From Fibrobacter sp. (lineage in GTDB: Bacteria > Fibrobacterota > Fibrobacteria > Fibrobacterales > Fibrobacteraceae): 64,000 nucleotides of DNA. The DNA lies in the NCBI GenBank assembly GCA_017649565.1, contig JAGCGO010000058.1, positions 1 to 64,000 of the forward strand, written 5' to 3'. The translations under genes and the position numbers were made by a program. Positions 1-64,000 of this stretch are shown here, piece after piece. Below the pieces are notes generated by a model, which saw only the letters and a list, made by a program, of their open reading frames with translations, was not told where the DNA came from and did no database searches. The stretch's first letter is position 1. Each line of letters opens with the position of its first letter.

Positions 1-103
1 CCTCATTTATACTTGTCACTCTGGAAATGGTTTTGGTTCCATATCCTTTTTTGTAGAGTTCTAGGGCCTTGGCCCATTCTTCTTTTGTGTGTTTCTTATA
101 CAT
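1..103 (-). CDS. Transposase-like N-terminus (partial, runs off window)
   Basis: Reading minus from an ATG at 103, 34 codons stay open to the window edge. The peptide begins MYKKHTKEEWAKALELYKKG and continues with a basic segment ending KTISRVTSINE. This resembles the helix-turn-helix start of IS3/IS150-type OrfA transposases: a lysine-rich N-terminus, then a helix of the EEWAKALELY type. No Shine-Dalgarno is visible, and a perfect stem-loop (107-138) ends 3 nt before the ATG. Only the first 34 residues are visible, so the family call is inference; another HTH protein is possible. Confidence 0.5.
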   Translation of the reverse strand, partial: MYKKHTKEEWAKALELYKKGYGTKTISRVTSINE

Positions 104-106
104 GAA

Positions 107-138
107 AACCCCGAAAGTTGTGTCCAACTTTCGGGGTT
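107..138 (-). terminator. 14-bp perfect stem-loop between prepilin peptidase and transposase-like start
   Basis: Arms at 107-120 and 125-138 are perfectly complementary around a 4-nt loop (121-124). On the minus strand it follows the prepilin peptidase stop (165) and is followed by TTTTC, so it fits a rho-independent terminator. It also abuts the ATG at 103, so it could instead limit translation of the transposase-like gene from read-through mRNA. Confidence 0.6.
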
Positions 139-164
139 CACATCATAAACGCCGGTGTTTTTTT

Positions 165-989
165 TTATTCACCGATAACGAACTTCAGGTAGATATCCAG
201 CAGCGTTTCGCCCCAAAGGTAAATTGCCGGAGCGGCCACCGCGAGGAAAGGACCGAACGGAATCTGGCCACTGCCGTCGTCCTTATCCTTATGTAGGCGT
301 CCCCAGGGGACCATAACGACAATCCCGAGGACGGCGGCAACGATTAGGACCTCGACAGCACCGGTAAATCCCATCAGGGCTCCGTAACCGGCCAAGAGTT
401 TCACGTCACCGAAGCCCATCGCCTCTTTTTTCAAGACCTTTGTCGCGACCCAGCCCAGCAGGAATAGCCCGCCACCGGCACCGACGGCACCGATCAGGCT
501 TTCGAGCGGAGTCACGCCACCCGGGAACAAGGAAATGAGCAGGCCCGCTACGATACCGCCAACCGAGATGGTATCGGGGATGAGCTTGTACTTAAAATCC
601 ACTGCGCAGACGGGATAGATTCCCAAAAGGAGCCAGAACATCGCGAGCGCGGAAGCCCAGTCCGCGACATTGCCCGCAATCCCTACAGAATAGTTCGTCG
701 AAAACAGGGCCAGCGCCCCCAGGAGCCCGCAAAGGGCCTCGCCTATCGGATAAATGAGGCTGATGGGCTGCTTGCAACAAGCGCTCTTGCCTCGGAGGAT
801 TAACCAACCCACGATAGGAAGGTTCAAATAGAGGGGAATATGCTTCTTGCATAGCGGGCAATGTGACGGCGGATTGATGAGGGAAATGCCGCGCGGCATG
901 CGGTAAACGACCACATTGTAGAAACTGCCCACGCAGGCCCCTATGATGAAGAACACAATCAGTCCGTACCAAAGCGGGAATATTTCCAT
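165..989 (-). CDS. pilD: Type IV prepilin peptidase / N-methyltransferase (A24 family)
   Basis: Membrane aspartyl protease that cleaves and N-methylates type IV pilin and type II secretion pseudopilin leaders. The 274 residues are the usual length for the two-domain form. A cytoplasmic Cys pair CPLC (44-47) with C71/C72 matches the zinc-binding region of the N-terminal domain. The catalytic aspartates lie in the VDFKYKLIPD segment (about D131/D139) and the GFGD motif (D195). Seven to eight hydrophobic segments alternate with short loops. The ATG at 989 lies in a region divergent from the giant lipoprotein gene. No pilin genes are in view. The bifunctional family is certain; the pilus versus secretion role is not. 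Confidence 0.92.
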   Translation of the reverse strand: MEIFPLWYGLIVFFIIGACVGSFYNVVVYRMPRGISLINPPSHCPLCKKHIPLYLNLPIVGWLILRGKSACCKQPISLIYPIGEALCGLLGALALFSTNYSVGIAGNVADWASALAMFWLLLGIYPVCAVDFKYKLIPDTISVGGIVAGLLISLFPGGVTPLESLIGAVGAGGGLFLLGWVATKVLKKEAMGFGDVKLLAGYGALMGFTGAVEVLIVAAVLGIVVMVPWGRLHKDKDDGSGQIPFGPFLAVAAPAIYLWGETLLDIYLKFVIGE

Positions 990-1064
990 AAAAACCTCAT
1001 TTCCTACCGGATTTCGACTTTTTAGGCCAAAAGGCGTTACTTTTCGGCCTCAAAAAAGATAAAT

Positions 1065-1070
1065 TATATT
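1065..1070 (+). promoter_or_regulatory. Candidate -10 box (TATATT) for the giant lipoprotein gene
   Basis: TATATT lies about 47 nt upstream of the chosen ATG (1117) in the 127-nt divergent gap between the prepilin peptidase and the lipoprotein. No good -35 is seen at 17 nt, so this rests on the -10 alone. Confidence 0.4.
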
Positions 1071-1116
1071 TACGTACATGTATGTTTAAATATTGAGCAT
1101 TGCGAGGTTTATCGAT

Positions 1117-4100
1117 ATGCGTTTAAGAGTGTTCCTGGCCTTTGCCATTTGCCTACTTTCCCTGAGCGGGTGCTCCAGGGAATCCTCCATCAGCGAAAAC
1201 GTGAACCTGCGCAACAACCATTCCGTTGTCTTCGTGTCGCGGACCCCCTTCAAGGACCCGCAGGCATTCGCGGACTCCATCCTCAACCTGCCGAATCCGG
1301 ATTCCGTCATTGCGCACGACACCCTCACGGTCACGATCAACGATACCATCTACCTGATGGGCTTCCTCAAGTACAACGCCGACAAGATTTACCGCTACGC
1401 ATGGTCGTTCAAGAACCCCGACTCCACCATCGTGAGCAAGAACGCCACGCAGGAAATGTGGGTATTTACCCAAACCAGCAACAAGGGTAACAACTGTCCC
1501 ATCAACAAGGGCAAACTGTTCTGCCCCCTGTTCATCGCCGTCGACGGCAACAACGCAAGGGACACCGCCGGCAAGGACCAGTTCATCCGCGTCATCGACA
1601 CGCCGCCGTACCTGAGCGTTCCCAAGGATACTTTGTGGACCCGCGCCAAGAGCGACATTACCTTCCCCATTGTTGCACTGGATTCGTTCGGCACCATCAA
1701 GAGCATCAAGGTGGACCGCGACGCTAGCGGGAAGTCGAAGCCCAAGACCTGGAAGGCAAAGCAAGTCGAAGGCACCGACACGCTGCTCATCACCATCCCG
1801 TTCGACTCCACCTATATCAAATCGAACGGCAACCAGAAAATCTACATCATCGTCACCGACGACGACGACAACGAAACCCTCGACAGTGTCAACCTGCACT
1901 TCAACACGCCCCCAACCATCGAGTTGCTCGACCCGAAGGACGACGGACGCTACGGTACCGACGAACGTTTCGCATTCTTCTACAAGGCAAAGGACGTGGA
2001 CAACCCGGCCTCCCTGCGCTACTTCATCCGCGTAGCCAAGAGCAGGGATAACTACGGCACGCCGCCGGTCCTCACCGACAACGACCTTATCGCCAAGGAC
2101 CTCAAGGAAAAGAGCTTCGAGCCCAGGGCAAAGAAATTCAACGACAGCAACGCCATCGTCACGCTGAAGGACCCAAAAACCATCCTGAGCGGCAAGCTCT
2201 ACTGGGACGTGTGGGTGACCGACGGTTACGATACGGTATTCTCCGAGCGCATCAAGGAAAGCGACGGCACGAGCCGACCGTGGAAGTTCTTCTTCGGCAA
2301 CCTCAAGGACACGGCCGGCACGTTCCTGGGTTATGTACAATACGAAGGCTGGTCGCACCACAAGGGTATCCGTATCGTGTTCCAGGATTCCCTCGGCAAC
2401 CGCTACTATACGAACACCGCGGACAACGGCCAGTTCTCCATCTCGGTCAAGTCCGGGACCTACGACATGCTCGCCATGGATACCACCGGCTACGGATTCA
2501 AGGACACCATCCTTACCAAGCTGTTCGTGGACGTTTCCAGCGACAAGAACCTCGGAACGCTCGTGCTGAAGGATACCGCAGACCCGGTCATTGTATTCAG
2601 CGACATTCCTTCCGATACGATCAACGCGGCAGACCTCACGCTGAAAGGCAAGTTCTATGACCACGGCTCCCAGGTCAAGTCCGCTGTGGCCACCCTCGAC
2701 GGAGACACGCTCAAATTCAACTCGTTCAGCCAGAACACCTGGGTTGTCGACCTCAAGAAGATGGACGACGGCAAGCATACCTTCTACATCGCTGCAAAGG
2801 ACAGTGCCGGAAGGGAGAGCGATTCTACGATTACATTCTACGTGAAGGCGACGACCATCCACATCATGGTCAATGGGCAGGCCACCAGCGTCCAGGAAAG
2901 TACGAAACCGTTCCTGTTCACGGCACAGTTGAGCGCAACGAGTATTGCGGATAGCCTCATCTGGGAATCGAACGCCCCGAAATTCAAGAAGGTCCGCCAC
3001 AAGATCAGCAACTTCACCGACACGCTGCGCTACAGCAAGGCTTCTGAAATCGGCGACCTGGAAAGCGGCAAGCTGTACGAGATGTACACCGTCACACCGG
3101 GTGGAGTCAAGTCGAACATCGTACGCTTCGGCATATTCGGCAAGGACCCGATTATATTCTTCGAGAAGCCCTCGAACGATACTGTTGTTACCATAGACGA
3201 CCGTATCCTGTTCTCCGTATTCTTCTACCCGGGCGAAGGGGAAAGCGGTACGCCTTCCATCAAGACTATCGGCGAAGGATGTAACCGCAGTTTCAATAGT
3301 GGCGTCAAAATCGGCGAAGACGAATCCATCCATTGGAACAAGCCCGGTGACAAGAAAGTCATCGTCTACTTCGAAAAGGACGGGAAGAGAGCCGCCGACA
3401 CGTTACGCGTCAAGGTTATCGAAGACCCGCCGACTGTCAAGATTCTGAACAAGCAGAACAATACGAAGAAAAAGATCAAGACCACAGAAACCGTGGACAT
3501 CAAGGTATACGACAAGTTCGGCACCGTCAAGGAAGTCAAGTGGACTTGTTCCAACAATCCGATAACGTTCGATAACGATGTGACCATCACCGAAAGCGAT
3601 ACCGTCACGGCACAGATAACCTTCACGATGCCCGGAACGGCCACCAGCAACTACAAGTGCGTTGTCCGCGCCACCGACGACGACGGTGAATTCGGCTACG
3701 ACACCATCACCTACAACGTCATCGAGGACAAGCCCTACCTGTTGCTGAACACGCACAATGCGACCGTAAAGATCAACACCAAGGTATCGCTCAACGGTAT
3801 CGCTATCGACACCCTGGGTCAGATTGTCGACTACATGTTCTACTGCGACAGCGTCAGCAGCCACTTCGCCAACATCAACGAAAACGACTGGACGCACATG
3901 TCCAAACTCGACACGAGCATCAGCGTCCCGGGCGTTCCTTGCACCTGGACCTGCCTTGTCCACGTCGTCGACGATGACAGCCTAGTGGCAGCAGACTCGG
4001 CCACCTATAATGTCGTGCTCGACCCGCCCTGGGTACAGGTCAGCGAAGACTACAAGTCCGTGACCATCAAGGATACCGTAAGCCTCGACGCCCGTTCCGG

Positions 4101-6411
4101 CGACGGCATGGGACGTATCGTCAAGTACGAATGGGGATGCGCTCCCAAGGGCAGCGCCATCAGCTATTCCTGGTCTTCCAAGTCCTCGCCGCGCCACGAC
4201 GCGACAATGCCGAGTTCTGCAGAGAACGACTACCGCTGCGTCATCCGCGTGACCGACGACGACGGCCTCACGGCAACCGACACGACGCACATCGACGTTG
4301 CTCTTGCACCGCCGACAGTCACGGTCAAGCACGAGGAAATCACGACCCGTCCGAAATACAAGATTAACCTGGACGCCGAAGCGAAGGACGCAGACAACTA
4401 CGACGGCGAAATCGTCAAGCGTGAATGGAGCTGCGGCGAGCCCTACGAAATTCCGAACAAGTGGAAGAAGGTCAGTTCCTTCGACACCTCGTGGAAGGCA
4501 CCGGACAATGCCGTGGCCAACTACATCTGCGTTGCCCGTGCAACAGACGATGACGGCAATACGGCAATGGACACGACCCGCGTGAAGTTCACCACCAGCA
4601 CCCCGATTCTCCAGGTGAACGTCCCGATTATCCACGTGAACCTCGGCGACGTATTCGACCTTAACGCCTCCATCAACGATGCCTGGCAGGGAGTCAACTG
4701 GTACAGCTGGCAATGCTTCGACACCAAGGGACACGCCATGGAAGGCGAGAAGAAATGGGCCTACCACGGAAACCTCTACGACATCCGTACCGACACGACA
4801 TCCTACATCAAGGATCCGACCAAGCTCGACGGCATCGATTCCCTGCTTTGCGTCATCAGCGCCGAGGAATCTTCCAGCGACATGGTACTGAAGGACACGA
4901 CTATCGTCAAGATCATGCGCCAGTATCCGAAGGGCATCATCTCCGCGGCTGACACAGTCTACCTGTGGAGCGGCGACAATACCGCCGACAACGATGCCAA
5001 GTACTTCTACACGACAGAATGGGGCGGAGCCCACTCCGAGCCCGGCGAACTGGCCGACCCGAGCGGGAATTTCGAATACCGCTGGCAATTCAGCAACGTG
5101 AGCACGGCATTCTATGTCGGCAAGAAAGACGGTAGCCTAGATACGTCGAGCTACGAATTCAACAATGCGTTCAAGCGCCCGACAAGCGAAGGCAGCATCA
5201 CCATCTCGCTTGACTTCCGTGACAGCGTCCCGACAGGTGGCGCAACGCAGGCATTCTACACGCGCCATAGCGGCCCCATCAAGACAAGGACCGTCTATTT
5301 CCGCAAGGCATGGCAGAACCTCGCACCAAGCGGCGACACCGTGATTGCAACAAGCAACGTGGCCGTGGAACCTGCGCTCACGACCCTGAACGGCAAGCCC
5401 TACGTGGCCTACCTCACGAGCACCACGAGCATCCAGACAGCCTATCTCAACGGTTCGAGCTGGAAAAATCTCGGCGGCGCAGTGACCGCATCGGCCACGA
5501 TCTCGAAGGTTCAGCTAGCAAGCAACGGAAGCACCGTCTACATGGGTGTGCTCACCGCGGACAAGAAACTCACTATTTACTCGTCCAGTGGAACTTCCGC
5601 ATGGACCCCGATGGGCAACCCCCTTAGCGCAGACACCTCGTCATTCAGCCTGCTCGCGAAATCCAGCGAACCGTTCGTACTGTTCTTGAACGAAAGCTCC
5701 AAGAAGCCCTACTTCGCGACGTTCTCCAACACCTGGAGCACGACCAAGATCAGCGAGAAGGCTTGCCGCAACATCACCGGCGCGATAAGGGGCAACGGCG
5801 GCTGGGTTGCCGCGTATGTCGACACGTCCAAGAAGTACTCCGGATTCTACGCGATGTACGACAACAGCAACACCAACAAGGCCCTCGACAAGAGCATCGC
5901 CGACAGCATCAACATGGTCCATCTCAGTATTGACCAGTCGACAGATTCGGCCTATCTCGCCTTCCTGAGCCGCAAGGTGGAAAAATACGGACCGTACGTG
6001 TACAGGGGAACCTTCAATAGCGGCGATGTCAACTGGAAGAAGGACGGAATGTACGGGAAGCCGATGGCAGAACGATTCGCCTACCGAATCCGCGTGGCAG
6101 CGAGGGGCGGCCAGATGTACGTGATTTTCGATGACGCCGACCGCCATTCTGCAGCCCAGAGCCACGTGTACCGTAAAGGCGGCTCGAGCTGGAAACTGTT
6201 CGGTGAAAACGAACTCCCCTACTTCAAGATTGAATTCTTCAACAACAACGGATATTACCTACGCGGTTCTCATCCGAATATTGCCATCGACGACAAAGGC
6301 GACGTCTACATTTCGATGCTCGCCTGGGAAAACGGCAACGGAGGAGGAAACAACTTCGGCCCCATCGTCATGAAATATGCGGCAAAGAGCTGGACAATTA
6401 ACGACAAGTAA
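1117..6411 (+). CDS. Giant surface lipoprotein with PKD/Ig-like repeats and a C-terminal propeller-like region
   Basis: A 1764-residue lipoprotein. The ORF opens at a TTG (1093), but ATG 1117 is preferred: GAGG lies 9 nt upstream and the peptide then starts with a lipoprotein signal ending LSGC. Residues about 790-1160 hold at least four PKD-like repeats, each closing on a 'C-x-R/H-x-T/V-DDDG' motif with a Trp-Cys in an earlier strand, suggesting one disulfide per domain. Upstream are further Ig-like and carboxypeptidase-regulatory-like segments. From about 1390 the sequence becomes short Trp/Tyr/Ser repeats (GSSWKNLGG style) typical of beta-propellers. It is probably an outer-membrane adhesin or carbohydrate-binding scaffold; the specific ligand is unknown. 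The gene after it starts 13 nt downstream and may be co-transcribed. Confidence 0.8.
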   Translation: MRLRVFLAFAICLLSLSGCSRESSISENVNLRNNHSVVFVSRTPFKDPQAFADSILNLPNPDSVIAHDTLTVTINDTIYLMGFLKYNADKIYRYAWSFKNPDSTIVSKNATQEMWVFTQTSNKGNNCPINKGKLFCPLFIAVDGNNARDTAGKDQFIRVIDTPPYLSVPKDTLWTRAKSDITFPIVALDSFGTIKSIKVDRDASGKSKPKTWKAKQVEGTDTLLITIPFDSTYIKSNGNQKIYIIVTDDDDNETLDSVNLHFNTPPTIELLDPKDDGRYGTDERFAFFYKAKDVDNPASLRYFIRVAKSRDNYGTPPVLTDNDLIAKDLKEKSFEPRAKKFNDSNAIVTLKDPKTILSGKLYWDVWVTDGYDTVFSERIKESDGTSRPWKFFFGNLKDTAGTFLGYVQYEGWSHHKGIRIVFQDSLGNRYYTNTADNGQFSISVKSGTYDMLAMDTTGYGFKDTILTKLFVDVSSDKNLGTLVLKDTADPVIVFSDIPSDTINAADLTLKGKFYDHGSQVKSAVATLDGDTLKFNSFSQNTWVVDLKKMDDGKHTFYIAAKDSAGRESDSTITFYVKATTIHIMVNGQATSVQESTKPFLFTAQLSATSIADSLIWESNAPKFKKVRHKISNFTDTLRYSKASEIGDLESGKLYEMYTVTPGGVKSNIVRFGIFGKDPIIFFEKPSNDTVVTIDDRILFSVFFYPGEGESGTPSIKTIGEGCNRSFNSGVKIGEDESIHWNKPGDKKVIVYFEKDGKRAADTLRVKVIEDPPTVKILNKQNNTKKKIKTTETVDIKVYDKFGTVKEVKWTCSNNPITFDNDVTITESDTVTAQITFTMPGTATSNYKCVVRATDDDGEFGYDTITYNVIEDKPYLLLNTHNATVKINTKVSLNGIAIDTLGQIVDYMFYCDSVSSHFANINENDWTHMSKLDTSISVPGVPCTWTCLVHVVDDDSLVAADSATYNVVLDPPWVQVSEDYKSVTIKDTVSLDARSGDGMGRIVKYEWGCAPKGSAISYSWSSKSSPRHDATMPSSAENDYRCVIRVTDDDGLTATDTTHIDVALAPPTVTVKHEEITTRPKYKINLDAEAKDADNYDGEIVKREWSCGEPYEIPNKWKKVSSFDTSWKAPDNAVANYICVARATDDDGNTAMDTTRVKFTTSTPILQVNVPIIHVNLGDVFDLNASINDAWQGVNWYSWQCFDTKGHAMEGEKKWAYHGNLYDIRTDTTSYIKDPTKLDGIDSLLCVISAEESSSDMVLKDTTIVKIMRQYPKGIISAADTVYLWSGDNTADNDAKYFYTTEWGGAHSEPGELADPSGNFEYRWQFSNVSTAFYVGKKDGSLDTSSYEFNNAFKRPTSEGSITISLDFRDSVPTGGATQAFYTRHSGPIKTRTVYFRKAWQNLAPSGDTVIATSNVAVEPALTTLNGKPYVAYLTSTTSIQTAYLNGSSWKNLGGAVTASATISKVQLASNGSTVYMGVLTADKKLTIYSSSGTSAWTPMGNPLSADTSSFSLLAKSSEPFVLFLNESSKKPYFATFSNTWSTTKISEKACRNITGAIRGNGGWVAAYVDTSKKYSGFYAMYDNSNTNKALDKSIADSINMVHLSIDQSTDSAYLAFLSRKVEKYGPYVYRGTFNSGDVNWKKDGMYGKPMAERFAYRIRVAARGGQMYVIFDDADRHSAAQSHVYRKGGSSWKLFGENELPYFKIEFFNNNGYYLRGSHPNIAIDDKGDVYISMLAWENGNGGGNNFGPIVMKYAAKSWTINDK

Positions 6412-6423
6412 AAAAGGATATCA

Positions 6424-6867
6424 ATGAATATTGAAATTGCAGCTATTTGCGACGCCGCCACGGCCAATGGCGCAGGCGGTCGCTTGAACATTCTGGGTGC
6501 TTTTGACAGGATCTTTTCAAAATTTCCCCTAGTCATCCCGCAATGCTCTGCGGTATTCCGCTTGCGCTACCAGCGTTCCGAAGCGGGCATGCACAAGGTT
6601 CGCCTTTCCATCGAGGACGTTTGCGGCAAGGCCATCGTTCCTACCATGGAATCGAATCTTCCGCTCGAGCCTGTCATTACTGGATTTGACACTGCAGCGG
6701 TCAACATGATTCTTAACATGCAAAGGCTCAAGATTGACAGGCCGGACAAGTACATGGTCCGTTTCTTCGTCGACGACGAGGAACTCGCCGTGCTCCCGCT
6801 CTATATTCTGGAACCGCCCCAGTCCAAGATGCAGGCTCCCGAAAGCGACGACGAAAAGATAAGCTAG
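6424..6867 (+). CDS. DUF6941-like conserved protein
   Basis: A 147-residue soluble protein beginning MNIEIAAICDAATANGAGG, then LNILGAFDRIF, the opening pattern I associate with the DUF6941 family (small proteins of unknown function with a beta-sandwich look). No signal peptide. AAGGA sits just upstream of the ATG, 13 nt after the lipoprotein stop, so translation in one operon is likely. Its tail overlaps by 4 nt the stop of the convergent phosphopantetheinyl transferase. Family assignment is from memory of the motif; no function can be given. Confidence 0.65.
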   Translation: MNIEIAAICDAATANGAGGRLNILGAFDRIFSKFPLVIPQCSAVFRLRYQRSEAGMHKVRLSIEDVCGKAIVPTMESNLPLEPVITGFDTAAVNMILNMQRLKIDRPDKYMVRFFVDDEELAVLPLYILEPPQSKMQAPESDDEKIS

Positions 6868-7427
6868 GGAAGTTCCACAGCAAGACACATAGCCGCTTCC
6901 CCCGTACCGATCAGGTCCGGGGCGAGGCTTTTTGCGTCCAGATCGATAAGGTTGACACCGTCGATAATGTCGGACAACATGGGACGGCGTAGCGTGCCCG
7001 CAAAGAAATCCCCGCCATGGCACTTGTAGTAAGCTTCCTTGCGGCACCACAGGCGGAAGAACTCGCTATCGAAACGCGAAGCTTTCTGCAAGTAAAGCAC
7101 TTCCTCTTCGCTAAAGAACCTTTCGGCAAGCGACTGCCTGTTCCTGCGGAAGAACTCCAGGTCGAGCCCGACCACGGTATCGAAGGAATACGCCAGAGCG
7201 CACACGTCACCGGAATGGGTCCAGTTGGCGTCAAAATCGCGTTCGGGGAAAAAGGGGCGCGGGGAATCGGGATTTACGACCATGTCAGCCTCCGAGACCT
7301 TCTTGCCACAAGCCGCAGAGAGAATCTCGAAAATGCGCTCGCGGTGTCCCCGCGGTCCCACTTTCGGGAACAGCGCAATGAAGACCTCCCCACAGGGAGT
7401 ATCTATTTTGGTCGATCTCAGCTCCAT
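6864..7427 (-). CDS. 4'-phosphopantetheinyl transferase (Sfp/Gsp type)
   Basis: Transfers phosphopantetheine from CoA to a serine of carrier proteins. The three family motifs are present: GLDLE (Mg-binding, G-[IV]-D-[IV]-E type), FFSEEE, and WCRKEAYYK (WxxKEA). At 187 residues it is slightly short for Sfp, with a compressed N-terminal half. The window also encodes an acyl carrier protein (20607-20849), a plausible substrate, but a polyketide or peptide carrier elsewhere is equally possible. Converges with the DUF6941-like gene, overlapping it by 4 nt. Confidence 0.88.
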   Translation of the reverse strand: MELRSTKIDTPCGEVFIALFPKVGPRGHRERIFEILSAACGKKVSEADMVVNPDSPRPFFPERDFDANWTHSGDVCALAYSFDTVVGLDLEFFRRNRQSLAERFFSEEEVLYLQKASRFDSEFFRLWCRKEAYYKCHGGDFFAGTLRRPMLSDIIDGVNLIDLDAKSLAPDLIGTGEAAMCLAVELP

Positions 7428-7450
7428 TCCCTAAAGATAATTTCTACTTT

Positions 7451-7954
7451 ATGGATATGCACATCCCTGGAAAAAATTTATCCGCAATATTTTCCCTTTT
7501 TCTACTGCTCGGCTGTTCAGAAATCAATGACAGCTGGGAAGTCAAGGGGGGTGGATACTTGAAATACACCGTAAACGGGGGCAAGTCCAACACCATTGAT
7601 CTTGAGGCAGACGATGTCGTCATTCCCGATTATGGACGCAGTTTCTTCCAGGTGATGACACAGATGGACGAAAGCAGCCGCGGGGACCAGTTCTCAATCG
7701 TCGTGAACCGCCCCAAGCTCGGCTACAACAACGCCGACGAGAACTACAGTTGGATGATTGCTGAAAAATCCGAAAAAGGATTCCTCACCGGGGACAGCAA
7801 TATCGTACACTTCGACCAGAAAGACGATTCCACATGGACTGCCGACATAGACCTGTACTTTCAGGACTGCCGGACCGGAAAATGCAGCGACGACAACCCG
7901 CCGATACACATAGAAGGTCGGCTACGCTACTGGATTCCGCTCGAAGACCGCTAG
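7451..7954 (+). CDS. Small exported lipoprotein of unknown function
   Basis: A 167-residue protein with a short signal peptide ending in a lipobox LLGC (Cys about 22). The mature part is mostly predicted beta strands with a C-x4-C pair (DCRTGKC) and an acidic character. No family recognised. It diverges from the phosphopantetheinyl transferase (23-nt gap). An AT-rich GATAAT-like hexamer lies about 9 nt before the ATG and no Shine-Dalgarno is seen, so the transcript may have almost no leader. Confidence 0.75.
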   Translation: MDMHIPGKNLSAIFSLFLLLGCSEINDSWEVKGGGYLKYTVNGGKSNTIDLEADDVVIPDYGRSFFQVMTQMDESSRGDQFSIVVNRPKLGYNNADENYSWMIAEKSEKGFLTGDSNIVHFDQKDDSTWTADIDLYFQDCRTGKCSDDNPPIHIEGRLRYWIPLEDR

Positions 7955-7971
7955 AAATCCCAAAAACTCCC

Positions 7972-8000
7972 TTGACAAAACAAACTTTTTTTTCTAATAT
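7972..8000 (+). promoter_or_regulatory. Consensus promoter of tRNA-Val
   Basis: TTGACA (7972-7977), a 17-nt spacer and TAATAT (7995-8000). Predicted start near 8007, just before the tRNA. One of the two best sigma-70-type promoters in the window and useful for calibrating others. Confidence 0.88.
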
Positions 8001-8013
8001 TGTCCTACCCCAA

Positions 8014-8087
<74 letters not shown>

Positions 8088-8092
8088 CTGAA

Positions 8093-8124
8093 AAAACGGC
8101 TTGCGCAAGCAGGCCGTTTTTTTT
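8093..8124 (+). terminator. Rho-independent terminator of tRNA-Val
   Basis: AAAACGGC (8093-8100) pairs with GCCGTTTT (8113-8120), with extra TTGC/GCAA pairing inside, followed by a run of eight T ending at 8124. Confidence 0.88.
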
Positions 8125-8182
8125 GTTCCAATTTGGAATACAGATTTTTACATTGGGTGTGGCTTTCTTAAAAAAGATTTAT

Positions 8183-8300
8183 TATAATATTATTACACCA
8201 GGAAAGAGAAAATATGAGAGACAAACACATTAGGTCATTCGGGCCTTTTGGGTTTCCTCCTTGTTGACAAAAGAGGGACGCTCGATTGAGCGTCCCTTTT
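8183..8300 (+). ncRNA. Candidate small transcript with a 17-codon ORF and its own terminator
   Basis: A TATAAT box (8183-8188) is followed by AGGA, an ATG at 8214 and an ORF of 17 codons (8214-8267; peptide MRDKHIRSFGPFGFPPC), then a strong terminator (8275-8296 plus T-run). No plus-strand gene follows, so this is not an ordinary leader. The AGGAAA before the ATG is complementary to TTTCCT (8253-8258), and the CCTCC at 8256-8260 could also pair with Shine-Dalgarno sites elsewhere. It could be a small regulatory RNA, a small-protein gene, or both. The -35 is weak. Confidence 0.45.
8275..8300. terminator. Bidirectional terminator between the small transcript and the DASS transporter
   Basis: GGGACGCTC (8275-8283), 4-nt loop, GAGCGTCCC (8288-8296), with T-runs on both strands. 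It ends the convergent transporter gene (minus) and the small plus-strand transcript. Confidence 0.9.
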
Positions 8301-8319
8301 ATTTTTAGAATCAAGCTTA

Positions 8320-9945
8320 TTACTTGGTCTGCGGCTCGGCCGGAGTAGAATCCGCAGGAGCGACGACTGCAGCAGTGTCGACAGGCACTTCGGCAGCAGG
8401 AGCTTCGACCTTAGCGGAATCAACGACCTGTTCCACGGCGGCAGGAGCGGCCGGAACAGCCTCGGCGGCCTTGGGCACCGGAGTGCCGAAGAAGTTCACC
8501 TTGGCGAGGAAGATCATCATCACCCAGGAGAGAGCAAGACCAGAGATACCCATCACGATACCCGTCTTGGCCATGCCGTTCGTATCGGTGTAACCGGTAG
8601 CGTGGGCAAGGGCGTTAGGCGGCGTAGAAATCGGGAGGCTCATGCCGAGAGAGCTGGCGAAGGCGACGGAGACAAGCAGAGCAGTCACGCCACCGAGACC
8701 GACCAGGTTGTCCTGGCAGGCGATACCCACGGCGCAGAGAATCGGCACAAGAAGAGTCGCAGTAGAGGTGTGGCTCATGAAGTTCGCCATGAAGAGGCAG
8801 ATAATGCCGCAACCGATCATCAGGGCAATCGGAGACCAGCTTGCAAACGGGATCGTCTTGATCAAGTGGGCGGCAAGGCCGGTCGCGTTGAGGCCGACAC
8901 CCAGGGCGAAACCACCGGCAACGAGCCAGAGCACGTCCCAGCTCATCGCGTTCAGATCCTTCTTGGTGATCACGCCGGTGAGAGCGAAGACAGCCATCGG
9001 GATCATAGCAATCGCATTATCGTTAATACCGTGGACACCCTTACCGGTCACCCACAGGAGCACGCACACAACAAAGGTAATATAGACGATGATGGCCTTG
9101 GGGCTCGTGTCGAACTTGCCGGCACCTTCAATATTGAGGACCATTTCCTTCATCTTGATCGGGTAAATCTTGAGGAGGAGGAGCCAAGCGATAACCATCA
9201 AAATAAGAACGTACGGAATACCGAAAGCCATCCACTGGCCGAAGGAGACGGGGTTCGCAACGAGGTCGCCACGGGCGACGGCGTCGTTCAAGGCGCCGAG
9301 AGCGATAGCGTTTGGTGGCGTACCGATCGGAGTGCCCATGCCGCCGATGTTGGCACCGAGCGGGATGGCGAGCGCGAAGGCCGCCTTGCCGCGGTCATCT
9401 TCGTCGAAGAGCTTGAGCACCGGGGCCAAGATAGCGAGCATCATGGCGGCGGTCGCAGTGTTGCTCATGAACATGGAGAACACGGCGGTAATGAGCATGA
9501 GGCCGAGAAGCACGAACTTCGGATTCTTGCCGAAGGGCTTCAGGAGCACGCGGGCCAGGTTCAAGTCCATCTTGTACTTGGTCGCGGCAGCGGCGAGGAA
9601 GAACCCGCCCAGGAAGAGCATGATGATCGGGTTCGCGAAGGTCGCCATGACGGACTTGTGGCTAATCATCGTCACGCCGTCCACGCGGAACGGAGCGAGC
9701 GCCGAATCCGACATCGTGACAATCATGAGCACGATGACGAGCATCGAGGTAGACCAGATCGGGAACGGTTGCAGAATCCAGAAAAGGGCAGCCATGACGA
9801 AAACGCCGATGACGCGGATTTCGAGCGGATTGAGGATTCCCATGGGGCTTGCGGCATCGAATCCGAGGGATTCGTAGGGCAAGAAGAGGGCGGCGATGGC
9901 AAGCAACGACGCAATGATGAATTTGATGAATTTAGCCTTTGTCAT
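8320..9945 (-). CDS. DASS/SLC13-family di- or tricarboxylate transporter
   Basis: A 541-residue inner-membrane carrier of the divalent anion:Na+ symporter family, which moves succinate, malate, citrate or similar acids. Two family-typical SNT-like re-entrant motifs are visible: GTPIGTPPNAIALGA in the first half and SLPISTPPNALAHATG in the second, plus SHTSTATLLVPI. About 11-12 hydrophobic segments. In a succinate-producing anaerobe it could serve exchange or efflux, but substrate and direction cannot be read from sequence. The last ~55 residues are an unusual Ala/Pro/Val-rich, acidic cytoplasmic tail not usual for the family. The gene stands alone and ends at a bidirectional terminator. Confidence 0.9.
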   Translation of the reverse strand: MTKAKFIKFIIASLLAIAALFLPYESLGFDAASPMGILNPLEIRVIGVFVMAALFWILQPFPIWSTSMLVIVLMIVTMSDSALAPFRVDGVTMISHKSVMATFANPIIMLFLGGFFLAAAATKYKMDLNLARVLLKPFGKNPKFVLLGLMLITAVFSMFMSNTATAAMMLAILAPVLKLFDEDDRGKAAFALAIPLGANIGGMGTPIGTPPNAIALGALNDAVARGDLVANPVSFGQWMAFGIPYVLILMVIAWLLLLKIYPIKMKEMVLNIEGAGKFDTSPKAIIVYITFVVCVLLWVTGKGVHGINDNAIAMIPMAVFALTGVITKKDLNAMSWDVLWLVAGGFALGVGLNATGLAAHLIKTIPFASWSPIALMIGCGIICLFMANFMSHTSTATLLVPILCAVGIACQDNLVGLGGVTALLVSVAFASSLGMSLPISTPPNALAHATGYTDTNGMAKTGIVMGISGLALSWVMMIFLAKVNFFGTPVPKAAEAVPAAPAAVEQVVDSAKVEAPAAEVPVDTAAVVAPADSTPAEPQTK

Positions 9946-10003
9946 AACGGGCGCAAATTTAGCAATAATAGAGCGTTTCGGCTATACTATTATTTACGCA
10001 CAT

Positions 10004-10016
10004 TCACAATATGTGA
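10004..10016. promoter_or_regulatory. Short palindrome in the leader region of the DASS transporter
   Basis: TCACA-ATA-TGTGA is a perfect 5-bp inverted repeat about 60 nt upstream of the transporter start. It could be an operator, but the half-sites are in the opposite order to a CRP site and one copy is weak evidence. Confidence 0.25.
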
Positions 10017-10072
10017 TAGAACGGGAAATTTTACGGGCACCCTGCAAATTTGGGCAAAAAAAAGCGAAAAAG

Positions 10073-12964
10073 CTACCGGATTGCCACCTTGGAGACCAGG
10101 CGGTGGCCACCGACACTGACCCGGGCGACAAAGATTCCCGAACGGTTCACGCGGAGACTTGCGCTATTCGCCCCGTCCCGGGCAGAGAATGCGGCCGAGG
10201 AGACCACCCTACCCTGCAAATCGAGAAGTTCCACCTTTGCGATACTCCCCGAAAGGCCGGCCCCCGCAACGAACCCGACCTGCAACTGACCTGGCGACTG
10301 GCGGAAACTCAAACCGTCCAGCGCATAGGAGACCTTGGCTTTCGGAGCGGAAGCCACGCGGATGGTCGCCTCCCTGGCACGCGGGAGGAGCCTTACCCCC
10401 AGACTGTCGCCGTCCGAGAGTTCCGTCGTCTTTCCGTCGACAGTGAGGAACACGCGCAAGCCGCGCGCCTGCAGGGCCGCGACCCCTTCGGCAGACACAA
10501 AGGCATCGCTTTCGCTCCCAGCCTGCAACTCCAGCGTCCACTCGTAGGCGCCATCCTTCGCAAAGCGCTTCAAGGACTTCGTCAGACGCCCACCGTGCTC
10601 CCCGAGCACAGACAGGTTCACGTGATCGCCCATGGCAGAGGGAGGTTCCTCGCGGTTCACGTCGCGGGCCGACGCCCCGAGGATATTCCAGGAATCCCTG
10701 TGTCCGCGGCCATCGCTCAGCACGACACGGAATTCCCACCCGTCGCCCGCACCTTCTTTTGCGAGCGCCCTACGGGCAAGAGAACCTTCCCACAGCGAGC
10801 TGTCGAAAACGGGCTCGCCGTCCAGTTCCCAAACTACAGTCCGGTCGACCTTCACCCACACGGCCTCGTAAGGACCGAGGACAGTCGGCATCTCGTACTC
10901 GCGGGTCTTCGGGTTCCAGCGCCAGAACTGCACGGAATCGCCGGCCGCATCGGCACGCAGGTCTATGTAGTAGCCGTGAGGATTCGCCACCAGGTTCCAG
11001 CCGCTATTCAGGCTGTCCAGCGCCCAGGAGAACGCAAGTTCCCCGGCGTCTTCCCCGACAAGCGAAAGCGTACGTCCTTCGAGACTGTTGTACCAGTAGC
11101 CGTCGGCCGCCGAGGGCTTGTCACCGCGCTTCAGCCTGCGGTACTGCATGTACTCGGCACCGCCATACGATTCGTCCCAGCGGTAGAACAGCTGGTCGTC
11201 ATCCCACTTGAGCGATTGCAAATCCACGCCCGAGAGCGAAACCATCGCCCAGGCTCCCGTATCAACGGCAATCTCGCCCGCAACTCGCAGCGTATCCACG
11301 AAGCTCGCCGAATCCAGGTTATGGAAGACCTTCGCCTCGACGACGTATTCGCCCACGGGCGCCGGCACAAGCCTCCATTCCCCTTCGAGCATGGTCGTTT
11401 CCGCGGAATCCACGAGCAACGAATCCACAATGTAGCCTTCCGGCCCCGTGACCGTGACCCGGAAGCCCACCTTGCGGAAGATGTTCATCTCCCCGGTGCT
11501 GTAACGCAGACGCGCCGCATTGCCCGAAACTTCGAGTCCGGATTCGACAATAACCATAAGCGGTTCGGGATCGGGACCAGGCACAAAAGGAGGTTCGAAC
11601 AGCGTCGCCCCGCCAATCCGGGCCCAGCCACTGTCCGCAACGAAACTGGTGTGTTTCTTGCTCTTTTTCTTCTTGGACGAAGCGGTGTAAGAAATCATCC
11701 CGTCCAGGACAAACGCAGAATCAGGCAGAGCACGCACAATGAACGGGAGACCGTTCGCACTGCGCGGAACCCTGATGGTATCACGAAGACTGCGGACCAC
11801 CGTATCGCCCGAGACCACTTGCAACAGTTCCAAGCTGCCGCGGACAGAACCCAGCGTCACGTCAAACCCGACACATTCCGGACCATACGTCCAGTTCGGC
11901 ATCATGACCAGCACTTCGTCCTCGGAGCTGAGTAGCGACATGTCGAAGTCGGAGCTCTTGAACATCCGGCCTTCTATGTCACGGTTTTCCACGGACCATC
12001 CGTCAAAGCAGGCATCCGCACGATAGACCGTGGGGAAATCGCCACCACCTTCGGCCATAGACACTTCTTCTTTCCACGTTTCGTCGTAGAAGGTGCTGTC
12101 CAGGTCCTTAGTAAATACAAACGAATGCAGGTTCTTGTGCGTCGTGGTATAGAATTCCACCTTGAACTGAACGGAACTGAATTCGATATTGCTGTCGGCA
12201 TCCAGCACCTTGAGAGCATTCTTGAGGACTCGCTCCAGGTCGACCATATCCGAGCGGACATGCGTCATGAAGCGCAGCGAATCCAGAGCATCCAATGTAG
12301 ACGGAGAGGCACTGGCAGAGGCGTCCTCGTCGAGTTCGACAGAGAAGAACATGTAAAGGCTGTCCAGCATTTCCCCGGGCTTGACCTTCGGGACAACTTG
12401 CAGTTTGGTCACAAAAGCAACCGCATTGGACTCGCCATACAAAAGTTCCCTTTCGCCCATCTGCACCTTGACCACGAGCGGCACGGAGCCCTCGTTAGAT
12501 ACGACCAAGTTCTTCAGGATAGGCTTGCCCAGCGTTGCACTGTAAAACAACTGCAAGGTGACATTTTCTTTTATGTTCTGCAGGTAGTCCTGGAAAAAGT
12601 AGCCGGCCCTTTGCTTGGTGCAGTCATAGAACTTGGTTTGCGTCTGGGTCTTCACAAAAACGCTGTCCAGGTCCATCGCGTTTATCCCGTAGCTGTCCAC
12701 GACGCCGAACAAGGGAATCTGGTCGAGACCGTCGAAATCCACTTCCTTCATGACCGGCATGAATGCATAGATGGACAGGCCGCTCTTGTCGAACGAGCGG
12801 AAAACTTCCCCGTCCGATATATAGTACTCTATATTAACGTGCGGCTTAAGGGGCGGAATTTGTGGAATCGGAGGCTTTGAGCCCGCAAAAGCAAGGGAGA
12901 AGGACGCCATCATAAAAATGGCGAACAAGCGCAATAGGATTATCAATCCGGCAGACGTCCTCAT
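10073..12964 (-). CDS. Large secreted protein with T9SS-type C-terminal sorting domain
   Basis: A 963-residue exported protein: N-terminal signal peptide ending near LAFAGS, then a ~530-residue unique region of mixed beta character with no recognised family. A C-terminal ~390-residue module starts at about residue 570 (WAMVSLSGVDL). This module is clearly homologous to the end of the next gene upstream (13039-17448): same 'FYRWDES', 'GYWYNS', 'SGWNLVANP', 'YEAVWVK', 'GDHV(N/S)LS' landmarks. The last ~75 residues (VELLDLQGRVV ... GIFVARV ... KVAIR) fit a type A T9SS sorting domain. Lies 74 nt after its neighbour on the same strand. It is likely a surface protein; no catalytic motif seen. Confidence 0.8.
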   Translation of the reverse strand: MRTSAGLIILLRLFAIFMMASFSLAFAGSKPPIPQIPPLKPHVNIEYYISDGEVFRSFDKSGLSIYAFMPVMKEVDFDGLDQIPLFGVVDSYGINAMDLDSVFVKTQTQTKFYDCTKQRAGYFFQDYLQNIKENVTLQLFYSATLGKPILKNLVVSNEGSVPLVVKVQMGERELLYGESNAVAFVTKLQVVPKVKPGEMLDSLYMFFSVELDEDASASASPSTLDALDSLRFMTHVRSDMVDLERVLKNALKVLDADSNIEFSSVQFKVEFYTTTHKNLHSFVFTKDLDSTFYDETWKEEVSMAEGGGDFPTVYRADACFDGWSVENRDIEGRMFKSSDFDMSLLSSEDEVLVMMPNWTYGPECVGFDVTLGSVRGSLELLQVVSGDTVVRSLRDTIRVPRSANGLPFIVRALPDSAFVLDGMISYTASSKKKKSKKHTSFVADSGWARIGGATLFEPPFVPGPDPEPLMVIVESGLEVSGNAARLRYSTGEMNIFRKVGFRVTVTGPEGYIVDSLLVDSAETTMLEGEWRLVPAPVGEYVVEAKVFHNLDSASFVDTLRVAGEIAVDTGAWAMVSLSGVDLQSLKWDDDQLFYRWDESYGGAEYMQYRRLKRGDKPSAADGYWYNSLEGRTLSLVGEDAGELAFSWALDSLNSGWNLVANPHGYYIDLRADAAGDSVQFWRWNPKTREYEMPTVLGPYEAVWVKVDRTVVWELDGEPVFDSSLWEGSLARRALAKEGAGDGWEFRVVLSDGRGHRDSWNILGASARDVNREEPPSAMGDHVNLSVLGEHGGRLTKSLKRFAKDGAYEWTLELQAGSESDAFVSAEGVAALQARGLRVFLTVDGKTTELSDGDSLGVRLLPRAREATIRVASAPKAKVSYALDGLSFRQSPGQLQVGFVAGAGLSGSIAKVELLDLQGRVVSSAAFSARDGANSASLRVNRSGIFVARVSVGGHRLVSKVAIR

Positions 12965-13038
12965 AGCTATGAAAATAAATAATATCGGACGATTTTGCTA
13001 AAAGAATCTTACAAAAATGCCATCTGGGGCACGCAAAG

Positions 13039-16000
13039 TCACTTCAGAACGATATTCTTGGCGACTGCCTGGCTCCCAGAGCGGATTCTGAGGATGTAGA
13101 GCCCACCCTTCGGAGCGGGGAACCTCACGCCGTTCACCCCGGCCGAGGACGTCCTCGAAAGCGAGGCCACCACCCTTCCGGAAAGATCCAGCAGTTCGAC
13201 CTTCGCATTCATGCCTGCAAGCCCTTCGCTCACCACGAACTGGACATCGACAGCATCTCCGCTGCGGAAGAACCGGATATCCTTGACGGCGTATTCCACC
13301 TCGGGCCTGGCACTCGGAGCCACACGGACGACCGCGGTCTTCTTGAGCGTACCGACCTTCACAGGAATCTTCTTTCCTTCCTTCGCCTCGACTGTCTTGC
13401 CGTCAACCGTCACGAACACCTTGTTGCCCGTGGCATGGACATCGGCAATGCCTTCCAGCTTGAGGAAAGCCTCCCTTTCGCTGGATGCGCTCAGGTTCAG
13501 CGTCCATTCCATTTCGTCGGCAGCAGGGCGGAACGACTTGGCAAGTGCGCGGCCGGACTCTACAATCGAGAGCGACACATGGTCACCCATGCCGGACGGC
13601 GGTTCGTCGCATACAGAGGCGACACTCCTCGTGCCGAACATGTTCCAGGAATCCTTCTTGCCGTTATCGTCGGACAAGATGGCACGGAGCGTCCAGCCGT
13701 CGGACGACTTCTTGAGCGAGGAAGCCTTCGCAAGAGCGTGGGTCCCGTCCTTCATAAACTTGGGCTTGGCGGCAAACTGGATCGTCTGCGGGCCGGGAGT
13801 CTTCACCCAGACCGCTTCGTAGGGTTTCAGTTCCGTCGGGATATCGTACTCGCCGGACTCGTCATTCCAGCTCCATACATCGATGCCGGAGTTTTCAAGC
13901 GCGGACAAGTCGACCACCCAGCTGTAGGGGTTAGCCACCATGTTCCAGCCGCTATGGATGCTGTCGACGTTCCATACAATTTCGGCACCTTCGACATACT
14001 TGCCCGCTTTGCGCTTCAGGGGAACGCCATCATACGAACCATACCAGTAACCGGTGGTTCCGGCAACCTCGTCCGAGCGGGAATAGGCGCGGTACTGCAA
14101 GTAGTCGCCCACGGACAGCGACTCATCCCAGCGGTAGAGCACATGGTACTTGTCCAGGTGGAGCTTGCGGAGGTCGACATCGGCGAGCGAAACCATCTGC
14201 CAGCGGCTCGACCGGACAGGCTGAACTTCCTTGGCTCCCCCATTGGCGAAGGCGGAGACGGAATCGCCCTGCAGAACAATCTCGTAGGCAACAGAATCGC
14301 CGGAAGACACTGCAAAAGTCACGGATGCGCCGCGCACGGAACCAGGCACGGAATCAAGCAGCAGCGTATCGACAACGACGGAAGCGCCGGCCCACACACG
14401 CACCGATACGGAGACCTTGCCCGCCAAGGAATCCACGCTGGCATTGAACTTGAGCCTAGCCATGGAACCCGCCCATTCTATACGGTGCGACTCGATCTCG
14501 GGAGTCGGGATAACGACAATCACCGGTTCGCTGCTAGACATGGGCAGCACAAACGAGGAGGACGATTCGGGCAGCGGTTGTTCGGAAGAACTCAAGACAA
14601 CCGGCACGAACTCAGAAGAACTGGACTCGATGAATTGCGAGCTGGAGCTCTCCGGAGGAGGAGGCAACTCGGAACTGGAACTTTCCGGAGGAGGAGGTGG
14701 CAGCGAGCTGGAGCTCTCCGGCGGAGGCGGAAGCTGCGAGCTAGAGCTCTCTGGCGGAGGCGGAAGCTGCGAGCTAGAGCTCTCTGGCGGAGGCGGAAGC
14801 TGCGAGCTAGAGCTCGACTGCGGTTCCGAGGAACTGGAGAGCGGCACGGACGAAGACGAAGGAACAATGACGACGGCAGGAACCTCAAGAAGATACGGGA
14901 AACCACCGTTCTCGGCAGCCTTGTATCCCCAATATGCCCTGCCCTCCACTGCAAACGGAGCATTCAAGAAGTCAGCAAACTCGGGCGTCTTCATGGAAGC
15001 GACCGTCTTTACACCATTGAAATTCTCGTTTATGTTTTCCGTATCGCCATTACGTACGTTGTAACGGACATCCCAGCACGTCATGTTGCCGTTCAACTTG
15101 GACTTGCCCTTGCACTCGTTCTCGATCAGTTTCCAGTCATCACCCTGCGCCGACGGCATGTAACGGGCGTTGCCCCCCTCGAACAAGCCGAAGGCGTCCA
15201 GGTCGTCATCGCCATTATGGTATGTGGAAACAATCTTTCTAAGAACCTTCGTGCCGTTCAACGTGAGCTTTCCTGCCAGGTAACCTCCGTAGATGTTATC
15301 CGAAGGCGTACTGCCGGGAACACTCATCGAACCAATGTAGTACGCATTCTGCATGACAAAGTCCTTGCTGCTGAGCAAGCCACCAAACACGCCGCCCACG
15401 AACAGGGAGTCCGCCTGGGAAAAATCACCTTGTACTTTGATAGCACCTCTAACCCAGACATGGTCGACTTTATTCGGCATGATGCAGTAGCCGCAAATTC
15501 CGCCCACGGCCGCAGAGCCCTGCACCGGGAATGCCGCCCCCGCTTTGGGATTGAAGGTCATCACGCCTATATTATTCACCCGGATATTGTCAAAGGCAAC
15601 ATACAGCATACCGGCATTGTCGGCAAACGAGCCAATGATGCCTCCCATGCGGACTAGATTCAGGCTATCCGTTACTTCAATCGTTCCTGTAAACAGCCCA
15701 TTGCGAACCGTCAGGACGGAATCCCCATTGGTATAGGATCCACTCGTATTGGGCCGCGTCACGGCCTTGCCGACAAAGCCACCCACCATCAAGGAATCGA
15801 TGGATGCAATCTCGCTACCTCCGACAGAATGTCCGCGCAGGCCTTTCACGGCCACCTTCATCTCCATCGACGATGAATTCCCCGACAGAGCGTCCGCATT
15901 ACGTGCAAGACAAGCGCGGCCAGCCAAACCGCCCATGAACACATTGGCGCTCACATTCTCGGCATCAGCCTTTTTCGCCACCAGAAGGGAACCGACGGTT

Positions 16001-17448
16001 CTTGAATTCTTGATAGAGACAAACGATTCGGCAGTCACGGTATTCTTGGTGTACACGCAAGTCTCTTCACCAATGAGGCCTCCTACAGAATATTCATAGA
16101 AGCCGGCATTCGAGAGGGAGTCCTTCATGGTGAGTTGAACCAAGGCATTCTCGATCTTTACGATAGAGCCTCCATCAACGGCGCTGCGGCCAACCAAGCC
16201 GCCGACATGCACGTCCGAACCTTTCGATTTGGAAATGGAACCATTGAAATCCACATTCGTAATGGACAGGTCCATAGCTTCATTGACTTCGTTCTTGTAG
16301 ATAGCCGCCTCGCCGACGAGGCCACCCATCGACTTGCCGCCACTGATCTTGGTATAGGTCTTCTCGGTTTTTTGAGGCATGACCACCTTGTCAATCTCCA
16401 TGGCAAGTCGATTTTCCTGAGTATCCGCCTTCTTAGAAAGCGCATACATGCCCGCAAGTCCGCCAACGACAGTAGACGTATCTTCAGACAGGTTCTCGAC
16501 CCGGGCAATCACATTGATATCATACACTTTGAGATCCACCGCATAACCAACCAGGCCCCCGATGAATGCGCGGTATTCGCTCCCCCAACCGGAAGTGCGG
16601 CTCGCCGCATAATTGTCCGCACCGTTCAGGTCCACCTGATTGTAGACCTTCAAGTCATCGTCACTGTACACCCACTGGATAGTACTGTTTTTCGCATAGC
16701 CGACAAACCCACCGGCCATCGGAGCCGAAATGGTAACGTCAACCAAGGTATCCTGGTAAAGCAGCGAATTGGTCAACACGCCAGCCATGGCACCCACAGG
16801 GCCGAAGAACGACGCATCCTTCCTCTGGACCGACTGCGTCTTAGAGGCCATTACACGAAAATGGAAATTTCTAAGCGTCAGGTAATGGGCATTGACCCAA
16901 TCAAGACTCTTGAAAAGGCCAACCGTATCGGAAAGGGTCTCTACCGAATAGTCGATATCCTTGAAATAGCAGACATTGCTGATGGTATGGTTGCTTCCGT
17001 CAATTTCGCCGTGTTGGGCCTTGAACCTGATGGGAGTATGGTTGACACGACAGATGGTGTCCCCCATCTCCTTATCCACCTTATACTGCGCAAAATCAAA
17101 ATCCGTCAAGAAGATAAGCTTTCCCGTCGTCTTCTGCAGGGAATCACTAAAAACGGGGTTCCAATCCGCATTCAACAGGGAATCCAGAGCTGCGGCAGCG
17201 TGGGCCGAATCAGTCAAATGAGCGCCTGTACACGTCCCATTCCAAACAGCGACCGAGCTAAACGGAAAAAACGAATATCCCGCAGAGGGCCTTGCACTTG
17301 TACCGCAAGAGTCGACAGTTCTCGAAATGTAGGCGTTTCCATTACCTTCATCATAGAGGTTGACAAAGCCCGCATCCAGCCCTTGCGCAAAAACAGATCC
17401 CGCCGTCAGGAATCCCCAAATGAACAACAAAATGGATTTTACTTTCAT
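13039..17448 (-). CDS. Giant secreted GLUG-repeat protein with Pro/Ser linker and T9SS-type tail
   Basis: 1469 residues. A signal peptide (ending SVFAQG) is followed by a repeat region (about 200-790) with at least nine 'GG-[LFI]-[VAIC]-G' turns spaced 50-70 residues apart, the pattern of GLUG-type beta-solenoid repeats in adhesins. Residues about 860-975 form a disordered spacer of SSSS and QLPPPPE units. After it comes the same C-terminal module as the 963-aa neighbour (from about residue 1083, WQMVSLADVDL) and a sorting tail (VELLDLSGRVV ... GLYILRI ... KNIVLK). It probably acts as a cell-surface adhesin or scaffold. The paired C-terminal modules suggest gene duplication with new N-termini. 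Confidence 0.85.
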   Translation of the reverse strand: MKVKSILLFIWGFLTAGSVFAQGLDAGFVNLYDEGNGNAYISRTVDSCGTSARPSAGYSFFPFSSVAVWNGTCTGAHLTDSAHAAAALDSLLNADWNPVFSDSLQKTTGKLIFLTDFDFAQYKVDKEMGDTICRVNHTPIRFKAQHGEIDGSNHTISNVCYFKDIDYSVETLSDTVGLFKSLDWVNAHYLTLRNFHFRVMASKTQSVQRKDASFFGPVGAMAGVLTNSLLYQDTLVDVTISAPMAGGFVGYAKNSTIQWVYSDDDLKVYNQVDLNGADNYAASRTSGWGSEYRAFIGGLVGYAVDLKVYDINVIARVENLSEDTSTVVGGLAGMYALSKKADTQENRLAMEIDKVVMPQKTEKTYTKISGGKSMGGLVGEAAIYKNEVNEAMDLSITNVDFNGSISKSKGSDVHVGGLVGRSAVDGGSIVKIENALVQLTMKDSLSNAGFYEYSVGGLIGEETCVYTKNTVTAESFVSIKNSRTVGSLLVAKKADAENVSANVFMGGLAGRACLARNADALSGNSSSMEMKVAVKGLRGHSVGGSEIASIDSLMVGGFVGKAVTRPNTSGSYTNGDSVLTVRNGLFTGTIEVTDSLNLVRMGGIIGSFADNAGMLYVAFDNIRVNNIGVMTFNPKAGAAFPVQGSAAVGGICGYCIMPNKVDHVWVRGAIKVQGDFSQADSLFVGGVFGGLLSSKDFVMQNAYYIGSMSVPGSTPSDNIYGGYLAGKLTLNGTKVLRKIVSTYHNGDDDLDAFGLFEGGNARYMPSAQGDDWKLIENECKGKSKLNGNMTCWDVRYNVRNGDTENINENFNGVKTVASMKTPEFADFLNAPFAVEGRAYWGYKAAENGGFPYLLEVPAVVIVPSSSSVPLSSSSEPQSSSSSQLPPPPESSSSQLPPPPESSSSQLPPPPESSSSLPPPPPESSSSELPPPPESSSSQFIESSSSEFVPVVLSSSEQPLPESSSSFVLPMSSSEPVIVVIPTPEIESHRIEWAGSMARLKFNASVDSLAGKVSVSVRVWAGASVVVDTLLLDSVPGSVRGASVTFAVSSGDSVAYEIVLQGDSVSAFANGGAKEVQPVRSSRWQMVSLADVDLRKLHLDKYHVLYRWDESLSVGDYLQYRAYSRSDEVAGTTGYWYGSYDGVPLKRKAGKYVEGAEIVWNVDSIHSGWNMVANPYSWVVDLSALENSGIDVWSWNDESGEYDIPTELKPYEAVWVKTPGPQTIQFAAKPKFMKDGTHALAKASSLKKSSDGWTLRAILSDDNGKKDSWNMFGTRSVASVCDEPPSGMGDHVSLSIVESGRALAKSFRPAADEMEWTLNLSASSEREAFLKLEGIADVHATGNKVFVTVDGKTVEAKEGKKIPVKVGTLKKTAVVRVAPSARPEVEYAVKDIRFFRSGDAVDVQFVVSEGLAGMNAKVELLDLSGRVVASLSRTSSAGVNGVRFPAPKGGLYILRIRSGSQAVAKNIVLK
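14639..14819 (-). repeat. 33-bp tandem repeats encoding the SSSSQLPPPPE linker
   Basis: Five units of 30, 36, 33, 33 and 33 bp, plus a partial sixth. The last two full units (about 14738-14803) are identical in DNA, so part of the array expanded recently. All length changes are multiples of 3, keeping the frame. Confidence 0.92.
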
Positions 17449-17628
17449 CTCTTACACCCTACCTCGAACATTTTCTTTATATAAGATACTACCAAAAACG
17501 GGAAATATTCCAATTGGGAGTTTCTTTTTCTTTACACTGTGATTAGGCACAAGTGCAAAATCTGCCCAAAATGCTACAAAATGACAGGCGTCACATGTTT
17601 AATTTTGTACAACACTTTTTTGGGGGAA

Positions 17629-17684
17629 GGGGCTAGGGTCTAGAGGCTAGAATTCAGGGGACTCGGGCCTGGAGCCTGGAGCCT
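17629..17684. repeat. Heptamer array A (8 units) overlapping a stop codon
   Basis: Eight consecutive 7-nt units in one phase, drifting from GGGGCTA, GGGTCTA, GAGGCTA to CGGGCCT, GGAGCCT, GGAGCCT. The final CCTA supplies the TAG stop (17683-17685) of the solute-binding protein on the minus strand. The rest of the gap to the GLUG-repeat gene (17449-17628) is AT-rich promoter-like sequence. Confidence 0.8.
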
Positions 17685-19476
17685 ATTTCACATCGTACTC
17701 GGGGATGGGCAGGCTTTCGCCGGCCTTCATCGCGGCGTCGAGTTTCTTGGACTTCTCCGGATCAAGCCACCAGTAAACCGGGATGGCGTCTTCGCGGTTG
17801 AAGCGGTCAAGAATCTTCTCGGGCGTGCCGTAGCGGTTCCAGTAGAGGATGCGGTGATGGTCGCACTGCCACATGAGCACGTAAGGCACGATTTCGGCAA
17901 GCCGGTTATCGAGGGCCTTCAGGATTTCGTTACGCTTCGCGAGGTCGAATTCCGTCTTCTGCAGGTTGATGAGGCTGTCCACGACCTTGTCCTGTACACC
18001 AGCAAGGTTGTTCGTACCCTTCTGGAGGGCAGTCGCAGAATGCCAGCTCGCTTCCGGGTCGCGGAGACGGCCTGCACCCCAGTTCACCCAGTAGAGGTCG
18101 AAGTCGGCATCGTCCAGGCGTTTGCGCAGCGTACTCTGGCTCATCTGCTCGATAGTCGCCACGACGCCCACCTTCTTCAGGTCTTCCTGGAAAAGCGTGA
18201 GGTGGCGCAGGTCTTCCTGGCTCGTAATGAAGTTGATGGCGAAGGCCTTGCCGTCTTTCTCGAGCACACCCTGACCATTCACCTTGTAGCCGGCCTCGGC
18301 AAAGAGGGCGCGAGCGCTGTCCGGATTGAACGTGTAGAGCGGGGCGGTCGGATTCTCGTTGCCTTCCCACAGGTCGGGGTAATAGCTGTTCAGCAAGAAG
18401 TACTGGCCGAACATGTACTTCTCGTTCATGGCCTCGCGGTTCAAAAGCATGCTCAGGGCGCGACGGACGCGCACATCCTGGAACTGCGGCTTGCGCAGGT
18501 TGATGGCCATGCCCTGGAAACCGATGGGTTCCTTGTTAAAGATTCTCTGCTTCACGGCCCAGCCCTTCTTTACGGCGTCGAAGTCGGTCTGCTTCATCCA
18601 GATGCTGCTCGTGTAGATAGCGTAGGCATTGAAGTCCTGCTTCTTGAAGGCCTCGAGCGCCTTCGTCTGGTCGTTCATGAAGCGGTAGCGGATCTTCTCG
18701 AAATTGTACTTGCCGCGGTTCCAGTTCTTCTTGAATCCCCACCAGTCGGAGCGGCGCTGCAGTTCCACATAGCGGTCTTCGCGGAAGGTCTTGATCTTGT
18801 ACGGGCCCGAGACGACCGGGAATTCATAGCGGATCTGGTTGAAGTCCTTGCCTGCCCATACGTGCTTCGGGAAAGCAAGCATGCCGGCGGCTTCCCAGAA
18901 GTTACCCCAGTGCGGTTCCTTCGCGGTCATCTTGATGGTCAAACTGTCCACGACTTCGGGACGGTCGAAGCGGCTAAGCCCGACCTTGAAAATCGGCGTG
19001 AGATTCTTCTCGTCCATGATGACGTCGTAATAGTACTGCACGTCCTCGGCGGTCACAGACTTGCCGTCGCTCCACTTGGCGCGCGGGTCCACGTGGAAGG
19101 TGAACGTCTTGCCGTCTTCAGAAACGCTCCAGCTGTCGGCGAGGATGCCGACTTCGCGGTCCTCGGTAGAATGCAGGCTTACCAGCGGTTCGAACATCAT
19201 GCCCATGAGTTCGGCGGAGAAGCTATTGTAGTCTTCCCACATGTTGAAGGACTTCGGCATCGCGGAGCCCCAGAGGGTAATCGTCCCGCAAGGGCGGGCG
19301 TCCTTGGAGGCGATCGGGTCGAACTCGCCCGTGGCTTCGGGGTCTTGCGGCAGTTCCGGGCAGTTCAGCTCGGCGGACTTGGAGGTCCCGGACTTCCCCT
19401 GCTCGTTGCAGGCGGTGAAAGCAAACAAAAACGCAGCCGCAGCCGCGCACAAGGAGTAGCGGAAAAAGTTGTTCAT
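17683..19476 (-). CDS. Family 5 extracellular solute-binding lipoprotein (oligopeptide-type ABC transport)
   Basis: 597 residues. Lipoprotein signal ending FTAC (Cys about 23), then an SBP_bac_5 domain: 'DPRAKWSDGKSVTAEDVQYY' is the hallmark entry motif, and 'VRRALSMLLNREAMNE' and 'DLYWVNWG' follow in order. The family binds oligopeptides, nickel or oligosaccharides for an ABC importer; no permease or ATPase genes are adjacent, so the substrate is open. A TATAAT box lies 7 nt upstream of the ATG with no Shine-Dalgarno, and the sequence before it is heptamer array B. The stop codon lies in heptamer array A. Confidence 0.92.
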   Translation of the reverse strand: MNNFFRYSLCAAAAAFLFAFTACNEQGKSGTSKSAELNCPELPQDPEATGEFDPIASKDARPCGTITLWGSAMPKSFNMWEDYNSFSAELMGMMFEPLVSLHSTEDREVGILADSWSVSEDGKTFTFHVDPRAKWSDGKSVTAEDVQYYYDVIMDEKNLTPIFKVGLSRFDRPEVVDSLTIKMTAKEPHWGNFWEAAGMLAFPKHVWAGKDFNQIRYEFPVVSGPYKIKTFREDRYVELQRRSDWWGFKKNWNRGKYNFEKIRYRFMNDQTKALEAFKKQDFNAYAIYTSSIWMKQTDFDAVKKGWAVKQRIFNKEPIGFQGMAINLRKPQFQDVRVRRALSMLLNREAMNEKYMFGQYFLLNSYYPDLWEGNENPTAPLYTFNPDSARALFAEAGYKVNGQGVLEKDGKAFAINFITSQEDLRHLTLFQEDLKKVGVVATIEQMSQSTLRKRLDDADFDLYWVNWGAGRLRDPEASWHSATALQKGTNNLAGVQDKVVDSLINLQKTEFDLAKRNEILKALDNRLAEIVPYVLMWQCDHHRILYWNRYGTPEKILDRFNREDAIPVYWWLDPEKSKKLDAAMKAGESLPIPEYDVK

Positions 19477-19483
19477 ATGGGGA

Positions 19484-19489
19484 ATTATA
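19484..19489 (-). promoter_or_regulatory. -10 box (TATAAT) 7 nt before the solute-binding protein start
   Basis: Reading minus, TATAAT is followed by 7 nt and the ATG (19476). A transcript starting the usual 6-8 nt after this box would start at or beside the ATG, i.e. be leaderless. The box is contiguous with heptamer array B. Confidence 0.6.
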
Positions 19490-19620
19490 GTATTTAGTAA
19501 ACAGTAGGAAGTAGACGGTAGGAAGTAGGAAGTAGGAAGTAGGCAGTAGGCAGTGGTTAGGGTTCATTGCTCACTGCTGACTACAGGCACCTCGTGCCCG
19601 GAACCTCGAACCTGGAGCCT
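19488..19620. repeat. Heptamer array B (19 units in one phase)
   Basis: 133 nt = 19 x 7. On the plus strand units run TAGTATT, TAGTAAA, CAGTAGG, AAGTAGG (several), CAGTAGG, then CATTGCT, CACTGCT, then GGCACCT, CGTGCCC, GGAACCT, CGAACCT, GGAGCCT, without a phase slip. It fills the gap between rnc and the solute-binding protein: the GC-rich block lies on the rnc stop side, the AT-rich block merges with the -10 box. Confidence 0.88.
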
Positions 19621-19630
19621 AACCGCCCCT

Positions 19631-20455
19631 CTATGGCAACCCGACGTGGCGTTGCTTCTGCTTCTTGGGCTTGGTATCGCCGTTCTCGGAAGCCTCGGAT
19701 TCAGCCGCAGCCATCTCGGCCCTGAGGATTTCCAGCGAGACACGCGCAGCTTCCTGCTCGGCCTTCTTCTTGTTCGGACCGGTCCCCCGGCCGTAGACCT
19801 TCCCGTTCACGCTGACTTCGGCAGTGAATGTCTTCTGGTGTTCCGGACCATCTTCGGCCACGATCGCATACTCCGGGGACATGTGCAGCTTGGAGCCCTG
19901 CGTGAGTTCCAGCAGCTCGCTCTTGAAGTTCACGAAGTCCTCGCCCACGATGATTTCCTGCACGCGCGGGAAATGGAACTTGTTGAGGATTGCGCGGACC
20001 TCTTCGAGCCCGCCGTCCAGGTAGACAGCCCCGAGCACAGCCTCGTAGGCGTCGGCGAGAATGGTTTCCTTGCCCCGACCGCCCATCTTGGCCTCGGACT
20101 TGCCGATCTTGATGTAGTCGCCCAGGTTCCATTCCTTGGAGGACTGAGCACAGGCATGGCCGGAGACCACGGCACTCTTGCGCTTGGAAAGGTTGCCCTC
20201 GGAATCGTCGGGATAGGTCTTGTACAGGAACTCCGTGGTCAGCATGTTGAGCACGGAATCGCCCAGGAACTCCAGGCGTTCGTTGTTGTTCGTGTACGGG
20301 AGGTCCTTACCGGACAGGAAGGACCGGTGGACCAGGGCATGAGCCAGCAGTTCCGGATCGCGGAACCTGTACCCAAGCTTCGCCTCAAGCCCGTCCCCGG
20401 ACTTCTGGCGAAACCAGAGCTTCAGCACTTTGTGGAGGAGGTTGGATTTTTCCAT
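19631..20455 (-). CDS. rnc: Ribonuclease III
   Basis: Double-strand-specific endoribonuclease for rRNA and mRNA processing. The 274 residues comprise the catalytic RNase III domain with signature NERLEFLGDSVL and the second acidic cluster in 'ADAYEAVLGAVYLDGG', then a C-terminal double-stranded RNA-binding domain (GRGTGPNKKKAEQEAA). An Asp/Glu/Lys-rich tail follows. The ATG at 20455 lacks a Shine-Dalgarno and lies 5 nt after heptamer array C, whose two orientations can fold into a hairpin in the leader; RNase III is known in enterobacteria to cut a hairpin in its own leader. Last gene of the fabD-fabG-acpP-rnc segment. Confidence 0.97.
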   Translation of the reverse strand: MEKSNLLHKVLKLWFRQKSGDGLEAKLGYRFRDPELLAHALVHRSFLSGKDLPYTNNNERLEFLGDSVLNMLTTEFLYKTYPDDSEGNLSKRKSAVVSGHACAQSSKEWNLGDYIKIGKSEAKMGGRGKETILADAYEAVLGAVYLDGGLEEVRAILNKFHFPRVQEIIVGEDFVNFKSELLELTQGSKLHMSPEYAIVAEDGPEHQKTFTAEVSVNGKVYGRGTGPNKKKAEQEAARVSLEILRAEMAAAESEASENGDTKPKKQKQRHVGLP

Positions 20456-20459
20456 AGAC

Positions 20460-20543
20460 TAGTTGGAAGTAGGAAGTTAGAAGTAGGAAGTAGGCAGTAG
20501 AAAGTTGGAAGTTACTGTCTACTTCCTACTGCCTACTGTCTAC
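20460..20543. repeat. Heptamer array C (12 units), inverts halfway, upstream of rnc
   Basis: 84 nt in a single 7-nt phase: TAGTTGG, AAGTAGG, AAGTTAG, AAGTAGG, AAGTAGG, CAGTAGA, AAGTTGG, AAGTTAC, then the opposite orientation TGTCTAC, TTCCTAC, TGCCTAC, TGTCTAC. The AGTAGGCAGTAG and CTACTGCCTACT stretches are exact complements, so RNA from either strand can form a hairpin of at least 12 bp. Confidence 0.85.
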
Positions 20544-20550
20544 TAACAAG

Positions 20551-20577
20551 AAAGGGCAGCCTCGTTCGGGCCGCCCT
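20551..20577 (-). terminator. Terminator of acpP
   Basis: GGGCAGCC (20554-20561) and GGCCGCCC (20569-20576) pair with one mismatch; on the minus strand TTTC follows. It separates acpP from rnc. Confidence 0.7.
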
Positions 20578-20606
20578 GTCCAGTTGCTTTTCCGATGAAA
20601 ACCGAA

Positions 20607-20849
20607 TTAAGCCTTCTTGGATTCGATGAAGGCGACCACGTCGGCAACCTTCTGGAACTTTTCGGCATCGGAATCAAGGATTTCGACTTCGAATTCGTCT
20701 TCGAGAGCCATAACCAGTTCAACGCGATCGAGAGAGTCCGCACCCAGGTCATTGCCGAATTCGGATTCCATCTTCACGTCTTCGGCCTTGACTTCGAGCT
20801 TGGCGACGATGACGTCGGTAATCTTCTTGAAAATTTCTTCTTGTGTCAT
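20607..20849 (-). CDS. acpP: Acyl carrier protein
   Basis: 80 residues, very acidic, carrying the phosphopantetheine attachment motif GADSLDRVE. It carries growing acyl chains in fatty acid synthesis and is the substrate of FabD and FabG next door. GGAG lies 6 nt before the ATG, a strong ribosome site for this window. It sits between two terminators (fabG end, acpP end), so it is probably transcribed by itself at high level. Confidence 0.98.
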   Translation of the reverse strand: MTQEEIFKKITDVIVAKLEVKAEDVKMESEFGNDLGADSLDRVELVMALEDEFEVEILDSDAEKFQKVADVVAFIESKKA

Positions 20850-20891
20850 TGTTAACTCCGTTTGGATTGTTTAAGGTTAAATTTAATAAAA

Positions 20892-20905
20892 AACGCCTAG
20901 GCGTT
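20892..20905 (-). terminator. Terminator whose loop contains the fabG stop codon
   Basis: Minus-strand AACGC-CTAG-GCGTT followed by TTTTATT. The TAG stop of fabG (20897-20899) lies in the four-base loop, so coding sequence runs into the hairpin. Confidence 0.75.
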
Positions 20906-21637
20906 CAACCCCCCATCCACGCCCAGAATCTGGCCGGTGATGTAGCAGGCGTCATCCGAGGCCAAAAATGCGACCGCATTGGCCACATCTTCGGGTTTTC
21001 CGATACGACCGAGGGGGATTTGGGCTGCATATTTTTCCTTGGTGGCGTCGTCCATGGCGGCGGTCATGTCAGTCCCGATGAACCCGGGGGCGATGGCGTT
21101 GACCGTAATGCCGCGGGAAGCGAATTCCCTCGCGTTGGAACGAGTCATGCCGATGATGCCAGCCTTGGCAGCGGCGTAGTTGGCCTGTCCGGCCTGGCCG
21201 CGGAGGGCGTTAATACTCGAAATGTTGATAATGTGGCCGGTGCGCTTGCCCATCATGGTGCGGGCAACTGCACGGGTGCACAGGAACACGGAACGCAGGT
21301 TGGTCGCAATGACGGCGTCGAATTCCTCGTCCTTCATGCGCATCAGGAGGCCGTCGCGGGTGATACCGGCGTTGTTGACCAGGATGTCGACCGTGCCCAT
21401 GTCGGCAATAATCTGCTTGAACACGTTCTGGACCGTCTCGGAGTCGGCAACGTTGCATGCGTAGCTCTTGACCTGCACCCCAAGTTCGGCGGAAAGTTTG
21501 GCCGCCAGTTCTTCCTTGACCGAGGTCGAGAGAATGGCGACGTCAGCACCCTCGCTGGCGAGCTTGGTTGCGATGGCGAGACCGATACCGCGGGACGCGC
21601 CGGTGACAATAGCCTTTTTACCTGTAAGTTTTCCCAT
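20897..21637 (-). CDS. fabG: 3-oxoacyl-ACP reductase
   Basis: 246-residue short-chain dehydrogenase reducing beta-ketoacyl-ACP with NADPH in fatty acid elongation. The NADP-binding TGASRGIG motif is at residues 12-19, 'NNAGITRD' about residue 90, and the catalytic Ser/Tyr/Lys in 'INISS ... NYAAAKAG'. Ends GGLNA as usual. Lies between fabD and acpP on the same strand; its stop is inside a terminator loop, so read-through to acpP is probably limited. Confidence 0.97.
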   Translation of the reverse strand: MGKLTGKKAIVTGASRGIGLAIATKLASEGADVAILSTSVKEELAAKLSAELGVQVKSYACNVADSETVQNVFKQIIADMGTVDILVNNAGITRDGLLMRMKDEEFDAVIATNLRSVFLCTRAVARTMMGKRTGHIINISSINALRGQAGQANYAAAKAGIIGMTRSNAREFASRGITVNAIAPGFIGTDMTAAMDDATKEKYAAQIPLGRIGKPEDVANAVAFLASDDACYITGQILGVDGGLNA

Positions 21638-21647
21638 AATAGTTCCT

Positions 21648-21685
21648 GTGGTTAGTAGTTAATAGCTTTGAGGTCGAGCTCGTCA
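21648..21685. repeat. Possible decayed heptamer array between fabD and fabG
   Basis: GGTTAGT, AGTTAAT, AGCTTTG, AGGTCGA, GCTCGTC in approximate 7-nt phase, running into the fabD stop (21683). It looks like array units (GGTTAGG, AGGTCGC) but is too short to be sure. Confidence 0.35.
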
Positions 21686-22603
21686 CCCCTTCAGTGCCTG
21701 GAAAGCCTCGATGGTTTCCACCGGAGTGACCTTCACTTCGCGGCTGATCTTCCTCATGAGGCCCATGAGCACCTTGCCGGAGCCCACTTCGACACCCTGG
21801 GTGACACCGAGGGCCATGGCCTTGTTCATACAATCGTTCCAGCGGACCGGAGACACCAGTTGGCGCACCAGGAGGTCAGCAATTTCGCTGCCCTTCGTGA
21901 CCGGTTCGGCAATCACGTTGGCAATGACCGGCTTTTCCACGTCCTTGAAGGTCGTCTTGGCGATAGCCTCGGCGAGACCGGCCTGGGCGAACTGCATCAG
22001 CGGGCTGTGGAATGCGCCCGACACGGCGAGCGGGATGGCCTTGATACCAGCGGCACCGCAGTTTTCCACGAGCTTGTTCACGCCGGCAACGGCACCGGAC
22101 ACCACAATCTGGCCCGGGCAGTTGATGTTCGCGGGCACCACGGCGCCCACGTCCTTCACGGCTTCGCAGAGTTCAAGAATCTTGGCTTCGTCCTGGCCCA
22201 TGATGGCGGCCATCGCACCGGGGTTCTTGGAACCGGCGCTGGCCATGAGTTCGCCGCGGGTACGCACCAGGCGGAGGCCATCTTCGAAGCTGAAACCGCC
22301 GGCAGCGTAGATGGCGGAGTATTCGCCGAGGGAATGCCCGGCCACGTAGTCGAACGCGAATCCTTCGGACTTGAGGAGCTCCATCACCATTGCAGAAACT
22401 GTAAAGAGGGCCGGCTGGGTGTTGTCGGTGCTCTTGAGCACGTCTTCGGGACCTTCGGCCATGAGCTTCGAGAGCGAGAAGCCGAGGATTTCGTCGGCCT
22501 GCTGCATAATCTTCTTGGCCGGTTCAAACGTGGAAGCGAGCGTCTGGCCCATCCCCACATACTGGGCACCCTGGCCCGGGAAAAGCAAAATCGTCTTAGA
22601 CAT
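21683..22603 (-). CDS. fabD: Malonyl-CoA:ACP transacylase
   Basis: Loads malonyl groups onto ACP. The reading frame opens upstream, but the ATG at 22603 is chosen: the protein then begins MSKTILLFPGQGAQYVGMG, the canonical family start, and AGAGG precedes it. Catalytic motif GHSLGEYSA is present, with Q11 of PGQGAQ and a later His (SGAFHSPLM). 306 residues, normal length. First gene of the fabD-fabG-acpP-rnc segment. A TGCGGC-TAG-GCCGCA hairpin (22618-22632) lies in its leader just before the ribosome site. Confidence 0.97.
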   Translation of the reverse strand: MSKTILLFPGQGAQYVGMGQTLASTFEPAKKIMQQADEILGFSLSKLMAEGPEDVLKSTDNTQPALFTVSAMVMELLKSEGFAFDYVAGHSLGEYSAIYAAGGFSFEDGLRLVRTRGELMASAGSKNPGAMAAIMGQDEAKILELCEAVKDVGAVVPANINCPGQIVVSGAVAGVNKLVENCGAAGIKAIPLAVSGAFHSPLMQFAQAGLAEAIAKTTFKDVEKPVIANVIAEPVTKGSEIADLLVRQLVSPVRWNDCMNKAMALGVTQGVEVGSGKVLMGLMRKISREVKVTPVETIEAFQALKG

Positions 22604-22754
22604 TATATATATACCTCTGCGGCTAGGCCGCATTTTTCAATTTTTGCGATACCAAATTAAAAAAATACGACCCCCCATGGGACAAAAGCCCCTGGAATCC
22701 TCACCCATTCTTACAAAAGAAAGATAAATAACGCCATTTTGTAACAACGGAACG

Positions 22755-22785
22755 TTTAAAGCCCCGATTTACCCGGGGCTTTAAA
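22755..22785. terminator. Terminator between the 53-aa gene and fabD
   Basis: TTTAAAGCCCCG (22755-22766) pairs perfectly with CGGGGCTTTAAA (22774-22785) around a 7-nt loop. It ends the 2021-aa / 53-aa gene pair. T-runs outside the stem are poor, but the stem supplies AAA/TTT on both strands. Confidence 0.75.
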
Positions 22786-22812
22786 TCTTTGCACGGGAAT
22801 GATTAACGCGAA

Positions 22813-22974
22813 TTACTGGTATTCACCATCATAACCTTCGTTGTCATCGTTACCAAGTTCAAACACCTCGCTGCCCGAAAGCAAATTCGGCCCGCTGCAT
22901 TCAACAATGGTCATCTTGGGTGCGACATACGCCTTCTTGCAGATCTCACTTTTCATAGCTTCATCTTTAAACAT
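22813..22974 (-). CDS. Small 53-aa protein coupled to the giant CUB-repeat gene
   Basis: An ATG at 22974 lies 3 nt after the stop of the 2021-aa gene; GGAAG inside the end of that gene is well placed as its ribosome site, so translational coupling is likely. The peptide begins MFKDEAMKSEICKKAYVAPK, contains ECSGPNLLSGSE, and ends in a very acidic, Asn/Tyr-rich tail (GNDDNEGYDGEYQ). Short proteins with a 'Y-x-x-P ... LLxGS' pattern and an acidic tail occur widely in Bacteroidetes; their role is not known to me. No signal peptide. Its perfect codon frame, RBS and a downstream terminator argue it is real. Confidence 0.7.
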   Translation of the reverse strand: MFKDEAMKSEICKKAYVAPKMTIVECSGPNLLSGSEVFELGNDDNEGYDGEYQ

Positions 22975-22977
22975 ACT

Positions 22978-25900
22978 CTACTTCCTTATAAACATTCCCT
23001 TGACCTTGTGGCCCTTCACATTGCGACCCTTCAGGTCGTACGTGCGCGCCTTCATGTTGACGAACTCGCCCGTACGCGCATTGAAGCGGCCGACGAACGT
23101 CGTGGAGCCATTCTCCTTGTCCTCGATGACCACGTCCATTTCCTCTGGCAAGAACACGGACGGGAGCGCCGCAATGGCGGGCCTACCCGCTCCGACATGG
23201 TTCCCCTGCTCCTCGGGGACATTTATCAGGTAGGCACGACCCGGGCGAATCCACGCTCCGGCGGCAGCCTTCACGAACTGCCCAATCTTGATGTTCTGCT
23301 CTGGGCGTTCCTCGGCGGCGAAGCCGTAAACGTGACCCAGGTCAGAATCGCCATCCGCCCAGACTCTCTTCGCAAGCGTACCCCTGAACTCCCAGTCACC
23401 GGACCTGACGACAGGTTCCACGGTGGGCACGAGAGTGACACCGCCGTCCACGGCGAAATTCGTACCGTTCATCAAGACCATGTAGGGAGTATTCGCCTTG
23501 AGGGTCGTATCGGGGACACCCACAGAATCATTCCAGACAAGCGACATCACCGCGACAAGGCGGCCCGCGTCGTTCGTCTTGATCTCGCTGAACGCGGCCA
23601 CCTTTTCGAGGCCGCTGACGTTGGAGGTGTTCACGTCGAACGGGAGCACGACTGTCGAGAAGCCCGACGTCGAGAAATTACGGCTGTAATCCACGTAGTC
23701 GACCTGGATGCTGTCCGTAATCATGACGGCTTCGTCACCGTTATAGTTGCCATCTACGGCGACGCCCTTGCCCCTCTGGTCTTCGAGGATGTTGATCGCC
23801 GCATACCGAGTCACCTTCGGGCCGATGGTAAACGTCAACGTCGTGTCGCCGACATAGGCTCCCTTGCCCGTAATGGTTACACGCGCCAAGCCCGAATTGA
23901 CATTGTTCGAATAAGAAACTGTATAATCCGTATTGTCCATAAGCCGAGTCGATCCATCCTTAACAGAAACTCTGGGTTTAATTGCAGAGCCTGAATAAGT
24001 CTGCGACGGGATTTTATCAATCGTCAAAGTGCGGACCGATTTCTTCAACGCGACCGTAAGGTCCAGGGCCCGATTAAGCGCAGGAGCATTCGACCTGAAA
24101 TTGAGAGTCAAGCAATTGCCCGAACTCAAAATTGAGCCTATATCGATTAAAGATCCACCAGCACGGTTAAACCCTTTATACAATGTATCCGCAGCAGTAC
24201 TGCATCCATCAAAAACGTATAAAGTATCATATCCCATCACCTCGGGAATACCTCCACTCAAGTGGATTCGATATCTTTCCGAAGATCTGAGCACCAGGGT
24301 ATCCGAACTCTTTTCATCTTTAGTTTTTTTGGCGGTGCTGGCATACACCTTAAAAGACTTCACGCTTGTCGGAATTGAAGCTTCTGTCTTGACATGCCTC
24401 GCCATATGAATATAAAGTCCACCGTCAGCAGTTAAAACATTCGTATACGAAGGCGTTACCACCACGTTACTTGCAGGCATCGTGAAGCTAGCCTCGTTTC
24501 CCGAATACCAGCCTCCATTGACAACAACCTTGTTGCCGGAGGAATCCCTGACATCGATATCCTTGATCAAATAACCTGACGCACTGGACCAAGACAGATT
24601 GACAATAGAATCCTCTGCCGCCTTATCTTTGTCACTCGACATACTACCGTTATCAGCCTCAGCAATAGTGATTCCGTAGGCAATCGGTTCAACAGAAACT
24701 TTCAAGTTAAGGCCTGAATAGTTTGTCCTATCATCCGACTTGAAACGGAAGGTTAAGCTGCGACCGGAGCTTGTTATGGTATCTATAGCGCTTATTGAGC
24801 CATTTGTCGTACTAGACCCACCAAACAGCGTGGTTGCACTTGTATTATTTCCATCATAAATGTAAAGTGAATCACATTTTGCTTCAAGGGCAACGGAGCC
24901 TGTTACAACCAGGTAGAATCCCGTAGGTGCATTAAGGGTCAAGGTATCGCTGCTATTACTTTCATAAGCTTCACCCTCGCCCCCATTGTCGTACAAGTTG
25001 AAGGACTTGACCCCAGCCGGTATGGAAGCATCGATCTTTCCGTTCTTCAATAGCTCAAGATGGAGTCCTCCTTCTGCGGTAAGGTCGTTTGTCCATGTCG
25101 GAGTTACGGTCACGTTGCTTGCAGGCATGGTGAACCTTGAACGGTCAAACGAGTAGATGGGCGACTTGACAACTTTTTCGTTTTTATCAACGACAGTTAT
25201 ATCGCTCAAATGATAGGAGTCCATTGGAGAACCCGTCAGGACAACAACGGCACCAAGCGTATCGGCATTCTGTCCATATAAGCTTCCACCCGTAGAAGAA
25301 TTGATGGTGACAGTGTATTTGTTTTGCACAAGAGTCACTGTAAGGTCGAGCCCCGCATAAGTTCTCGAGACATCGGAATGGAAGTAAATCGTCATAGAGT
25401 TCGAGGTCGTTTTTACGGTTCCAACATCGTACCTAGCCCCATGTTCTGCGCTACTATGCTTAAACAGCTCATTTTCTGTTTTAATTTGTCCATCATAGAC
25501 ATACAGAAAATCATAATTCCTTTCCGTATAAATTGAGCCGGCAACCTCAAAGTGATATCCCACAGGAGCCGTAAACACAAGGGTATCATCGCTACTTTCA
25601 ATATAATCACCCGTTTTCCCGCCATGGTCGTACAGGTTGAACGATTTCACTGTGACCGGAAAATCGAATTCAACCTTGCGATTACTGGTCATGTCAAGGT
25701 GGAAACCGCCTGCCGCCGTGATGTATGTGCTGCGAGTATCCGCGAAGACGGGAGTAATCGTCACGTTGCCAGCAGGCATTTTGAACTTGCCCGTGGTGAG
25801 CGTATTTCGAATCACCGGCACATCGTTGCCTGTCGCATCCTTGACGCCAAAACTGACCAGCATATAGTCACTATTCATAGGCATCGCCGTCAAGGCAATC

Positions 25901-28900
25901 TCGTCACCCACATTCGCAGTCTCGGGAACGTCAGCAAGACTTCCTCCATCAACTGTCGCTATAGTCACAGTATAATCCACAGGAACGAGCTCCACCATCA
26001 GGTCGAAGCCGGCATAGGTAGAGTATCCAGAATGGAACACGAGAGTCATGTACTCGCCGCTGCTCAGGACATTGCTTATAGCTTGTGAAGAACCCTTATA
26101 TTTTCCAAGAAGGTTGCTGGCGTAGGCCCCAGATCCGTTATAGACGAGCAAAGAATCATAATACGAAGACATATTATTCGTGCTGCCCGACAACTGCAGG
26201 ACATAGCCTGACGGAGCCTTAAGCACAAGGGTATCACTGCTATTGGTGCTATAATTTCCATCCTTGCCGCCATTGTCGTAAACCTTGAAGGAATTGACTC
26301 CAGACGGAATCGTCGCGGTAACCTTACTCGCCTTGGACATGTTGATGAAGAGGCCGCCCTCGGCGCTCAAGTTGTTCGTATAGGTCGAAGTAACGGTCAC
26401 TGCGCCCAAAGGCATCTTGAAGGACGCCTTTCCGCCATTATACCAGCCACCGCTAACCGTCAAGTTGTCTCCGTCTGCAGAGACCGCCTTTATCTCTTTT
26501 ACTAAGTAGCCACTGCTATAGGAATAGGAATAATTGATAATGGAATCTCTTGTTCCCGTCTTAGGCGCATCCGATGTCACGGAGCCACCGAAATTCTTAT
26601 TTGTGTATGTAATCGAATTGACGACAGGGATGACTTTAACAGTCAGGTCAAGGCCAGGATTATAATTGTTGGTTTCATCAGAATTGAATCGGAGCGTCAT
26701 GTACTCGCCGCTGCTCAGAACGTTGCCGCTTATAGATGTATCCTTGTCTGAAAAACTTCTATATGACCCAAGAAGGCTGTCGGCATTAGCCTCCGCTCCG
26801 CTATAAACGGACAATACAGCATAGGAAAAAGGACCACTAATCGTAGTCACGCTACCCGACAACTGTAGGACATGACCTGCAGGAGCCTTTAGCACAAGCG
26901 TATCACTGTTGTTGGCGCTATAGTTCCCATCCTTGCCGCCATCGTCATAAACCTTGAACGACTTGAGCGTATCCGGGATTTCAAATGTCATCTTGCGCTG
27001 AAAGAACATGTTCACGTAAACGGAATCCCCATCTTTCCCTTGCTCCAATTCTACTTTGACGACATTCACCGCCAAGTCGAGGCCGGGATCGCCGTTGCCG
27101 CCGAATAGGACCATCATGGTTTCTCCCCTACTCTGGACCTTGTATGTACCGTTTTTACGAAGAAGGCTATCGGCACGTATAACGGATCCGCTATAGACTA
27201 GCAAAGAGTCGTTCTTATAACCCCCATACGTCATGCCTCCAGTCAACTGCAGGACATAACCTACCGGGGCTCTCAGCACGAGAGTGTCACCATAGTTGTA
27301 ACCTATACTATCAAGAATCTTGAACGACTTGACACCAGCAGGAATAGTCAAAGTACTTTTACTCTTCTTGGGCATATTGACATAAAGCCCGCTATCGGCG
27401 CTCCAGTCTGTTGTCCAGGTCGGAGACACCGTCACATTGCTCATAGGCATCGTAAACGTCATCGAAGTGAAATCCATCTTGACCAGTTTAAGAATGTTGC
27501 CATTCGCATCTTTAACAACAACATCCTTTAACATATAGCCACTTGCAGGAGTTGCTGTTATCGTAACGGTTGAATTCAATTTAGCAGAAGATGCAACTGT
27601 AAGGGATCCTCCCGTCGGTGTCGATTTGGTAATGCGATAAGTATCCGGCGCAAAAGTTGGGGTCACAATCACATTACTGTTAGGCATCTTGAAGCTGATC
27701 TCATTCGTCATCCAACTACTAGTCGCACGAACAGAATCCCCTGACGAGGTCTTGACACTCACGCTCTTTAGCACATAACCGGAATTCGGTCTTGCAGTCA
27801 ATGTCACAGTTGATGCATTCGCCACTATTGAAGAAGATGGAGTCACACTTCCATTCGAGACCGAAGCAACCGTAACGGTATGAGGGTCACCCAGCAGTTC
27901 CGCCGTCAAGTCAAGGCCAGCAGCATTAAGCGAGCCGTCCGAGTGGAATTTAAGGGTCATGTTGCGATTTACGGTCGTTATAGAGCCAACACTCGCCGTC
28001 AAATTCGACGCAGTACTATACACTTTCTTGACTATACTTCCATTATTGATTTCAAGATAATCAAATGCTCCATCCAAACCTTCTATTTCAGTCGTCACGG
28101 TTCCCGTCAATCTTAGTTGATACCCTTCAGGCGCTATCAGGTTAAGAGACGCTTCGCAGGATTTAGTATAGTCATCCGAACTGCCGCCGTTGTCATAGAT
28201 TTTGAAAGACATAACTCTATCAGACAGACTTATCGACCGCTTCTTGCACAGCATATCAATTTCTTTCAAGTAGTCAGCCTTGTCATCAGAATACTCAATA
28301 TTGACATCACTCGCAGGCATCTGAAACTTTAAAGTATCCCCATTGCCAGAGGTGGGCACCAAAGTACTATCGTCGAGTCTTCGCACCTTCATCATAGTCG
28401 TAATGAATCTCGTATCAGACACGAACAAAGACACCAAACCTCCTTCCGTCATTCTAAAAAAATCGGAGAAAAGACTTCCTTCGTTAAAAAGACCGGTAGA
28501 GTAGGGATTATAAATAACGTACCTGTTGTTAGCAGCTATCCCATAGGGATTTACCAAATGAAGCGGTTTGAAAGTAACTGTCAAATTCACATTACTAGGC
28601 CCGTTAGTATTAAATATCTGGATTTCAGCATCTCCCCATGATGTGAACCATTTAACTTCCTCTTCAAGAGTGCCATTGGGATTAGTCCTGTCATACATTT
28701 TAGGCCTGGCATAGATTGAATAACCATCATAAGCGACTACTCTAGCACCCGTAGCCAAAGTTAATCTGCCACTAATGACAATGCCATGTCCATAAGGAGC
28801 ACTTATACGTATTGTTCCGGTACAAGAAGAACAACCACCCGCCGTCAGACCCGGTATTGTAAACGAAGTTACCCCGTTATATGAAAAAACAAATCTAGAA

Positions 28901-29043
28901 CCATTACCCGGAAGATAGACTGAACGGCCGCTTTCATTTTCATTAATAACAACAGTGTCAGAAACTGCATCCGCCCACGCCGACGGCACCGTCAAAAGCG
29001 CGAGCACGAGAAACACGAAAAACACATGAACCTTCTTTTTCAT
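22978..29043 (-). CDS. 2021-aa secreted protein of alternating CUB-like and InlB-B-like repeats
   Basis: A signal peptide (ends PSAWAD) is followed by seven or eight CUB-like modules of about 110 residues. Each opens with 'V-[KN]-SF-[KN]-[VL]-YD-x-GG', then 'SDTLVLKAP-x-GY-x-L-x-[LV]-SGS', then a 'D-x-L-x-VY-[DS]-G' strand and 'LSSG-x-x-[ML]-TL-x-F-x-S'. Between them lie about seven domains of the divergent InlB B-repeat type ending in 'FKMP-x-x-[NA]-V-T-V-T-P'. Near the C-terminus is an MBG-like Ig domain (about residues 1700-1770). The end (TYDLKGRNVKGHKVKGMFIRK without the last residue) resembles a shortened sorting tail. It is probably a modular cell-surface adhesin, inserted between the two halves of the fatty acid cluster. 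Confidence 0.85.
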   Translation of the reverse strand: MKKKVHVFFVFLVLALLTVPSAWADAVSDTVVINENESGRSVYLPGNGSRFVFSYNGVTSFTIPGLTAGGCSSCTGTIRISAPYGHGIVISGRLTLATGARVVAYDGYSIYARPKMYDRTNPNGTLEEEVKWFTSWGDAEIQIFNTNGPSNVNLTVTFKPLHLVNPYGIAANNRYVIYNPYSTGLFNEGSLFSDFFRMTEGGLVSLFVSDTRFITTMMKVRRLDDSTLVPTSGNGDTLKFQMPASDVNIEYSDDKADYLKEIDMLCKKRSISLSDRVMSFKIYDNGGSSDDYTKSCEASLNLIAPEGYQLRLTGTVTTEIEGLDGAFDYLEINNGSIVKKVYSTASNLTASVGSITTVNRNMTLKFHSDGSLNAAGLDLTAELLGDPHTVTVASVSNGSVTPSSSIVANASTVTLTARPNSGYVLKSVSVKTSSGDSVRATSSWMTNEISFKMPNSNVIVTPTFAPDTYRITKSTPTGGSLTVASSAKLNSTVTITATPASGYMLKDVVVKDANGNILKLVKMDFTSMTFTMPMSNVTVSPTWTTDWSADSGLYVNMPKKSKSTLTIPAGVKSFKILDSIGYNYGDTLVLRAPVGYVLQLTGGMTYGGYKNDSLLVYSGSVIRADSLLRKNGTYKVQSRGETMMVLFGGNGDPGLDLAVNVVKVELEQGKDGDSVYVNMFFQRKMTFEIPDTLKSFKVYDDGGKDGNYSANNSDTLVLKAPAGHVLQLSGSVTTISGPFSYAVLSVYSGAEANADSLLGSYRSFSDKDTSISGNVLSSGEYMTLRFNSDETNNYNPGLDLTVKVIPVVNSITYTNKNFGGSVTSDAPKTGTRDSIINYSYSYSSGYLVKEIKAVSADGDNLTVSGGWYNGGKASFKMPLGAVTVTSTYTNNLSAEGGLFINMSKASKVTATIPSGVNSFKVYDNGGKDGNYSTNSSDTLVLKAPSGYVLQLSGSTNNMSSYYDSLLVYNGSGAYASNLLGKYKGSSQAISNVLSSGEYMTLVFHSGYSTYAGFDLMVELVPVDYTVTIATVDGGSLADVPETANVGDEIALTAMPMNSDYMLVSFGVKDATGNDVPVIRNTLTTGKFKMPAGNVTITPVFADTRSTYITAAGGFHLDMTSNRKVEFDFPVTVKSFNLYDHGGKTGDYIESSDDTLVFTAPVGYHFEVAGSIYTERNYDFLYVYDGQIKTENELFKHSSAEHGARYDVGTVKTTSNSMTIYFHSDVSRTYAGLDLTVTLVQNKYTVTINSSTGGSLYGQNADTLGAVVVLTGSPMDSYHLSDITVVDKNEKVVKSPIYSFDRSRFTMPASNVTVTPTWTNDLTAEGGLHLELLKNGKIDASIPAGVKSFNLYDNGGEGEAYESNSSDTLTLNAPTGFYLVVTGSVALEAKCDSLYIYDGNNTSATTLFGGSSTTNGSISAIDTITSSGRSLTFRFKSDDRTNYSGLNLKVSVEPIAYGITIAEADNGSMSSDKDKAAEDSIVNLSWSSASGYLIKDIDVRDSSGNKVVVNGGWYSGNEASFTMPASNVVVTPSYTNVLTADGGLYIHMARHVKTEASIPTSVKSFKVYASTAKKTKDEKSSDTLVLRSSERYRIHLSGGIPEVMGYDTLYVFDGCSTAADTLYKGFNRAGGSLIDIGSILSSGNCLTLNFRSNAPALNRALDLTVALKKSVRTLTIDKIPSQTYSGSAIKPRVSVKDGSTRLMDNTDYTVSYSNNVNSGLARVTITGKGAYVGDTTLTFTIGPKVTRYAAINILEDQRGKGVAVDGNYNGDEAVMITDSIQVDYVDYSRNFSTSGFSTVVLPFDVNTSNVSGLEKVAAFSEIKTNDAGRLVAVMSLVWNDSVGVPDTTLKANTPYMVLMNGTNFAVDGGVTLVPTVEPVVRSGDWEFRGTLAKRVWADGDSDLGHVYGFAAEERPEQNIKIGQFVKAAAGAWIRPGRAYLINVPEEQGNHVGAGRPAIAALPSVFLPEEMDVVIEDKENGSTTFVGRFNARTGEFVNMKARTYDLKGRNVKGHKVKGMFIRK

Positions 29044-29192
29044 GTTAGACCTTCCTTTTGGAGATTGATGGCAAGGTTACCAGGAACATTACGTTAAACT
29101 TACAAAAAGATTACAACTTCGTCAGAAGGCTGTACATCATTTGTATTATGTTTTCTTGATTTTTCAAGGCAACGTTACACCGATTTACATGC

Positions 29193-29218
29193 AAAAAAGG
29201 ACCCCAAGGGGTCCTTTT
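29193..29218 (-). terminator. Terminator of the GH9 endoglucanase gene
   Basis: AAAAGGACCCC (29195-29205) pairs with GGGGTCCTTTT (29208-29218); on the minus strand a T6 run follows. The rest of 29044-29237 is promoter/leader of the 2021-aa gene. Confidence 0.88.
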
Positions 29219-29237
29219 AACTTTCCAGCATCCAGCC

Positions 29238-31790
29238 CTAGCGGCCGATCCGGACGGTCCTGTATTCCCGTGCGCTTCCTGCGCGGTATTCCACCAGATA
29301 TACGCCCGCAGGGACCTTTTCCACGTTCCACCGCAACGCATGGCGGCCGGCACTCTGTTGCCCAGGGGTATACAGCTTCATAGTCTTGCCCTTGATCGAG
29401 ACGAGCGAGACCCTGACTTCCTGCGCCACCGGGAGCACGTAATTCACGTCCAGGACGTCCCCGTGGTTCACGATGCCCAGATGGGAAGCTCCGGCCAACG
29501 GCACACCGGGAATCGCATCCTTCTTCGTCGAGTCGGCCTTGGTCGAATCCTTCTTGTCTACCTGCGTCGAATCCGTCTTGGTCGAATCCGTCTTAGTCGT
29601 GTCCTTCTTTGACGTATCGGCGGAAAGAACCGCCGGGTCCGCCGCAAGGAGCACGTTCGCCACAAGGAACGAGGCGTTTCCGGATATAGCGGTTTCTGTC
29701 GCGAGAAAATTTACCCAGTCAGAAACCAAAGCATCATTCGACGAACCATCCAAGAGAGCGCCAACCGGCGGCCTGTAGCTGTAATTCACAGGAAGGTCCT
29801 TCATCGTCTCCCGATCGTATATGTTCCAACCTTCAGGATTAGCCGTGCGGTGATGGACATGCGATTCGTTCTTGTCGCCCACGCCCACCATGAAGCTGAG
29901 ATCCCACTGGTTCACTCCCAGAATATAGTTCATCTTGTTTATAGCCAGCTGGCGAGCGCCGACATAATTCCAACCGGCGGAACCTGTTATCGTCTTCTTG
30001 GCATCAATATCCTTGGCGACTTCAGCGAAAGTCAGCATATTGAGGATATTGCCAGAATCATCGCGGTTCGCGCCCCATTCAAAATCAACCGTGAGATACC
30101 ATGGGGTCGGATACACCAGAGAAAAATTGCCCAAGAGTTTGATCGAATTCGCCTCAGGGAACGACGTGGTCTTTGTGCCAAGTTCAGCATTCCTCGCCAA
30201 AGAATAAGCCACTCTTTGGACATAATCCAGACGGACAGAATCTTCAATGCCATATTTTTCGGCAGTGGCCGAGTCGGCCAGAAGCAACTTGTAGAAAGCG
30301 TAAAGCGTTATTGAAAAACGTTCCTGATAACCCGAAGGCCAAGCTCCTTGAGTAAAGCCAGATCCAACACCCAACCATCCTGCGGGGAAATACTCATAGT
30401 TATACTCGGCAGACTTATTGCTGTTAATCGTCTTGTCCTCGGCGGCATCGTTCAGGTAATCCATCTTCTTCGTCTTTTCGTAGGTCGCATAATGGAGGGC
30501 AATCGCAGCCATCGCAAGGACATCAACATGTTTCGATCCGATAGTGCAGGAATAGAATCCGCCAAGGCAGAATTCCTCTTCTCCAAAGTGTTCCTTGGCA
30601 TAGGCGTACAGTTTCTCGGCAACATACAGGCAACTATCCGCAAAGGTCGAATCATATGCGGCATAGCGCACGCTCAACAGGGCAAGGCCAGCCGCGACCT
30701 GGGCAGACATGCCGGGGCCAATGCCGTGTATAACGGGCCTTGGAGGCGCCGGATTCATGGATTCCATACTGTCGGCACGGTTCCAATAATTATGATCATC
30801 CACATCACCGACATTGACGATCATATCCTTGATGTCGCCCTTGGCATGCCTATAGGAAGTCAGGTAAAATTCCGCACCGTGCCGCGCCTCGCGCAACATG
30901 TCAGGGATACCGTCCGTCTTTACGATTTCGTTGTGATTGAATGCGTAATGGTCTTCGTCGCGTTCCGGGTTCGTCGCCGACAGCAGCGAAAGCACCAAGA
31001 AAGTATACCCCATGGTCGGAGCCATCTTCAGGTTGTCACCGCAATCGTACCAGCCGCCAGGAATGGTATCGTGCACATGGCTCGGCCCGTGGAACCAGGA
31101 CTCCGAATTGCCGCTACGCTCCACGCCGAAGAACTTGAGGTTCGCGTCGCGCACCATGGAATAGACCTTGTCGCTCACGATAAAGGTCGAGGAATATTCC
31201 TTGCCCACCTTGATGCGAAGACGCTTGTCCGTGGGAAGCGAAGCCATGTCTGCAAGTTTGCCCGCACACACCTTGGTTTTAGGAGTGGACCTTTCCACCG
31301 TGTAGCGATTGAGAAGAGAATTGACGTACGCCTTCACAGTTCTAACAGACTTGGCTGAATCCCCTGTAGCAGTGAACTTGCCGTCCGCAGCCACCTCGTT
31401 GCCGTCCAGGTCGACAACGGAATAGGTCGCCTTTTCGCATTTATCCGAAACGTAGTAGAACTGTTTCTCGGGGTCATCCGGCAGGTAGCCCGCCTGGTTC
31501 ACGCGGATATTGCCGACCTTGAGGCTCAGGGCGTCGATGAACGCCTGGTTCAATGTGTCCGCGATGTAGGCGTTCGCCTTGAAATCTGCCGGCTTTGCTC
31601 CGGACTCCGGGGTACCGACCTCAGTATCCTCTTCGTTTACGCTGAAATTGGCAAAGTCGTAGACCGTTCCGCCATCTTCAGCGGCGGAAGTGTCCCACTC
31701 CAGCGGGTAAACCGGGCGGATCAGGTCGAACGGGGTGTCGGCAGCATAAAGTCCCACTGCCAAGAAAGGTATAAAGAATGCCAAGCGCAT
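29238..31790 (-). CDS. GH9 endoglucanase with N-terminal Ig-like domain and T9SS-type tail
   Basis: 850 residues. Signal peptide (ends VGLYAAD), a spacer, a CelD_N-type Ig domain beginning IRVNQAGYLPDDPEKQ (about 95-205), then the GH9 catalytic (alpha/alpha)6 barrel. GGWYDCGD (245-252) carries the two aspartates that activate water; 'SHVHHRTANPEG' is the conserved His/Arg motif; 'TETAISGNASF' aligns with the family's NEVAxDYNAxF, placing the proton-donor Glu. A KTDSTKTDSTQVDKKDST-type linker follows, then a sorting tail (GVYLVEYRAG ... TVRIGR). It cleaves beta-1,4-glucan outside the cell. AAGGAG lies upstream of the ATG. In this genomic position it separates plsX from fabD. Confidence 0.95.
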   Translation of the reverse strand: MRLAFFIPFLAVGLYAADTPFDLIRPVYPLEWDTSAAEDGGTVYDFANFSVNEEDTEVGTPESGAKPADFKANAYIADTLNQAFIDALSLKVGNIRVNQAGYLPDDPEKQFYYVSDKCEKATYSVVDLDGNEVAADGKFTATGDSAKSVRTVKAYVNSLLNRYTVERSTPKTKVCAGKLADMASLPTDKRLRIKVGKEYSSTFIVSDKVYSMVRDANLKFFGVERSGNSESWFHGPSHVHDTIPGGWYDCGDNLKMAPTMGYTFLVLSLLSATNPERDEDHYAFNHNEIVKTDGIPDMLREARHGAEFYLTSYRHAKGDIKDMIVNVGDVDDHNYWNRADSMESMNPAPPRPVIHGIGPGMSAQVAAGLALLSVRYAAYDSTFADSCLYVAEKLYAYAKEHFGEEEFCLGGFYSCTIGSKHVDVLAMAAIALHYATYEKTKKMDYLNDAAEDKTINSNKSAEYNYEYFPAGWLGVGSGFTQGAWPSGYQERFSITLYAFYKLLLADSATAEKYGIEDSVRLDYVQRVAYSLARNAELGTKTTSFPEANSIKLLGNFSLVYPTPWYLTVDFEWGANRDDSGNILNMLTFAEVAKDIDAKKTITGSAGWNYVGARQLAINKMNYILGVNQWDLSFMVGVGDKNESHVHHRTANPEGWNIYDRETMKDLPVNYSYRPPVGALLDGSSNDALVSDWVNFLATETAISGNASFLVANVLLAADPAVLSADTSKKDTTKTDSTKTDSTQVDKKDSTKADSTKKDAIPGVPLAGASHLGIVNHGDVLDVNYVLPVAQEVRVSLVSIKGKTMKLYTPGQQSAGRHALRWNVEKVPAGVYLVEYRAGSAREYRTVRIGR

Positions 31791-31897
31791 CGCTGCTCTC
31801 CTTACGTTATAAGGCTAATATAATATTTATCACCCCGCTACTTGAAGAGACTCGCCAATTATGTAAATCGATGTGATTTAGGAACCCCCTTTTGACA

Positions 31898-31928
31898 CAA
31901 AAAAAGAACCCGGCAGCGAGCCAGGTTC
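31898..31928 (-). terminator. Terminator of the yceD-rpmF-plsX operon
   Basis: GAACCCGGC (31906-31914) and GCCAGGTTC (31920-31928) pair with one wobble or mismatch, and seven T follow on the minus strand. It isolates plsX from the GH9 gene. Confidence 0.88.
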
Positions 31929-31950
31929 CAATTTTTGCGACAGGTTTCCG

Positions 31951-32934
31951 CTATTTCGCTTCGGCGGGTTCGTCCTTGATGGCGGCCAAGCGTTCGTTCA
32001 CGCTCTTGGACACGCCCTTCGCGGCGTACTTCGCGGCGACTTCCACAGCCTTCTCGATAGCGAGCGCGTCGGAGCGGCCGTGAGCGATGATGCCCGTGCC
32101 GTTGAGGCCGAGGAGCAGAGCTCCGCCAGTCATGCGGTAGTCCCACATTTCGTCGAAGCGGCGGCCATTCGGAGTGTCGATAAAGCCGAACATCTTCTTG
32201 TGCAGTTCGTAGAAGCCTTCAAGCATCTTCAGGACAACGTTTCCTGTAAAGCCCGAAGTCACCACCACGTCGGCTGCGCCTTCGATAAGGGTTTCGCCTT
32301 CGATGTTGCCGATGAAGTTCACCGGAGCGGACTTCAGCAACTGGTGTGCTTCCTGGAGCACGGCCGGGCCCTTGTGTTCTTCTTCGCCCATGTTCAAAAG
32401 ACCGACCTTCGGATTCTGGTAACCGAAGTAGGTCTCGGCGAAAGCGGAGCCCGCGATGGCAAAGTCCACCAGCGTAGAAGCGCGTTCATCGACGTTCGCA
32501 CCGGCATCGACCAGGATAATCGGACGGTCGGCGGTAGGAATCACGCAACCGATAGGCGGACGGCTGAACTTTTCGCTCGACTTCCCAAGAAGCATAAGGC
32601 AAGACGCCATCATGGCACCGGAATTGCCGGCACTCACCGAGGCGTCCACCATCCCCTTCTTCTGCAAGGCGACGCAGGTCACCAGGCCGGAGTGGGGTTT
32701 CTTCTTGAGGACCTGTACAGGGTGTTCGTCCATGGCGACCGGGTCCGGCGCATCAACGACAGAAATACCGTTGCCAGCGTAGCCGAGCTTCTCGAGCCCA
32801 GCCTTGACCTCGGCCTCCGGTCCGCACAAGACCACATGCAAATCCGCATTTTTCTTGACGGCGTTTACTGCACCTTCAATCACTACGTCGGGGGCGAAGT
32901 CGCCACCCAATGCATCCAAGGCAACTTTAACCAT
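31951..32934 (-). CDS. plsX: Phosphate acyltransferase PlsX
   Basis: Converts acyl-ACP to acyl-phosphate, the first committed substrate for phospholipid synthesis. The N-terminus MVKVALDALGGDFAPDVVI (19 residues) matches the family's 'DAMGGDxxP'; 'SAGNSGA' and 'GANVD' are also typical. 327 residues, normal. It is third in the yceD-rpmF-plsX order conserved across bacteria; the fabH that usually follows is missing, and fabD is found 9.3 kb further on. Confidence 0.97.
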   Translation of the reverse strand: MVKVALDALGGDFAPDVVIEGAVNAVKKNADLHVVLCGPEAEVKAGLEKLGYAGNGISVVDAPDPVAMDEHPVQVLKKKPHSGLVTCVALQKKGMVDASVSAGNSGAMMASCLMLLGKSSEKFSRPPIGCVIPTADRPIILVDAGANVDERASTLVDFAIAGSAFAETYFGYQNPKVGLLNMGEEEHKGPAVLQEAHQLLKSAPVNFIGNIEGETLIEGAADVVVTSGFTGNVVLKMLEGFYELHKKMFGFIDTPNGRRFDEMWDYRMTGGALLLGLNGTGIIAHGRSDALAIEKAVEVAAKYAAKGVSKSVNERLAAIKDEPAEAK

Positions 32935-32954
32935 GAACTACTCCTTAAAAGCGA

Positions 32955-33143
32955 CTAGGCTTCAGCACCCTTCATGTCGACAACTTCAACACCATTGTAG
33001 TAACCGCAAACCGGGCACACGCGGTGCGGGCGCTTCACGGAACCGCAATGTTCGCAAGTGGCCATGGCGGGCACTTCCATCTTCCAGTGGGTGCGGCGCT
33101 TGTCACGACGGGCGGTCGAGGTTTTTCTTTTAGGTACTGCCAT
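32955..33143 (-). CDS. rpmF: 50S ribosomal protein L32
   Basis: 62 residues starting [20 protein letters not shown], with the zinc-binding pairs CEHC and CPVC, so this is the four-cysteine form. Lies 2 nt after yceD's stop and 20 nt before plsX, the classic operon. Confidence 0.98.
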
Positions 33144-33145
33144 TT

Positions 33146-33676
33146 TTAACTCCTATTTTCCATTTTGCTTTTTAAAGCTTTGAGTTTTTCCCAGCGGGGA
33201 TCCACAGCGTCCTCGGACTCTCCGGAACCGTCGCCGGTCGGTTTGTTTGATACAAAGATAAAATCTTCGTCAGGATTTTTCACGGGTGCGGCCGGTTCTT
33301 GCAGTATAACCAGCTGTCGAACGCACTCGGAGACGTCCACGAAGTACTGTCCCTGGGGAATTCTGTATGCGAAGACATCTGCATCGTCTTCATCGAGTTC
33401 CTGCTTTGCAACCGCGAGACGTTCGACTTCCACCACGATTTCCGTCTTGAAAGGGCGGTCGAACAGTTCCAGCGTCCGGGAACAGGTCAGAGTTTGCACT
33501 CCGGAGAGCGTACCGGACACGAGCCACTTACTTTCGCCTTCGGGGCTAACCAGCACCTCGGCTACCAGATCGCCCTTGAGGTGCAGTTCGTCGAAGATTT
33601 CGGGGGCATCGGCATGGGACCAGACCACCCGGCGGTCTTCGGATTCAGTAAGTTTCTGTGCGATATCGATTCTCAA
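33146..33676 (-). CDS. yceD: YceD/DUF177 family protein
   Basis: 176-residue acidic protein of the DUF177 family, known to sit next to rpmF and linked in Gram-negatives and chloroplasts to 23S rRNA accumulation. The motif '[12 protein letters not shown]' matches the family's C-x-R-[CT]-L region, but only one cysteine of the usual Cys motif is seen. The start is a TTG (33676) with GGGG 4-7 nt upstream; no in-frame ATG is better placed. A consensus-like promoter lies only 9 nt before this TTG, so the mRNA leader is very short. Confidence 0.85.
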
Positions 33677-33685
33677 AGTGCCCCA

Positions 33686-33714
33686 AATGTAGTAAAATGG
33701 GGAAATAAAGTCAA
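33686..33714 (-). promoter_or_regulatory. Promoter of yceD-rpmF-plsX
   Basis: On the minus strand TTGACT (33714-33709), a 17-nt spacer and TACATT (33691-33686). The -10 ends 9 nt before the TTG start codon. Confidence 0.75.
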
Positions 33715-33728
33715 TATGGGACTTATTT

Positions 33729-34556
33729 TCAATCCAACAGGTCGTCTCTGCAGAGGATTGTGGCGTTTACGAAAACGGCTTCCCTGTCGCCCTTCTGGAA
33801 CGGGGACGATGACCAGGTGCGCAATACGCCTTTATCGTCGCAGGTTTTCTGGATGCTGAGGTCCTTGCCCGCTTCGTCACTAGACAGGGTCGAATCCATC
33901 GTGCCGAGGGCCTGTTCGCAAAGCATGGGCAACTTGAGGTCTAACTCAAGAACCGAGGAAACGGAATACATGTCCCCCTTCCAGATATACACCGTCTTCT
34001 CGGCTTCCATGAACTGCGAGGGGATGACCCATATGTCGTTGTTCTTGTCAATATCGCAGCCCCGCTCCAGGTTCGGGTTGCCGAGGATGGTCAGGTCGGG
34101 ATATTCCTCTTTTTCGCTAGAGGACGATTCCGGTTTTGCAGGTTCTTCACCGGGGTCCTCAGGATCGTCGGGTTCTTCAGAATCTTCGCTACTGGAAGGC
34201 TTGGACTTGCTGCTGGACGACTTGGCCTTTGCCTTGCTACTGGAGGACTTGGCCTTCTTTGCACTACTGGACGAGGACTCGGCTTCTTCGGCGTCGTCAT
34301 CCTCTTCCTCATCGTCGCTGTCGGAGGAGATTTCCTCGTCTTCATCGTCCTCGCTGCTGGAAGAAACATCGGCATCGTCGATATCGCCCGAGACATCCGC
34401 AGTATCGGCTTCGGCATTGGAATCAAGTTCAGTCTTGGAATCGCTCCCGCTTGCAGCGCTGCTGCTGTCGTCGCCACAACCGACAAAACAGATCGCCAGA
34501 GCGAACGAGATAGAAACAACCAATACCTTGATTAGGCCGAAATTTCCAATATGCAT
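33729..34556 (-). CDS. Acidic Ser-rich lipoprotein (paralogue 1)
   Basis: 275 residues. The ATG at 34556 is chosen over the open upstream frame because AGGAGG lies 4 nt upstream and a terminator for the preceding gene lies within the extension. Signal peptide with unusual MHIGNFGLIKVLVV start and lipobox VGC. Residues about 30-140 are Ser/Asp/Glu-rich with SSSS and Lys-Ala-Lys-Ser blocks, likely a disordered spacer holding the C-terminal domain off the membrane. The ~115-residue C-terminal domain starts GCDIDKNNDIWVI and contains two Cys pairs. It is paralogous to the next gene. Function unknown. Confidence 0.8.
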   Translation of the reverse strand: MHIGNFGLIKVLVVSISFALAICFVGCGDDSSSAASGSDSKTELDSNAEADTADVSGDIDDADVSSSSEDDEDEEISSDSDDEEEDDDAEEAESSSSSAKKAKSSSSKAKAKSSSSKSKPSSSEDSEEPDDPEDPGEEPAKPESSSSEKEEYPDLTILGNPNLERGCDIDKNNDIWVIPSQFMEAEKTVYIWKGDMYSVSSVLELDLKLPMLCEQALGTMDSTLSSDEAGKDLSIQKTCDDKGVLRTWSSSPFQKGDREAVFVNATILCRDDLLD

Positions 34557-34590
34557 GCTTCCTCCTTGTACATGTTGTGGGGGAATATAC

Positions 34591-34618
34591 AAAAAAGGGC
34601 CCCGCAGGGCCCATTTTT
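34591..34618 (-). terminator. Terminator of paralogue 2
   Basis: GGGCCC-type arms (34597-34603 and 34607-34612) with T6 after them on the minus strand. Confidence 0.85.
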
Positions 34619-34637
34619 TCATTTTGTTCACAAAGAA

Positions 34638-35696
34638 TTACAAAGCGCACGCGGCCATAGCACTTTCGTAGACTTCATCCCGGTCCGCATCGTCTACGAC
34701 CCTTTCTGCTCTTGATTTATATACGCTTCCTTCACAGTAGGCGTGGTCATCCGGATTGGCATTTTCCACCGACTGCTCGCATACTTCCTCATTCTCGAGT
34801 TTTATGCTCATTTCGGAAACAGCGGTATAGCTATTCCCGCTCCACGTGAGAGTCGTCCGGCCCACACCGACTAGGTCCATTACCCATACGTCATCATCCT
34901 TCTCAAAATCGCAGGTAGAACCGCTTGCCGATTCCCCGGCACTGCTGGAAGACTCCTCTTCTTCCTCGCTACTAGACGAAGACTGGCCATCACTACTCGA
35001 AGAAGAATTAGCATTTTCCTCGTTGTATTTTGCGCACTCTTCCTTGGCCGTTTCAAAAAGTTCTTTGCGGGACACATCATTCATTCCCCCAATAGTCATA
35101 ACCTCGATTATATACATGACTTCGTCTTTGCACCACCTTGTAGAGGTTATTGTCATGCCAAAGAGTTCATCTACCTCCCTTTGCTTGCCATTCATCTGTT
35201 TGCACGCTTTGGTAGCCTCGGGCCCACTGATGACTCTATACAAGGAATCCTTGATATTCTCGCCATCAAAGAAAGTGAAACTGAAGGCCGTCAAAGAGTC
35301 GTCATCTTCAGTTTCAGTAAAGGCATAGGCCCATACCCCGTCGTCTTCCTTGATGTTGCACTCCCCTATCTTGACATCGGGCACGTTCACGTTGTCGAAG
35401 TGTCCCTTGTAGCTAGAGCCGTTCTTTTTGGAGGAACTGGAGGAACCGTCCTTGCCGCTAGAGCTGTCCTTCTTGGAGGAACTGGAGGAACCGTCCTCGT
35501 CGCTAGAGCCGTCCCCTTTGGAGGAACTGGAAGAACCATCCGTGTCGCTAGAGTCGATAGCGGAATTCTCCTGATCGTCGGAACTCCCGTCGGCGGCAGT
35601 GCTGCTATCGCCGCTACAGCCGGCAAGGCCCAAAGCCAGGGCGAACGTGGCTAGAACGACCAGCATCTTGGTCAGGCCAAAGTGTTCAAAACGCAT
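34638..35696 (-). CDS. Acidic Ser-rich lipoprotein (paralogue 2, two domain copies)
   Basis: 352 residues from ATG 35696 (AGGAGG at -10). The leader MRFEHFGLTKMLVV and lipobox LAGC match paralogue 1 (FGL-[IT]-K-[VM]-LVV). A spacer of repeated KDGSSSSSKK units follows, then two copies of the domain found once in paralogue 1: ECNIKEDDGVWAYAF (about 140-250) and TCDFEKDDDVWVMDL (about 275-352), separated by a second Ser-rich spacer. Each domain has 'C-x-[IF]-x-[KE]-[DN]-[DN]-[DG]-[VI]-W' and a later 'C-[EK]-Q'. The duplicated domain suggests repeat ligand binding; no family is recognised. Confidence 0.8.
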   Translation of the reverse strand: MRFEHFGLTKMLVVLATFALALGLAGCSGDSSTAADGSSDDQENSAIDSSDTDGSSSSSKGDGSSDEDGSSSSSKKDSSSGKDGSSSSSKKNGSSYKGHFDNVNVPDVKIGECNIKEDDGVWAYAFTETEDDDSLTAFSFTFFDGENIKDSLYRVISGPEATKACKQMNGKQREVDELFGMTITSTRWCKDEVMYIIEVMTIGGMNDVSRKELFETAKEECAKYNEENANSSSSSDGQSSSSSEEEEESSSSAGESASGSTCDFEKDDDVWVMDLVGVGRTTLTWSGNSYTAVSEMSIKLENEEVCEQSVENANPDDHAYCEGSVYKSRAERVVDDADRDEVYESAMAACAL

Positions 35697-35810
35697 TATT
35701 CCTCCTGCGCGATGGGATTCGATAGATTCAAAGCCATATATAAGAATAAACAGAAAATAGAAAGTTTCGGCCGGTTCCTGCCCCAGCCAAGCACAAGCCA
35801 CCGCACGTAT

Positions 35811-35890
35811 TATCGCCTATATATATAGTCACACATATATATATGTTGCCGCACCTGCGAAATTCGCCCAAAAACGGCAGGTGCGAAAAT
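35811..35890. promoter_or_regulatory. TA-rich tract and 9-bp inverted repeat in a divergent promoter region
   Basis: The 263-nt gap between paralogue 2 (minus) and the glycosyltransferase (plus) contains two TATATATA tracts, then CGCACCTGC (35850-35858) and GCAGGTGCG (35877-35885), a perfect inverted repeat with an 18-nt spacing. It could be an operator for either gene or a structured leader element. Confidence 0.4.
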
Positions 35891-35959
35891 TTTCGGGTAT
35901 TTTTCCGCCGGGCAATGCTCGGAAAATCTTTTTGATGAGCTAAATTTTTGCCCGAAAAA

Positions 35960-37093
35960 ATGTTTATCACGGTGCTCACATACCTGGTCATCGGTCTATT
36001 GGCCATTTTCGGGCTATTCTATATAGTCCTCGAGGTGCGGTTCTTCCGCGCCCTGGGTTCCGTGCGCACGGGGACCTCCGACGTGGAGCCCAAGCCGCAC
36101 GTGAGCATCCTGATTGCCGCCCGCAACGAATCAGCCGGCATCCGAGCCACGCTTGACTCCGTCCTTGCGCAGGACTACGACGGCGAGTGGGATGTCTGGG
36201 TAGCCGACGACCGCAGCACCGACGACACCCCCGAGATCCTGGAGGAATACGCCTCCCGAGAACCGAGGCTCCACGTGCTCAGCATCGAGGAGATTCCCGA
36301 GGGGGTCAGCCCCAAGAAACACGCCCTGAGCAAGCTTATCGAGGCCTGCGACGGCGAAATTCTCTGCCTCACGGACGCCGACTGCATCGTGCAGCCCACC
36401 TGGATCAGGGGCATCGTGGCGGAATTCGAACCGGGAATCGAGCTCGTGGCCGGACATTCCTACATCCCGACTACCCCCGGCAAGTCGAGCGTACTCATCT
36501 GCATGCAGGCGGTGGAGACCCTCATCTACAGGGTGGCGGGCACGGCCGGACTTGCCATGCACCTGCCGCTCACCAGCACGGGCAACAACCTCGCCTACCG
36601 AAAGAGCTTCTTCAAGAGCGTGAACGGGTTCGATAACGTGCTCAAGATCCAGAGCGGCGACGACGACCTCCTGATGCAGAAACTCGCGACGAACAGGCCC
36701 TGGGCCATGCGCTACTGTATTGCCGAGTCGACCTTCGTGACCACGAACGGCAAGGAAACCCTCAAGGAACTCTGGGAACAGCGCAAGCGCTGGGCCTCCA
36801 AGACCATCTACTATTCCCCGAAAATCGTTTTCGTGCTCACCATGGTGTTCCTGTTCCTCACCATGCAGTGCGTCGCGGCCCTGCTGGCACCGTTCAGCAT
36901 CGGAATTCTCATAGCCTTCGCAGCCACCTTCGTGGCCAAGTGCATAGGCGACCTTGTTTTAATACTTCGCGGGCTCAGGATTTTCAGGCAGGAGCACCTG
37001 CTCAAGTGGTGCATCCCGGTCGAGATTATCCACGCCCCCTTTACCGTTCTGGCCGTCCTCTTCGGCCTGTTCGGGCGATTCAAATGGAAATAA
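35960..37093 (+). CDS. Family 2 membrane glycosyltransferase
   Basis: 377 residues from ATG 35960 (a TTG four codons earlier is less likely). One N-terminal membrane helix, then a GT-A domain: 'VSILIAARNESAGI', 'VADDRSTDDT', the DxD-like 'LTDADC', 'SGDDDLL' and the QxxRW-like 'EQRKRWASK'; three hydrophobic helices at the end. This is the layout of processive or lipid-linked GT2 enzymes transferring sugar to a membrane acceptor. It lies 3 nt before topB and probably shares its mRNA. The sugar and acceptor are not readable. Confidence 0.9.
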   Translation: MFITVLTYLVIGLLAIFGLFYIVLEVRFFRALGSVRTGTSDVEPKPHVSILIAARNESAGIRATLDSVLAQDYDGEWDVWVADDRSTDDTPEILEEYASREPRLHVLSIEEIPEGVSPKKHALSKLIEACDGEILCLTDADCIVQPTWIRGIVAEFEPGIELVAGHSYIPTTPGKSSVLICMQAVETLIYRVAGTAGLAMHLPLTSTGNNLAYRKSFFKSVNGFDNVLKIQSGDDDLLMQKLATNRPWAMRYCIAESTFVTTNGKETLKELWEQRKRWASKTIYYSPKIVFVLTMVFLFLTMQCVAALLAPFSIGILIAFAATFVAKCIGDLVLILRGLRIFRQEHLLKWCIPVEIIHAPFTVLAVLFGLFGRFKWK

Positions 37094-37096
37094 TCA

Positions 37097-39640
37097 ATGG
37101 CAACGACTACCAAAGCAACGACTAAGACGACCAAGACTGCAGCAACCAAGGCAAAGACCGCCAAGACGGCCAAGACAGCCAAGGCTGCAAAGGCCCCCGC
37201 TGCCGGCAAGACGCTCATCATCGCGGAAAAGCCTAGCGTCGCCTCGGACCTGGTCAAGGTCCTCGGAGCAAAGACATTCACAAAGAACAACGGCTACTAC
37301 GAAAGCGACACGACCATCATCAGCCACGCCATCGGCCACCTCGTGACCATCGCCGACCCCAAGGACATCGACGAACGCTACAAGGCCTGGGACATGAAGA
37401 CGCTCCCGATGCTGCCCGAGAAGTTCCCGCTGGTGGCAACCCCCGCTACCAAGTCGCAGCTCTCCATCGTGGGCAAGCTCATCAAGAGGAAGGACGTGAC
37501 GACCATCGTGAACGCATGCGATGCGGGCCGCGAAGGTGAACTGATATTCTTCTACATCCTCGACTACGTGCTCAAGGGCAAGTTCTCGGGCAAGACCATC
37601 AAGCGCCTGTGGATGCAGAGCATGACTCCTGCCGCCATCAAGGACGCCTTCGAGCACCTGCGTACCGCCGAGGAAATGGAAAACCTCAAGGACGCCGCCC
37701 TCTGCCGCAGCGAAGCCGACTGGCTCGTGGGCATGAACGGCAGCCGCGGGCTCACCGCCTACAACAGCTCCATGGGCGGGTTCCAGATCACGCCGTGCGG
37801 CCGCGTCCAGACCCCCACGCTCGCCATCATCGTGAAGCGCGAGGAGGAACGCCTCAAGTTCGTGCCGCAGAAGTTCTGGACTGTCGAAGCCGATTTCGAC
37901 AACAGCGGCAGCGCCTACCTGGGCAAGTGGTTCACCGGGGAAGGCAAGGAACGCCAGAAGCAGATTTTTGACGAGAAGAAGGCCAAGGAAGTCCTCGCGA
38001 AGTGCAAGGGCAAGCCGGGCAAGATCGAGGAGACCACCGCCCCCAGCCTGCAGAAGTGCGGCCAGCTCTACGACCTCACCACGCTACAGCGCGAGGCGAA
38101 CAACCGGTTCGGGTTCAGTGCCAAGACGACACTCTCGATTGCGCAGAGCCTGTACGAACACTACAAGGCAACCACCTACCCGCGTACCGACAGCCGCTGC
38201 CTGCCCGAAGACTACGTAACGACCGTCAAGGCGACCCTCGGCAAGATCGAAGGCCCGCTCAGGAAGTTCGCCCTGGAAGCGCTCGACAACAGCTACGTAA
38301 AGCGCACCCCGAAGGTATTCGACAACTCGAAGATTTCGGACCACTTCGCCATCATCCCCACGGGCGTTACCCCGAAGGGACTCTCCGAGGCCGAAGAAAA
38401 GATTTATACGATGATCTGCCAGCGGTTCATCGCCGTGTTCTTCCCGCCGGCACAGTACCTGAACACGACCCGCGTCACGACCGTCGAGGGCGAGACCTTC
38501 ATCACCGAAGGCAAGATTCTCGTGGATCCCGGCTTCAAGGCCGTGTACGGCAAGGACAGCGATGACGAGTCCAACATCCCGCCGCTGAAAGGGTCGGCCG
38601 CCAAGACGCTCGACATCCGTGCAGACGAAGACTTTACCAAGCCGCCCGCGCACTACACGGAAAGCACGTTGCTTTCCATGATGGAAAGCGCGGGCAAGCT
38701 CGTCGAGGACGATGAGCTGCGCGACGCCATGAAGGAGCGCGGGCTTGGTACGCCGGCAACGCGTGCCGCCATCATCGAAAAGCTCGTGAGCGACAAGTAC
38801 GTTGTCCGTGACGGCAAGGAAATGATCCCGACGGCCAAGGCGTTCGACCTCATCAAGGTGCTCTCGGCCATGAACTGCGACGCCCTCACGAGCCCGGAAC
38901 TCACCGGCGAGTGGGAATACAAGATGGACTTGATTTCCAAGGGCAAGGAATCCCGCGAGAACTTCATGCAGGGAATCGTCGAGATGACGAAGACCATGGT
39001 GAAGAACATCAAGGGATTCAAGGAAGAAAGCACCACCGGCGAAGCGAAGTTCAGTCCGGTGAACGGCAAGAAGGTCTTTGAGACCGTGAGCCGCTACACC
39101 ACAGAAGACGGCATCGTCATCCGCAAGATTATCGGCGGCAAGCACCTGACCGAAGATGAAATCGTGGAACTTTTGACCAAGAGGAAAATCGGCCCGCTCA
39201 CGGGATTCCGCAGCAAGAAGGGAGCCGAGTTCTCGGCAGTGCTTACCATCAACGACCAGAACAAGATCGAGTTCGTATTCGACGAGAAGCCCGAAGAAAT
39301 CGAGGTCGGCGAAAAGATCGGCAAGTCCCCCATCGACGGTTCCGACGTGTTCGAGACGCTCACCGGCTACGTAAGCCAGAGCTACATCGACAAGGAACCC
39401 AGCGGCATCCAGCTTCCCAAGGTGATGCTCGGCAAGGAACTCCCGATCGACGAAATCCACAAGCTGCTCAACAGCGAAAAGACCTCGCTCATCAAGGGAT
39501 TCCGCAGCAACAAGACGCACCGCCTGTTCGACGCGTTCCTCTACCTGGACAAGTCGGGCAAGCTCAAGTTCGATTTCCCGCCGCGCACGTTCACGGCAAA
39601 GCGATTCACGAAGAAACCCGCGGCCAAGGCCGAAGGGTAG
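37097..39640 (+). CDS. topB: DNA topoisomerase III (type IA) with Lys/Ala/Thr-rich N-terminal tail
   Basis: 847 residues. After a 37-residue histone-like tail of TKAKTAKTAK units comes the Toprim domain (LIIAEKPSVASDL, then DAGREGE), the type IA core, and the catalytic tyrosine in TTYPRTDSR (about residue 359). The region 640-835 holds two copies of a C-terminal repeat seen in topoisomerase III relatives ('DGS-x-VFET', 'GF[RR]S[KN]K'); no zinc-finger cysteines are seen. Relaxes negative supercoils and decatenates. The basic tail probably adds DNA affinity and is not usual for TopB. Begins 3 nt after the glycosyltransferase. Confidence 0.93.
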   Translation: MATTTKATTKTTKTAATKAKTAKTAKTAKAAKAPAAGKTLIIAEKPSVASDLVKVLGAKTFTKNNGYYESDTTIISHAIGHLVTIADPKDIDERYKAWDMKTLPMLPEKFPLVATPATKSQLSIVGKLIKRKDVTTIVNACDAGREGELIFFYILDYVLKGKFSGKTIKRLWMQSMTPAAIKDAFEHLRTAEEMENLKDAALCRSEADWLVGMNGSRGLTAYNSSMGGFQITPCGRVQTPTLAIIVKREEERLKFVPQKFWTVEADFDNSGSAYLGKWFTGEGKERQKQIFDEKKAKEVLAKCKGKPGKIEETTAPSLQKCGQLYDLTTLQREANNRFGFSAKTTLSIAQSLYEHYKATTYPRTDSRCLPEDYVTTVKATLGKIEGPLRKFALEALDNSYVKRTPKVFDNSKISDHFAIIPTGVTPKGLSEAEEKIYTMICQRFIAVFFPPAQYLNTTRVTTVEGETFITEGKILVDPGFKAVYGKDSDDESNIPPLKGSAAKTLDIRADEDFTKPPAHYTESTLLSMMESAGKLVEDDELRDAMKERGLGTPATRAAIIEKLVSDKYVVRDGKEMIPTAKAFDLIKVLSAMNCDALTSPELTGEWEYKMDLISKGKESRENFMQGIVEMTKTMVKNIKGFKEESTTGEAKFSPVNGKKVFETVSRYTTEDGIVIRKIIGGKHLTEDEIVELLTKRKIGPLTGFRSKKGAEFSAVLTINDQNKIEFVFDEKPEEIEVGEKIGKSPIDGSDVFETLTGYVSQSYIDKEPSGIQLPKVMLGKELPIDEIHKLLNSEKTSLIKGFRSNKTHRLFDAFLYLDKSGKLKFDFPPRTFTAKRFTKKPAAKAEG

Positions 39641-39672
39641 CACGGCAGAGCCCTGCGCAGGAAGGACTCCCT

Positions 39673-40803
39673 ATGCTGACACGACGATGGACGACCTGGG
39701 TAATCGCCGCCCTCCTGTGTGCGGTGATGTCTTTTGCACAGAGCGCCCGGACCGAGAACCCCTACGGGCTCCCCGACGAGCTCATGCCGCTGTGGGACTC
39801 GCTTTCCATAAGGCAGAAAGCCGCCCAGCTTATCATGGTGTACATGTCCCCCGCCGAATTCCTGGTCAAGAACGAGTTCGGCGGCGTGCTCGTGATGAAG
39901 TCGCACCTGAACAAGAAGGACAACTTTATCCACAACCTCACCCAGACCAACGCCGAGCTCCGTATCCCGCTGCTCGTGGCAAGCGACCAGGAAGGCGGCC
40001 GCGTCAACCGCATCGGCGGCATCTCCGAAAAATGGAAACACGCCCCAAGCGCTTACGAAATGCGCAGCATGGAAACGGATTCTGTCAGGGCTGTCGCCAA
40101 AAGCATCGGCGCCGAGCTGAAGGCACTGGGAATCAACCTGAACCTCGCCCCCGTACTCGACCCGGCCCTCGACCATCGCAACAAGAAATCGTTCATGGAA
40201 GAAAGCCACCGTTCGTGGGACAAGGACAGTGCAAGTGGCGAAAAAGTCGCCGCCTTTGTCCAGGGAATGCAAGACAACGGTATCGTCTGCGCAGCAAAGC
40301 ACTTCCCCGGTTACGACTCCTGGACCAATAGTGACCACCAGATTGCCATCAGTGCAAGCCCGCTTACCAAAATCCAGCGCAATGTCGGGCTGTTCAAGGC
40401 GCAGAGCGACATCATCCCCGTCACCATGATGTCGAGCGTAAGGTTCATCCGCATCTCGAACCGCCCCGCCGTATTCGACCCGAAAATCGTCCGGATGGCA
40501 AGGGAAATGTCGCCCGAGACCGTCATCCTCACCGACGACCTCTGGGGCGTGAGCCTCCGCGCCTGGATCAGCGGCATGGACCGCGCCACGGGCAAGACCT
40601 ACCCGACAAAGGACTTCAAGAAGCTTATCCGTATCGCCGTCATGGCGGGCAACGACATGTTCATGATTACCTACCCCAAGAAGGCCGAGGAAATGGTGAA
40701 TTACCTGGAAAGGCTCGCCAAATACAACTCGACCTACCGCAAGCGCATCGAGGAATCCGCCGCGAGAATACTCAAGATGAAGTACAAGGCGGGAATGCTG
40801 TGA
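39673..40803 (+). CDS. nagZ: GH3 beta-N-acetylhexosaminidase-like exported enzyme
   Basis: 376 residues with a signal peptide (ends MSFAQS). GH3 TIM-barrel motifs: DQEGGRVNRIGG (substrate binding), 'AAKHFPGYDSWTNSDH' (the His/Asp dyad loop of NagZ-type enzymes) and the nucleophile Asp in ILTDDLW. The second GH3 domain is absent, as in NagZ. It would release N-acetylglucosamine from muropeptides or chitin-like chains; the signal peptide suggests a periplasmic or surface role rather than cytosolic recycling. Its TGA stop is the first unit of heptamer array D. Confidence 0.85.
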   Translation: MLTRRWTTWVIAALLCAVMSFAQSARTENPYGLPDELMPLWDSLSIRQKAAQLIMVYMSPAEFLVKNEFGGVLVMKSHLNKKDNFIHNLTQTNAELRIPLLVASDQEGGRVNRIGGISEKWKHAPSAYEMRSMETDSVRAVAKSIGAELKALGINLNLAPVLDPALDHRNKKSFMEESHRSWDKDSASGEKVAAFVQGMQDNGIVCAAKHFPGYDSWTNSDHQIAISASPLTKIQRNVGLFKAQSDIIPVTMMSSVRFIRISNRPAVFDPKIVRMAREMSPETVILTDDLWGVSLRAWISGMDRATGKTYPTKDFKKLIRIAVMAGNDMFMITYPKKAEEMVNYLERLAKYNSTYRKRIEESAARILKMKYKAGML

Positions 40804-40905
40804 GGCTCGAGGTCGCTTCGCTTCGAGGCGCGAGGTCGGTCGCTTACGCTCCCTTTGAGGTATGAGGAAGTAGGCAGTAGGCAGTAGGCAGTGGTTAGGG
40901 GATGG
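40801..40905. repeat. Heptamer array D, left part (15 units from a stop codon)
   Basis: From the TGA of the GH3 gene the sequence reads in 7-nt phase: TGAGGCT, CGAGGTC, GCTTCGC, TTCGAGG, CGCGAGG ... GAGGTAT, GAGGAAG, TAGGCAG (three copies), TGGTTAG, GGGATGG. No tRNA, ORF or promoter is visible in the 208-nt gap. Confidence 0.75.
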
Positions 40906-40947
40906 ACTCCGAGTTTAACCTTTTACTGCTTACTAATCACTTGAAAA

Positions 40948-41017
40948 CTCATTGCTCACACCTCATCGCTCACAGCTCATTGCTCGGGCCTGGAGCCTCG
41001 CGCCTCGAGCCTCACAG
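40948..41017. repeat. Heptamer array D, right part (10 units into the exonuclease stop)
   Basis: CTCATTG, CTCACAC, CTCATCG, CTCACAG, CTCATTG, CTCGGGC, CTGGAGC, CTCGCGC, CTCGAGC, CTCACAG in one phase. The last unit contains the minus-strand TGA (41012-41014) of the DnaQ-like gene, so both genes that converge here end inside array units. Confidence 0.88.
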
Positions 41018-41572
41018 CACTTTCGCTTTCTTGGGGTTCGACATGTTCTTGACTTCCTTGAAGACGGCGGCCTCGCCCACTTTCGCAATCGCGAGTTTCA
41101 ATATTTCGGCAGCGGCCATGGCATCGTCCAAAGCCCGGTGATGCCTGAAGTCCGAAAGTCCCAAAGATTCCGTTAACTTGTGCAAGCTGTAGCTCGGAAA
41201 ACCGGGAAATACGCGCCGCGAGAGCTTTACCGTACAAAGTCGCGGCGGGTCGTACGGAATGGCAGCCCGCTTCATTTCGGCCCTCATGAACTTACAGTCA
41301 AAAAGCACATTGTGCGCCACGAATATGCGGTCTTTCAGTAATTCGGCGACATGTTCGGCAACGCTGGAGAACTGCGGCTGCCCTGAAACCATCTCTTCGG
41401 TAATGCCGGTGAGGTTACGGATAAATGGCGGAATGTCCTGGCCGGGATCAAGTAGGGTCTGGTAAGTGCCCACCACCTCGCAACCGTCCATCAGGACGAT
41501 TCCCATTTCCATGATGCGGCTTTCGACGGGGCTGCCTCCGGTCGTCTCCAGGTCTACAACGGCAAAACGCAT
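41012..41572 (-). CDS. DnaQ-like 3'-5' exonuclease (DEDDh)
   Basis: 186 residues, single exonuclease domain. Motif I DLETTGG (D7, E9), motif II in 'AHNVLFDCKFM' and motif III 'HHRALDDA' give the DEDDh set. It resembles the epsilon subunit of DNA polymerase III, but stand-alone homologues also act in RNA or DNA repair, so proofreading is not proven. It follows an exported protein gene by 5 nt; the two are probably one operon despite unlike functions. The last codon and stop lie in heptamer array D. Confidence 0.9.
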   Translation of the reverse strand: MRFAVVDLETTGGSPVESRIMEMGIVLMDGCEVVGTYQTLLDPGQDIPPFIRNLTGITEEMVSGQPQFSSVAEHVAELLKDRIFVAHNVLFDCKFMRAEMKRAAIPYDPPRLCTVKLSRRVFPGFPSYSLHKLTESLGLSDFRHHRALDDAMAAAEILKLAIAKVGEAAVFKEVKNMSNPKKAKVL

Positions 41573-41577
41573 CCGGC

Positions 41578-42159
41578 CTACTTTATCGGGATATCGATGT
41601 CGAGGGTCTGCTTCCCTTCGCGGTTCTCGACACGGGCCTTGAGCATATCCGTCTTCGGGCGGCCGTAAACCGGCACCACAAGCAGGTTGGAAATTCCATG
41701 GTCTTCGCTGGGAGTCGCCTCGGTATCGCGTACCGTCTTCGTAAATATCGGGGCCGAGCCCTTGTCGTAAATCGTATAGGTCAGCTCGCGGGAGAAACCC
41801 TTCTTGATTTGCTTCGTCGGCACCTGGAAATAAATGAGACCGCCCTTCGGCACCTTGCGCAGGCTGTCCTTGATTTCCTCTTCGGTCGCGAAATCCGCTT
41901 CGAGCGCCATGCGTACGTTCTTCTTGATTTTGTCAGGAGATTCGTATAGGACGCTCACCTCGAACTTCGCATCTTCGGGAATCGCGGAAGGCCGGACATC
42001 GCGGATCTGGGCGTTGTTCTGGTAATACTCCCAACGTCCGTTATCGTGGAGCAAGACCACGGAACCGTTCGACGTCTTCGCGATGATATCTTCGGCAACA
42101 GCAACCGAAGTCATTGCAAAGAACGCGACCAAACCTATCAAGTAGAAAATTTTACGCAT
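41578..42159 (-). CDS. Exported protein of unknown function
   Basis: 193 residues from ATG 42159, the frame upstream being an accidental extension; AGGTG precedes it. Signal peptide (MRKIFYLIGLVAFF ... AVAED). The mature start 'AKTSNGSVVLLHDNGRWEYY' resembles a DUF3157- or SH3-like beta strand pair found in small periplasmic proteins; the rest (KIKKNVRMALEADFATEEE, YFQVP, DIPIK) looks like an immunoglobulin-type beta sandwich. Diverges from GluQ-RS with a 57-nt gap. Confidence 0.75.
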   Translation of the reverse strand: MRKIFYLIGLVAFFAMTSVAVAEDIIAKTSNGSVVLLHDNGRWEYYQNNAQIRDVRPSAIPEDAKFEVSVLYESPDKIKKNVRMALEADFATEEEIKDSLRKVPKGGLIYFQVPTKQIKKGFSRELTYTIYDKGSAPIFTKTVRDTEATPSEDHGISNLLVVPVYGRPKTDMLKARVENREGKQTLDIDIPIK

Positions 42160-42216
42160 AATGCACCTGCACTGAATCTGCTTTAAATAATAAAAAAAAG
42201 AATTAAATTTGGAGAC

Positions 42217-43113
42217 ATGTCCGGTAAAATACGTTTCGCGCCAAGCCCCACGGGATTCCTGCACGAAGGGCACCTGCTCTCCGCGCTGTACGTCTGGGCT
42301 GCGGCCAGAAAGTGGGACCTCCGGATTCATCTGCGTATAGAGGACCACGACCAGAGCCGGACGCGACCCGCCTATGTCGAAGGTATCCGCGAAGACCTTG
42401 CGTGGTTCGGTTTCCATTACGACAGCGAGAGCATCCAGAGCAATCGCACCCCCGTATACGAAAAGGCCCTTGCACGGCTAGAAGAACAGGGACTCGTGTA
42501 CCCGTGTTTCTGCAGCCGCAAGCAGCTCGAGGCCGAAAACCCCAAGAGCGAGACAGGCGAAATCGTGTACCAGGGGAAATGTTTTTTTAGACGAGAGACG
42601 TGGTTCGACAGGCTCACCAACCGAGAAGGAAGGCGAGAGATAGAGCCGCATAACTTGAGGTTCATTGTTTCAGACAAAGTAATCCACTGGCACGACTTGC
42701 GGCTGGGCGACTTCGCCGAAAACCCGAAACTCCAATGCGGAGACTTTCCCATCCGCGACCGCGAAGGCCAATGGACCTACCAATTCGCCGTCTGCGTCGA
42801 CGATATTGACGAGGGAATCACGCACATTGTCCGCGGCGAGGACATCCGCAGTTCCACGGCCCGCCAAATTGCCCTGCGGGAAGCTCTGGGCACAAAAGAG
42901 CCCCCCGTCTACCTGCACCACGCACTGATATCCGACAGCACCGGCAAGAAACTTTCCAAGAGGGAACTCGCCTACAGTCTCCGCCAGGAACGCGAAGCGG
43001 GCAACTCCCCCGAAATGCTGCTGGGAAGAGTATGCTTCAAGGCCAAATTGCAGGAATCCCCGGCCCCGCTTTCGCTAGACCAAGCGATTTTATTAATAGA
43101 ATCTTGCATATAA
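42217..43113 (+). CDS. gluQ: Glutamyl-Q tRNA(Asp) synthetase
   Basis: 298 residues: the catalytic half of glutamyl-tRNA synthetase without anticodon-binding domain. It glutamylates queuosine in tRNA-Asp. HIGH-type 'FLHEGHL', KMSKS-type KLSKR, and the zinc site C-x-C (CFCS) with YQGKC are present. GGAGA lies before the ATG. Residues 125-143 (RRETWFDRLTNREGRREIE, 19 residues) are an insertion not expected in the family and are encoded by a repeat-like block (42589-42644). Confidence 0.93.
   Translation: MSGKIRFAPSPTGFLHEGHLLSALYVWAAARKWDLRIHLRIEDHDQSRTRPAYVEGIREDLAWFGFHYDSESIQSNRTPVYEKALARLEEQGLVYPCFCSRKQLEAENPKSETGEIVYQGKCFFRRETWFDRLTNREGRREIEPHNLRFIVSDKVIHWHDLRLGDFAENPKLQCGDFPIRDREGQWTYQFAVCVDDIDEGITHIVRGEDIRSSTARQIALREALGTKEPPVYLHHALISDSTGKKLSKRELAYSLRQEREAGNSPEMLLGRVCFKAKLQESPAPLSLDQAILLIESCI
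42589..42644 (+). repeat. Heptamer-phased insertion inside gluQ
   Basis: Eight 7-nt units: AGACGAG, AGACGTG, GTTCGAC, AGGCTCA, CCAACCG, AGAAGGA, AGGCGAG, AGATAGA. The middle, GTTCGACAGGCTCACCAACC (20 nt), is a dispersed repeat core I have met in many unrelated genomes. 56 nt keeps phase 7 but is not a multiple of 3, so flanking bases must have made up the frame. Confidence 0.6.
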
Positions 43114-43135
43114 GCCACCACGGCCTAAAAAAAGT

Positions 43136-43141
43136 TATATT
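43136..43141 (+). promoter_or_regulatory. -10 box (TATATT) 6 nt before the helicase-like start
   Basis: TATATT is followed by CTCGGT and then the ATG (43148), with no Shine-Dalgarno. A start point at the usual distance coincides with the ATG, as for a leaderless message. Confidence 0.55.
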
Positions 43142-43147
43142 CTCGGT

Positions 43148-46100
43148 ATGGCACGATTGTTACCGTCATCCATGATTACGAAAATCCGTCAAGAAGCAGC
43201 GCTTTTTGATTCCAAGGATCGTTTTCTGAATTTTTCGACGAAGGTCGCGCTGCAAAGCCCCCTGATCCTGGAGGCGGGTGACCTGTTCTACGAAAAATGG
43301 GTCCAGTCCGGAGAGTCCATATCGCTGGACACCTTCCTGCCAGTTTCTGCAAACTTTACCGCGCAACAGAAGGTAACGACGGAATCGCAGATGCTTTCCG
43401 TGCTGAAGCAGAAGAACGAGGACTACGGCAAGTCCGACCTGTACCTTATACTCGGGTTCCTCAAGTGGGACGGCAATGCGCTCGCCCCGACGCTACTCGT
43501 CCCCGTGGATTTCGATCCGAAGACGAATAAACTTTCGCTGTCCAAGCACCCCGCCATAGAAAACGTGATCTTGCGGGAAAGGCTCAAGGATGTCGTGGAC
43601 CTCCCGAGGGTCGAGGACGCAAGCATCAACGGGCAGTTCAGCATTCTCCTTTACTTCTCACTTTTTGAAAAGGCAGTCCTCAAGGAAAAGAAGTGGAAGT
43701 TCACACGCCACGGGCTTTGCCTCTCGTTCGCCAACGGGGCAAGGCTCAGGCTCAAGAAGCATTTCGAGTCCGACATCTGGGAAGAAAACATCGTCAACGA
43801 CCGCCCGGTCCTCCAGGCGCTATTCGGCGAAGACGGGTTCCAGATGCAGAACTCCTATTTTGACGAAGGTCCGTTCGACGACCTGTTCAACCCGGTAGAC
43901 CACCATTTCCCCTATCCGCTGGATTCGCACACCACCAAGGCCGTGATGGAATCCCTCCTGGACGACAAGTTCGCCTTTGCAGTCCAGACGTTGCCGGGAA
44001 CCGCCAAGGACAAGGTGGCGGCGAACATAGTGGCCGAATCTGTCGCCAACGGCAAAAAGACCCTGGTCGTTTCCAGGAGAGCCGTAACCCGGCTGACATT
44101 CGAGAACGCCTGGAAGCCTCCGTTCAAGTCATTCCAAGGCCCGGACCGCGACGTCATCGACCCGGACTTCATCAAGTCCCGCAAGTCGTTCATCGAATAT
44201 TACAAGACCGTCAACGAGAACATCCAGCCGGCGGGTGCCCCGCTTTCCGACCTGCTTACGGAATTCGCGCTCGCCCCGGCAACAAAGGCCAAGTTCTCGG
44301 AATCTATATTCGACGGCGTAGACAAGCTCGACTTCGCTACGTACAACCGCATCAAGGTCATCGTGGAAAAGGCGATGGACCTGTATTTCAACAAGCAGGG
44401 GGTATCGGCGCGCAAGGCATTCCAGGGAATCAAGGTCCCGAACCTGACCGCCGAAGAAAAGGACACCATCGCCTCGCAGCTCGAGCAGGCCGTGAACAAG
44501 GTCAAGGACCTCCAGCCGATTATCGACATTTTCAAGGATGCATCGCTCTTCCCCACCGGCATCTTCATATCGAGCCTTGCCGAGACCATCGACCTTATAC
44601 TCGAATCGTTTGACGAGAACACGCCCGTCTTCGAAGACTGGGAACTCCGCTCGAACAACTGGGTCGCCTATCACGACTCGCTGAAGGCGCTGCCCGAAGC
44701 GGGAGACAACTGGGTCAGGTACCGTCGCCAGACATCGGACATCTATACCGACGACGCTGTCGACGAGAACGTACTCGCTGCCCGCGAAGAATTCGTGGAC
44801 AGCTTGAATGTCACCTTGAAGGGACTTTCGGACCGCTACCGCAGTTCACGCCGTGCGCTCATGAAAGTTCTCCGCCATCCCAAGTCCGTATCTTCCGATG
44901 CCGAACTGCTCGACCTGATCGACACGCTGCTGGAACTGCAGGAGAACAAGCGCGCCTACAAGGACACCGCCGTTCTCGGCAACCACCTGCTGGGCAAGGA
45001 CTGGAAATACGAGAAGTCCAACTGGTTCGATCTCAACACGAAGATCAAGTACCTGTTCAACTTCCGCGACAAGCACGAGGCCGATCCCAAACTCGACTTC
45101 ATGCTGCAGATCCTGGAACACTGGCACGAGATCAAGCCGCAGCTACAGAACTTCAAGAGCTATGCGAACTCCGTCAAGGCACTGCAGGAGGCCATCCGCA
45201 AGATAGGCAAGCAACTTGACCTGGAGACGCCGCTCGAAAGCCTTTCTATCGAAAAGTGGGTGGACAAGATCAAGTCCTGGAACGAAAACTGGGACAACCT
45301 CGACACCCACACAAGCCTCACACGCCTGTTCAAGGAACTCACGCAGTACGACCTGCGACCGATGCTGGTCTACCTGCAGAACGCAGACAAGGTAAGCAGC
45401 GAGTTTGCCCAGGCCTTCCGTAATTTCTGGTCCCGCACGCAGATCCAGCAACTCGGGACCAAGAACCCCGAACTGTTCTCGCTCTCGCCCAAGGAACGCT
45501 GCATCAAGAGCCGCGATTTCCGCAACCTGTACGACCAGTTCTGCAAGGCAAACTTCCGCATCGCCCACGCCGCAGTCGAGGCGAATCCCGAACTGCTCAC
45601 CGAGGTGACACTCGACGACACCTTTGAACTTACCGGCAAGGAAAATTTCGACATCGTCATCTTCCTCGACGCCGACTGCACCACCATCGTGGAATCCCTG
45701 CCCGCACTGCTGTGCTCGCAGAAGGTCGTGCTGATGGGCAACCCGCATTCGCCGGCCATAGAGATCTTGCCGAACGATGCCTACAACGACGTCCTGCCGA
45801 GGCACACCGCCTACTTCCAGGAATCCCTCCTGGCCGAATCCCTGCGCCGGGGAATCCCGACACGCGAACTCTGGCTTGCCGGTCAGTATGTCGACATGAA
45901 GCTCGTCTGTTTCGCGAACAACAGAATCTACAACCAGGGTATCCGGCAGTTCCCGAGGCCCTTCCGCGAAAAGAGCAACGTCGAATCGCTCACGGTCGTC
46001 GACGACAAGATTCTCGCTATTGCCAATGCGGCAGTACACCATGCACAGAAGCACCCGGCCCAGACACTCGGCATCATAGCATTCCACCAGTCCAGCTGTA

Positions 46101-47251
46101 CGGAAATCGAGGAAGCCATCAGGGCACTCGTCGAGAAGGGCTCGGCTGCCGAAAAGTTCTTCAACCAAGAAAACCCGCTCATCCGCTACTACGTCAAGAC
46201 TCCTGAAAGGGCCACCGACAAGTACCGCGACGTCGTCCTGGTATGCGCCGAACCCGAAGCTACATCGGCGAACAAGCTTGCGGTATGCACGACGCTCGCC
46301 AAGCAGGAACTGCGCGTGTTCATTTCCAATGCGGACATCGCCAAGCACGCGAATCCCAAGGCGACACTGTTCTGGGATTGGATCAGCTACCTGAAGCGCG
46401 AACTCGAGTTCAAGCCGACAGCCCCGCACTGTGGGGAATCCCGCATGCGCAAGGACATCGTCGAGGCACTCGCTGCTAACGACGTAAAGGTCGAACCCAT
46501 TTTCGAAACGGGCAACATCGCCGTCGGACCGGTCGTGGTCGACGCGAACAACCCGAAGCGTTTCCTCGCGCTTATCGAGGACGACTGTACCAGGGAGCGT
46601 TTCCGCGAATCCATCGAGGACACGGAATACGTCCGCCCCATCATGCTGCGCCAGCTCGGTTGGAAGGTCATCAACATCTGGCTGCCCTTCTGGTTCATGT
46701 CCCGCAAGGACGAAGAATCTCACCTTCTCGCGACAGTCGCTATCGAACAGAGCGTCGCCCCGCCGCCACCGGAAGAGACCGGAGAAAACGGCGAAGCGGA
46801 AAACGCCGAGAACGAAGCCTACAGTGTCGAGGTGGTCCCGTACAAGTGCACGCACCCGAACATTGAGGGCACACCCCACGACAAGCCCATCCCGGAATTG
46901 CCGGCAGCGTCGCTTATCACCCAGCTGAAATTCTATGTCGACCACGAGGCGCCCATCCACGAGGAACTGCTGCGCCACAGGCTTATGGAACTGCACCATG
47001 TCGACCGCGAAGGTCCCATGATCCAGAAGGCTCTCACCGAGGCCATCAACCAGGGTCTGCAGTCAAAGAAGTTCATCAAGACAGGTACGTTCTTCTACAG
47101 CACCAAGCAGATAGAGCTGAAGCCCCGCGACAGGTCGCAGTGCAGCGAGTTCGAACGCAAGTTCGCCTATGTCGCCCCGGAAGAACGCGCGCTCCTGCCG
47201 TCGTCGATGGACGAGTTCACAATAAAGCAGACCCTCGGCCTGCTGGAATAA
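43148..47251 (+). CDS. DUF4011 / SF1-helicase-like / Vsr-like nuclease / DUF3320 protein with degenerate active sites
   Basis: 1367 residues in one intact frame. Residues ~1-215 match DUF4011 (SDLYLILGFLKWDG, LLVPVDF). Next is an SF1 helicase-like core: the Walker A position reads QTLPGTAKDK (about 281-290) where relatives have QGPPGTGKSQ; Walker B is VIFLDADC (about 835) where relatives have DEAS; motif VI is AVCTTLAKQEL where relatives have TRAR. A Vsr/MTES_1575-type nuclease segment (about 1095-1195) has LALIEDDC in place of LGIECDG and lacks the Asp of the preceding strand, but keeps 'RQLGWKVINIW'. The end matches DUF3320. In other bacteria such fusions (Hhe type) act in phage defence; here they appear catalytically dead. 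Isolated between gluQ and a SPOR gene. Confidence 0.8.
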   Translation: MARLLPSSMITKIRQEAALFDSKDRFLNFSTKVALQSPLILEAGDLFYEKWVQSGESISLDTFLPVSANFTAQQKVTTESQMLSVLKQKNEDYGKSDLYLILGFLKWDGNALAPTLLVPVDFDPKTNKLSLSKHPAIENVILRERLKDVVDLPRVEDASINGQFSILLYFSLFEKAVLKEKKWKFTRHGLCLSFANGARLRLKKHFESDIWEENIVNDRPVLQALFGEDGFQMQNSYFDEGPFDDLFNPVDHHFPYPLDSHTTKAVMESLLDDKFAFAVQTLPGTAKDKVAANIVAESVANGKKTLVVSRRAVTRLTFENAWKPPFKSFQGPDRDVIDPDFIKSRKSFIEYYKTVNENIQPAGAPLSDLLTEFALAPATKAKFSESIFDGVDKLDFATYNRIKVIVEKAMDLYFNKQGVSARKAFQGIKVPNLTAEEKDTIASQLEQAVNKVKDLQPIIDIFKDASLFPTGIFISSLAETIDLILESFDENTPVFEDWELRSNNWVAYHDSLKALPEAGDNWVRYRRQTSDIYTDDAVDENVLAAREEFVDSLNVTLKGLSDRYRSSRRALMKVLRHPKSVSSDAELLDLIDTLLELQENKRAYKDTAVLGNHLLGKDWKYEKSNWFDLNTKIKYLFNFRDKHEADPKLDFMLQILEHWHEIKPQLQNFKSYANSVKALQEAIRKIGKQLDLETPLESLSIEKWVDKIKSWNENWDNLDTHTSLTRLFKELTQYDLRPMLVYLQNADKVSSEFAQAFRNFWSRTQIQQLGTKNPELFSLSPKERCIKSRDFRNLYDQFCKANFRIAHAAVEANPELLTEVTLDDTFELTGKENFDIVIFLDADCTTIVESLPALLCSQKVVLMGNPHSPAIEILPNDAYNDVLPRHTAYFQESLLAESLRRGIPTRELWLAGQYVDMKLVCFANNRIYNQGIRQFPRPFREKSNVESLTVVDDKILAIANAAVHHAQKHPAQTLGIIAFHQSSCTEIEEAIRALVEKGSAAEKFFNQENPLIRYYVKTPERATDKYRDVVLVCAEPEATSANKLAVCTTLAKQELRVFISNADIAKHANPKATLFWDWISYLKRELEFKPTAPHCGESRMRKDIVEALAANDVKVEPIFETGNIAVGPVVVDANNPKRFLALIEDDCTRERFRESIEDTEYVRPIMLRQLGWKVINIWLPFWFMSRKDEESHLLATVAIEQSVAPPPPEETGENGEAENAENEAYSVEVVPYKCTHPNIEGTPHDKPIPELPAASLITQLKFYVDHEAPIHEELLRHRLMELHHVDREGPMIQKALTEAINQGLQSKKFIKTGTFFYSTKQIELKPRDRSQCSEFERKFAYVAPEERALLPSSMDEFTIKQTLGLLE

Positions 47252-47279
47252 TCTCCAGGTAATTTCGGTCAATAAAACA

Positions 47280-47305
47280 GGGCTCAGGTACATAAACCTG
47301 AGCCC
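47280..47305. terminator. Terminator between convergent helicase-like and SPOR genes
   Basis: GGGCTCAGGT (47280-47289) pairs perfectly with ACCTGAGCCC (47296-47305), loop of 6. Confidence 0.85.
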
Positions 47306-47326
47306 GTAAAATTGGATTTGTCGAAT

Positions 47327-47740
47327 TTATCGGACCTTCACGACGAAAGCATTGATATTGTAGGCGGACAGTTCGCGCGCCTTGTCTTCGGCAGCCTTCT
47401 TGGATGTCCATCCACCGCCACGGAGCTTGTAGAACGGCGTGTCGAACACTACCTGGATTGCAAAGCCCGTACTCGCAGCAATCTGAGCACGACGACGCTG
47501 AGCGGCATCGAAATCGCCGACAGCTTCGAACTGGAGCATGTAGTAACCGTCGGAAGACTTCCCGCCCTTGGCCGACTTCGAGGAAACATCGTTCATCTTG
47601 GTCGTATCGCGCAGGGAGGAATTCAACTGCGGCTTATATTCACGTCCACGGAAAAGGGAATCCAGGTCCGTCGGCTGTCCCGGCTGGACTGCAAATGCCC
47701 CTACAGTGCAAAGAAACAGAGCAATCAATACTTTTCTCAT
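47327..47740 (-). CDS. Exported SPOR-domain protein
   Basis: 137 residues from ATG 47740, where the peptide begins MRKVLIALFLCTVGAFA, a signal peptide. The last ~75 residues (YYMLQFEAVGDFDAAQRRRA ... LRGGGWTSKKAAEDKARELS) have the beta-alpha-beta SPOR fold, which binds denuded glycan strands of peptidoglycan and often places proteins at division sites or the envelope. The linker is short and basic-polar. Small SPOR proteins without a catalytic domain may act as envelope adaptors. Confidence 0.85.
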   Translation of the reverse strand: MRKVLIALFLCTVGAFAVQPGQPTDLDSLFRGREYKPQLNSSLRDTTKMNDVSSKSAKGGKSSDGYYMLQFEAVGDFDAAQRRRAQIAASTGFAIQVVFDTPFYKLRGGGWTSKKAAEDKARELSAYNINAFVVKVR

Positions 47741-47775
47741 ATCGCTACAATAATAGTAAAAATGACCTGAACGCA

Positions 47776-47805
47776 AAAAAAGTCCCCCGCACGGGGGGAC
47801 TTTTT
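47776..47805 (-). terminator. Terminator of the fibro-slime gene
   Basis: AAAAAGTCCCCC and GGGGGACTTTTT arms around GCAC; symmetrical, so it can stop both strands. Confidence 0.88.
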
Positions 47806-47830
47806 AAACTAGACGTATGTCCTGCGAGAA

Positions 47831-50800
47831 CTACTTATCGTCGTCCACAATTTCCGCAGTCATCTTCTTAGCCTTCTTCGTGCGACGGACACCCCACATC
47901 TGGGTTTCTTCCATCTTGTTCTTCTTGCCAAACTTGGCCAGGTGGACAGAAGAAGTCATCTTCGAGATGTAGGCGCCGGTACCCACGAGACGCTTTTCAG
48001 CGGACACGAGGTTCCAGGAGATGAAGAAGTTACGCTGGGTATCCAAGCAGGTATGACCATCTCCGAAGATTTCCTTGTCGTCGCACTTGATCTTCACGAC
48101 GTCGTGAGCGACAAAGTTACCGAGGTTAGAGAAGAGGTCCAGCTGGAATTCAAGGTAAACCTTGCTGATTTCATCCTTGTTGTTCGGGTCAGTGAACCAC
48201 TTGGAGATGGAAGTATCAGAGTAGACCAGCGAGTTCATGTCGGACTTCAGGAAGTAACCGAGCTTACCCGGGTTGGCAGCCTTGACGGAATCGAAGGTCA
48301 CCGTCACGTCGTAAGGCTTGACCGTGGTAATCTTGATATCATCCTTCTTAATCTTGTTCACGATATCCGGAGACACTTCGGTGTACTTGATAGCCTTCAC
48401 GCCGACTTCAGCTTCACCCGTGACCGGAGTCCATGCCGACGGCAGACGGATTGTGGCATCGTAAGACGTCGGAGAGTTCCAGTCATAAGAAGCATCCTCA
48501 GGCGGACGGAGGGTATCACCCAGAATCGCGATGTTCGAGGTATCAGACCAAATCTTGCTGTCCGTACGGAAGCGGATGTAGTCGCCCGTATGCGGAGTCG
48601 GATTGTCGTCGGAACCGGTATAGTAGAGGGTCACCTTGTCAGAACCGATCGTAGGAGTCGTAGACTTGACACCAACGACGAACTTCTGTTCCGGAGTCTT
48701 CAGGTTGGCAGCGGAGTTCAGGTACACCGTGAAGGCGGTCGTCGCCATGCCAGCATCAACGAGCTTAACCGGTTCAGAAAGGGTCAACGTCATAACGTCC
48801 GTATTTTCGTCACGCTGGCGAACGTCGGCAGCCTTGATGAACGGAGCAACACGGTCTATGATAACGCCCGGGAACGGATCTTCCTTAACCTTACCGCGAT
48901 CGCTATAGCGAGCGTAAGACTTCAGGTTAGCGCTCGGGTTCATGGTCTTGACATCCTTAGAGAAGTTCACACCGTCGATCGAGACACGCTGCAAGCAGAG
49001 TGTATCGTCAAGGCCGGCTGCGGAACCGCAACGCATGCTGGACATAAACACGTCTCTTTCGACAACGACAGAGTCGTCACCGTCATCCCAGAACACGACA
49101 ATTCGGTTCGGCAGGGAGTCCGGGCTGTTGTAGAACGGACGGTTATAGTAGATAACCAGGGAGTCCGCAATACCATCGAGGTATTCCTTACCCATATCGA
49201 AATACGGTTCCTTCATATTCAGTTCGGTGGTCGACTTCTTGCCATGAGCGTCGAAGATGTCGGCAAAGACCGGATACGGTACAGGCGGCTTCTTGAAGTG
49301 GAGCGGAGAGTAGAGAGCATTAATCAAGTCAGGCTTCGGACCGACAATGCTGAGCGTAGCCGGGTTGTCCGGCATGCCGTCACCGGCAACACGGTATTCC
49401 TTAGTAGAATAGATGTTAACCGTTGCACGACCATTGACAAGGACAAGCGTATCGCCAGCGGCCAGAGCAATACCCGCAGAGGTCGTAGAACCGATTGTCA
49501 AGGGGAAGTTGCAGCGTTCGCCACATTCCTCGTACTTGCCGGGTTCCGTCATGGACGGGGCCAAGGCCAAGACGTAGAACGTGTACACCGGACCAACGAA
49601 CCTTTCGACATCAACCGGGTCGCCGCCAAGCGGTTCCGTGCTCGTTTCCGATTCAACGAAGACAAGCTTCGGGACGTAGAAGGTCACGGGCAGCTGGAGG
49701 CTACCGCCATTCACGCTAATCATGAAGGTCTGCTGTTCACTCTGAATGAAGGACATGTCAAGAGAAGCATAGACGGTATCGACACCGGTCGCACCAATCG
49801 TACGGGCAGCCTTACCAGTCCAGCTCTTGAAGGTTCCGTCAGCTTCCTTAGTTTCAAGCTTGATTGCACCAACAGCGGCACCCTGAGCACCAGTGATGTT
49901 GAGAGTGTACTGCTGTTCAACAGCGCCTTCGAAATCAAGATCAAGATCATCACCGGCAAACAGAACCGACGTAATGTAGATCGGGATTCTTGTCAGGTTA
50001 CCGGCCGAGCTAGCCAAGGCGGAATTAACCACAGTGTACTGAACGGGGAGACCGCTGATATCCTGTCCGGCAGCATTCTCGTTAATGACTTCAAGGTTAC
50101 CTTCGACGGTGAACGTCCAAGATTCCTCGCTATTGTTGATCCTAGCTTCAAGAACGTAGTTACCCGCAGAAAGTTCCTTAATCAGACCCTTATTGATAGT
50201 CGGGCTGCAGCGGTTCGTCAAATCAAGGCCGCCCTTATAAGTATTCGGATCAGCAAGTTGCGCCTGATCCATGATGACATCGCCCTTTTCTGTGGTGAGA
50301 GAGTAGTCAACGGTCATGCCATTCTGTTTCAGGTACTCGCACAATTCGTCACCACACATCTTCTTGCCGCTACCACCACCGCAGGAACCATCGCTCGAAA
50401 TAGCGTAGCAGAGTTCGTAATCACTCTTACCGCCACGGCCATCGTTCGTCTGGTCCTTGCTAAGACCGGTCTGCTGCTTAATGAACATGTTCGTCTTGAT
50501 ACGCACGTTACTCATCGTCGTACGGCGGTCGCAGAAGAAGATATCGATATCGTATTCAGTACCAATCTTCAGATCACCCGAGGCGCCCTTGAAATTATCC
50601 AAGTCTACGTAACCCGGAGCGGCCAAGTGAGTACCACCGAGGTCCACGGCCAGCTTGTTGTCGATATAGACCCAAATGTCGTCATCGCCACGGAAGCTGA
50701 AGCGCAGGCCCTTCTTGTAACGGAAGTTCGCATGAGATTCGAAGCAGAAGTGCTGGTTACGACCGGCATTCTTAAGGACATCGCCATATTCAGTGTCCGG

Positions 50801-52483
50801 ATCACCCGAAGTCCAGCGGGCGTTGCCCTCGGGATTCTGGTTCTTCCCAACCTTTGTGCCACTAATCTTTTCACCCGAAGAATAGAACGTCCAACCAATA
50901 GGAGCGTCCTGCGGGCAACCCCAGCCCCAGCCGTCGCCGTCGAAGCTGATAGTTCTGTTGCCGACTCGAATGGTTTCTTCCCATTCACCACCGTTAGCAA
51001 ACAGGCCATCGCACTTAATACCACCGTTCCAACCCGGACCGTTACAGAGCAAGTCAATCTCCGGAACGCCTTCCTGGGCATTGATTGCGCGGAGGCCATC
51101 ACCAAACTGACCGTTCGTGCACAAGAACACCGGACCTTCAGCCAAGCGCTTGTTTTCGGCAGCAGGGATATGTTCCGTCAACAAGTTCGTCGGAGTCTTT
51201 TCTGCCGGATAGAAACCACCCGGAGCAGGATATTCGCCACCCGGAGGACCCTGGTAATTGTCAGAATCGAACTCGTACTTACCGTCATCCGTCTGAGTGA
51301 ACGGCATGTTGAAGCAGTAGGCTTCGTTCACACCCGGAGTCGGGTTGAACATAGCTTCAAAGGCCTTATCAGCATCGCTACCGAAGCAAGACTTACCCTT
51401 AGTCGTGAGTGCCGGCTTCTTCGTAGTCGCATCCAGGACATCCGTCACCATACCCGGAGTAACACCGATACAGGGGACAATTGCCGTAGCAGAAGAGACA
51501 ACATTGTACGGAGCATTGGGATAGTAGCAAGCGTTGTTCTTACAAACATCCGGATTGCCCTGACATTGCTGTTCATAATGGCTGCAAGTAAATGCACCGT
51601 GCAAGCTAGCATCGGTATCATAAATGTTAGCAGCAAGGTCATATCCGCAAGCACCTTGTTTCAGCGGATCAGTGGCGCTCCAACCAGCCATAGCGGGATT
51701 GGTCTTATCGGCAAACTCGTTTGCAGCGACAAAAAAGATTTCATCAGAGCCTAGGAACGAGAACATCGAGGCCAGGTCGATGGCAACCGGATCACCAACG
51801 CCCCAGTCACCTTCCATGCCGATAGCTTCCTTCATCTGTTCGTCGTCATCACGATAGATAAGGACTTCGGTAGGAGGTTCCTCATCAACAAAGCGCCTGT
51901 AATACCAACCGCACCTATCGGGATCAGCATCCATGGGCTTTCCTGCCGCACCACCAATGCTCATCATAGGAATGGCGCTCTTCCACTTGACATCTTCGGG
52001 CAGCATGATACGGAAGTACTTCACGTCAGCCGGGTTGTTAGAAATATACGGTTTAGACGGATCAGACGGATCCGGTTCGATCCACAGCTCCCCGTTTTTA
52101 CCGAAGGCTTTACAGGTAAAGCCCGTTGCTTCCGAGAACTGGACCGATTCTCCGTTCGAAGTAATAATCTTCGGCGTTATAGACGGATACTGACCGTAGT
52201 CGTTCGCACGGCTAGCGATATTAAAACCCGTCGCATCGTTCGTTCCACCGACATCTTCAGCAGAAAGTTGCAACCATCCCGTGGTAGAACTCTTCTTGAA
52301 GGCAATAAAGTTACCTCCAGCTGCTGCATAGGCAGTAGTCCATCCATCGGGCAGCTTCAAATATATCGTGCCTTCGCACGGTAGCGCTGCATACACCCCT
52401 TGCACCCCTGCAAAGAGAAGAACTAATGCAAACACCAATTTTTTTAAGGCGTTATATTGTTTTTTCATAATCTTCTTTTCCAT
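47831..52483 (-). CDS. Fibro-slime domain adhesin
   Basis: 1550 residues with signal peptide (ending GVYAALP). The ATG at 52483 has GGAG 7 nt upstream; an in-frame ATG five codons later is possible. Residues about 505-665 are the fibro-slime domain, a PA14-like beta barrel: DGWGWGCPQDAPIGWTFY, 'CFESHANFRY', 'RFSFRGDDDIWVYIDNKL' and 'DLGGTHLAAPG'. Before it lies a ~480-residue Cys-rich region with many NGQFGDG-type turns; after it, Ig-like modules with repeated 'DTLVL' strands, and a terminal domain (WNLVSAEKRLVGTGAYI). Fibro-slime proteins were found in the outer membrane of Fibrobacter succinogenes and linked to cellulose binding. No T9SS tail is obvious; the C-terminus is basic then acidic. 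Confidence 0.9.
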   Translation of the reverse strand: MEKKIMKKQYNALKKLVFALVLLFAGVQGVYAALPCEGTIYLKLPDGWTTAYAAAGGNFIAFKKSSTTGWLQLSAEDVGGTNDATGFNIASRANDYGQYPSITPKIITSNGESVQFSEATGFTCKAFGKNGELWIEPDPSDPSKPYISNNPADVKYFRIMLPEDVKWKSAIPMMSIGGAAGKPMDADPDRCGWYYRRFVDEEPPTEVLIYRDDDEQMKEAIGMEGDWGVGDPVAIDLASMFSFLGSDEIFFVAANEFADKTNPAMAGWSATDPLKQGACGYDLAANIYDTDASLHGAFTCSHYEQQCQGNPDVCKNNACYYPNAPYNVVSSATAIVPCIGVTPGMVTDVLDATTKKPALTTKGKSCFGSDADKAFEAMFNPTPGVNEAYCFNMPFTQTDDGKYEFDSDNYQGPPGGEYPAPGGFYPAEKTPTNLLTEHIPAAENKRLAEGPVFLCTNGQFGDGLRAINAQEGVPEIDLLCNGPGWNGGIKCDGLFANGGEWEETIRVGNRTISFDGDGWGWGCPQDAPIGWTFYSSGEKISGTKVGKNQNPEGNARWTSGDPDTEYGDVLKNAGRNQHFCFESHANFRYKKGLRFSFRGDDDIWVYIDNKLAVDLGGTHLAAPGYVDLDNFKGASGDLKIGTEYDIDIFFCDRRTTMSNVRIKTNMFIKQQTGLSKDQTNDGRGGKSDYELCYAISSDGSCGGGSGKKMCGDELCEYLKQNGMTVDYSLTTEKGDVIMDQAQLADPNTYKGGLDLTNRCSPTINKGLIKELSAGNYVLEARINNSEESWTFTVEGNLEVINENAAGQDISGLPVQYTVVNSALASSAGNLTRIPIYITSVLFAGDDLDLDFEGAVEQQYTLNITGAQGAAVGAIKLETKEADGTFKSWTGKAARTIGATGVDTVYASLDMSFIQSEQQTFMISVNGGSLQLPVTFYVPKLVFVESETSTEPLGGDPVDVERFVGPVYTFYVLALAPSMTEPGKYEECGERCNFPLTIGSTTSAGIALAAGDTLVLVNGRATVNIYSTKEYRVAGDGMPDNPATLSIVGPKPDLINALYSPLHFKKPPVPYPVFADIFDAHGKKSTTELNMKEPYFDMGKEYLDGIADSLVIYYNRPFYNSPDSLPNRIVVFWDDGDDSVVVERDVFMSSMRCGSAAGLDDTLCLQRVSIDGVNFSKDVKTMNPSANLKSYARYSDRGKVKEDPFPGVIIDRVAPFIKAADVRQRDENTDVMTLTLSEPVKLVDAGMATTAFTVYLNSAANLKTPEQKFVVGVKSTTPTIGSDKVTLYYTGSDDNPTPHTGDYIRFRTDSKIWSDTSNIAILGDTLRPPEDASYDWNSPTSYDATIRLPSAWTPVTGEAEVGVKAIKYTEVSPDIVNKIKKDDIKITTVKPYDVTVTFDSVKAANPGKLGYFLKSDMNSLVYSDTSISKWFTDPNNKDEISKVYLEFQLDLFSNLGNFVAHDVVKIKCDDKEIFGDGHTCLDTQRNFFISWNLVSAEKRLVGTGAYISKMTSSVHLAKFGKKNKMEETQMWGVRRTKKAKKMTAEIVDDDK

Positions 52484-52822
52484 TTAGGTTCTCCGACCAA
52501 TACAGCAATACCAAAAACACGCGGTTCTTGATATGCTACACCGACCTAAAATCTATCCTTTTTATGAAAAAAAAGAAGTGTTTTTTTCCAAAACAACACA
52601 AAAAAGTGTTTACAAAGGGTTAATTTGCAAAAATATGTTTATAAATCACACAAATATTGCACACGAAAAAATTGCCCTCAGCCAAGCACTGCTCGATTTT
52701 GTAACCAAACTTTTACAATCGTAAAATATGCCCCTGTTCCATCCATCAAATACACCCCCGGACAGGCCCTTCTCGCCACCCAAAAAAGCTACATTTTGTA
52801 TATTGAAAAAAGAGAGGGCCCG
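52484..52822. other. AT-rich intergenic region between fibro-slime and diguanylate cyclase genes
   Basis: 339 nt without a supportable gene. It holds divergent promoters: a TATATT (52799-52804) lies 18 nt before the diguanylate cyclase ATG, with a GAGGG ribosome site. Two AAGTGTTT copies within 50 nt (near 52574 and 52609) could be operator half-sites. Open frames here have no RBS and look accidental. Confidence 0.6.
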
Positions 52823-53707
52823 ATGAAGGATTTAGACCAAACTATCGTCACAGGAAACAAGACGATCCGGTTTCGACCGAGCGAAGTGCGCCCGCACCTC
52901 ATCGTGCTGTACCCTCAAGCCCAATTCAAGCAGATTCCCCTTTCCGTAGGGAGCGTCATCCTCGGTCGCGGACAGGACGCCGACATCCACCTGGACGACG
53001 AACTGGTGAGCCGCAAGCACTGCAAGCTCACCTTTGACGGAACCCGCATCACCGTGGAAGACCTCGGCAGCACCAACGGTACCTATGTCGACGGCAACCC
53101 CGTTACCGCAGCCCCCCTCGGGCCCGACAACCGCCTGCAACTCGGCACGATGATTTTGAAGGTGGAATTCAAGGACGCCACCGAAGAGGCCATAGCCCGC
53201 GAACTGTTCGAAGCCGCAACAACGGACGCGCTCACCAAGATCGCGAACCGTCGCACCTTCATGGACAGGAGCCTCGGCGAACTTGCACTCGCACGGCGCA
53301 ACAACTACTACGTGCACTGCATCATGGTGGACGTAGACCACTTCAAGCACGTGAACGACACGTGGGGTCACCAGTGCGGAGACCTGGTGCTCAAGGAAGT
53401 CGCGAGGATCTTGAAAGAGGAAAAACGGGAATCCGACCTGCTCGCCCGCTACGGCGGCGAGGAATTCGTGCTGCTCCAGTGCGGTATCGGCCCCGAAGAC
53501 GCGAAAAAGAGCGCAGAACGCCTCCGCGCCGCCGTCGAAAGCCACCGTTTTTCATGGGATGACGCGATAATCCCCGTCACCATCTCCCTCGGGCTAGCCA
53601 GCAAGCAGGGCGAATTCATCGGGAAAATAGAGGATCTCATCGCCGAAAGCGACAAGTACCTCTACATCGCCAAGGAAGACGGCCGCAACCAAGTCGTCAC
53701 CGCGTAA
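52823..53707 (+). CDS. FHA-GGDEF diguanylate cyclase
   Basis: 294 residues from ATG 52823 (GAGGG upstream). Residues ~45-120 form an FHA phosphothreonine-binding domain (GRGQDADIHLDDELVSRKHC, STNGTYVDG). A GGDEF domain follows: 'TTDALTKIANRR', 'VDVDHFKHVNDTWGH', and the active-site ARYGGEEF. An intact I-site RESD sits five residues before GGEEF, so product inhibition by c-di-GMP is likely. No signal peptide or membrane helix. The FHA domain suggests control by a Ser/Thr kinase not in view. The product may regulate adhesion, and the fibro-slime gene diverges from it. Confidence 0.95.
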   Translation: MKDLDQTIVTGNKTIRFRPSEVRPHLIVLYPQAQFKQIPLSVGSVILGRGQDADIHLDDELVSRKHCKLTFDGTRITVEDLGSTNGTYVDGNPVTAAPLGPDNRLQLGTMILKVEFKDATEEAIARELFEAATTDALTKIANRRTFMDRSLGELALARRNNYYVHCIMVDVDHFKHVNDTWGHQCGDLVLKEVARILKEEKRESDLLARYGGEEFVLLQCGIGPEDAKKSAERLRAAVESHRFSWDDAIIPVTISLGLASKQGEFIGKIEDLIAESDKYLYIAKEDGRNQVVTA

Positions 53708-53730
53708 ATTTTTTAAATTTGCGCCCCGAA

Positions 53731-55137
53731 ATGTCAAAAATCCTTGAAAACAAGAAGCTCAACGCGATGGGGACGGCCAGCATCCCCAAGATTATCCTGC
53801 AGTTCTCGGTGCCCGCCATCATCAGCATGCTGATCGAGGCGCTCTACAACATCGTGGACCGCTACTTCGTTGGGCAGGGCGTCGGCAGCCTGGGCATCGG
53901 GGGCATCACGATATGCTTCCCCATCGCCCTGTTCATCATGGCCATGTCGATGATCGTAGGCGTCGGCGGCAATACGCTCTTTGCCATCCGCCTGGGCGAA
54001 AAGAAGTACGAGCAGGCCGCCATCATCCTTTGCAACTCGTTCTTGCTGCTGGTCATCATGGCCGTGGCGGCGTTCACGCTGGGCCAGACGTTCATGACCC
54101 CGCTCCTCAAGCTATTCGGCGCGAGCGACCAGCTGCTGCCCGTAGCCAAGAGCTACATGCGCATCATATTGATGGGGGCCATTTTCCAGACCATCGTCCC
54201 GGGGATGAACCACTTCATCCGCAGCATGGGCCACCCCAAGACAGCCATGACCCGCGTCATGATCGGCGCCGGAAGCAACGTGTTTCTCGACTGGCTATTC
54301 ATCATGAAGTTCGGCTGGGGCATCGAGGGCGCCGCATGGGCGACCGTACTGAGCCAGTTCATCGGCGGCATGGCGGTGATGCAGTTCTTCTTGAAGAAGA
54401 GTACCCCCATCAAGATGAACCGCCGCTACATGAAACTCCGCGTCTCCTACGTACGCAAGATTTTCATCCTGGGCCTCCCCCCGAGCGTCATGCAGATTAC
54501 GAACAGTCTCCTGAACGCCATTCTCGCCTGGAGCCTCACCCACTACGGGAACAAGAGCCTCGAAAACGTGAACGGGATGACCGGCGGAGACCAGGCCATC
54601 GCCGCGTTCGGCATCATCAACAGCATCGTGTCCATCATCATCCTCCCGCTTCTTGGATTCGTGAACGGGAGCCAGCCCATCATCGGCTACAACTACGGCG
54701 CCAAGAAGTTCTCCCGCGTCCGCGGGGCGCTCAAGTTCACCATGATTTACGCGACGGGCTTTATCGCTGTCGCCTGGTGTGTCGTCATGACTTGTACGCA
54801 GTCGCTGGTCGCACCGTTCGCACCGAACGACCTGAACATGCAGGAACTGGCGACCTGGGGAATGCGGACATTCCTCATCATGCTCCCCTTTGTGCCAATT
54901 GGAATGGTGTCGGGCAACTTCTTCCAGGGTATCGGCAAGCCGTGGCAGTCCATGTTCTTCAATGCCTGCCGACAGCTCATATTGCTGATACCTTTCCTGA
55001 TCATCATGCCCAGGTTCTTTGAACTCAGGGGCGTGTTCATGGCACAGCCTATCGCCGATGTAGGCGCAAGCCTCATCGCGGTCTTCATGCTCCGCCGGGA
55101 ACTCAAGAAGATTCCCCGCACAGACGTAAACGGTTAG
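53731..55137 (+). CDS. MATE-family efflux transporter
   Basis: 468 residues from ATG 53731 (a TTG at 53719 is less likely). Twelve hydrophobic segments; N-half 'NIVDRYFVGQGVGSLGIGG' and 'GVGGNTLFAIRLGEKKYEQA' and the matching C-half 'GINS...PLLGFVNGSQPIIGYNYGAKKF' are typical of MATE (NorM/VmrA-like) Na+- or H+-driven exporters of cationic compounds. Lies 23 nt after the cyclase, a TAAATT box between them. Its TAG overlaps the convergent lipoprotein's stop by 3 nt. Confidence 0.93.
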   Translation: MSKILENKKLNAMGTASIPKIILQFSVPAIISMLIEALYNIVDRYFVGQGVGSLGIGGITICFPIALFIMAMSMIVGVGGNTLFAIRLGEKKYEQAAIILCNSFLLLVIMAVAAFTLGQTFMTPLLKLFGASDQLLPVAKSYMRIILMGAIFQTIVPGMNHFIRSMGHPKTAMTRVMIGAGSNVFLDWLFIMKFGWGIEGAAWATVLSQFIGGMAVMQFFLKKSTPIKMNRRYMKLRVSYVRKIFILGLPPSVMQITNSLLNAILAWSLTHYGNKSLENVNGMTGGDQAIAAFGIINSIVSIIILPLLGFVNGSQPIIGYNYGAKKFSRVRGALKFTMIYATGFIAVAWCVVMTCTQSLVAPFAPNDLNMQELATWGMRTFLIMLPFVPIGMVSGNFFQGIGKPWQSMFFNACRQLILLIPFLIIMPRFFELRGVFMAQPIADVGASLIAVFMLRRELKKIPRTDVNG

Positions 55138-55619
55138 TAAAGCTTTTTCGCAGAAACGAGTTCGCCGCCCTTCTCGTGGAAGAGAATCAGGGAGCCGCCC
55201 TCGACCGTCTGCAGTACGTTCTTGATCTTTTCGACAATCGCGTTCTCGTCGAAGCCGATTTCGCTATAGGCCGTTTCGCCAATGACGAGGCCAAAGCGAA
55301 TCATGTCCGGGGCCACCTTGCGGAGGTAGGCGATGAATTCCTCCCCGCCGCCCACGACGTCGGTCGCGGTGAGTTTTTCTATTTCCATCGGGTCGCGGAC
55401 GCTCACCAGGAGGGGGAACAGGTCGGAAGCGACCGCCTGCTTGCTGTTCAGGTAGAGAGTGTTCCCCACGAAAAGGCTAATGGAATCGTTCAGCACCTGG
55501 CGGACCTCGATGATGATGTCGCATTCGGCAGACATCACCTGCATATCGACTTTGGAAGGGCCGCAAGCCATCAGGGCGAGGGACATGACGGCGAGGAACG
55601 ATAGAAGCAGTTTTTTCAT
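55134..55619 (-). CDS. Small lipoprotein of unknown function
   Basis: 161 residues from ATG 55619 (AGGAG upstream), signal peptide ending in lipobox LMACGP. The mature part is predicted alpha/beta with 'CDIIIEVRQVLNDSISLFVG' and 'EKIKNVLQTVEGGSLILFH', a ferredoxin-like or DUF4836-like look; no firm family. Converges with the MATE gene. Confidence 0.75.
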   Translation of the reverse strand: MKKLLLSFLAVMSLALMACGPSKVDMQVMSAECDIIIEVRQVLNDSISLFVGNTLYLNSKQAVASDLFPLLVSVRDPMEIEKLTATDVVGGGEEFIAYLRKVAPDMIRFGLVIGETAYSEIGFDENAIVEKIKNVLQTVEGGSLILFHEKGGELVSAKKLY

Positions 55620-55700
55620 AAGATTCTCCTGTAGAACAGCCTGTGTCAAAAATATAATCTACAGGACGCACCCCCATTCCATAAAAAAATGTAAAAAAGG

Positions 55701-56606
55701 TTATTTGGAAAGGATCGAGAGCGCTTTCTGGATCAAATCGGGCGAAAGTTTGAAAATTTCGCTCAATTTCTCCACGCGGTCCCCCTCGTCCAAGCGTTCC
55801 ATGCGGCTGCCGCTTGCGTCGCGGGTCACCAGGTTTCCCTTCTGGTAGTAATACTGGATGCCGCGTTCGCGGTCCAGGCGGTTCAGGACCGGGTACGTCA
55901 TCATCTCGCGGGAGAAGCTTTCCACCCAGTGCTGCTTGAACTCCTCGACGCTGACACCGTCCAGCGGGTACTCGAAACGGAGCTTCATCTGGGCACCGGC
56001 CAGGCCGCGGTCACCGAGAGCGCCGCCCGTCCAAAGTTCCATGCGGTCCTGGACCGGGCGGACCAGGCGCACGCTGTTCGGCACCAGCGGGAAAATGGCA
56101 TCGCCCGTACCGAAAGGCGGAACGGCCGGAATCGGCAAAGGGTCGAAAATGAGGTAGCCGGGATCGAAGAGGTAGTCTGTGGGGAGGCGAGAGACGAGAG
56201 ACGAGAGAGGGGAAGTGAAAGACGAGAGACGAGAGACGAGAGACGAGAGAGAGGAAGTGAAAGACGAGAGACGAGAGACGAGAGACGAGAGAGAGGTGGT
56301 GTCGAGAGAGACGTTCGGGAGGATCAAGGCGCAGTGGATGTTGCGTTCCTTGCGCTTGTGCCCCATGACAAGCCGGGGTTCGAGCCCCATGTCGCGCAGG
56401 CTCTGGTACAGGTGCCATGTCATGCTGAAGCAGGTTCCCCCGCCCATCCACGTGTCGACATCGTTCTGGTCGCTGTCGTCCAGGTTGCGCGCTCCCGTGG
56501 CGCTGCCCGTCTGTTCCAGGCGGATAATCTTCGTGAGGTTCTCGTAGGTCACGTTCGAGAGCCTTGTGCACAAGTCGAGAATCTTTTGCCACGTAGAAGC
56601 GTCCAT
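55701..56606 (-). CDS. Arylamine N-acetyltransferase/transglutaminase-like protein with repeat insertion
   Basis: 301 residues if started at ATG 56606 (no Shine-Dalgarno; the 39-codon upstream extension lies in heptamer array E and is unlikely). A Cys-His-Asp order fits the papain-like NAT fold: WMGGGTCFSMTWHLYQSL (Cys), NIHCALIL (His) and YLFDPGYLI (Asp). Between His and Asp lies an insertion of SLSSLVSRLSSFT-type repeats (about residues 105-140) encoded by GAGACGA-type heptamers (56184-56295). The second half is a beta domain without a recognised function. Substrate unknown. Confidence 0.65.
   Translation of the reverse strand: MDASTWQKILDLCTRLSNVTYENLTKIIRLEQTGSATGARNLDDSDQNDVDTWMGGGTCFSMTWHLYQSLRDMGLEPRLVMGHKRKERNIHCALILPNVSLDTTSLSSLVSRLSSFTSSLSSLVSRLSSFTSPLSSLVSRLPTDYLFDPGYLIFDPLPIPAVPPFGTGDAIFPLVPNSVRLVRPVQDRMELWTGGALGDRGLAGAQMKLRFEYPLDGVSVEEFKQHWVESFSREMMTYPVLNRLDRERGIQYYYQKGNLVTRDASGSRMERLDEGDRVEKLSEIFKLSPDLIQKALSILSK
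56184..56295. repeat. In-gene GAGACGA heptamer array (16 units; 42-nt superunit x2)
   Basis: 112 nt in strict phase. A superunit of six heptamers (GAAGTGA, AAGACGA, GAGACGA x3, GAGAGAG; 42 nt = 14 codons) occurs twice, identically, at 56212-56253 and 56254-56295. Because 42 is divisible by 3 the frame is kept. Confidence 0.93.
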
Positions 56607-56630
56607 GAAAGGAAAGATAGAAAAAGGGGA

Positions 56631-56912
56631 GAGGCTCGGGGCTCCAGGCTCGAGGTGCGAGGTGTCAGCCGTGAGCGGTGAGCAGTGAGATAAGGAGATG
56701 CCCGACCAAGCCGGGCATGACATCTTTCTTTCTAACTCTAGATTCTAATCCCTTGATCCTAACCACTAGCCACTGTTTACTAACCACTGTTTACGGGCTA
56801 CGCCCTAACCACTTCCTACTGCCTACTTTCTACTGCCTACTTCCTACTGCCTACTTCCTACTGCCTACTTCCTACTGTTTACTAACCACTTCCTACTTCC
56901 CACTATTTACTA
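56631..56912. repeat. Heptamer array E (9 + 26 units)
   Basis: The right block has 26 units without a slip: CTAGATT, CTAATCC, CTAACCA, CTAGCCA, CTGTTTA, then CCTACTG/CCTACTT alternating, then TTTACTA, ACCACTT, CCTACTT, CCCACTA, TTTACTA. The last unit runs into the TATATT box of the downstream gene. The two blocks flank a REP-like palindrome. Confidence 0.92.
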
Positions 56913-56916
56913 TATT
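56911..56916 (+). promoter_or_regulatory. -10 box (TATATT) at the end of heptamer array E
   Basis: TATATT is followed by 6 nt and the ATG (56923), the same geometry as at 43136 and 19484. No Shine-Dalgarno. A functional start would give a leaderless message. Confidence 0.6.
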
Positions 56917-56922
56917 ATTCGC

Positions 56923-57828
56923 ATGCTCGGTATTGTTCAGAAAAAGGGAAACGACGAAAAGCTTTGCGGCAGGCTGATTGCCTACGCAAGAATTTTGCCT
57001 ACGCCCGACGGCGACATCAACGACTCCCCTTTTGACGACATGATCCAGAACGGGCTCCTGACTATCGAAGGCGATTTCCGCACGTTCAACCCGACCGTTC
57101 CGACACCCAGCCAACGCAAGAAGGTGATGGACGACAAGCTGAACAACCTGTTGGAATCCATGCAGGAAAACGGCGTGGAACTGCCGGAGAACCTCGACGT
57201 GGACACCTTGCGCGACCGTCTCCATGAACTTTCCAATATGGAAGTCATTCCCATCCCGGCCCGCATCGGGAACTTCACGAACGAGGAAGACATCTTGAAT
57301 GAAGATGCCGACATCTACTACGTCGGCGAATTCATCGGTGCAAACCAGGCGCACTTCTGCCTCACGACATTGCCCATCTACTACCAGGCTCGTTACCGCG
57401 AGCAGACGAAGGTCGAGGAAATGGCACTGCTGAACGGCATCCTTTCGCAGTTCGAGGCGGGAGACATCATGGACAACGACGACATCCAGAAGGAAACAGC
57501 GGAACTCTTCCCGGAAGGGGCCACGCTGAACACGTTCGTCGGCGACCTGAACAACCTGCTGAACGTCCGCGTCATCCCGTTTTTGCTCGCCTGCGAAACC
57601 GAGAACGATTACCAGAGCCAGATTGCGCTGTTCTACAACTTCATGAAAGACTACCCCCAGCAGGAAGACATTTCCCGCGTGGACAAGGCCATCCAGAAAC
57701 TGCGCAAGCAAAGCGACGACCAAAATGCGCGCAAGCTGCTCGAACTGAGCTGCAAGAAAATCAACGCCATCTACAACGAAGACACAAAGTCTGCAGAAAT
57801 GCTGGATGCCGAAATCAAGGGCATCTAG
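56923..57828 (+). CDS. Conserved-looking cytosolic protein, function unknown
   Basis: 301 residues, acidic, no signal peptide or membrane helix. Two halves: an N-terminal beta-rich part ([34 protein letters not shown]) and a helical C-terminal part rich in Asp/Glu/Lys ([33 protein letters not shown]). I recognise no family. Normal codon use and a full-length frame, plus a well-placed -10 box, support it as real. It converges with the GRP transporter gene, 5 nt apart. Confidence 0.75.
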
Positions 57829-57833
57829 GCTCC

Positions 57834-58697
57834 CTACATTTTAGACAAAGTCAACAGTACGGCGCCAGCAAGGATGACCACCGTGGAGGTGGCGAGTTTT
57901 ATGCGTTCGCGACGGGTCGCATATTCACCGAAGGCAAACACGCCCCAGAGCTGGTTCACGACAAGGTTGAGCTGCAGCAGCGGGTAACCGACCGCATAGC
58001 CAAAGAGGCCGTCGTCGGCAATGGCCCAGAAAATGGCGAGCGTACCGAGCATCCAGAGGGAACCGGCAAAAAAGGCGAACAGCGACGGGACCGCGGGCAT
58101 TTCAAAGCGCTTGCCGCGCTTCAAGGTGATTAACAAGAACAGGACAATGCTTCCGATGCAGACGCCCACCGAGAACGGGAAAAGGAATTCCATGTCGCCG
58201 AGGTTGCTAAGCTTGTACGGAATCAGGTAGGAACCGAACACGGCACCCGAAAGGAGCGAACGCCAGTTTTTCCAGATGTGCTGCATCTTGCCCGCCGGAA
58301 TCCAGATGCCCACGAGCATGCACACGATGGCAGGAATCGAGAAGTAGAGCAAGGTGTGCTCGGCAAAAAGGGTCACGCCCGTGATGAACGAAAGCAGGAT
58401 GCTCACGCTCATGGAACGAAGCCCGGCACCCGCCAAGTCCGCTTCCGCCTGCACGGCCCAGAAGCACAGCGCACCGCCAACAACCCAGAGCAGGCCGCAA
58501 AGCACGCCCACCGGCTGTAAGTTGAACTGCCCCGTAATGGTCGCGATCACCGACGAACAAAGCAGTGCACCCAACGACATGACGGCGATGAACGCCCAGG
58601 ACGAATAGTGCGGATACTTCTTGAGCGGAATCATGTAGGTCCCGAAGGCGAACACGCCCATCAGGACACCGATTATACTGAGAACGCTACTTGCCAA
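57834..58697 (-). CDS. GRP-family sugar transporter (DMT superfamily)
   Basis: 287 residues with ten hydrophobic helices. 'GVLMGVFAFGTYMIPLKKYP' near the N-terminus, 'WIPAGKMQHIWKNWRS' and 'YPLLQLNLVVNQLWGVFAFGE' are typical of the glucose/ribose porter (GRP, GlcU/RbsU-like) family of proton-coupled sugar uptake. Its start overlaps the end of mnmE by 11 nt, so translation is probably coupled. Substrate could be glucose or a pentose; sugar uptake suits the aldose epimerase at 60720. Confidence 0.88.
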   Translation of the reverse strand: MASSVLSIIGVLMGVFAFGTYMIPLKKYPHYSSWAFIAVMSLGALLCSSVIATITGQFNLQPVGVLCGLLWVVGGALCFWAVQAEADLAGAGLRSMSVSILLSFITGVTLFAEHTLLYFSIPAIVCMLVGIWIPAGKMQHIWKNWRSLLSGAVFGSYLIPYKLSNLGDMEFLFPFSVGVCIGSIVLFLLITLKRGKRFEMPAVPSLFAFFAGSLWMLGTLAIFWAIADDGLFGYAVGYPLLQLNLVVNQLWGVFAFGEYATRRERIKLATSTVVILAGAVLLTLSKM

Positions 58698-60066
58698 TGC
58701 AGAACCCCGCGAAAATAGATTGTAAAATGTCTTCGGACGAAATCTCGCCCACTATGCTCTGGAGCGCGCGACGCACCAGCTGCATCTCGAAAGCCAGAAG
58801 TTCGACGGCCGGGTTTGTCCGGATGAGATCGAGGGCGCGGTCGATGCCGGCGAGGGCATCTTCGAGGCATGCCTTCTCGCGTTCGCTCGTAATCCAGAAG
58901 TCCTCCGCGGATTCGTCACTTTTGAACAGGGCGGAGTTCATCATGCGCTTGAGTTCCGCGAGACCCTCGCCCGTCTTGGATGAAACACGGAGGGCGTTAG
59001 CTTCATTCGGGCATGAGACAGCGCGCAGGTCGCACTTGGAATGAACGATGAAATCAGGACGCACATTTTCCCGAGCCTCGGGCCTCGTGCCTCGAGCCTC
59101 ATCTTCCCCCGCATCCACTAAAATCTTCAAATCCGCTTCTTCCAAAATCTCCCGGCTCTTCTCCATACTGAGCGCATCGAGTTTGTCAGTCGCATGCTCC
59201 GCAATGCCCGCCGTGTCGACCAGTCGGATCTCGCCACCGTCGAGGAACAGGCGCACTTCCACGAAGTCGCGGGTCGTCCCGGGAATGTCGCTCACCAGGA
59301 TGCGGTCCTCGCCGAGCAGCGCATTGGCGAGACTCGACTTGCCCGCATTCGGTGCGCCGTACAAAACAGCGAGAGGCAGGCGTCTCAGGGAAGCGGCGCC
59401 CTTGAAACTTTTCAGCATGTCCGCCACGCCTTCGCGGATCAACGAGATCTTGTCGCCCCAGGCCGCATAATCCGGGTCGGCCTCTTCTTCGGCGAAATCC
59501 ACGTCCAGCTCCAGGCGGGCCGAAATGTCCTTGATCTGTGCAGCGAGGGACGCGACCTTTTTCGAGAGGGCGCCGCCCAGCAAGCGGTGGGCGTTCCTCA
59601 GTTCGGAGAGGTTCGCGCTGTGGATCACGTCGGCGACGGATTCCGCCTGGGCAAGATCCATTTTCCCGTTCAGGAACGCGCGCCGCGTAAATTCGCCCGG
59701 TTCGGCAAGGCGCACGCTGCCGACTTCGCGAATAGCGCGGATGAGTTCGCGCACGATAAGCGGGTTGCCGTGCGGGTAGAGTTCCAGCACGTCTTCGCCC
59801 GTGTAGGAATTCGGGCCTTCGAAAAAGACGTAGACGAGGCTGTCGATGGCAGGGGCCGCCGCAAGGCTTTCGCCTTGACCGGCATCAGCCGGGCGCGGGT
59901 AGCGGGCCGTCCCGAGACGGACTTCGCGCGGTTTGATCCCGGCAAGAGCCGCCTCCCCGAACAATGCGCGTACCACGTCACGAACCTCCGGCCCGCTCAC
60001 GCGGACGGCGGCCACGGCACTCACGCCGGCAGGGGTCATCGGGGCTACAATAGTCCGGGAATCCAT
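58687..60066 (-). CDS. mnmE: tRNA modification GTPase MnmE
   Basis: 459 residues; with MnmG it installs carboxymethylaminomethyl-type modifications at U34 of tRNAs. N-terminal folate-binding domain (PMTPAGVSAVAAVRVSGP), helical domain, GTPase domain with G1 GAPNAGKSS, G2 GTTRD, G3 DTAG, G4 HSKCD (usual NKxD; Asn replaced by Ser), and the C-terminal Cys in CIGK. Between switch and G4 is a short Arg/Glu-rich insertion (DEARGTRPEAREN) encoded by heptamers at 59072-59099. The gene overlaps the downstream transporter by 11 nt. Confidence 0.96.
   Translation of the reverse strand: MDSRTIVAPMTPAGVSAVAAVRVSGPEVRDVVRALFGEAALAGIKPREVRLGTARYPRPADAGQGESLAAAPAIDSLVYVFFEGPNSYTGEDVLELYPHGNPLIVRELIRAIREVGSVRLAEPGEFTRRAFLNGKMDLAQAESVADVIHSANLSELRNAHRLLGGALSKKVASLAAQIKDISARLELDVDFAEEEADPDYAAWGDKISLIREGVADMLKSFKGAASLRRLPLAVLYGAPNAGKSSLANALLGEDRILVSDIPGTTRDFVEVRLFLDGGEIRLVDTAGIAEHATDKLDALSMEKSREILEEADLKILVDAGEDEARGTRPEARENVRPDFIVHSKCDLRAVSCPNEANALRVSSKTGEGLAELKRMMNSALFKSDESAEDFWITSEREKACLEDALAGIDRALDLIRTNPAVELLAFEMQLVRRALQSIVGEISSEDILQSIFAGFCIGK
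59072..59099. repeat. Four-unit heptamer insertion inside mnmE
   Basis: CGAGCCT, CGGGCCT, CGTGCCT, CGAGCCT on the plus strand, the GC-rich unit type of arrays A, B and D. It lies in the loop after 'LKILVDAG' in the G domain, a tolerant site. Confidence 0.8.
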
Positions 60067-60115
60067 GCCGCAAAAATAGTAAATAGGAATCCCAGGCTTG
60101 TCGGTTTTTCTTTTG

Positions 60116-60559
60116 TCACTTCTTTATTAGTGTATGTACAGGGCCTACGGGTGTAATCGCGTAATGCTCGTCGATAGTCCCCTTCACGGTGGAATATACC
60201 CAAACTGGACAATCTAACGGCATGTCTGGCGTATTTTCCCTGATGAGAAGTTTCGCTACTAGGGTGTCACCCCTGCTTTCCACCCCAATAGACTCTATGG
60301 AATCTCGGCTCCAACTTATTTGTGCAGGGAATACAAATGAAGTCTTGCCATCTTTGCTAACGATAAAAAGAGTATCCACATTTTCTATGCTGTCCAGTTG
60401 ATCGTTGGTTGCACAAGGCGACAACGAATCTAACTGAAGAAGAACCTCGTTGTTAGCAATTTCTGGCGAACGGTTTGTGCTAGCTTCGCCAGAGCAAGAA
60501 CAAACAAACATAGCGCTGAACAGCGTCACTACAAAAGCGATAGTAGTTTTCACATTCAT
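60116..60559 (-). CDS. Small lipoprotein of unknown function
   Basis: 147 residues from ATG 60559 (AGAGG upstream; the frame continues far upstream but without a signal peptide). Signal peptide with lipobox VCSC. The mature part has 'SIENVDTLFIVSKDGKTSF' and two further Cys, and ends KGTIDEHYAITPVGPVH. No family recognised. Lies 49 nt before mnmE on the same strand. Confidence 0.75.
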   Translation of the reverse strand: MNVKTTIAFVVTLFSAMFVCSCSGEASTNRSPEIANNEVLLQLDSLSPCATNDQLDSIENVDTLFIVSKDGKTSFVFPAQISWSRDSIESIGVESRGDTLVAKLLIRENTPDMPLDCPVWVYSTVKGTIDEHYAITPVGPVHTLIKK

Positions 60560-60658
60560 TGTAAACCTCTTTTTTTGCCGAACACCCACTTTAAAGCATA
60601 CTTCTAATCGCATAAATATATACAAAGTAACCTTTCCTGTCAATATTTGAGCATTTAA

Positions 60659-60693
60659 ACCTCTCGCACCTCGGACCTCAAGCCTCGAACCTT
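60659..60693. repeat. Heptamer array F (5 units)
   Basis: ACCTCTC, GCACCTC, GGACCTC, AAGCCTC, GAACCTT, in one phase, 27 nt before the aldose epimerase ATG. GC-rich unit type only. Confidence 0.75.
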
Positions 60694-60719
60694 CCCCCCA
60701 TTTTTCTATCTTGCCTCCC

Positions 60720-61682
60720 ATGAGCAGTTTCAAGATTATTTCCCGGCCGATTGGCACAGTGCAATGTTTTGTCCTCCAGCGCGACGACGGCGCTGAATTC
60801 GAAATCCTTTCCGGCTACGGCGCGGGCCTGAACGCCTGGCGCATTCCCGCCGCGGACAACGCCAAGTCCATCGATCTCCTGTTCGGTTACCGTCCGGGCG
60901 ACGACATATTCAAAATGGGACCAGACACGAATGCCGGTTGCCGCCTCGCCCCATTCCCGGGTCGCGTGGCTTATGCGAAGTTCAACTGGAACGGTCAGGA
61001 TTACCAGCTTGTCAACAACGTAAGCTGGGCTCCGCACGCCCTCCACGGGTTCCTGCAGAACAAATCGTGGGAATTCACGAGTTTCGGGGCCGACAGCGAA
61101 AAGTGTGTTGCCGAGTTCACCTGCGACTGGCCGGGAGCATTTGCCGGCTTCCCCTTCCCGTTCCGCGCTACAAACAAGATAACATTTACCGGCGAAAGCT
61201 ATTCCGTCGAATCCACCGTCAAGAACATCGGGACAAAGGACATGCCGTATTCCGAAGGTTGGCACCCGTACTTTATGCTGGGCGAAAAGATTGACGGTCT
61301 TACGCTCACGCTTCCCGAGACATGCCTTGCAGAACTTGACAGCGCCGACATTCCCAAGGGGACTTTCCATGCCGACACGCGCTTCGTGGGCGGCCGGACG
61401 ATCAACGACGAATTCATCAACGACTGTTTCTGCCTCGACGGCAAGAGCGCGCGTGCCCGCATGGAGCTCAAGGGCACCATCGGTAGCCTGGACATTTGGC
61501 AAGACGCGAGCGACGGGCAGTACAACGCCATCCAGATTTACACCCCGCCCACACGCGAAAGCATCGCCATCGAGCCGATGACCGCCGAGCCCGACGCCCT
61601 GAACCATCACCGCGGTTTAATTGTCGTAGCCCCCGGCGAAAAGCGTACTTTCTCGTTCGGCGCATCATTCAAAAAGAAGTAA
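60720..61682 (+). CDS. Aldose 1-epimerase (galactose mutarotase family)
   Basis: 320 residues from ATG 60720 (a TTG three codons earlier is unlikely). Interconverts alpha and beta anomers of hexoses. 'WAPHALHGF' and 'GWHPYFML' give the two substrate-binding histidines, 'LAPFPGRVAY' the Arg loop, and 'IAIEPMTAEPDALN' the catalytic glutamate. No signal peptide. No Shine-Dalgarno; a TATCTT-like box lies 10 nt before the ATG. It fits use of sugars released by the glycanases nearby. Confidence 0.9.
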   Translation: MSSFKIISRPIGTVQCFVLQRDDGAEFEILSGYGAGLNAWRIPAADNAKSIDLLFGYRPGDDIFKMGPDTNAGCRLAPFPGRVAYAKFNWNGQDYQLVNNVSWAPHALHGFLQNKSWEFTSFGADSEKCVAEFTCDWPGAFAGFPFPFRATNKITFTGESYSVESTVKNIGTKDMPYSEGWHPYFMLGEKIDGLTLTLPETCLAELDSADIPKGTFHADTRFVGGRTINDEFINDCFCLDGKSARARMELKGTIGSLDIWQDASDGQYNAIQIYTPPTRESIAIEPMTAEPDALNHHRGLIVVAPGEKRTFSFGASFKKK

Positions 61683-61705
61683 AAACATCTCTTTTCCCCA
61701 AAAAG

Positions 61706-61739
61706 CTGTGGACATTTTCAAAAATAAATGTCCACAGCC
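61706..61739 (+). terminator. 13-bp perfect hairpin after the aldose epimerase
   Basis: GCTGTGGACATTT (61706-61718) pairs perfectly with AAATGTCCACAGC (61727-61739). No T-run follows; it may act with the second hairpin (61752-61771) or stabilise the mRNA 3' end. Confidence 0.65.
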
Positions 61740-61751
61740 GCAAGCGAATGC

Positions 61752-61775
61752 AAACCCGTTTTTACGGGTTTTTAT
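61752..61775 (+). terminator. Rho-independent terminator, AAACCCG/CGGGTTT
   Basis: Arms 61752-61758 and 61765-61771 with a T-rich loop and TTTATTTATTTT after it. Ends the epimerase transcript just before the GH5 gene. Confidence 0.8.
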
Positions 61776-61796
61776 TTATTTTGAGGCGGGGTAATT

Positions 61797-61802
61797 TATA
61801 AT
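61797..61802 (+). promoter_or_regulatory. -10 box (TATAAT) of the GH5 gene
   Basis: TATAAT with ATG codons at 61804 and 61816. The distance favours the second ATG, since the first would lie upstream of the likely transcription start. Confidence 0.55.
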
Positions 61803-61815
61803 TATGGAGAACAGG

Positions 61816-63690
61816 ATGAAAAACATCAAGCTCAAAATGCTGTGTGCGCTTGCGTTTTGCAGTACAGCAATTGCCGCGCCAGGATTGACCGTAAACGGGA
61901 CGGAACTACAGTACAACGGGAAAAAAATCTTCTTTTCGGGCGCGAATCTCGCCTGGAGTGACTACAACTCCGACGTGGGCGATTCCCCACTGAACGAAAA
62001 CGCCTGGCGCAAGGCCGTCGAAGGCACTCGCGCCGCGGGCGGCAACGCTATCCGTTGGTGGCTTTTCAACAACATGAGCCAAAGCCCGGAAATCGACCAG
62101 ACGACTCATCTGGTTTCGGGCCTCAAGGCGAACACCATCAACAACATGAAAAAAGCCCTCGATATCGCCGAAGAATACGGCGTGATGGTTTCGATGTGCC
62201 TTTTCAGCCACAATCTGATGGAACCGAACCAATGGGGACTTTACAACGAAAAGCTCGATATCACAGCGAACACGCAACTGTTCGAAGATGCGGGCACCAA
62301 GGCATTCATCGACAATGCACTCATCCCGGTGGTGAAAGCGATTGGCAACCACAAGGCGCTCATGACATGGGAAGTTTTCAACGAGCCCGAAGGCATGACT
62401 AGCGAAGGCTGGACAACCAAGAAACTCGACAAGGCTACGCTCCAGAAATTTACAAACAAAGTTGCGGCAGCCATCCACACGGAGAACCCGGAACTTCTCG
62501 TTTCGACAGGCAGCGTAAACATCAAATATCAGGCATGGTGGAACGATGCAGCCCTCGTCGCAGCCGGTGGAGAAGCAAAAGGCACCCTTGACTTTTTCCA
62601 GACACACTATTATCCGTATTACCAGGATGATGCCGTCTCGCCGTTCGTGAATACGGCGGCGCAGATGGCAACCCAATATGGCTACGACAACAAGCCGATG
62701 ATTATCGGCGAGTTCCCGGCAAGCGGCTGGGCTGGCGAAACCTACAAATCCACTTTTGCCGCCAAGACGCAGATTACGACAGAAGAATGTTACCGCAAAG
62801 CATTTGACGGTGGCTACGCAGGCGCTCTCGCATGGCAGTATATAGGCGACAAGACCGAAGCGAATTTCGGCGGTTACACTTACACAATCGACCCGGCTCT
62901 TAAAGCGATGACGGCTCTCGCCGCCACAGAAGAAGCGAGCATCAAGATTAAAGATGCAACGATTGACAACACCACCGGCGACGGCAAGATGGCCGTAACT
63001 TACGGAGGCGACAACGCTCAAATCGAATACCAGAAAACATTCGACCTGAGCAAGGCCAACACGCTGTCTTTTGAAGCAAAGAATAACGGAGCCACAGCAG
63101 CCCAGTTGAACTTGATTTTCAAACTTACGGATGCATGGACATGGACCGAAGTCGAAGGCCCCTGCGAAGTGCCCGCCGGAGAAAAGAAGACTTGCACTTT
63201 TGATATTTCGAGCCACGCCGACCGCAACAAGACTTTGAGTACGGTCATCGCGAACTACGCAGCGGGTTACACAGGCACCATTCTTTACGACAACTTTGTC
63301 GCCGGTACGGACACACTTTGGAATTTCAATGCCGACAAGTACGACGCATTTAGCCGCGGTTTCGAAAACACCGAAGAAATGATTCCCGAAATCAAAATTG
63401 TCTACGACGACACTTACGAAAGCGGAACAACACGATATTTCCGTATTGCGAACAACATTCATTCCTCCGTCAAAGTCAACGCCAACACAATCTCCCTTGT
63501 CACAAGTACGGCAGGGATGCTGAGCGTGGATATTTTCGGCATGAACGGCCAGCACGTCGCCACCCTGCACAGGGGAGCAATAGTAGCCGGTAACCACACA
63601 TTCAGCCTCACCGGAATCCGGAGCGGACACTACCTCCTACGCGTCAAGGGTACCGGAATCGCAGCCACGCAGCCGATTCGGTTGAAGTAG
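61816..63690 (+). CDS. GH5 glycanase (mannanase-like) with carbohydrate-binding region and T9SS-type tail
   Basis: 624 residues from ATG 61816, preferred over 61804 because of GGAG 6 nt upstream. Signal peptide ending AIAAPG. GH5 (beta/alpha)8 domain to about residue 365: acid/base Glu in WEVFNEPEG, nucleophile Glu in MIIGEFPASG; 'AIRWWLFNN' and 'HYYPYY' are like endo-mannanases, but GH5 specificity cannot be fixed by eye. A beta-sandwich follows (KMAVTYGG ... GTILYDNF), like carbohydrate-binding modules, then a sorting tail (GMNGQHVATL ... GHYLLRVKG ... QPIRLK). Secreted hemicellulase or cellulase. Confidence 0.92.
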   Translation: MKNIKLKMLCALAFCSTAIAAPGLTVNGTELQYNGKKIFFSGANLAWSDYNSDVGDSPLNENAWRKAVEGTRAAGGNAIRWWLFNNMSQSPEIDQTTHLVSGLKANTINNMKKALDIAEEYGVMVSMCLFSHNLMEPNQWGLYNEKLDITANTQLFEDAGTKAFIDNALIPVVKAIGNHKALMTWEVFNEPEGMTSEGWTTKKLDKATLQKFTNKVAAAIHTENPELLVSTGSVNIKYQAWWNDAALVAAGGEAKGTLDFFQTHYYPYYQDDAVSPFVNTAAQMATQYGYDNKPMIIGEFPASGWAGETYKSTFAAKTQITTEECYRKAFDGGYAGALAWQYIGDKTEANFGGYTYTIDPALKAMTALAATEEASIKIKDATIDNTTGDGKMAVTYGGDNAQIEYQKTFDLSKANTLSFEAKNNGATAAQLNLIFKLTDAWTWTEVEGPCEVPAGEKKTCTFDISSHADRNKTLSTVIANYAAGYTGTILYDNFVAGTDTLWNFNADKYDAFSRGFENTEEMIPEIKIVYDDTYESGTTRYFRIANNIHSSVKVNANTISLVTSTAGMLSVDIFGMNGQHVATLHRGAIVAGNHTFSLTGIRSGHYLLRVKGTGIAATQPIRLK

Positions 63691-63705
63691 AGTCGACGAA
63701 ATCCT

Positions 63706-63732
63706 GGCGGCCAACAAGGCCGCCTTTTTTTT
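63706..63732 (+). terminator. Terminator of the GH5 gene
   Basis: GGCGGCC (63706-63712), loop AACAA, GGCCGCC (63718-63724), then eight T. Confidence 0.95.
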
Positions 63733-63735
63733 ACC

Positions 63736-63741
63736 TATATT
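63736..63741 (+). promoter_or_regulatory. -10 box (TATATT) 7 nt before the GH57 start
   Basis: TATATT begins only 4 nt after the GH5 terminator's T-run, so any -35 would overlap that hairpin. Start at or next to the ATG is implied. Confidence 0.5.
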
Positions 63742-63748
63742 GCAGGCC

Positions 63749-64000
63749 ATGAGCGACAAGCACCCCCTTTACTTTACGATCCACGGACATTTTTATCAGC
63801 CGCCCCGGGAGAACCCCTGGACGGGCGTCATTGAGAATCAACCTAGCGCAAGACCCTTCCACGACTGGAACGACCGCATTGCAAGTGAATGTTACAGCCC
63901 GAACTCCGCAAGCCGCATTTTGAGCGAGCACGGGCACATTGTCGATATTGTCAACAACTACGACTTCATGAGTTTCAACATGGGTCCGACCTTGATGAGT
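63749..64000 (+). CDS. GH57 family enzyme with DUF3536-type start (partial)
   Basis: 84 codons to the window edge from ATG 63749. The protein begins MSDKHPLYFTIHGHFYQPPR and continues ENPWTGVIENQPSARPFHDW, ASECYSPN and FMSFNMGPTLMS: the opening of GH57 alpha-amylase/branching-type enzymes with DUF3536. GH57 enzymes act on alpha-glucans such as glycogen. No signal peptide, so a cytosolic storage-glucan role is likely. Confidence 0.88.
   Translation, partial: MSDKHPLYFTIHGHFYQPPRENPWTGVIENQPSARPFHDWNDRIASECYSPNSASRILSEHGHIVDIVNNYDFMSFNMGPTLMS

Follow-up and report, generated by a model that had tools for sequence, protein, structure and literature searches.

The closest described systems are PDC-S37, a candidate single-gene defence family of PADLOC, and the NCBIfam equivalogs Hhe and ProA, members of a superfamily of helicase-nucleases that is annotated as anti-phage. 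Defence genes are usually patchy in their distribution and mobile, and almost no literature was found on DUF4011, the N-terminal domain of these proteins. Helicase-like and nuclease-like folds can also be kept for recognition and structure after their catalytic residues are lost, as in RecC, whose nuclease domain is inactivated (PMC1185551), and AddB, which has a helicase-like domain (PMC4824097). Utp25, a conserved core protein, is a pseudohelicase in which the fold is kept, the motifs being lost or dispensable (PMC9539457).

The window, a stretch of 64,000 nucleotides of Fibrobacter sp. contig JAGCGO010000058.1, contains a 1367-codon gene whose product has the same domain order as PDC-S37, Hhe and ProA and is homologous to them over most of its length. 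However, the catalytic motifs of this protein are all altered. The gene, its upstream neighbour and its domains are located as follows.

42217..43113, forward strand: gluQ (tRNA-Asp glutamyl-Q synthetase), 34 bp upstream, a near-constant neighbour across the family
43148..47251, forward strand: pseudo-helicase/nuclease gene, 1367 aa (ORF with ATG start; orthologues; dN/dS)
43148..43951, forward strand: N-terminal region resembling DUF4011, aa 1-268 (Pfam match to DUF4011, aa 86-146)
44138..45547, forward strand: helical insert between the first RecA motifs and motif II, aa 331-800 (profile matches, model)
46451..46732, forward strand: Vsr-like (MTES_1575) nuclease-like domain, aa 1102-1195 (Pfam; weak Foldseek matches)
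46868..47248, forward strand: C-terminal DUF3320 region, aa 1241-1367 (Pfam; dN/dS; model)

The open reading frame proposed in the initial annotation is real, and its domain order (DUF4011, SF1 Upf1-like helicase, Vsr-like nuclease, DUF3320) is borne out by Pfam, by the PDC-S37, ProA and Hhe profiles and by fold matches from Foldseek. In Pfam, DUF4011 scores above its cut-off (6e-5, 23.5 bits against 22.2), the MTES_1575 Vsr-like nuclease slightly below (2e-8) and DUF3320 below (3e-4). The best library match is PADLOC PDC-S37 (2.8e-107), which like ProA matches most strongly in the helical insert, where a conserved Trp-rich segment (aa 498-632) is located. The NCBIfam equivalogs ProA (2.9e-72, 243.8 bits against a cut-off of 1500) and Hhe (2.6e-21, 74.8 bits against 2000) score far below their cut-offs, and the PDC-S37 score is 358 bits vs. 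1407 for a true PDC-S37 protein in the same genus. The protein is also shorter (~1370 aa) than the homologues compared (at least 1530 aa). The DUF4011 domain of anti-phage helicase-nucleases is present, whereas their intact helicase motifs (I, II, IV, V and VI), a complete D...ExDG site, a score above the equivalog cut-off and the patchy distribution with a mobile or defence-island context are not.

The AlphaFold model (pLDDT 89, pTM 0.74) is most similar to Aquarius, UPF1, Dna2 and SETX (Foldseek E-values of 8e-11 to 1e-9). These Upf1-like SF1B proteins have the closest fold but are active ATPases with 9-15% identity. The AddA chains of AddAB are also listed, as expected from the common SF1 fold. 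In the predicted structure, the Upf1-like fold is kept despite the loss of the catalytic residues. The nuclease-like domain weakly matches the Vsr-like endonucleases 3hrl and 3r3p, and the DUF3320 region, with weak winged-helix matches, is probably a winged helix. The top matches of the C-terminal domain, which are sub-significant, are mitoribosomal proteins of Toxoplasma. Sequence searches found no homologue with a solved structure.

The motif columns of 27 aligned orthologues, reaching down to ~30% identity, were compared with those of 11 homologues from other lineages that have intact motifs (three from Fibrobacter), and residue fixation was scored over 52 sequences. The degenerate sites are listed below.

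43994..44014, forward strand: degenerate motif I / Walker A, PGTAKDK, aa 283-289 (alignment, residue fixation)
45665..45679, forward strand: degenerate motif II / Walker B, LDADC, aa 840-844 (alignment, residue fixation)
45737..45757, forward strand: degenerate motif III, GNPHSPA for GDxKQxPP, aa 864-870 (alignment)
45875..45889, forward strand: degenerate motif IV, HYRS lost, aa 910-914 (alignment)
46211..46231, forward strand: degenerate motif V, ATDKYRD, aa 1022-1028 (alignment, residue fixation)
46286..46303, forward strand: degenerate motif VI, CTTLAK, aa 1047-1052 (alignment, residue fixation)
46526..46528, forward strand: nuclease position at which Gly1127 replaces the first catalytic Asp (alignment, residue fixation)
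46577..46588, forward strand: EDDC for ECDG, aa 1144-1147 (alignment, residue fixation)

All 27 orthologues lack one common set of catalytic residues, in motifs I, II, IV, V and VI and in the nuclease, which is intact in the 11 homologues, and the alignment confirms that the motif changes claimed in the initial annotation are real, with corrections of detail. Motif I changes from PPGTGKSQT to LPGTAKDKV; the claimed Walker A change stands, but the loss is not full, as Lys287 is kept in this protein. The lysine is present in 43 of the 52 sequences; replacements by Trp or Ala occur in others. Gly286 and Ser288 are lost and positions 286 and 288 of the ligand loop drift, whereas the replacement residues L840, D841 and A842 of motif II and Leu1050 of motif VI are fixed. 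Motif II changes from DEASQ to LDADC. Here the claimed alteration holds in another register, in which DEAS aligns with L840-D841-A842-D843 and not with DADC, so that the Mg-ligand Asp is replaced by Leu and the catalytic Glu by Asp. Motif III changes from GDxKQ to GNPHS, motif IV from HYRS to AGQYV (with an uncertain alignment register) and motif V from VQGDERD to ATDKYRD, in which the terminal RD is retained. The replacement of TRAR by TLAK in motif VI corresponds to the Arg to Leu1050 change. In the nuclease, the first Asp is replaced by Gly1127 and ECDGxxYH by EDDCTRER, in agreement with the changes claimed. However, this loss is incomplete: with the first Asp, the Gly and the aromatic or His positions are gone, whereas the ExD residues Glu1144 and Asp1146 are invariant, as is Asp1132. 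W498, W522, W619, W626 and R1163 are further examples of invariant residues. The retention of Lys287 and of the nuclease ExD makes residual nucleotide or metal binding possible. Judged by its residues, the protein is predicted to be catalytically inactive.

Of 80 genomes in the genus, 78 have an orthologue, and the remaining two are 65% and 71% complete. A further 15 genomes, from six other genera in the family, also have one. PDC-S37, Hhe and ProA, in contrast, are patchily distributed. Four genera of the family (g25, g26, g27 and g31) lack the gene, indicating that its function is dispensable or replaced there. One match in g27 (genome G122) is a fragment with the intact motif GPPGTGKSQT and was rejected as a member of the dead family. 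The inactive proteins form one clade, separated from the active forms by one branch (SH-aLRT 100), and sequence comparison places a single loss of the catalytic residues at the base of the Fibrobacteraceae copies, on their stem. At nearly all loci, covering six genera, the gene lies directly downstream of gluQ, and its distances track those of gluQ (Mantel r 0.85, with 0 of 999 permutations as high). By these comparisons, the gene is vertically inherited and single-copy at a stable core locus. The only constant neighbour is gluQ, and no partner gene was identified.

The initial annotation had proposed dN/dS as a check, and the values obtained (0.061-0.092 overall; 0.02-0.13 per domain in every domain but a short linker) show strong purifying selection across the whole gene length. 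The values of neighbouring genes bracket them (exonuclease, 0.01-0.03; topoisomerase, 0.04-0.07; gluQ, 0.09-0.15), and the DUF3320 region is among the best-conserved parts. The length of the open frame, originally taken as a sign of selection, is weak evidence because the window also contains an antisense ORF of 1270 codons opposite a neighbouring gene (47942-51754); the selection itself is upheld through orthology and dN/dS. Selection for a non-catalytic role, as had been suggested, is supported by the shared inactivation, the single clade, the dN/dS values, by which the dead domains are as constrained as the rest, and the near-universal presence in the genus. The protein also has the features of a pseudohelicase, with a fold kept while residues are lost (motifs, model) and conservation in a lineage under purifying selection. 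The gene very likely encodes an ancient selected pseudoenzyme.

On balance, we favour a pseudoenzyme with a non-catalytic nucleic-acid or protein scaffold role. Comparison shows its ancestor to be an SF1 (Upf1-like) helicase that carried DUF4011 and a Vsr-like nuclease domain and came from the superfamily of PDC-S37, Hhe and ProA. In the stem lineage of the Fibrobacteraceae copies it lost the ATPase and nuclease residues, and it was domesticated as a single-copy gene that is passed on vertically and lies just downstream of gluQ. The two RecA-like lobes, the helical insert, the Vsr-like fold and the winged helix would then form a static nucleic-acid-binding and docking platform, the nucleic-acid binding being suggested by the predicted fold. 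Such a platform would serve an active partner, in the manner of RecC and AddB in DNA-break processing or Utp25 in ribosome assembly. We put this static mechanism forward tentatively. Conversion of a defence-type helicase-nuclease into a core non-catalytic recognition or scaffold subunit of a complex, a RecC-like solution of independent origin, is a similarly provisional proposal. RecC and AddB resemble the pseudoenzyme in their helicase-like and nuclease-like folds with lost residues (PMC1185551, PMC4824097). However, they are of UvrD-like (SF1A) rather than Upf1-like origin, with no detectable homology beyond the SF1 fold, and the protein has no match to NCBIfam recC or addB. Utp25/Def differs in being a DEAD-box (SF2) protein of eukaryotic ribosome assembly without a nuclease-like domain.

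Assignment to a phage-defence class in the initial annotation is correct as to ancestry, whereas a defence function would fit the conserved core locus poorly. It is unlikely that the protein still acts in defence as a sensor, decoy or regulator without catalysis, for instance by trapping an inhibitor that a phage directs against active DUF4011 helicases. In favour are the anti-phage annotation of the matching PDC-S37, ProA and Hhe families and the active homologues in a few Fibrobacter genomes, one of them next to genes for type IIG restriction and PDC-S01. A search of its own genome for an active paralogue, also proposed initially, found no other DUF4011 protein, and full-length homologues with intact motifs occur in only 3 of the 80 genus genomes. 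Of the roles originally named, acting as a decoy for an active paralogue or regulating one is therefore the least likely. The single-copy, vertically inherited core locus and the low dN/dS, with no sign of an arms race, also argue against defence; plasmid and phage collections contain distant homologues only, with no close relative of the dead form, and no relative of that form was found in viral contigs. We give equally little weight to joint action with GluQ in translation or tRNA biology, in which the protein might, for instance, bind tRNA or the ribosome. The near-constant position directly 3' of gluQ, the Upf1-like SF1B relatives, for which RNA is often the substrate, and the sub-significant mitoribosomal matches would be consistent with it. 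However, two core genes may stay adjacent by chance, and the genes are separable: the pseudo-helicase/nuclease gene is present without gluQ in genome G160, the two are on different contigs in G052, and in g27 genomes gluQ genes or fragments occur although the pseudo-helicase/nuclease gene is missing. This separability weakens GluQ as an obligatory partner.

It is very unlikely that the protein is still an enzyme working through its altered motifs, by nucleotide binding at Lys287 or by metal-dependent cleavage with Glu1144, Asp1146 and a substituting Asp1132. The prevalence of Lys287 and the invariance of the three acidic residues would favour such activity, but all 27 orthologues have jointly lost the Ser/Thr of motif I, the Asp of Walker B and the Arg residues of motifs IV and VI, Lys287 itself is replaced in some sequences, and Asp1132 is no substitute since several active homologues have it alongside the usual catalytic Asp. 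That the protein serves the recombination nuclease of Fibrobacter as its RecC-like subunit is extremely improbable. RecC is likewise a dead helicase with a dead nuclease, and the anatomy fits (PMC1185551). However, a separate recC-recB-recD run is present elsewhere in the genome (TIGR01450, 1.8e-68; TIGR01447, 3.4e-93), its RecC shows no sequence similarity to the protein, and a g27 genome without the pseudo-helicase/nuclease gene still has RecB and RecC; a replacement RecC was rejected. Two orthologues are interrupted, by one TAG (G027) and by one frameshift (G058), as would be seen if the gene were a pseudogene in decay or an artefact of assembly. With the frame open in ~90 genomes of different species, this reading is refuted by the purifying selection for all practical purposes.

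In almost all Fibrobacter genomes the pseudoenzyme is a strong match to the PADLOC PDC-S37 model and may therefore be miscounted as phage defence, inflating system counts. A rumen survey that ranked Fibrobacter high relied on PADLOC (PMC11834463). The ~90 natural variants could be used to map the working surface of a dead helicase-nuclease. Fibrobacteraceae are important fibre degraders, and the protein, kept across most of this bacterial family, is a clear case of a defence-superfamily protein turned into a core pseudoenzyme. The loss of the working parts from a gene that is kept intact and single-copy in most of the family indicates that it probably performs a non-enzymatic core job.

The gene encodes a protein with the fold of a helicase joined to a nuclease-like region:

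43148-47251 (+), pseudo-helicase/nuclease gene, open reading frame of 1367 aa

In the library search, the DUF4011 match is over the cut-off and the matches to the MTES_1575 Vsr-like nuclease and DUF3320 are each under it. Among candidate anti-phage families, PADLOC PDC-S37 matches the protein at 2.8e-107, and NCBIfam ProA and Hhe match it far under their equivalog cut-offs. AlphaFold gave a confident model of residues 1-1200 (pLDDT 89, pTM 0.74); the solved structures closest to it are Aquarius, Dna2, UPF1 and SETX, and its predicted fold is that of an Upf1-like SF1B helicase. Residues 1080-1367, modelled separately (pLDDT 85, pTM 0.51), gave only weak, sub-significant structure matches, which include the Vsr-like endonucleases 3hrl (target TM 0.73) and 3r3p and several winged helices and, at that level, agree with the Pfam names.

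Alignment of 27 orthologues with 11 intact-motif homologues (3 from Fibrobacter, 8 from plasmids of other lineages) showed that the same catalytic residues are lost in 27/27 orthologues. Motif I lacks its Ser/Thr and the Gly before it, motif II its DE, motif IV its HYRS (the register here may be off by a few residues), motif V its VQGDE and motif VI its Arg; the nuclease has lost its first Asp and its Gly. The motif VI change described in the initial annotation is thereby borne out. Its Walker A, Walker B and nuclease readings hold for these losses and need correction elsewhere: Walker A retains Lys287 in this protein, as in 43 of the 52 sequences aligned (the others have Trp or Ala), LDAD lies opposite DEAS in motif II, and the nuclease Glu-x-Asp (Glu1144, Asp1146) is kept and invariant. 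Across the 52 sequences, the replacement residues Leu840, Asp841, Ala842 and Leu1050 are fixed and Gly1127 nearly so, whereas positions 286 and 288 in the ligand loop are free to vary, the pattern expected of a site rebuilt for structure, in which nucleotide-contacting positions would have been released.

The length of the frame, from which selection had been suggested, is poor evidence for it because the window also holds a 1270-codon antisense frame. Long frames of this kind are frequent here; the one concerned lies as follows:

47942-51754 (+), open frame of 1270 codons, antisense to the next
47831-52483 (-), gene of 1550 codons

The comparative evidence needed comes from Nei-Gojobori dN/dS between the window gene and five close relatives. 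The whole-length value is 0.061-0.092, in between those of the neighbouring exonuclease (0.01-0.03) or topoisomerase (0.04-0.07) on the one side and that of gluQ, the tRNA-Asp glutamyl-Q synthetase gene (0.09-0.15), on the other. Constraint is likewise seen in the inactivated RecA-like regions (0.03-0.11) and in the inactivated nuclease (0.04-0.08), the short linker at aa 1201-1240 being the only looser part. By this measure the gene is under selection rather than decaying, and sequence and selection together give good support for its status as a pseudoenzyme.

Orthologues are present in 78/80 genomes of the genus (completeness is 65% and 71% in the two exceptions) and in 15 genomes from six further Fibrobacteraceae genera, with a lowest identity of ~30%. 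None was found in four genera of the family (g25, g26, g27, g31) or in the searched other families of the phylum; a g27 match in one genome (G122) was rejected as an intact-motif fragment. Plasmids, phages and viral contigs yielded no dead-form relatives or very distant ones. The dead forms group as a single clade (SH-aLRT 100, in a quick tree without bootstrap and with a long branch between dead and active groups), so one inactivation event can account for all of them. The orthologue is interrupted in two genomes, by a frameshift near residue 215 (L067, G058) and by an internal TAG (L068, G027), each a real loss or an assembly error; contig ends truncate a few further copies.

The pseudoenzyme gene is nearly always found immediately 3' of gluQ, on the same strand. 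Inter-genome distances of the two genes are strongly correlated (Mantel r 0.85, 0 of 999 permutations as high), which fits vertical inheritance, and co-transfer of neighbours could also produce the correlation. The pair is separable: one genome (G160) has the pseudoenzyme gene and lacks gluQ, another (G052) has the two on separate contigs, and g27 genomes carry gluQ genes or fragments without the pseudoenzyme gene. The g27 gluQ genes (L136-L141, L145) are shorter, about 230-280 aa, and their neighbours vary, whereas in the other genera gluQ and the pseudoenzyme gene form a stable pair. The adjacency hints, not decisively, at RNA.

A search of the window's own genome for the active paralogue raised in the initial annotation found no second DUF4011 protein. 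Full-length intact-motif homologues occur in only 3/80 genus genomes, the first with a type IIG restriction gene and a PDC-S01 gene close by:

L064:5392-9993, intact-motif DUF4011 helicase-nuclease, G032
L065:3329-9193, intact-motif DUF4011 helicase-nuclease, G046
L066:5344-11289, intact-motif DUF4011 helicase-nuclease, G006

By analogy with known proteins of this kind, the most likely mode of action would be that of a static nucleic-acid-binding and docking platform. RecC offers a precedent, its nuclease-like domain being no longer catalytic and turned into a hoop for single-stranded DNA (PMC1185551); a helicase-like domain of AddAB acts in Chi recognition (PMC4824097), and Utp25 is a pseudohelicase in ribosome assembly (PMC9539457). 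The protein is not itself RecC, since recC, recB and recD lie side by side on another contig of the same genome and no similarity to that RecC was found. About 5 kb from these genes lies a further long frame, and related genomes have frames of similar length with UvrD_C matches:

L146:3231-8183 (-), contig C102, 1651-aa frame joining a RecQ-like (aa 256-629) and a UvrD-like helicase (from ~aa 1058)

The PDC-S37 model matches this core gene (~1e-107) in nearly every Fibrobacter genome, and PADLOC defence counts for the genus may therefore include it. A PADLOC-based rumen survey placed Fibrobacter among the genera richest in defence systems (PMC11834463); that high rank may stem partly from the pseudoenzyme gene, as judged from profile matches rather than PADLOC's own thresholds.
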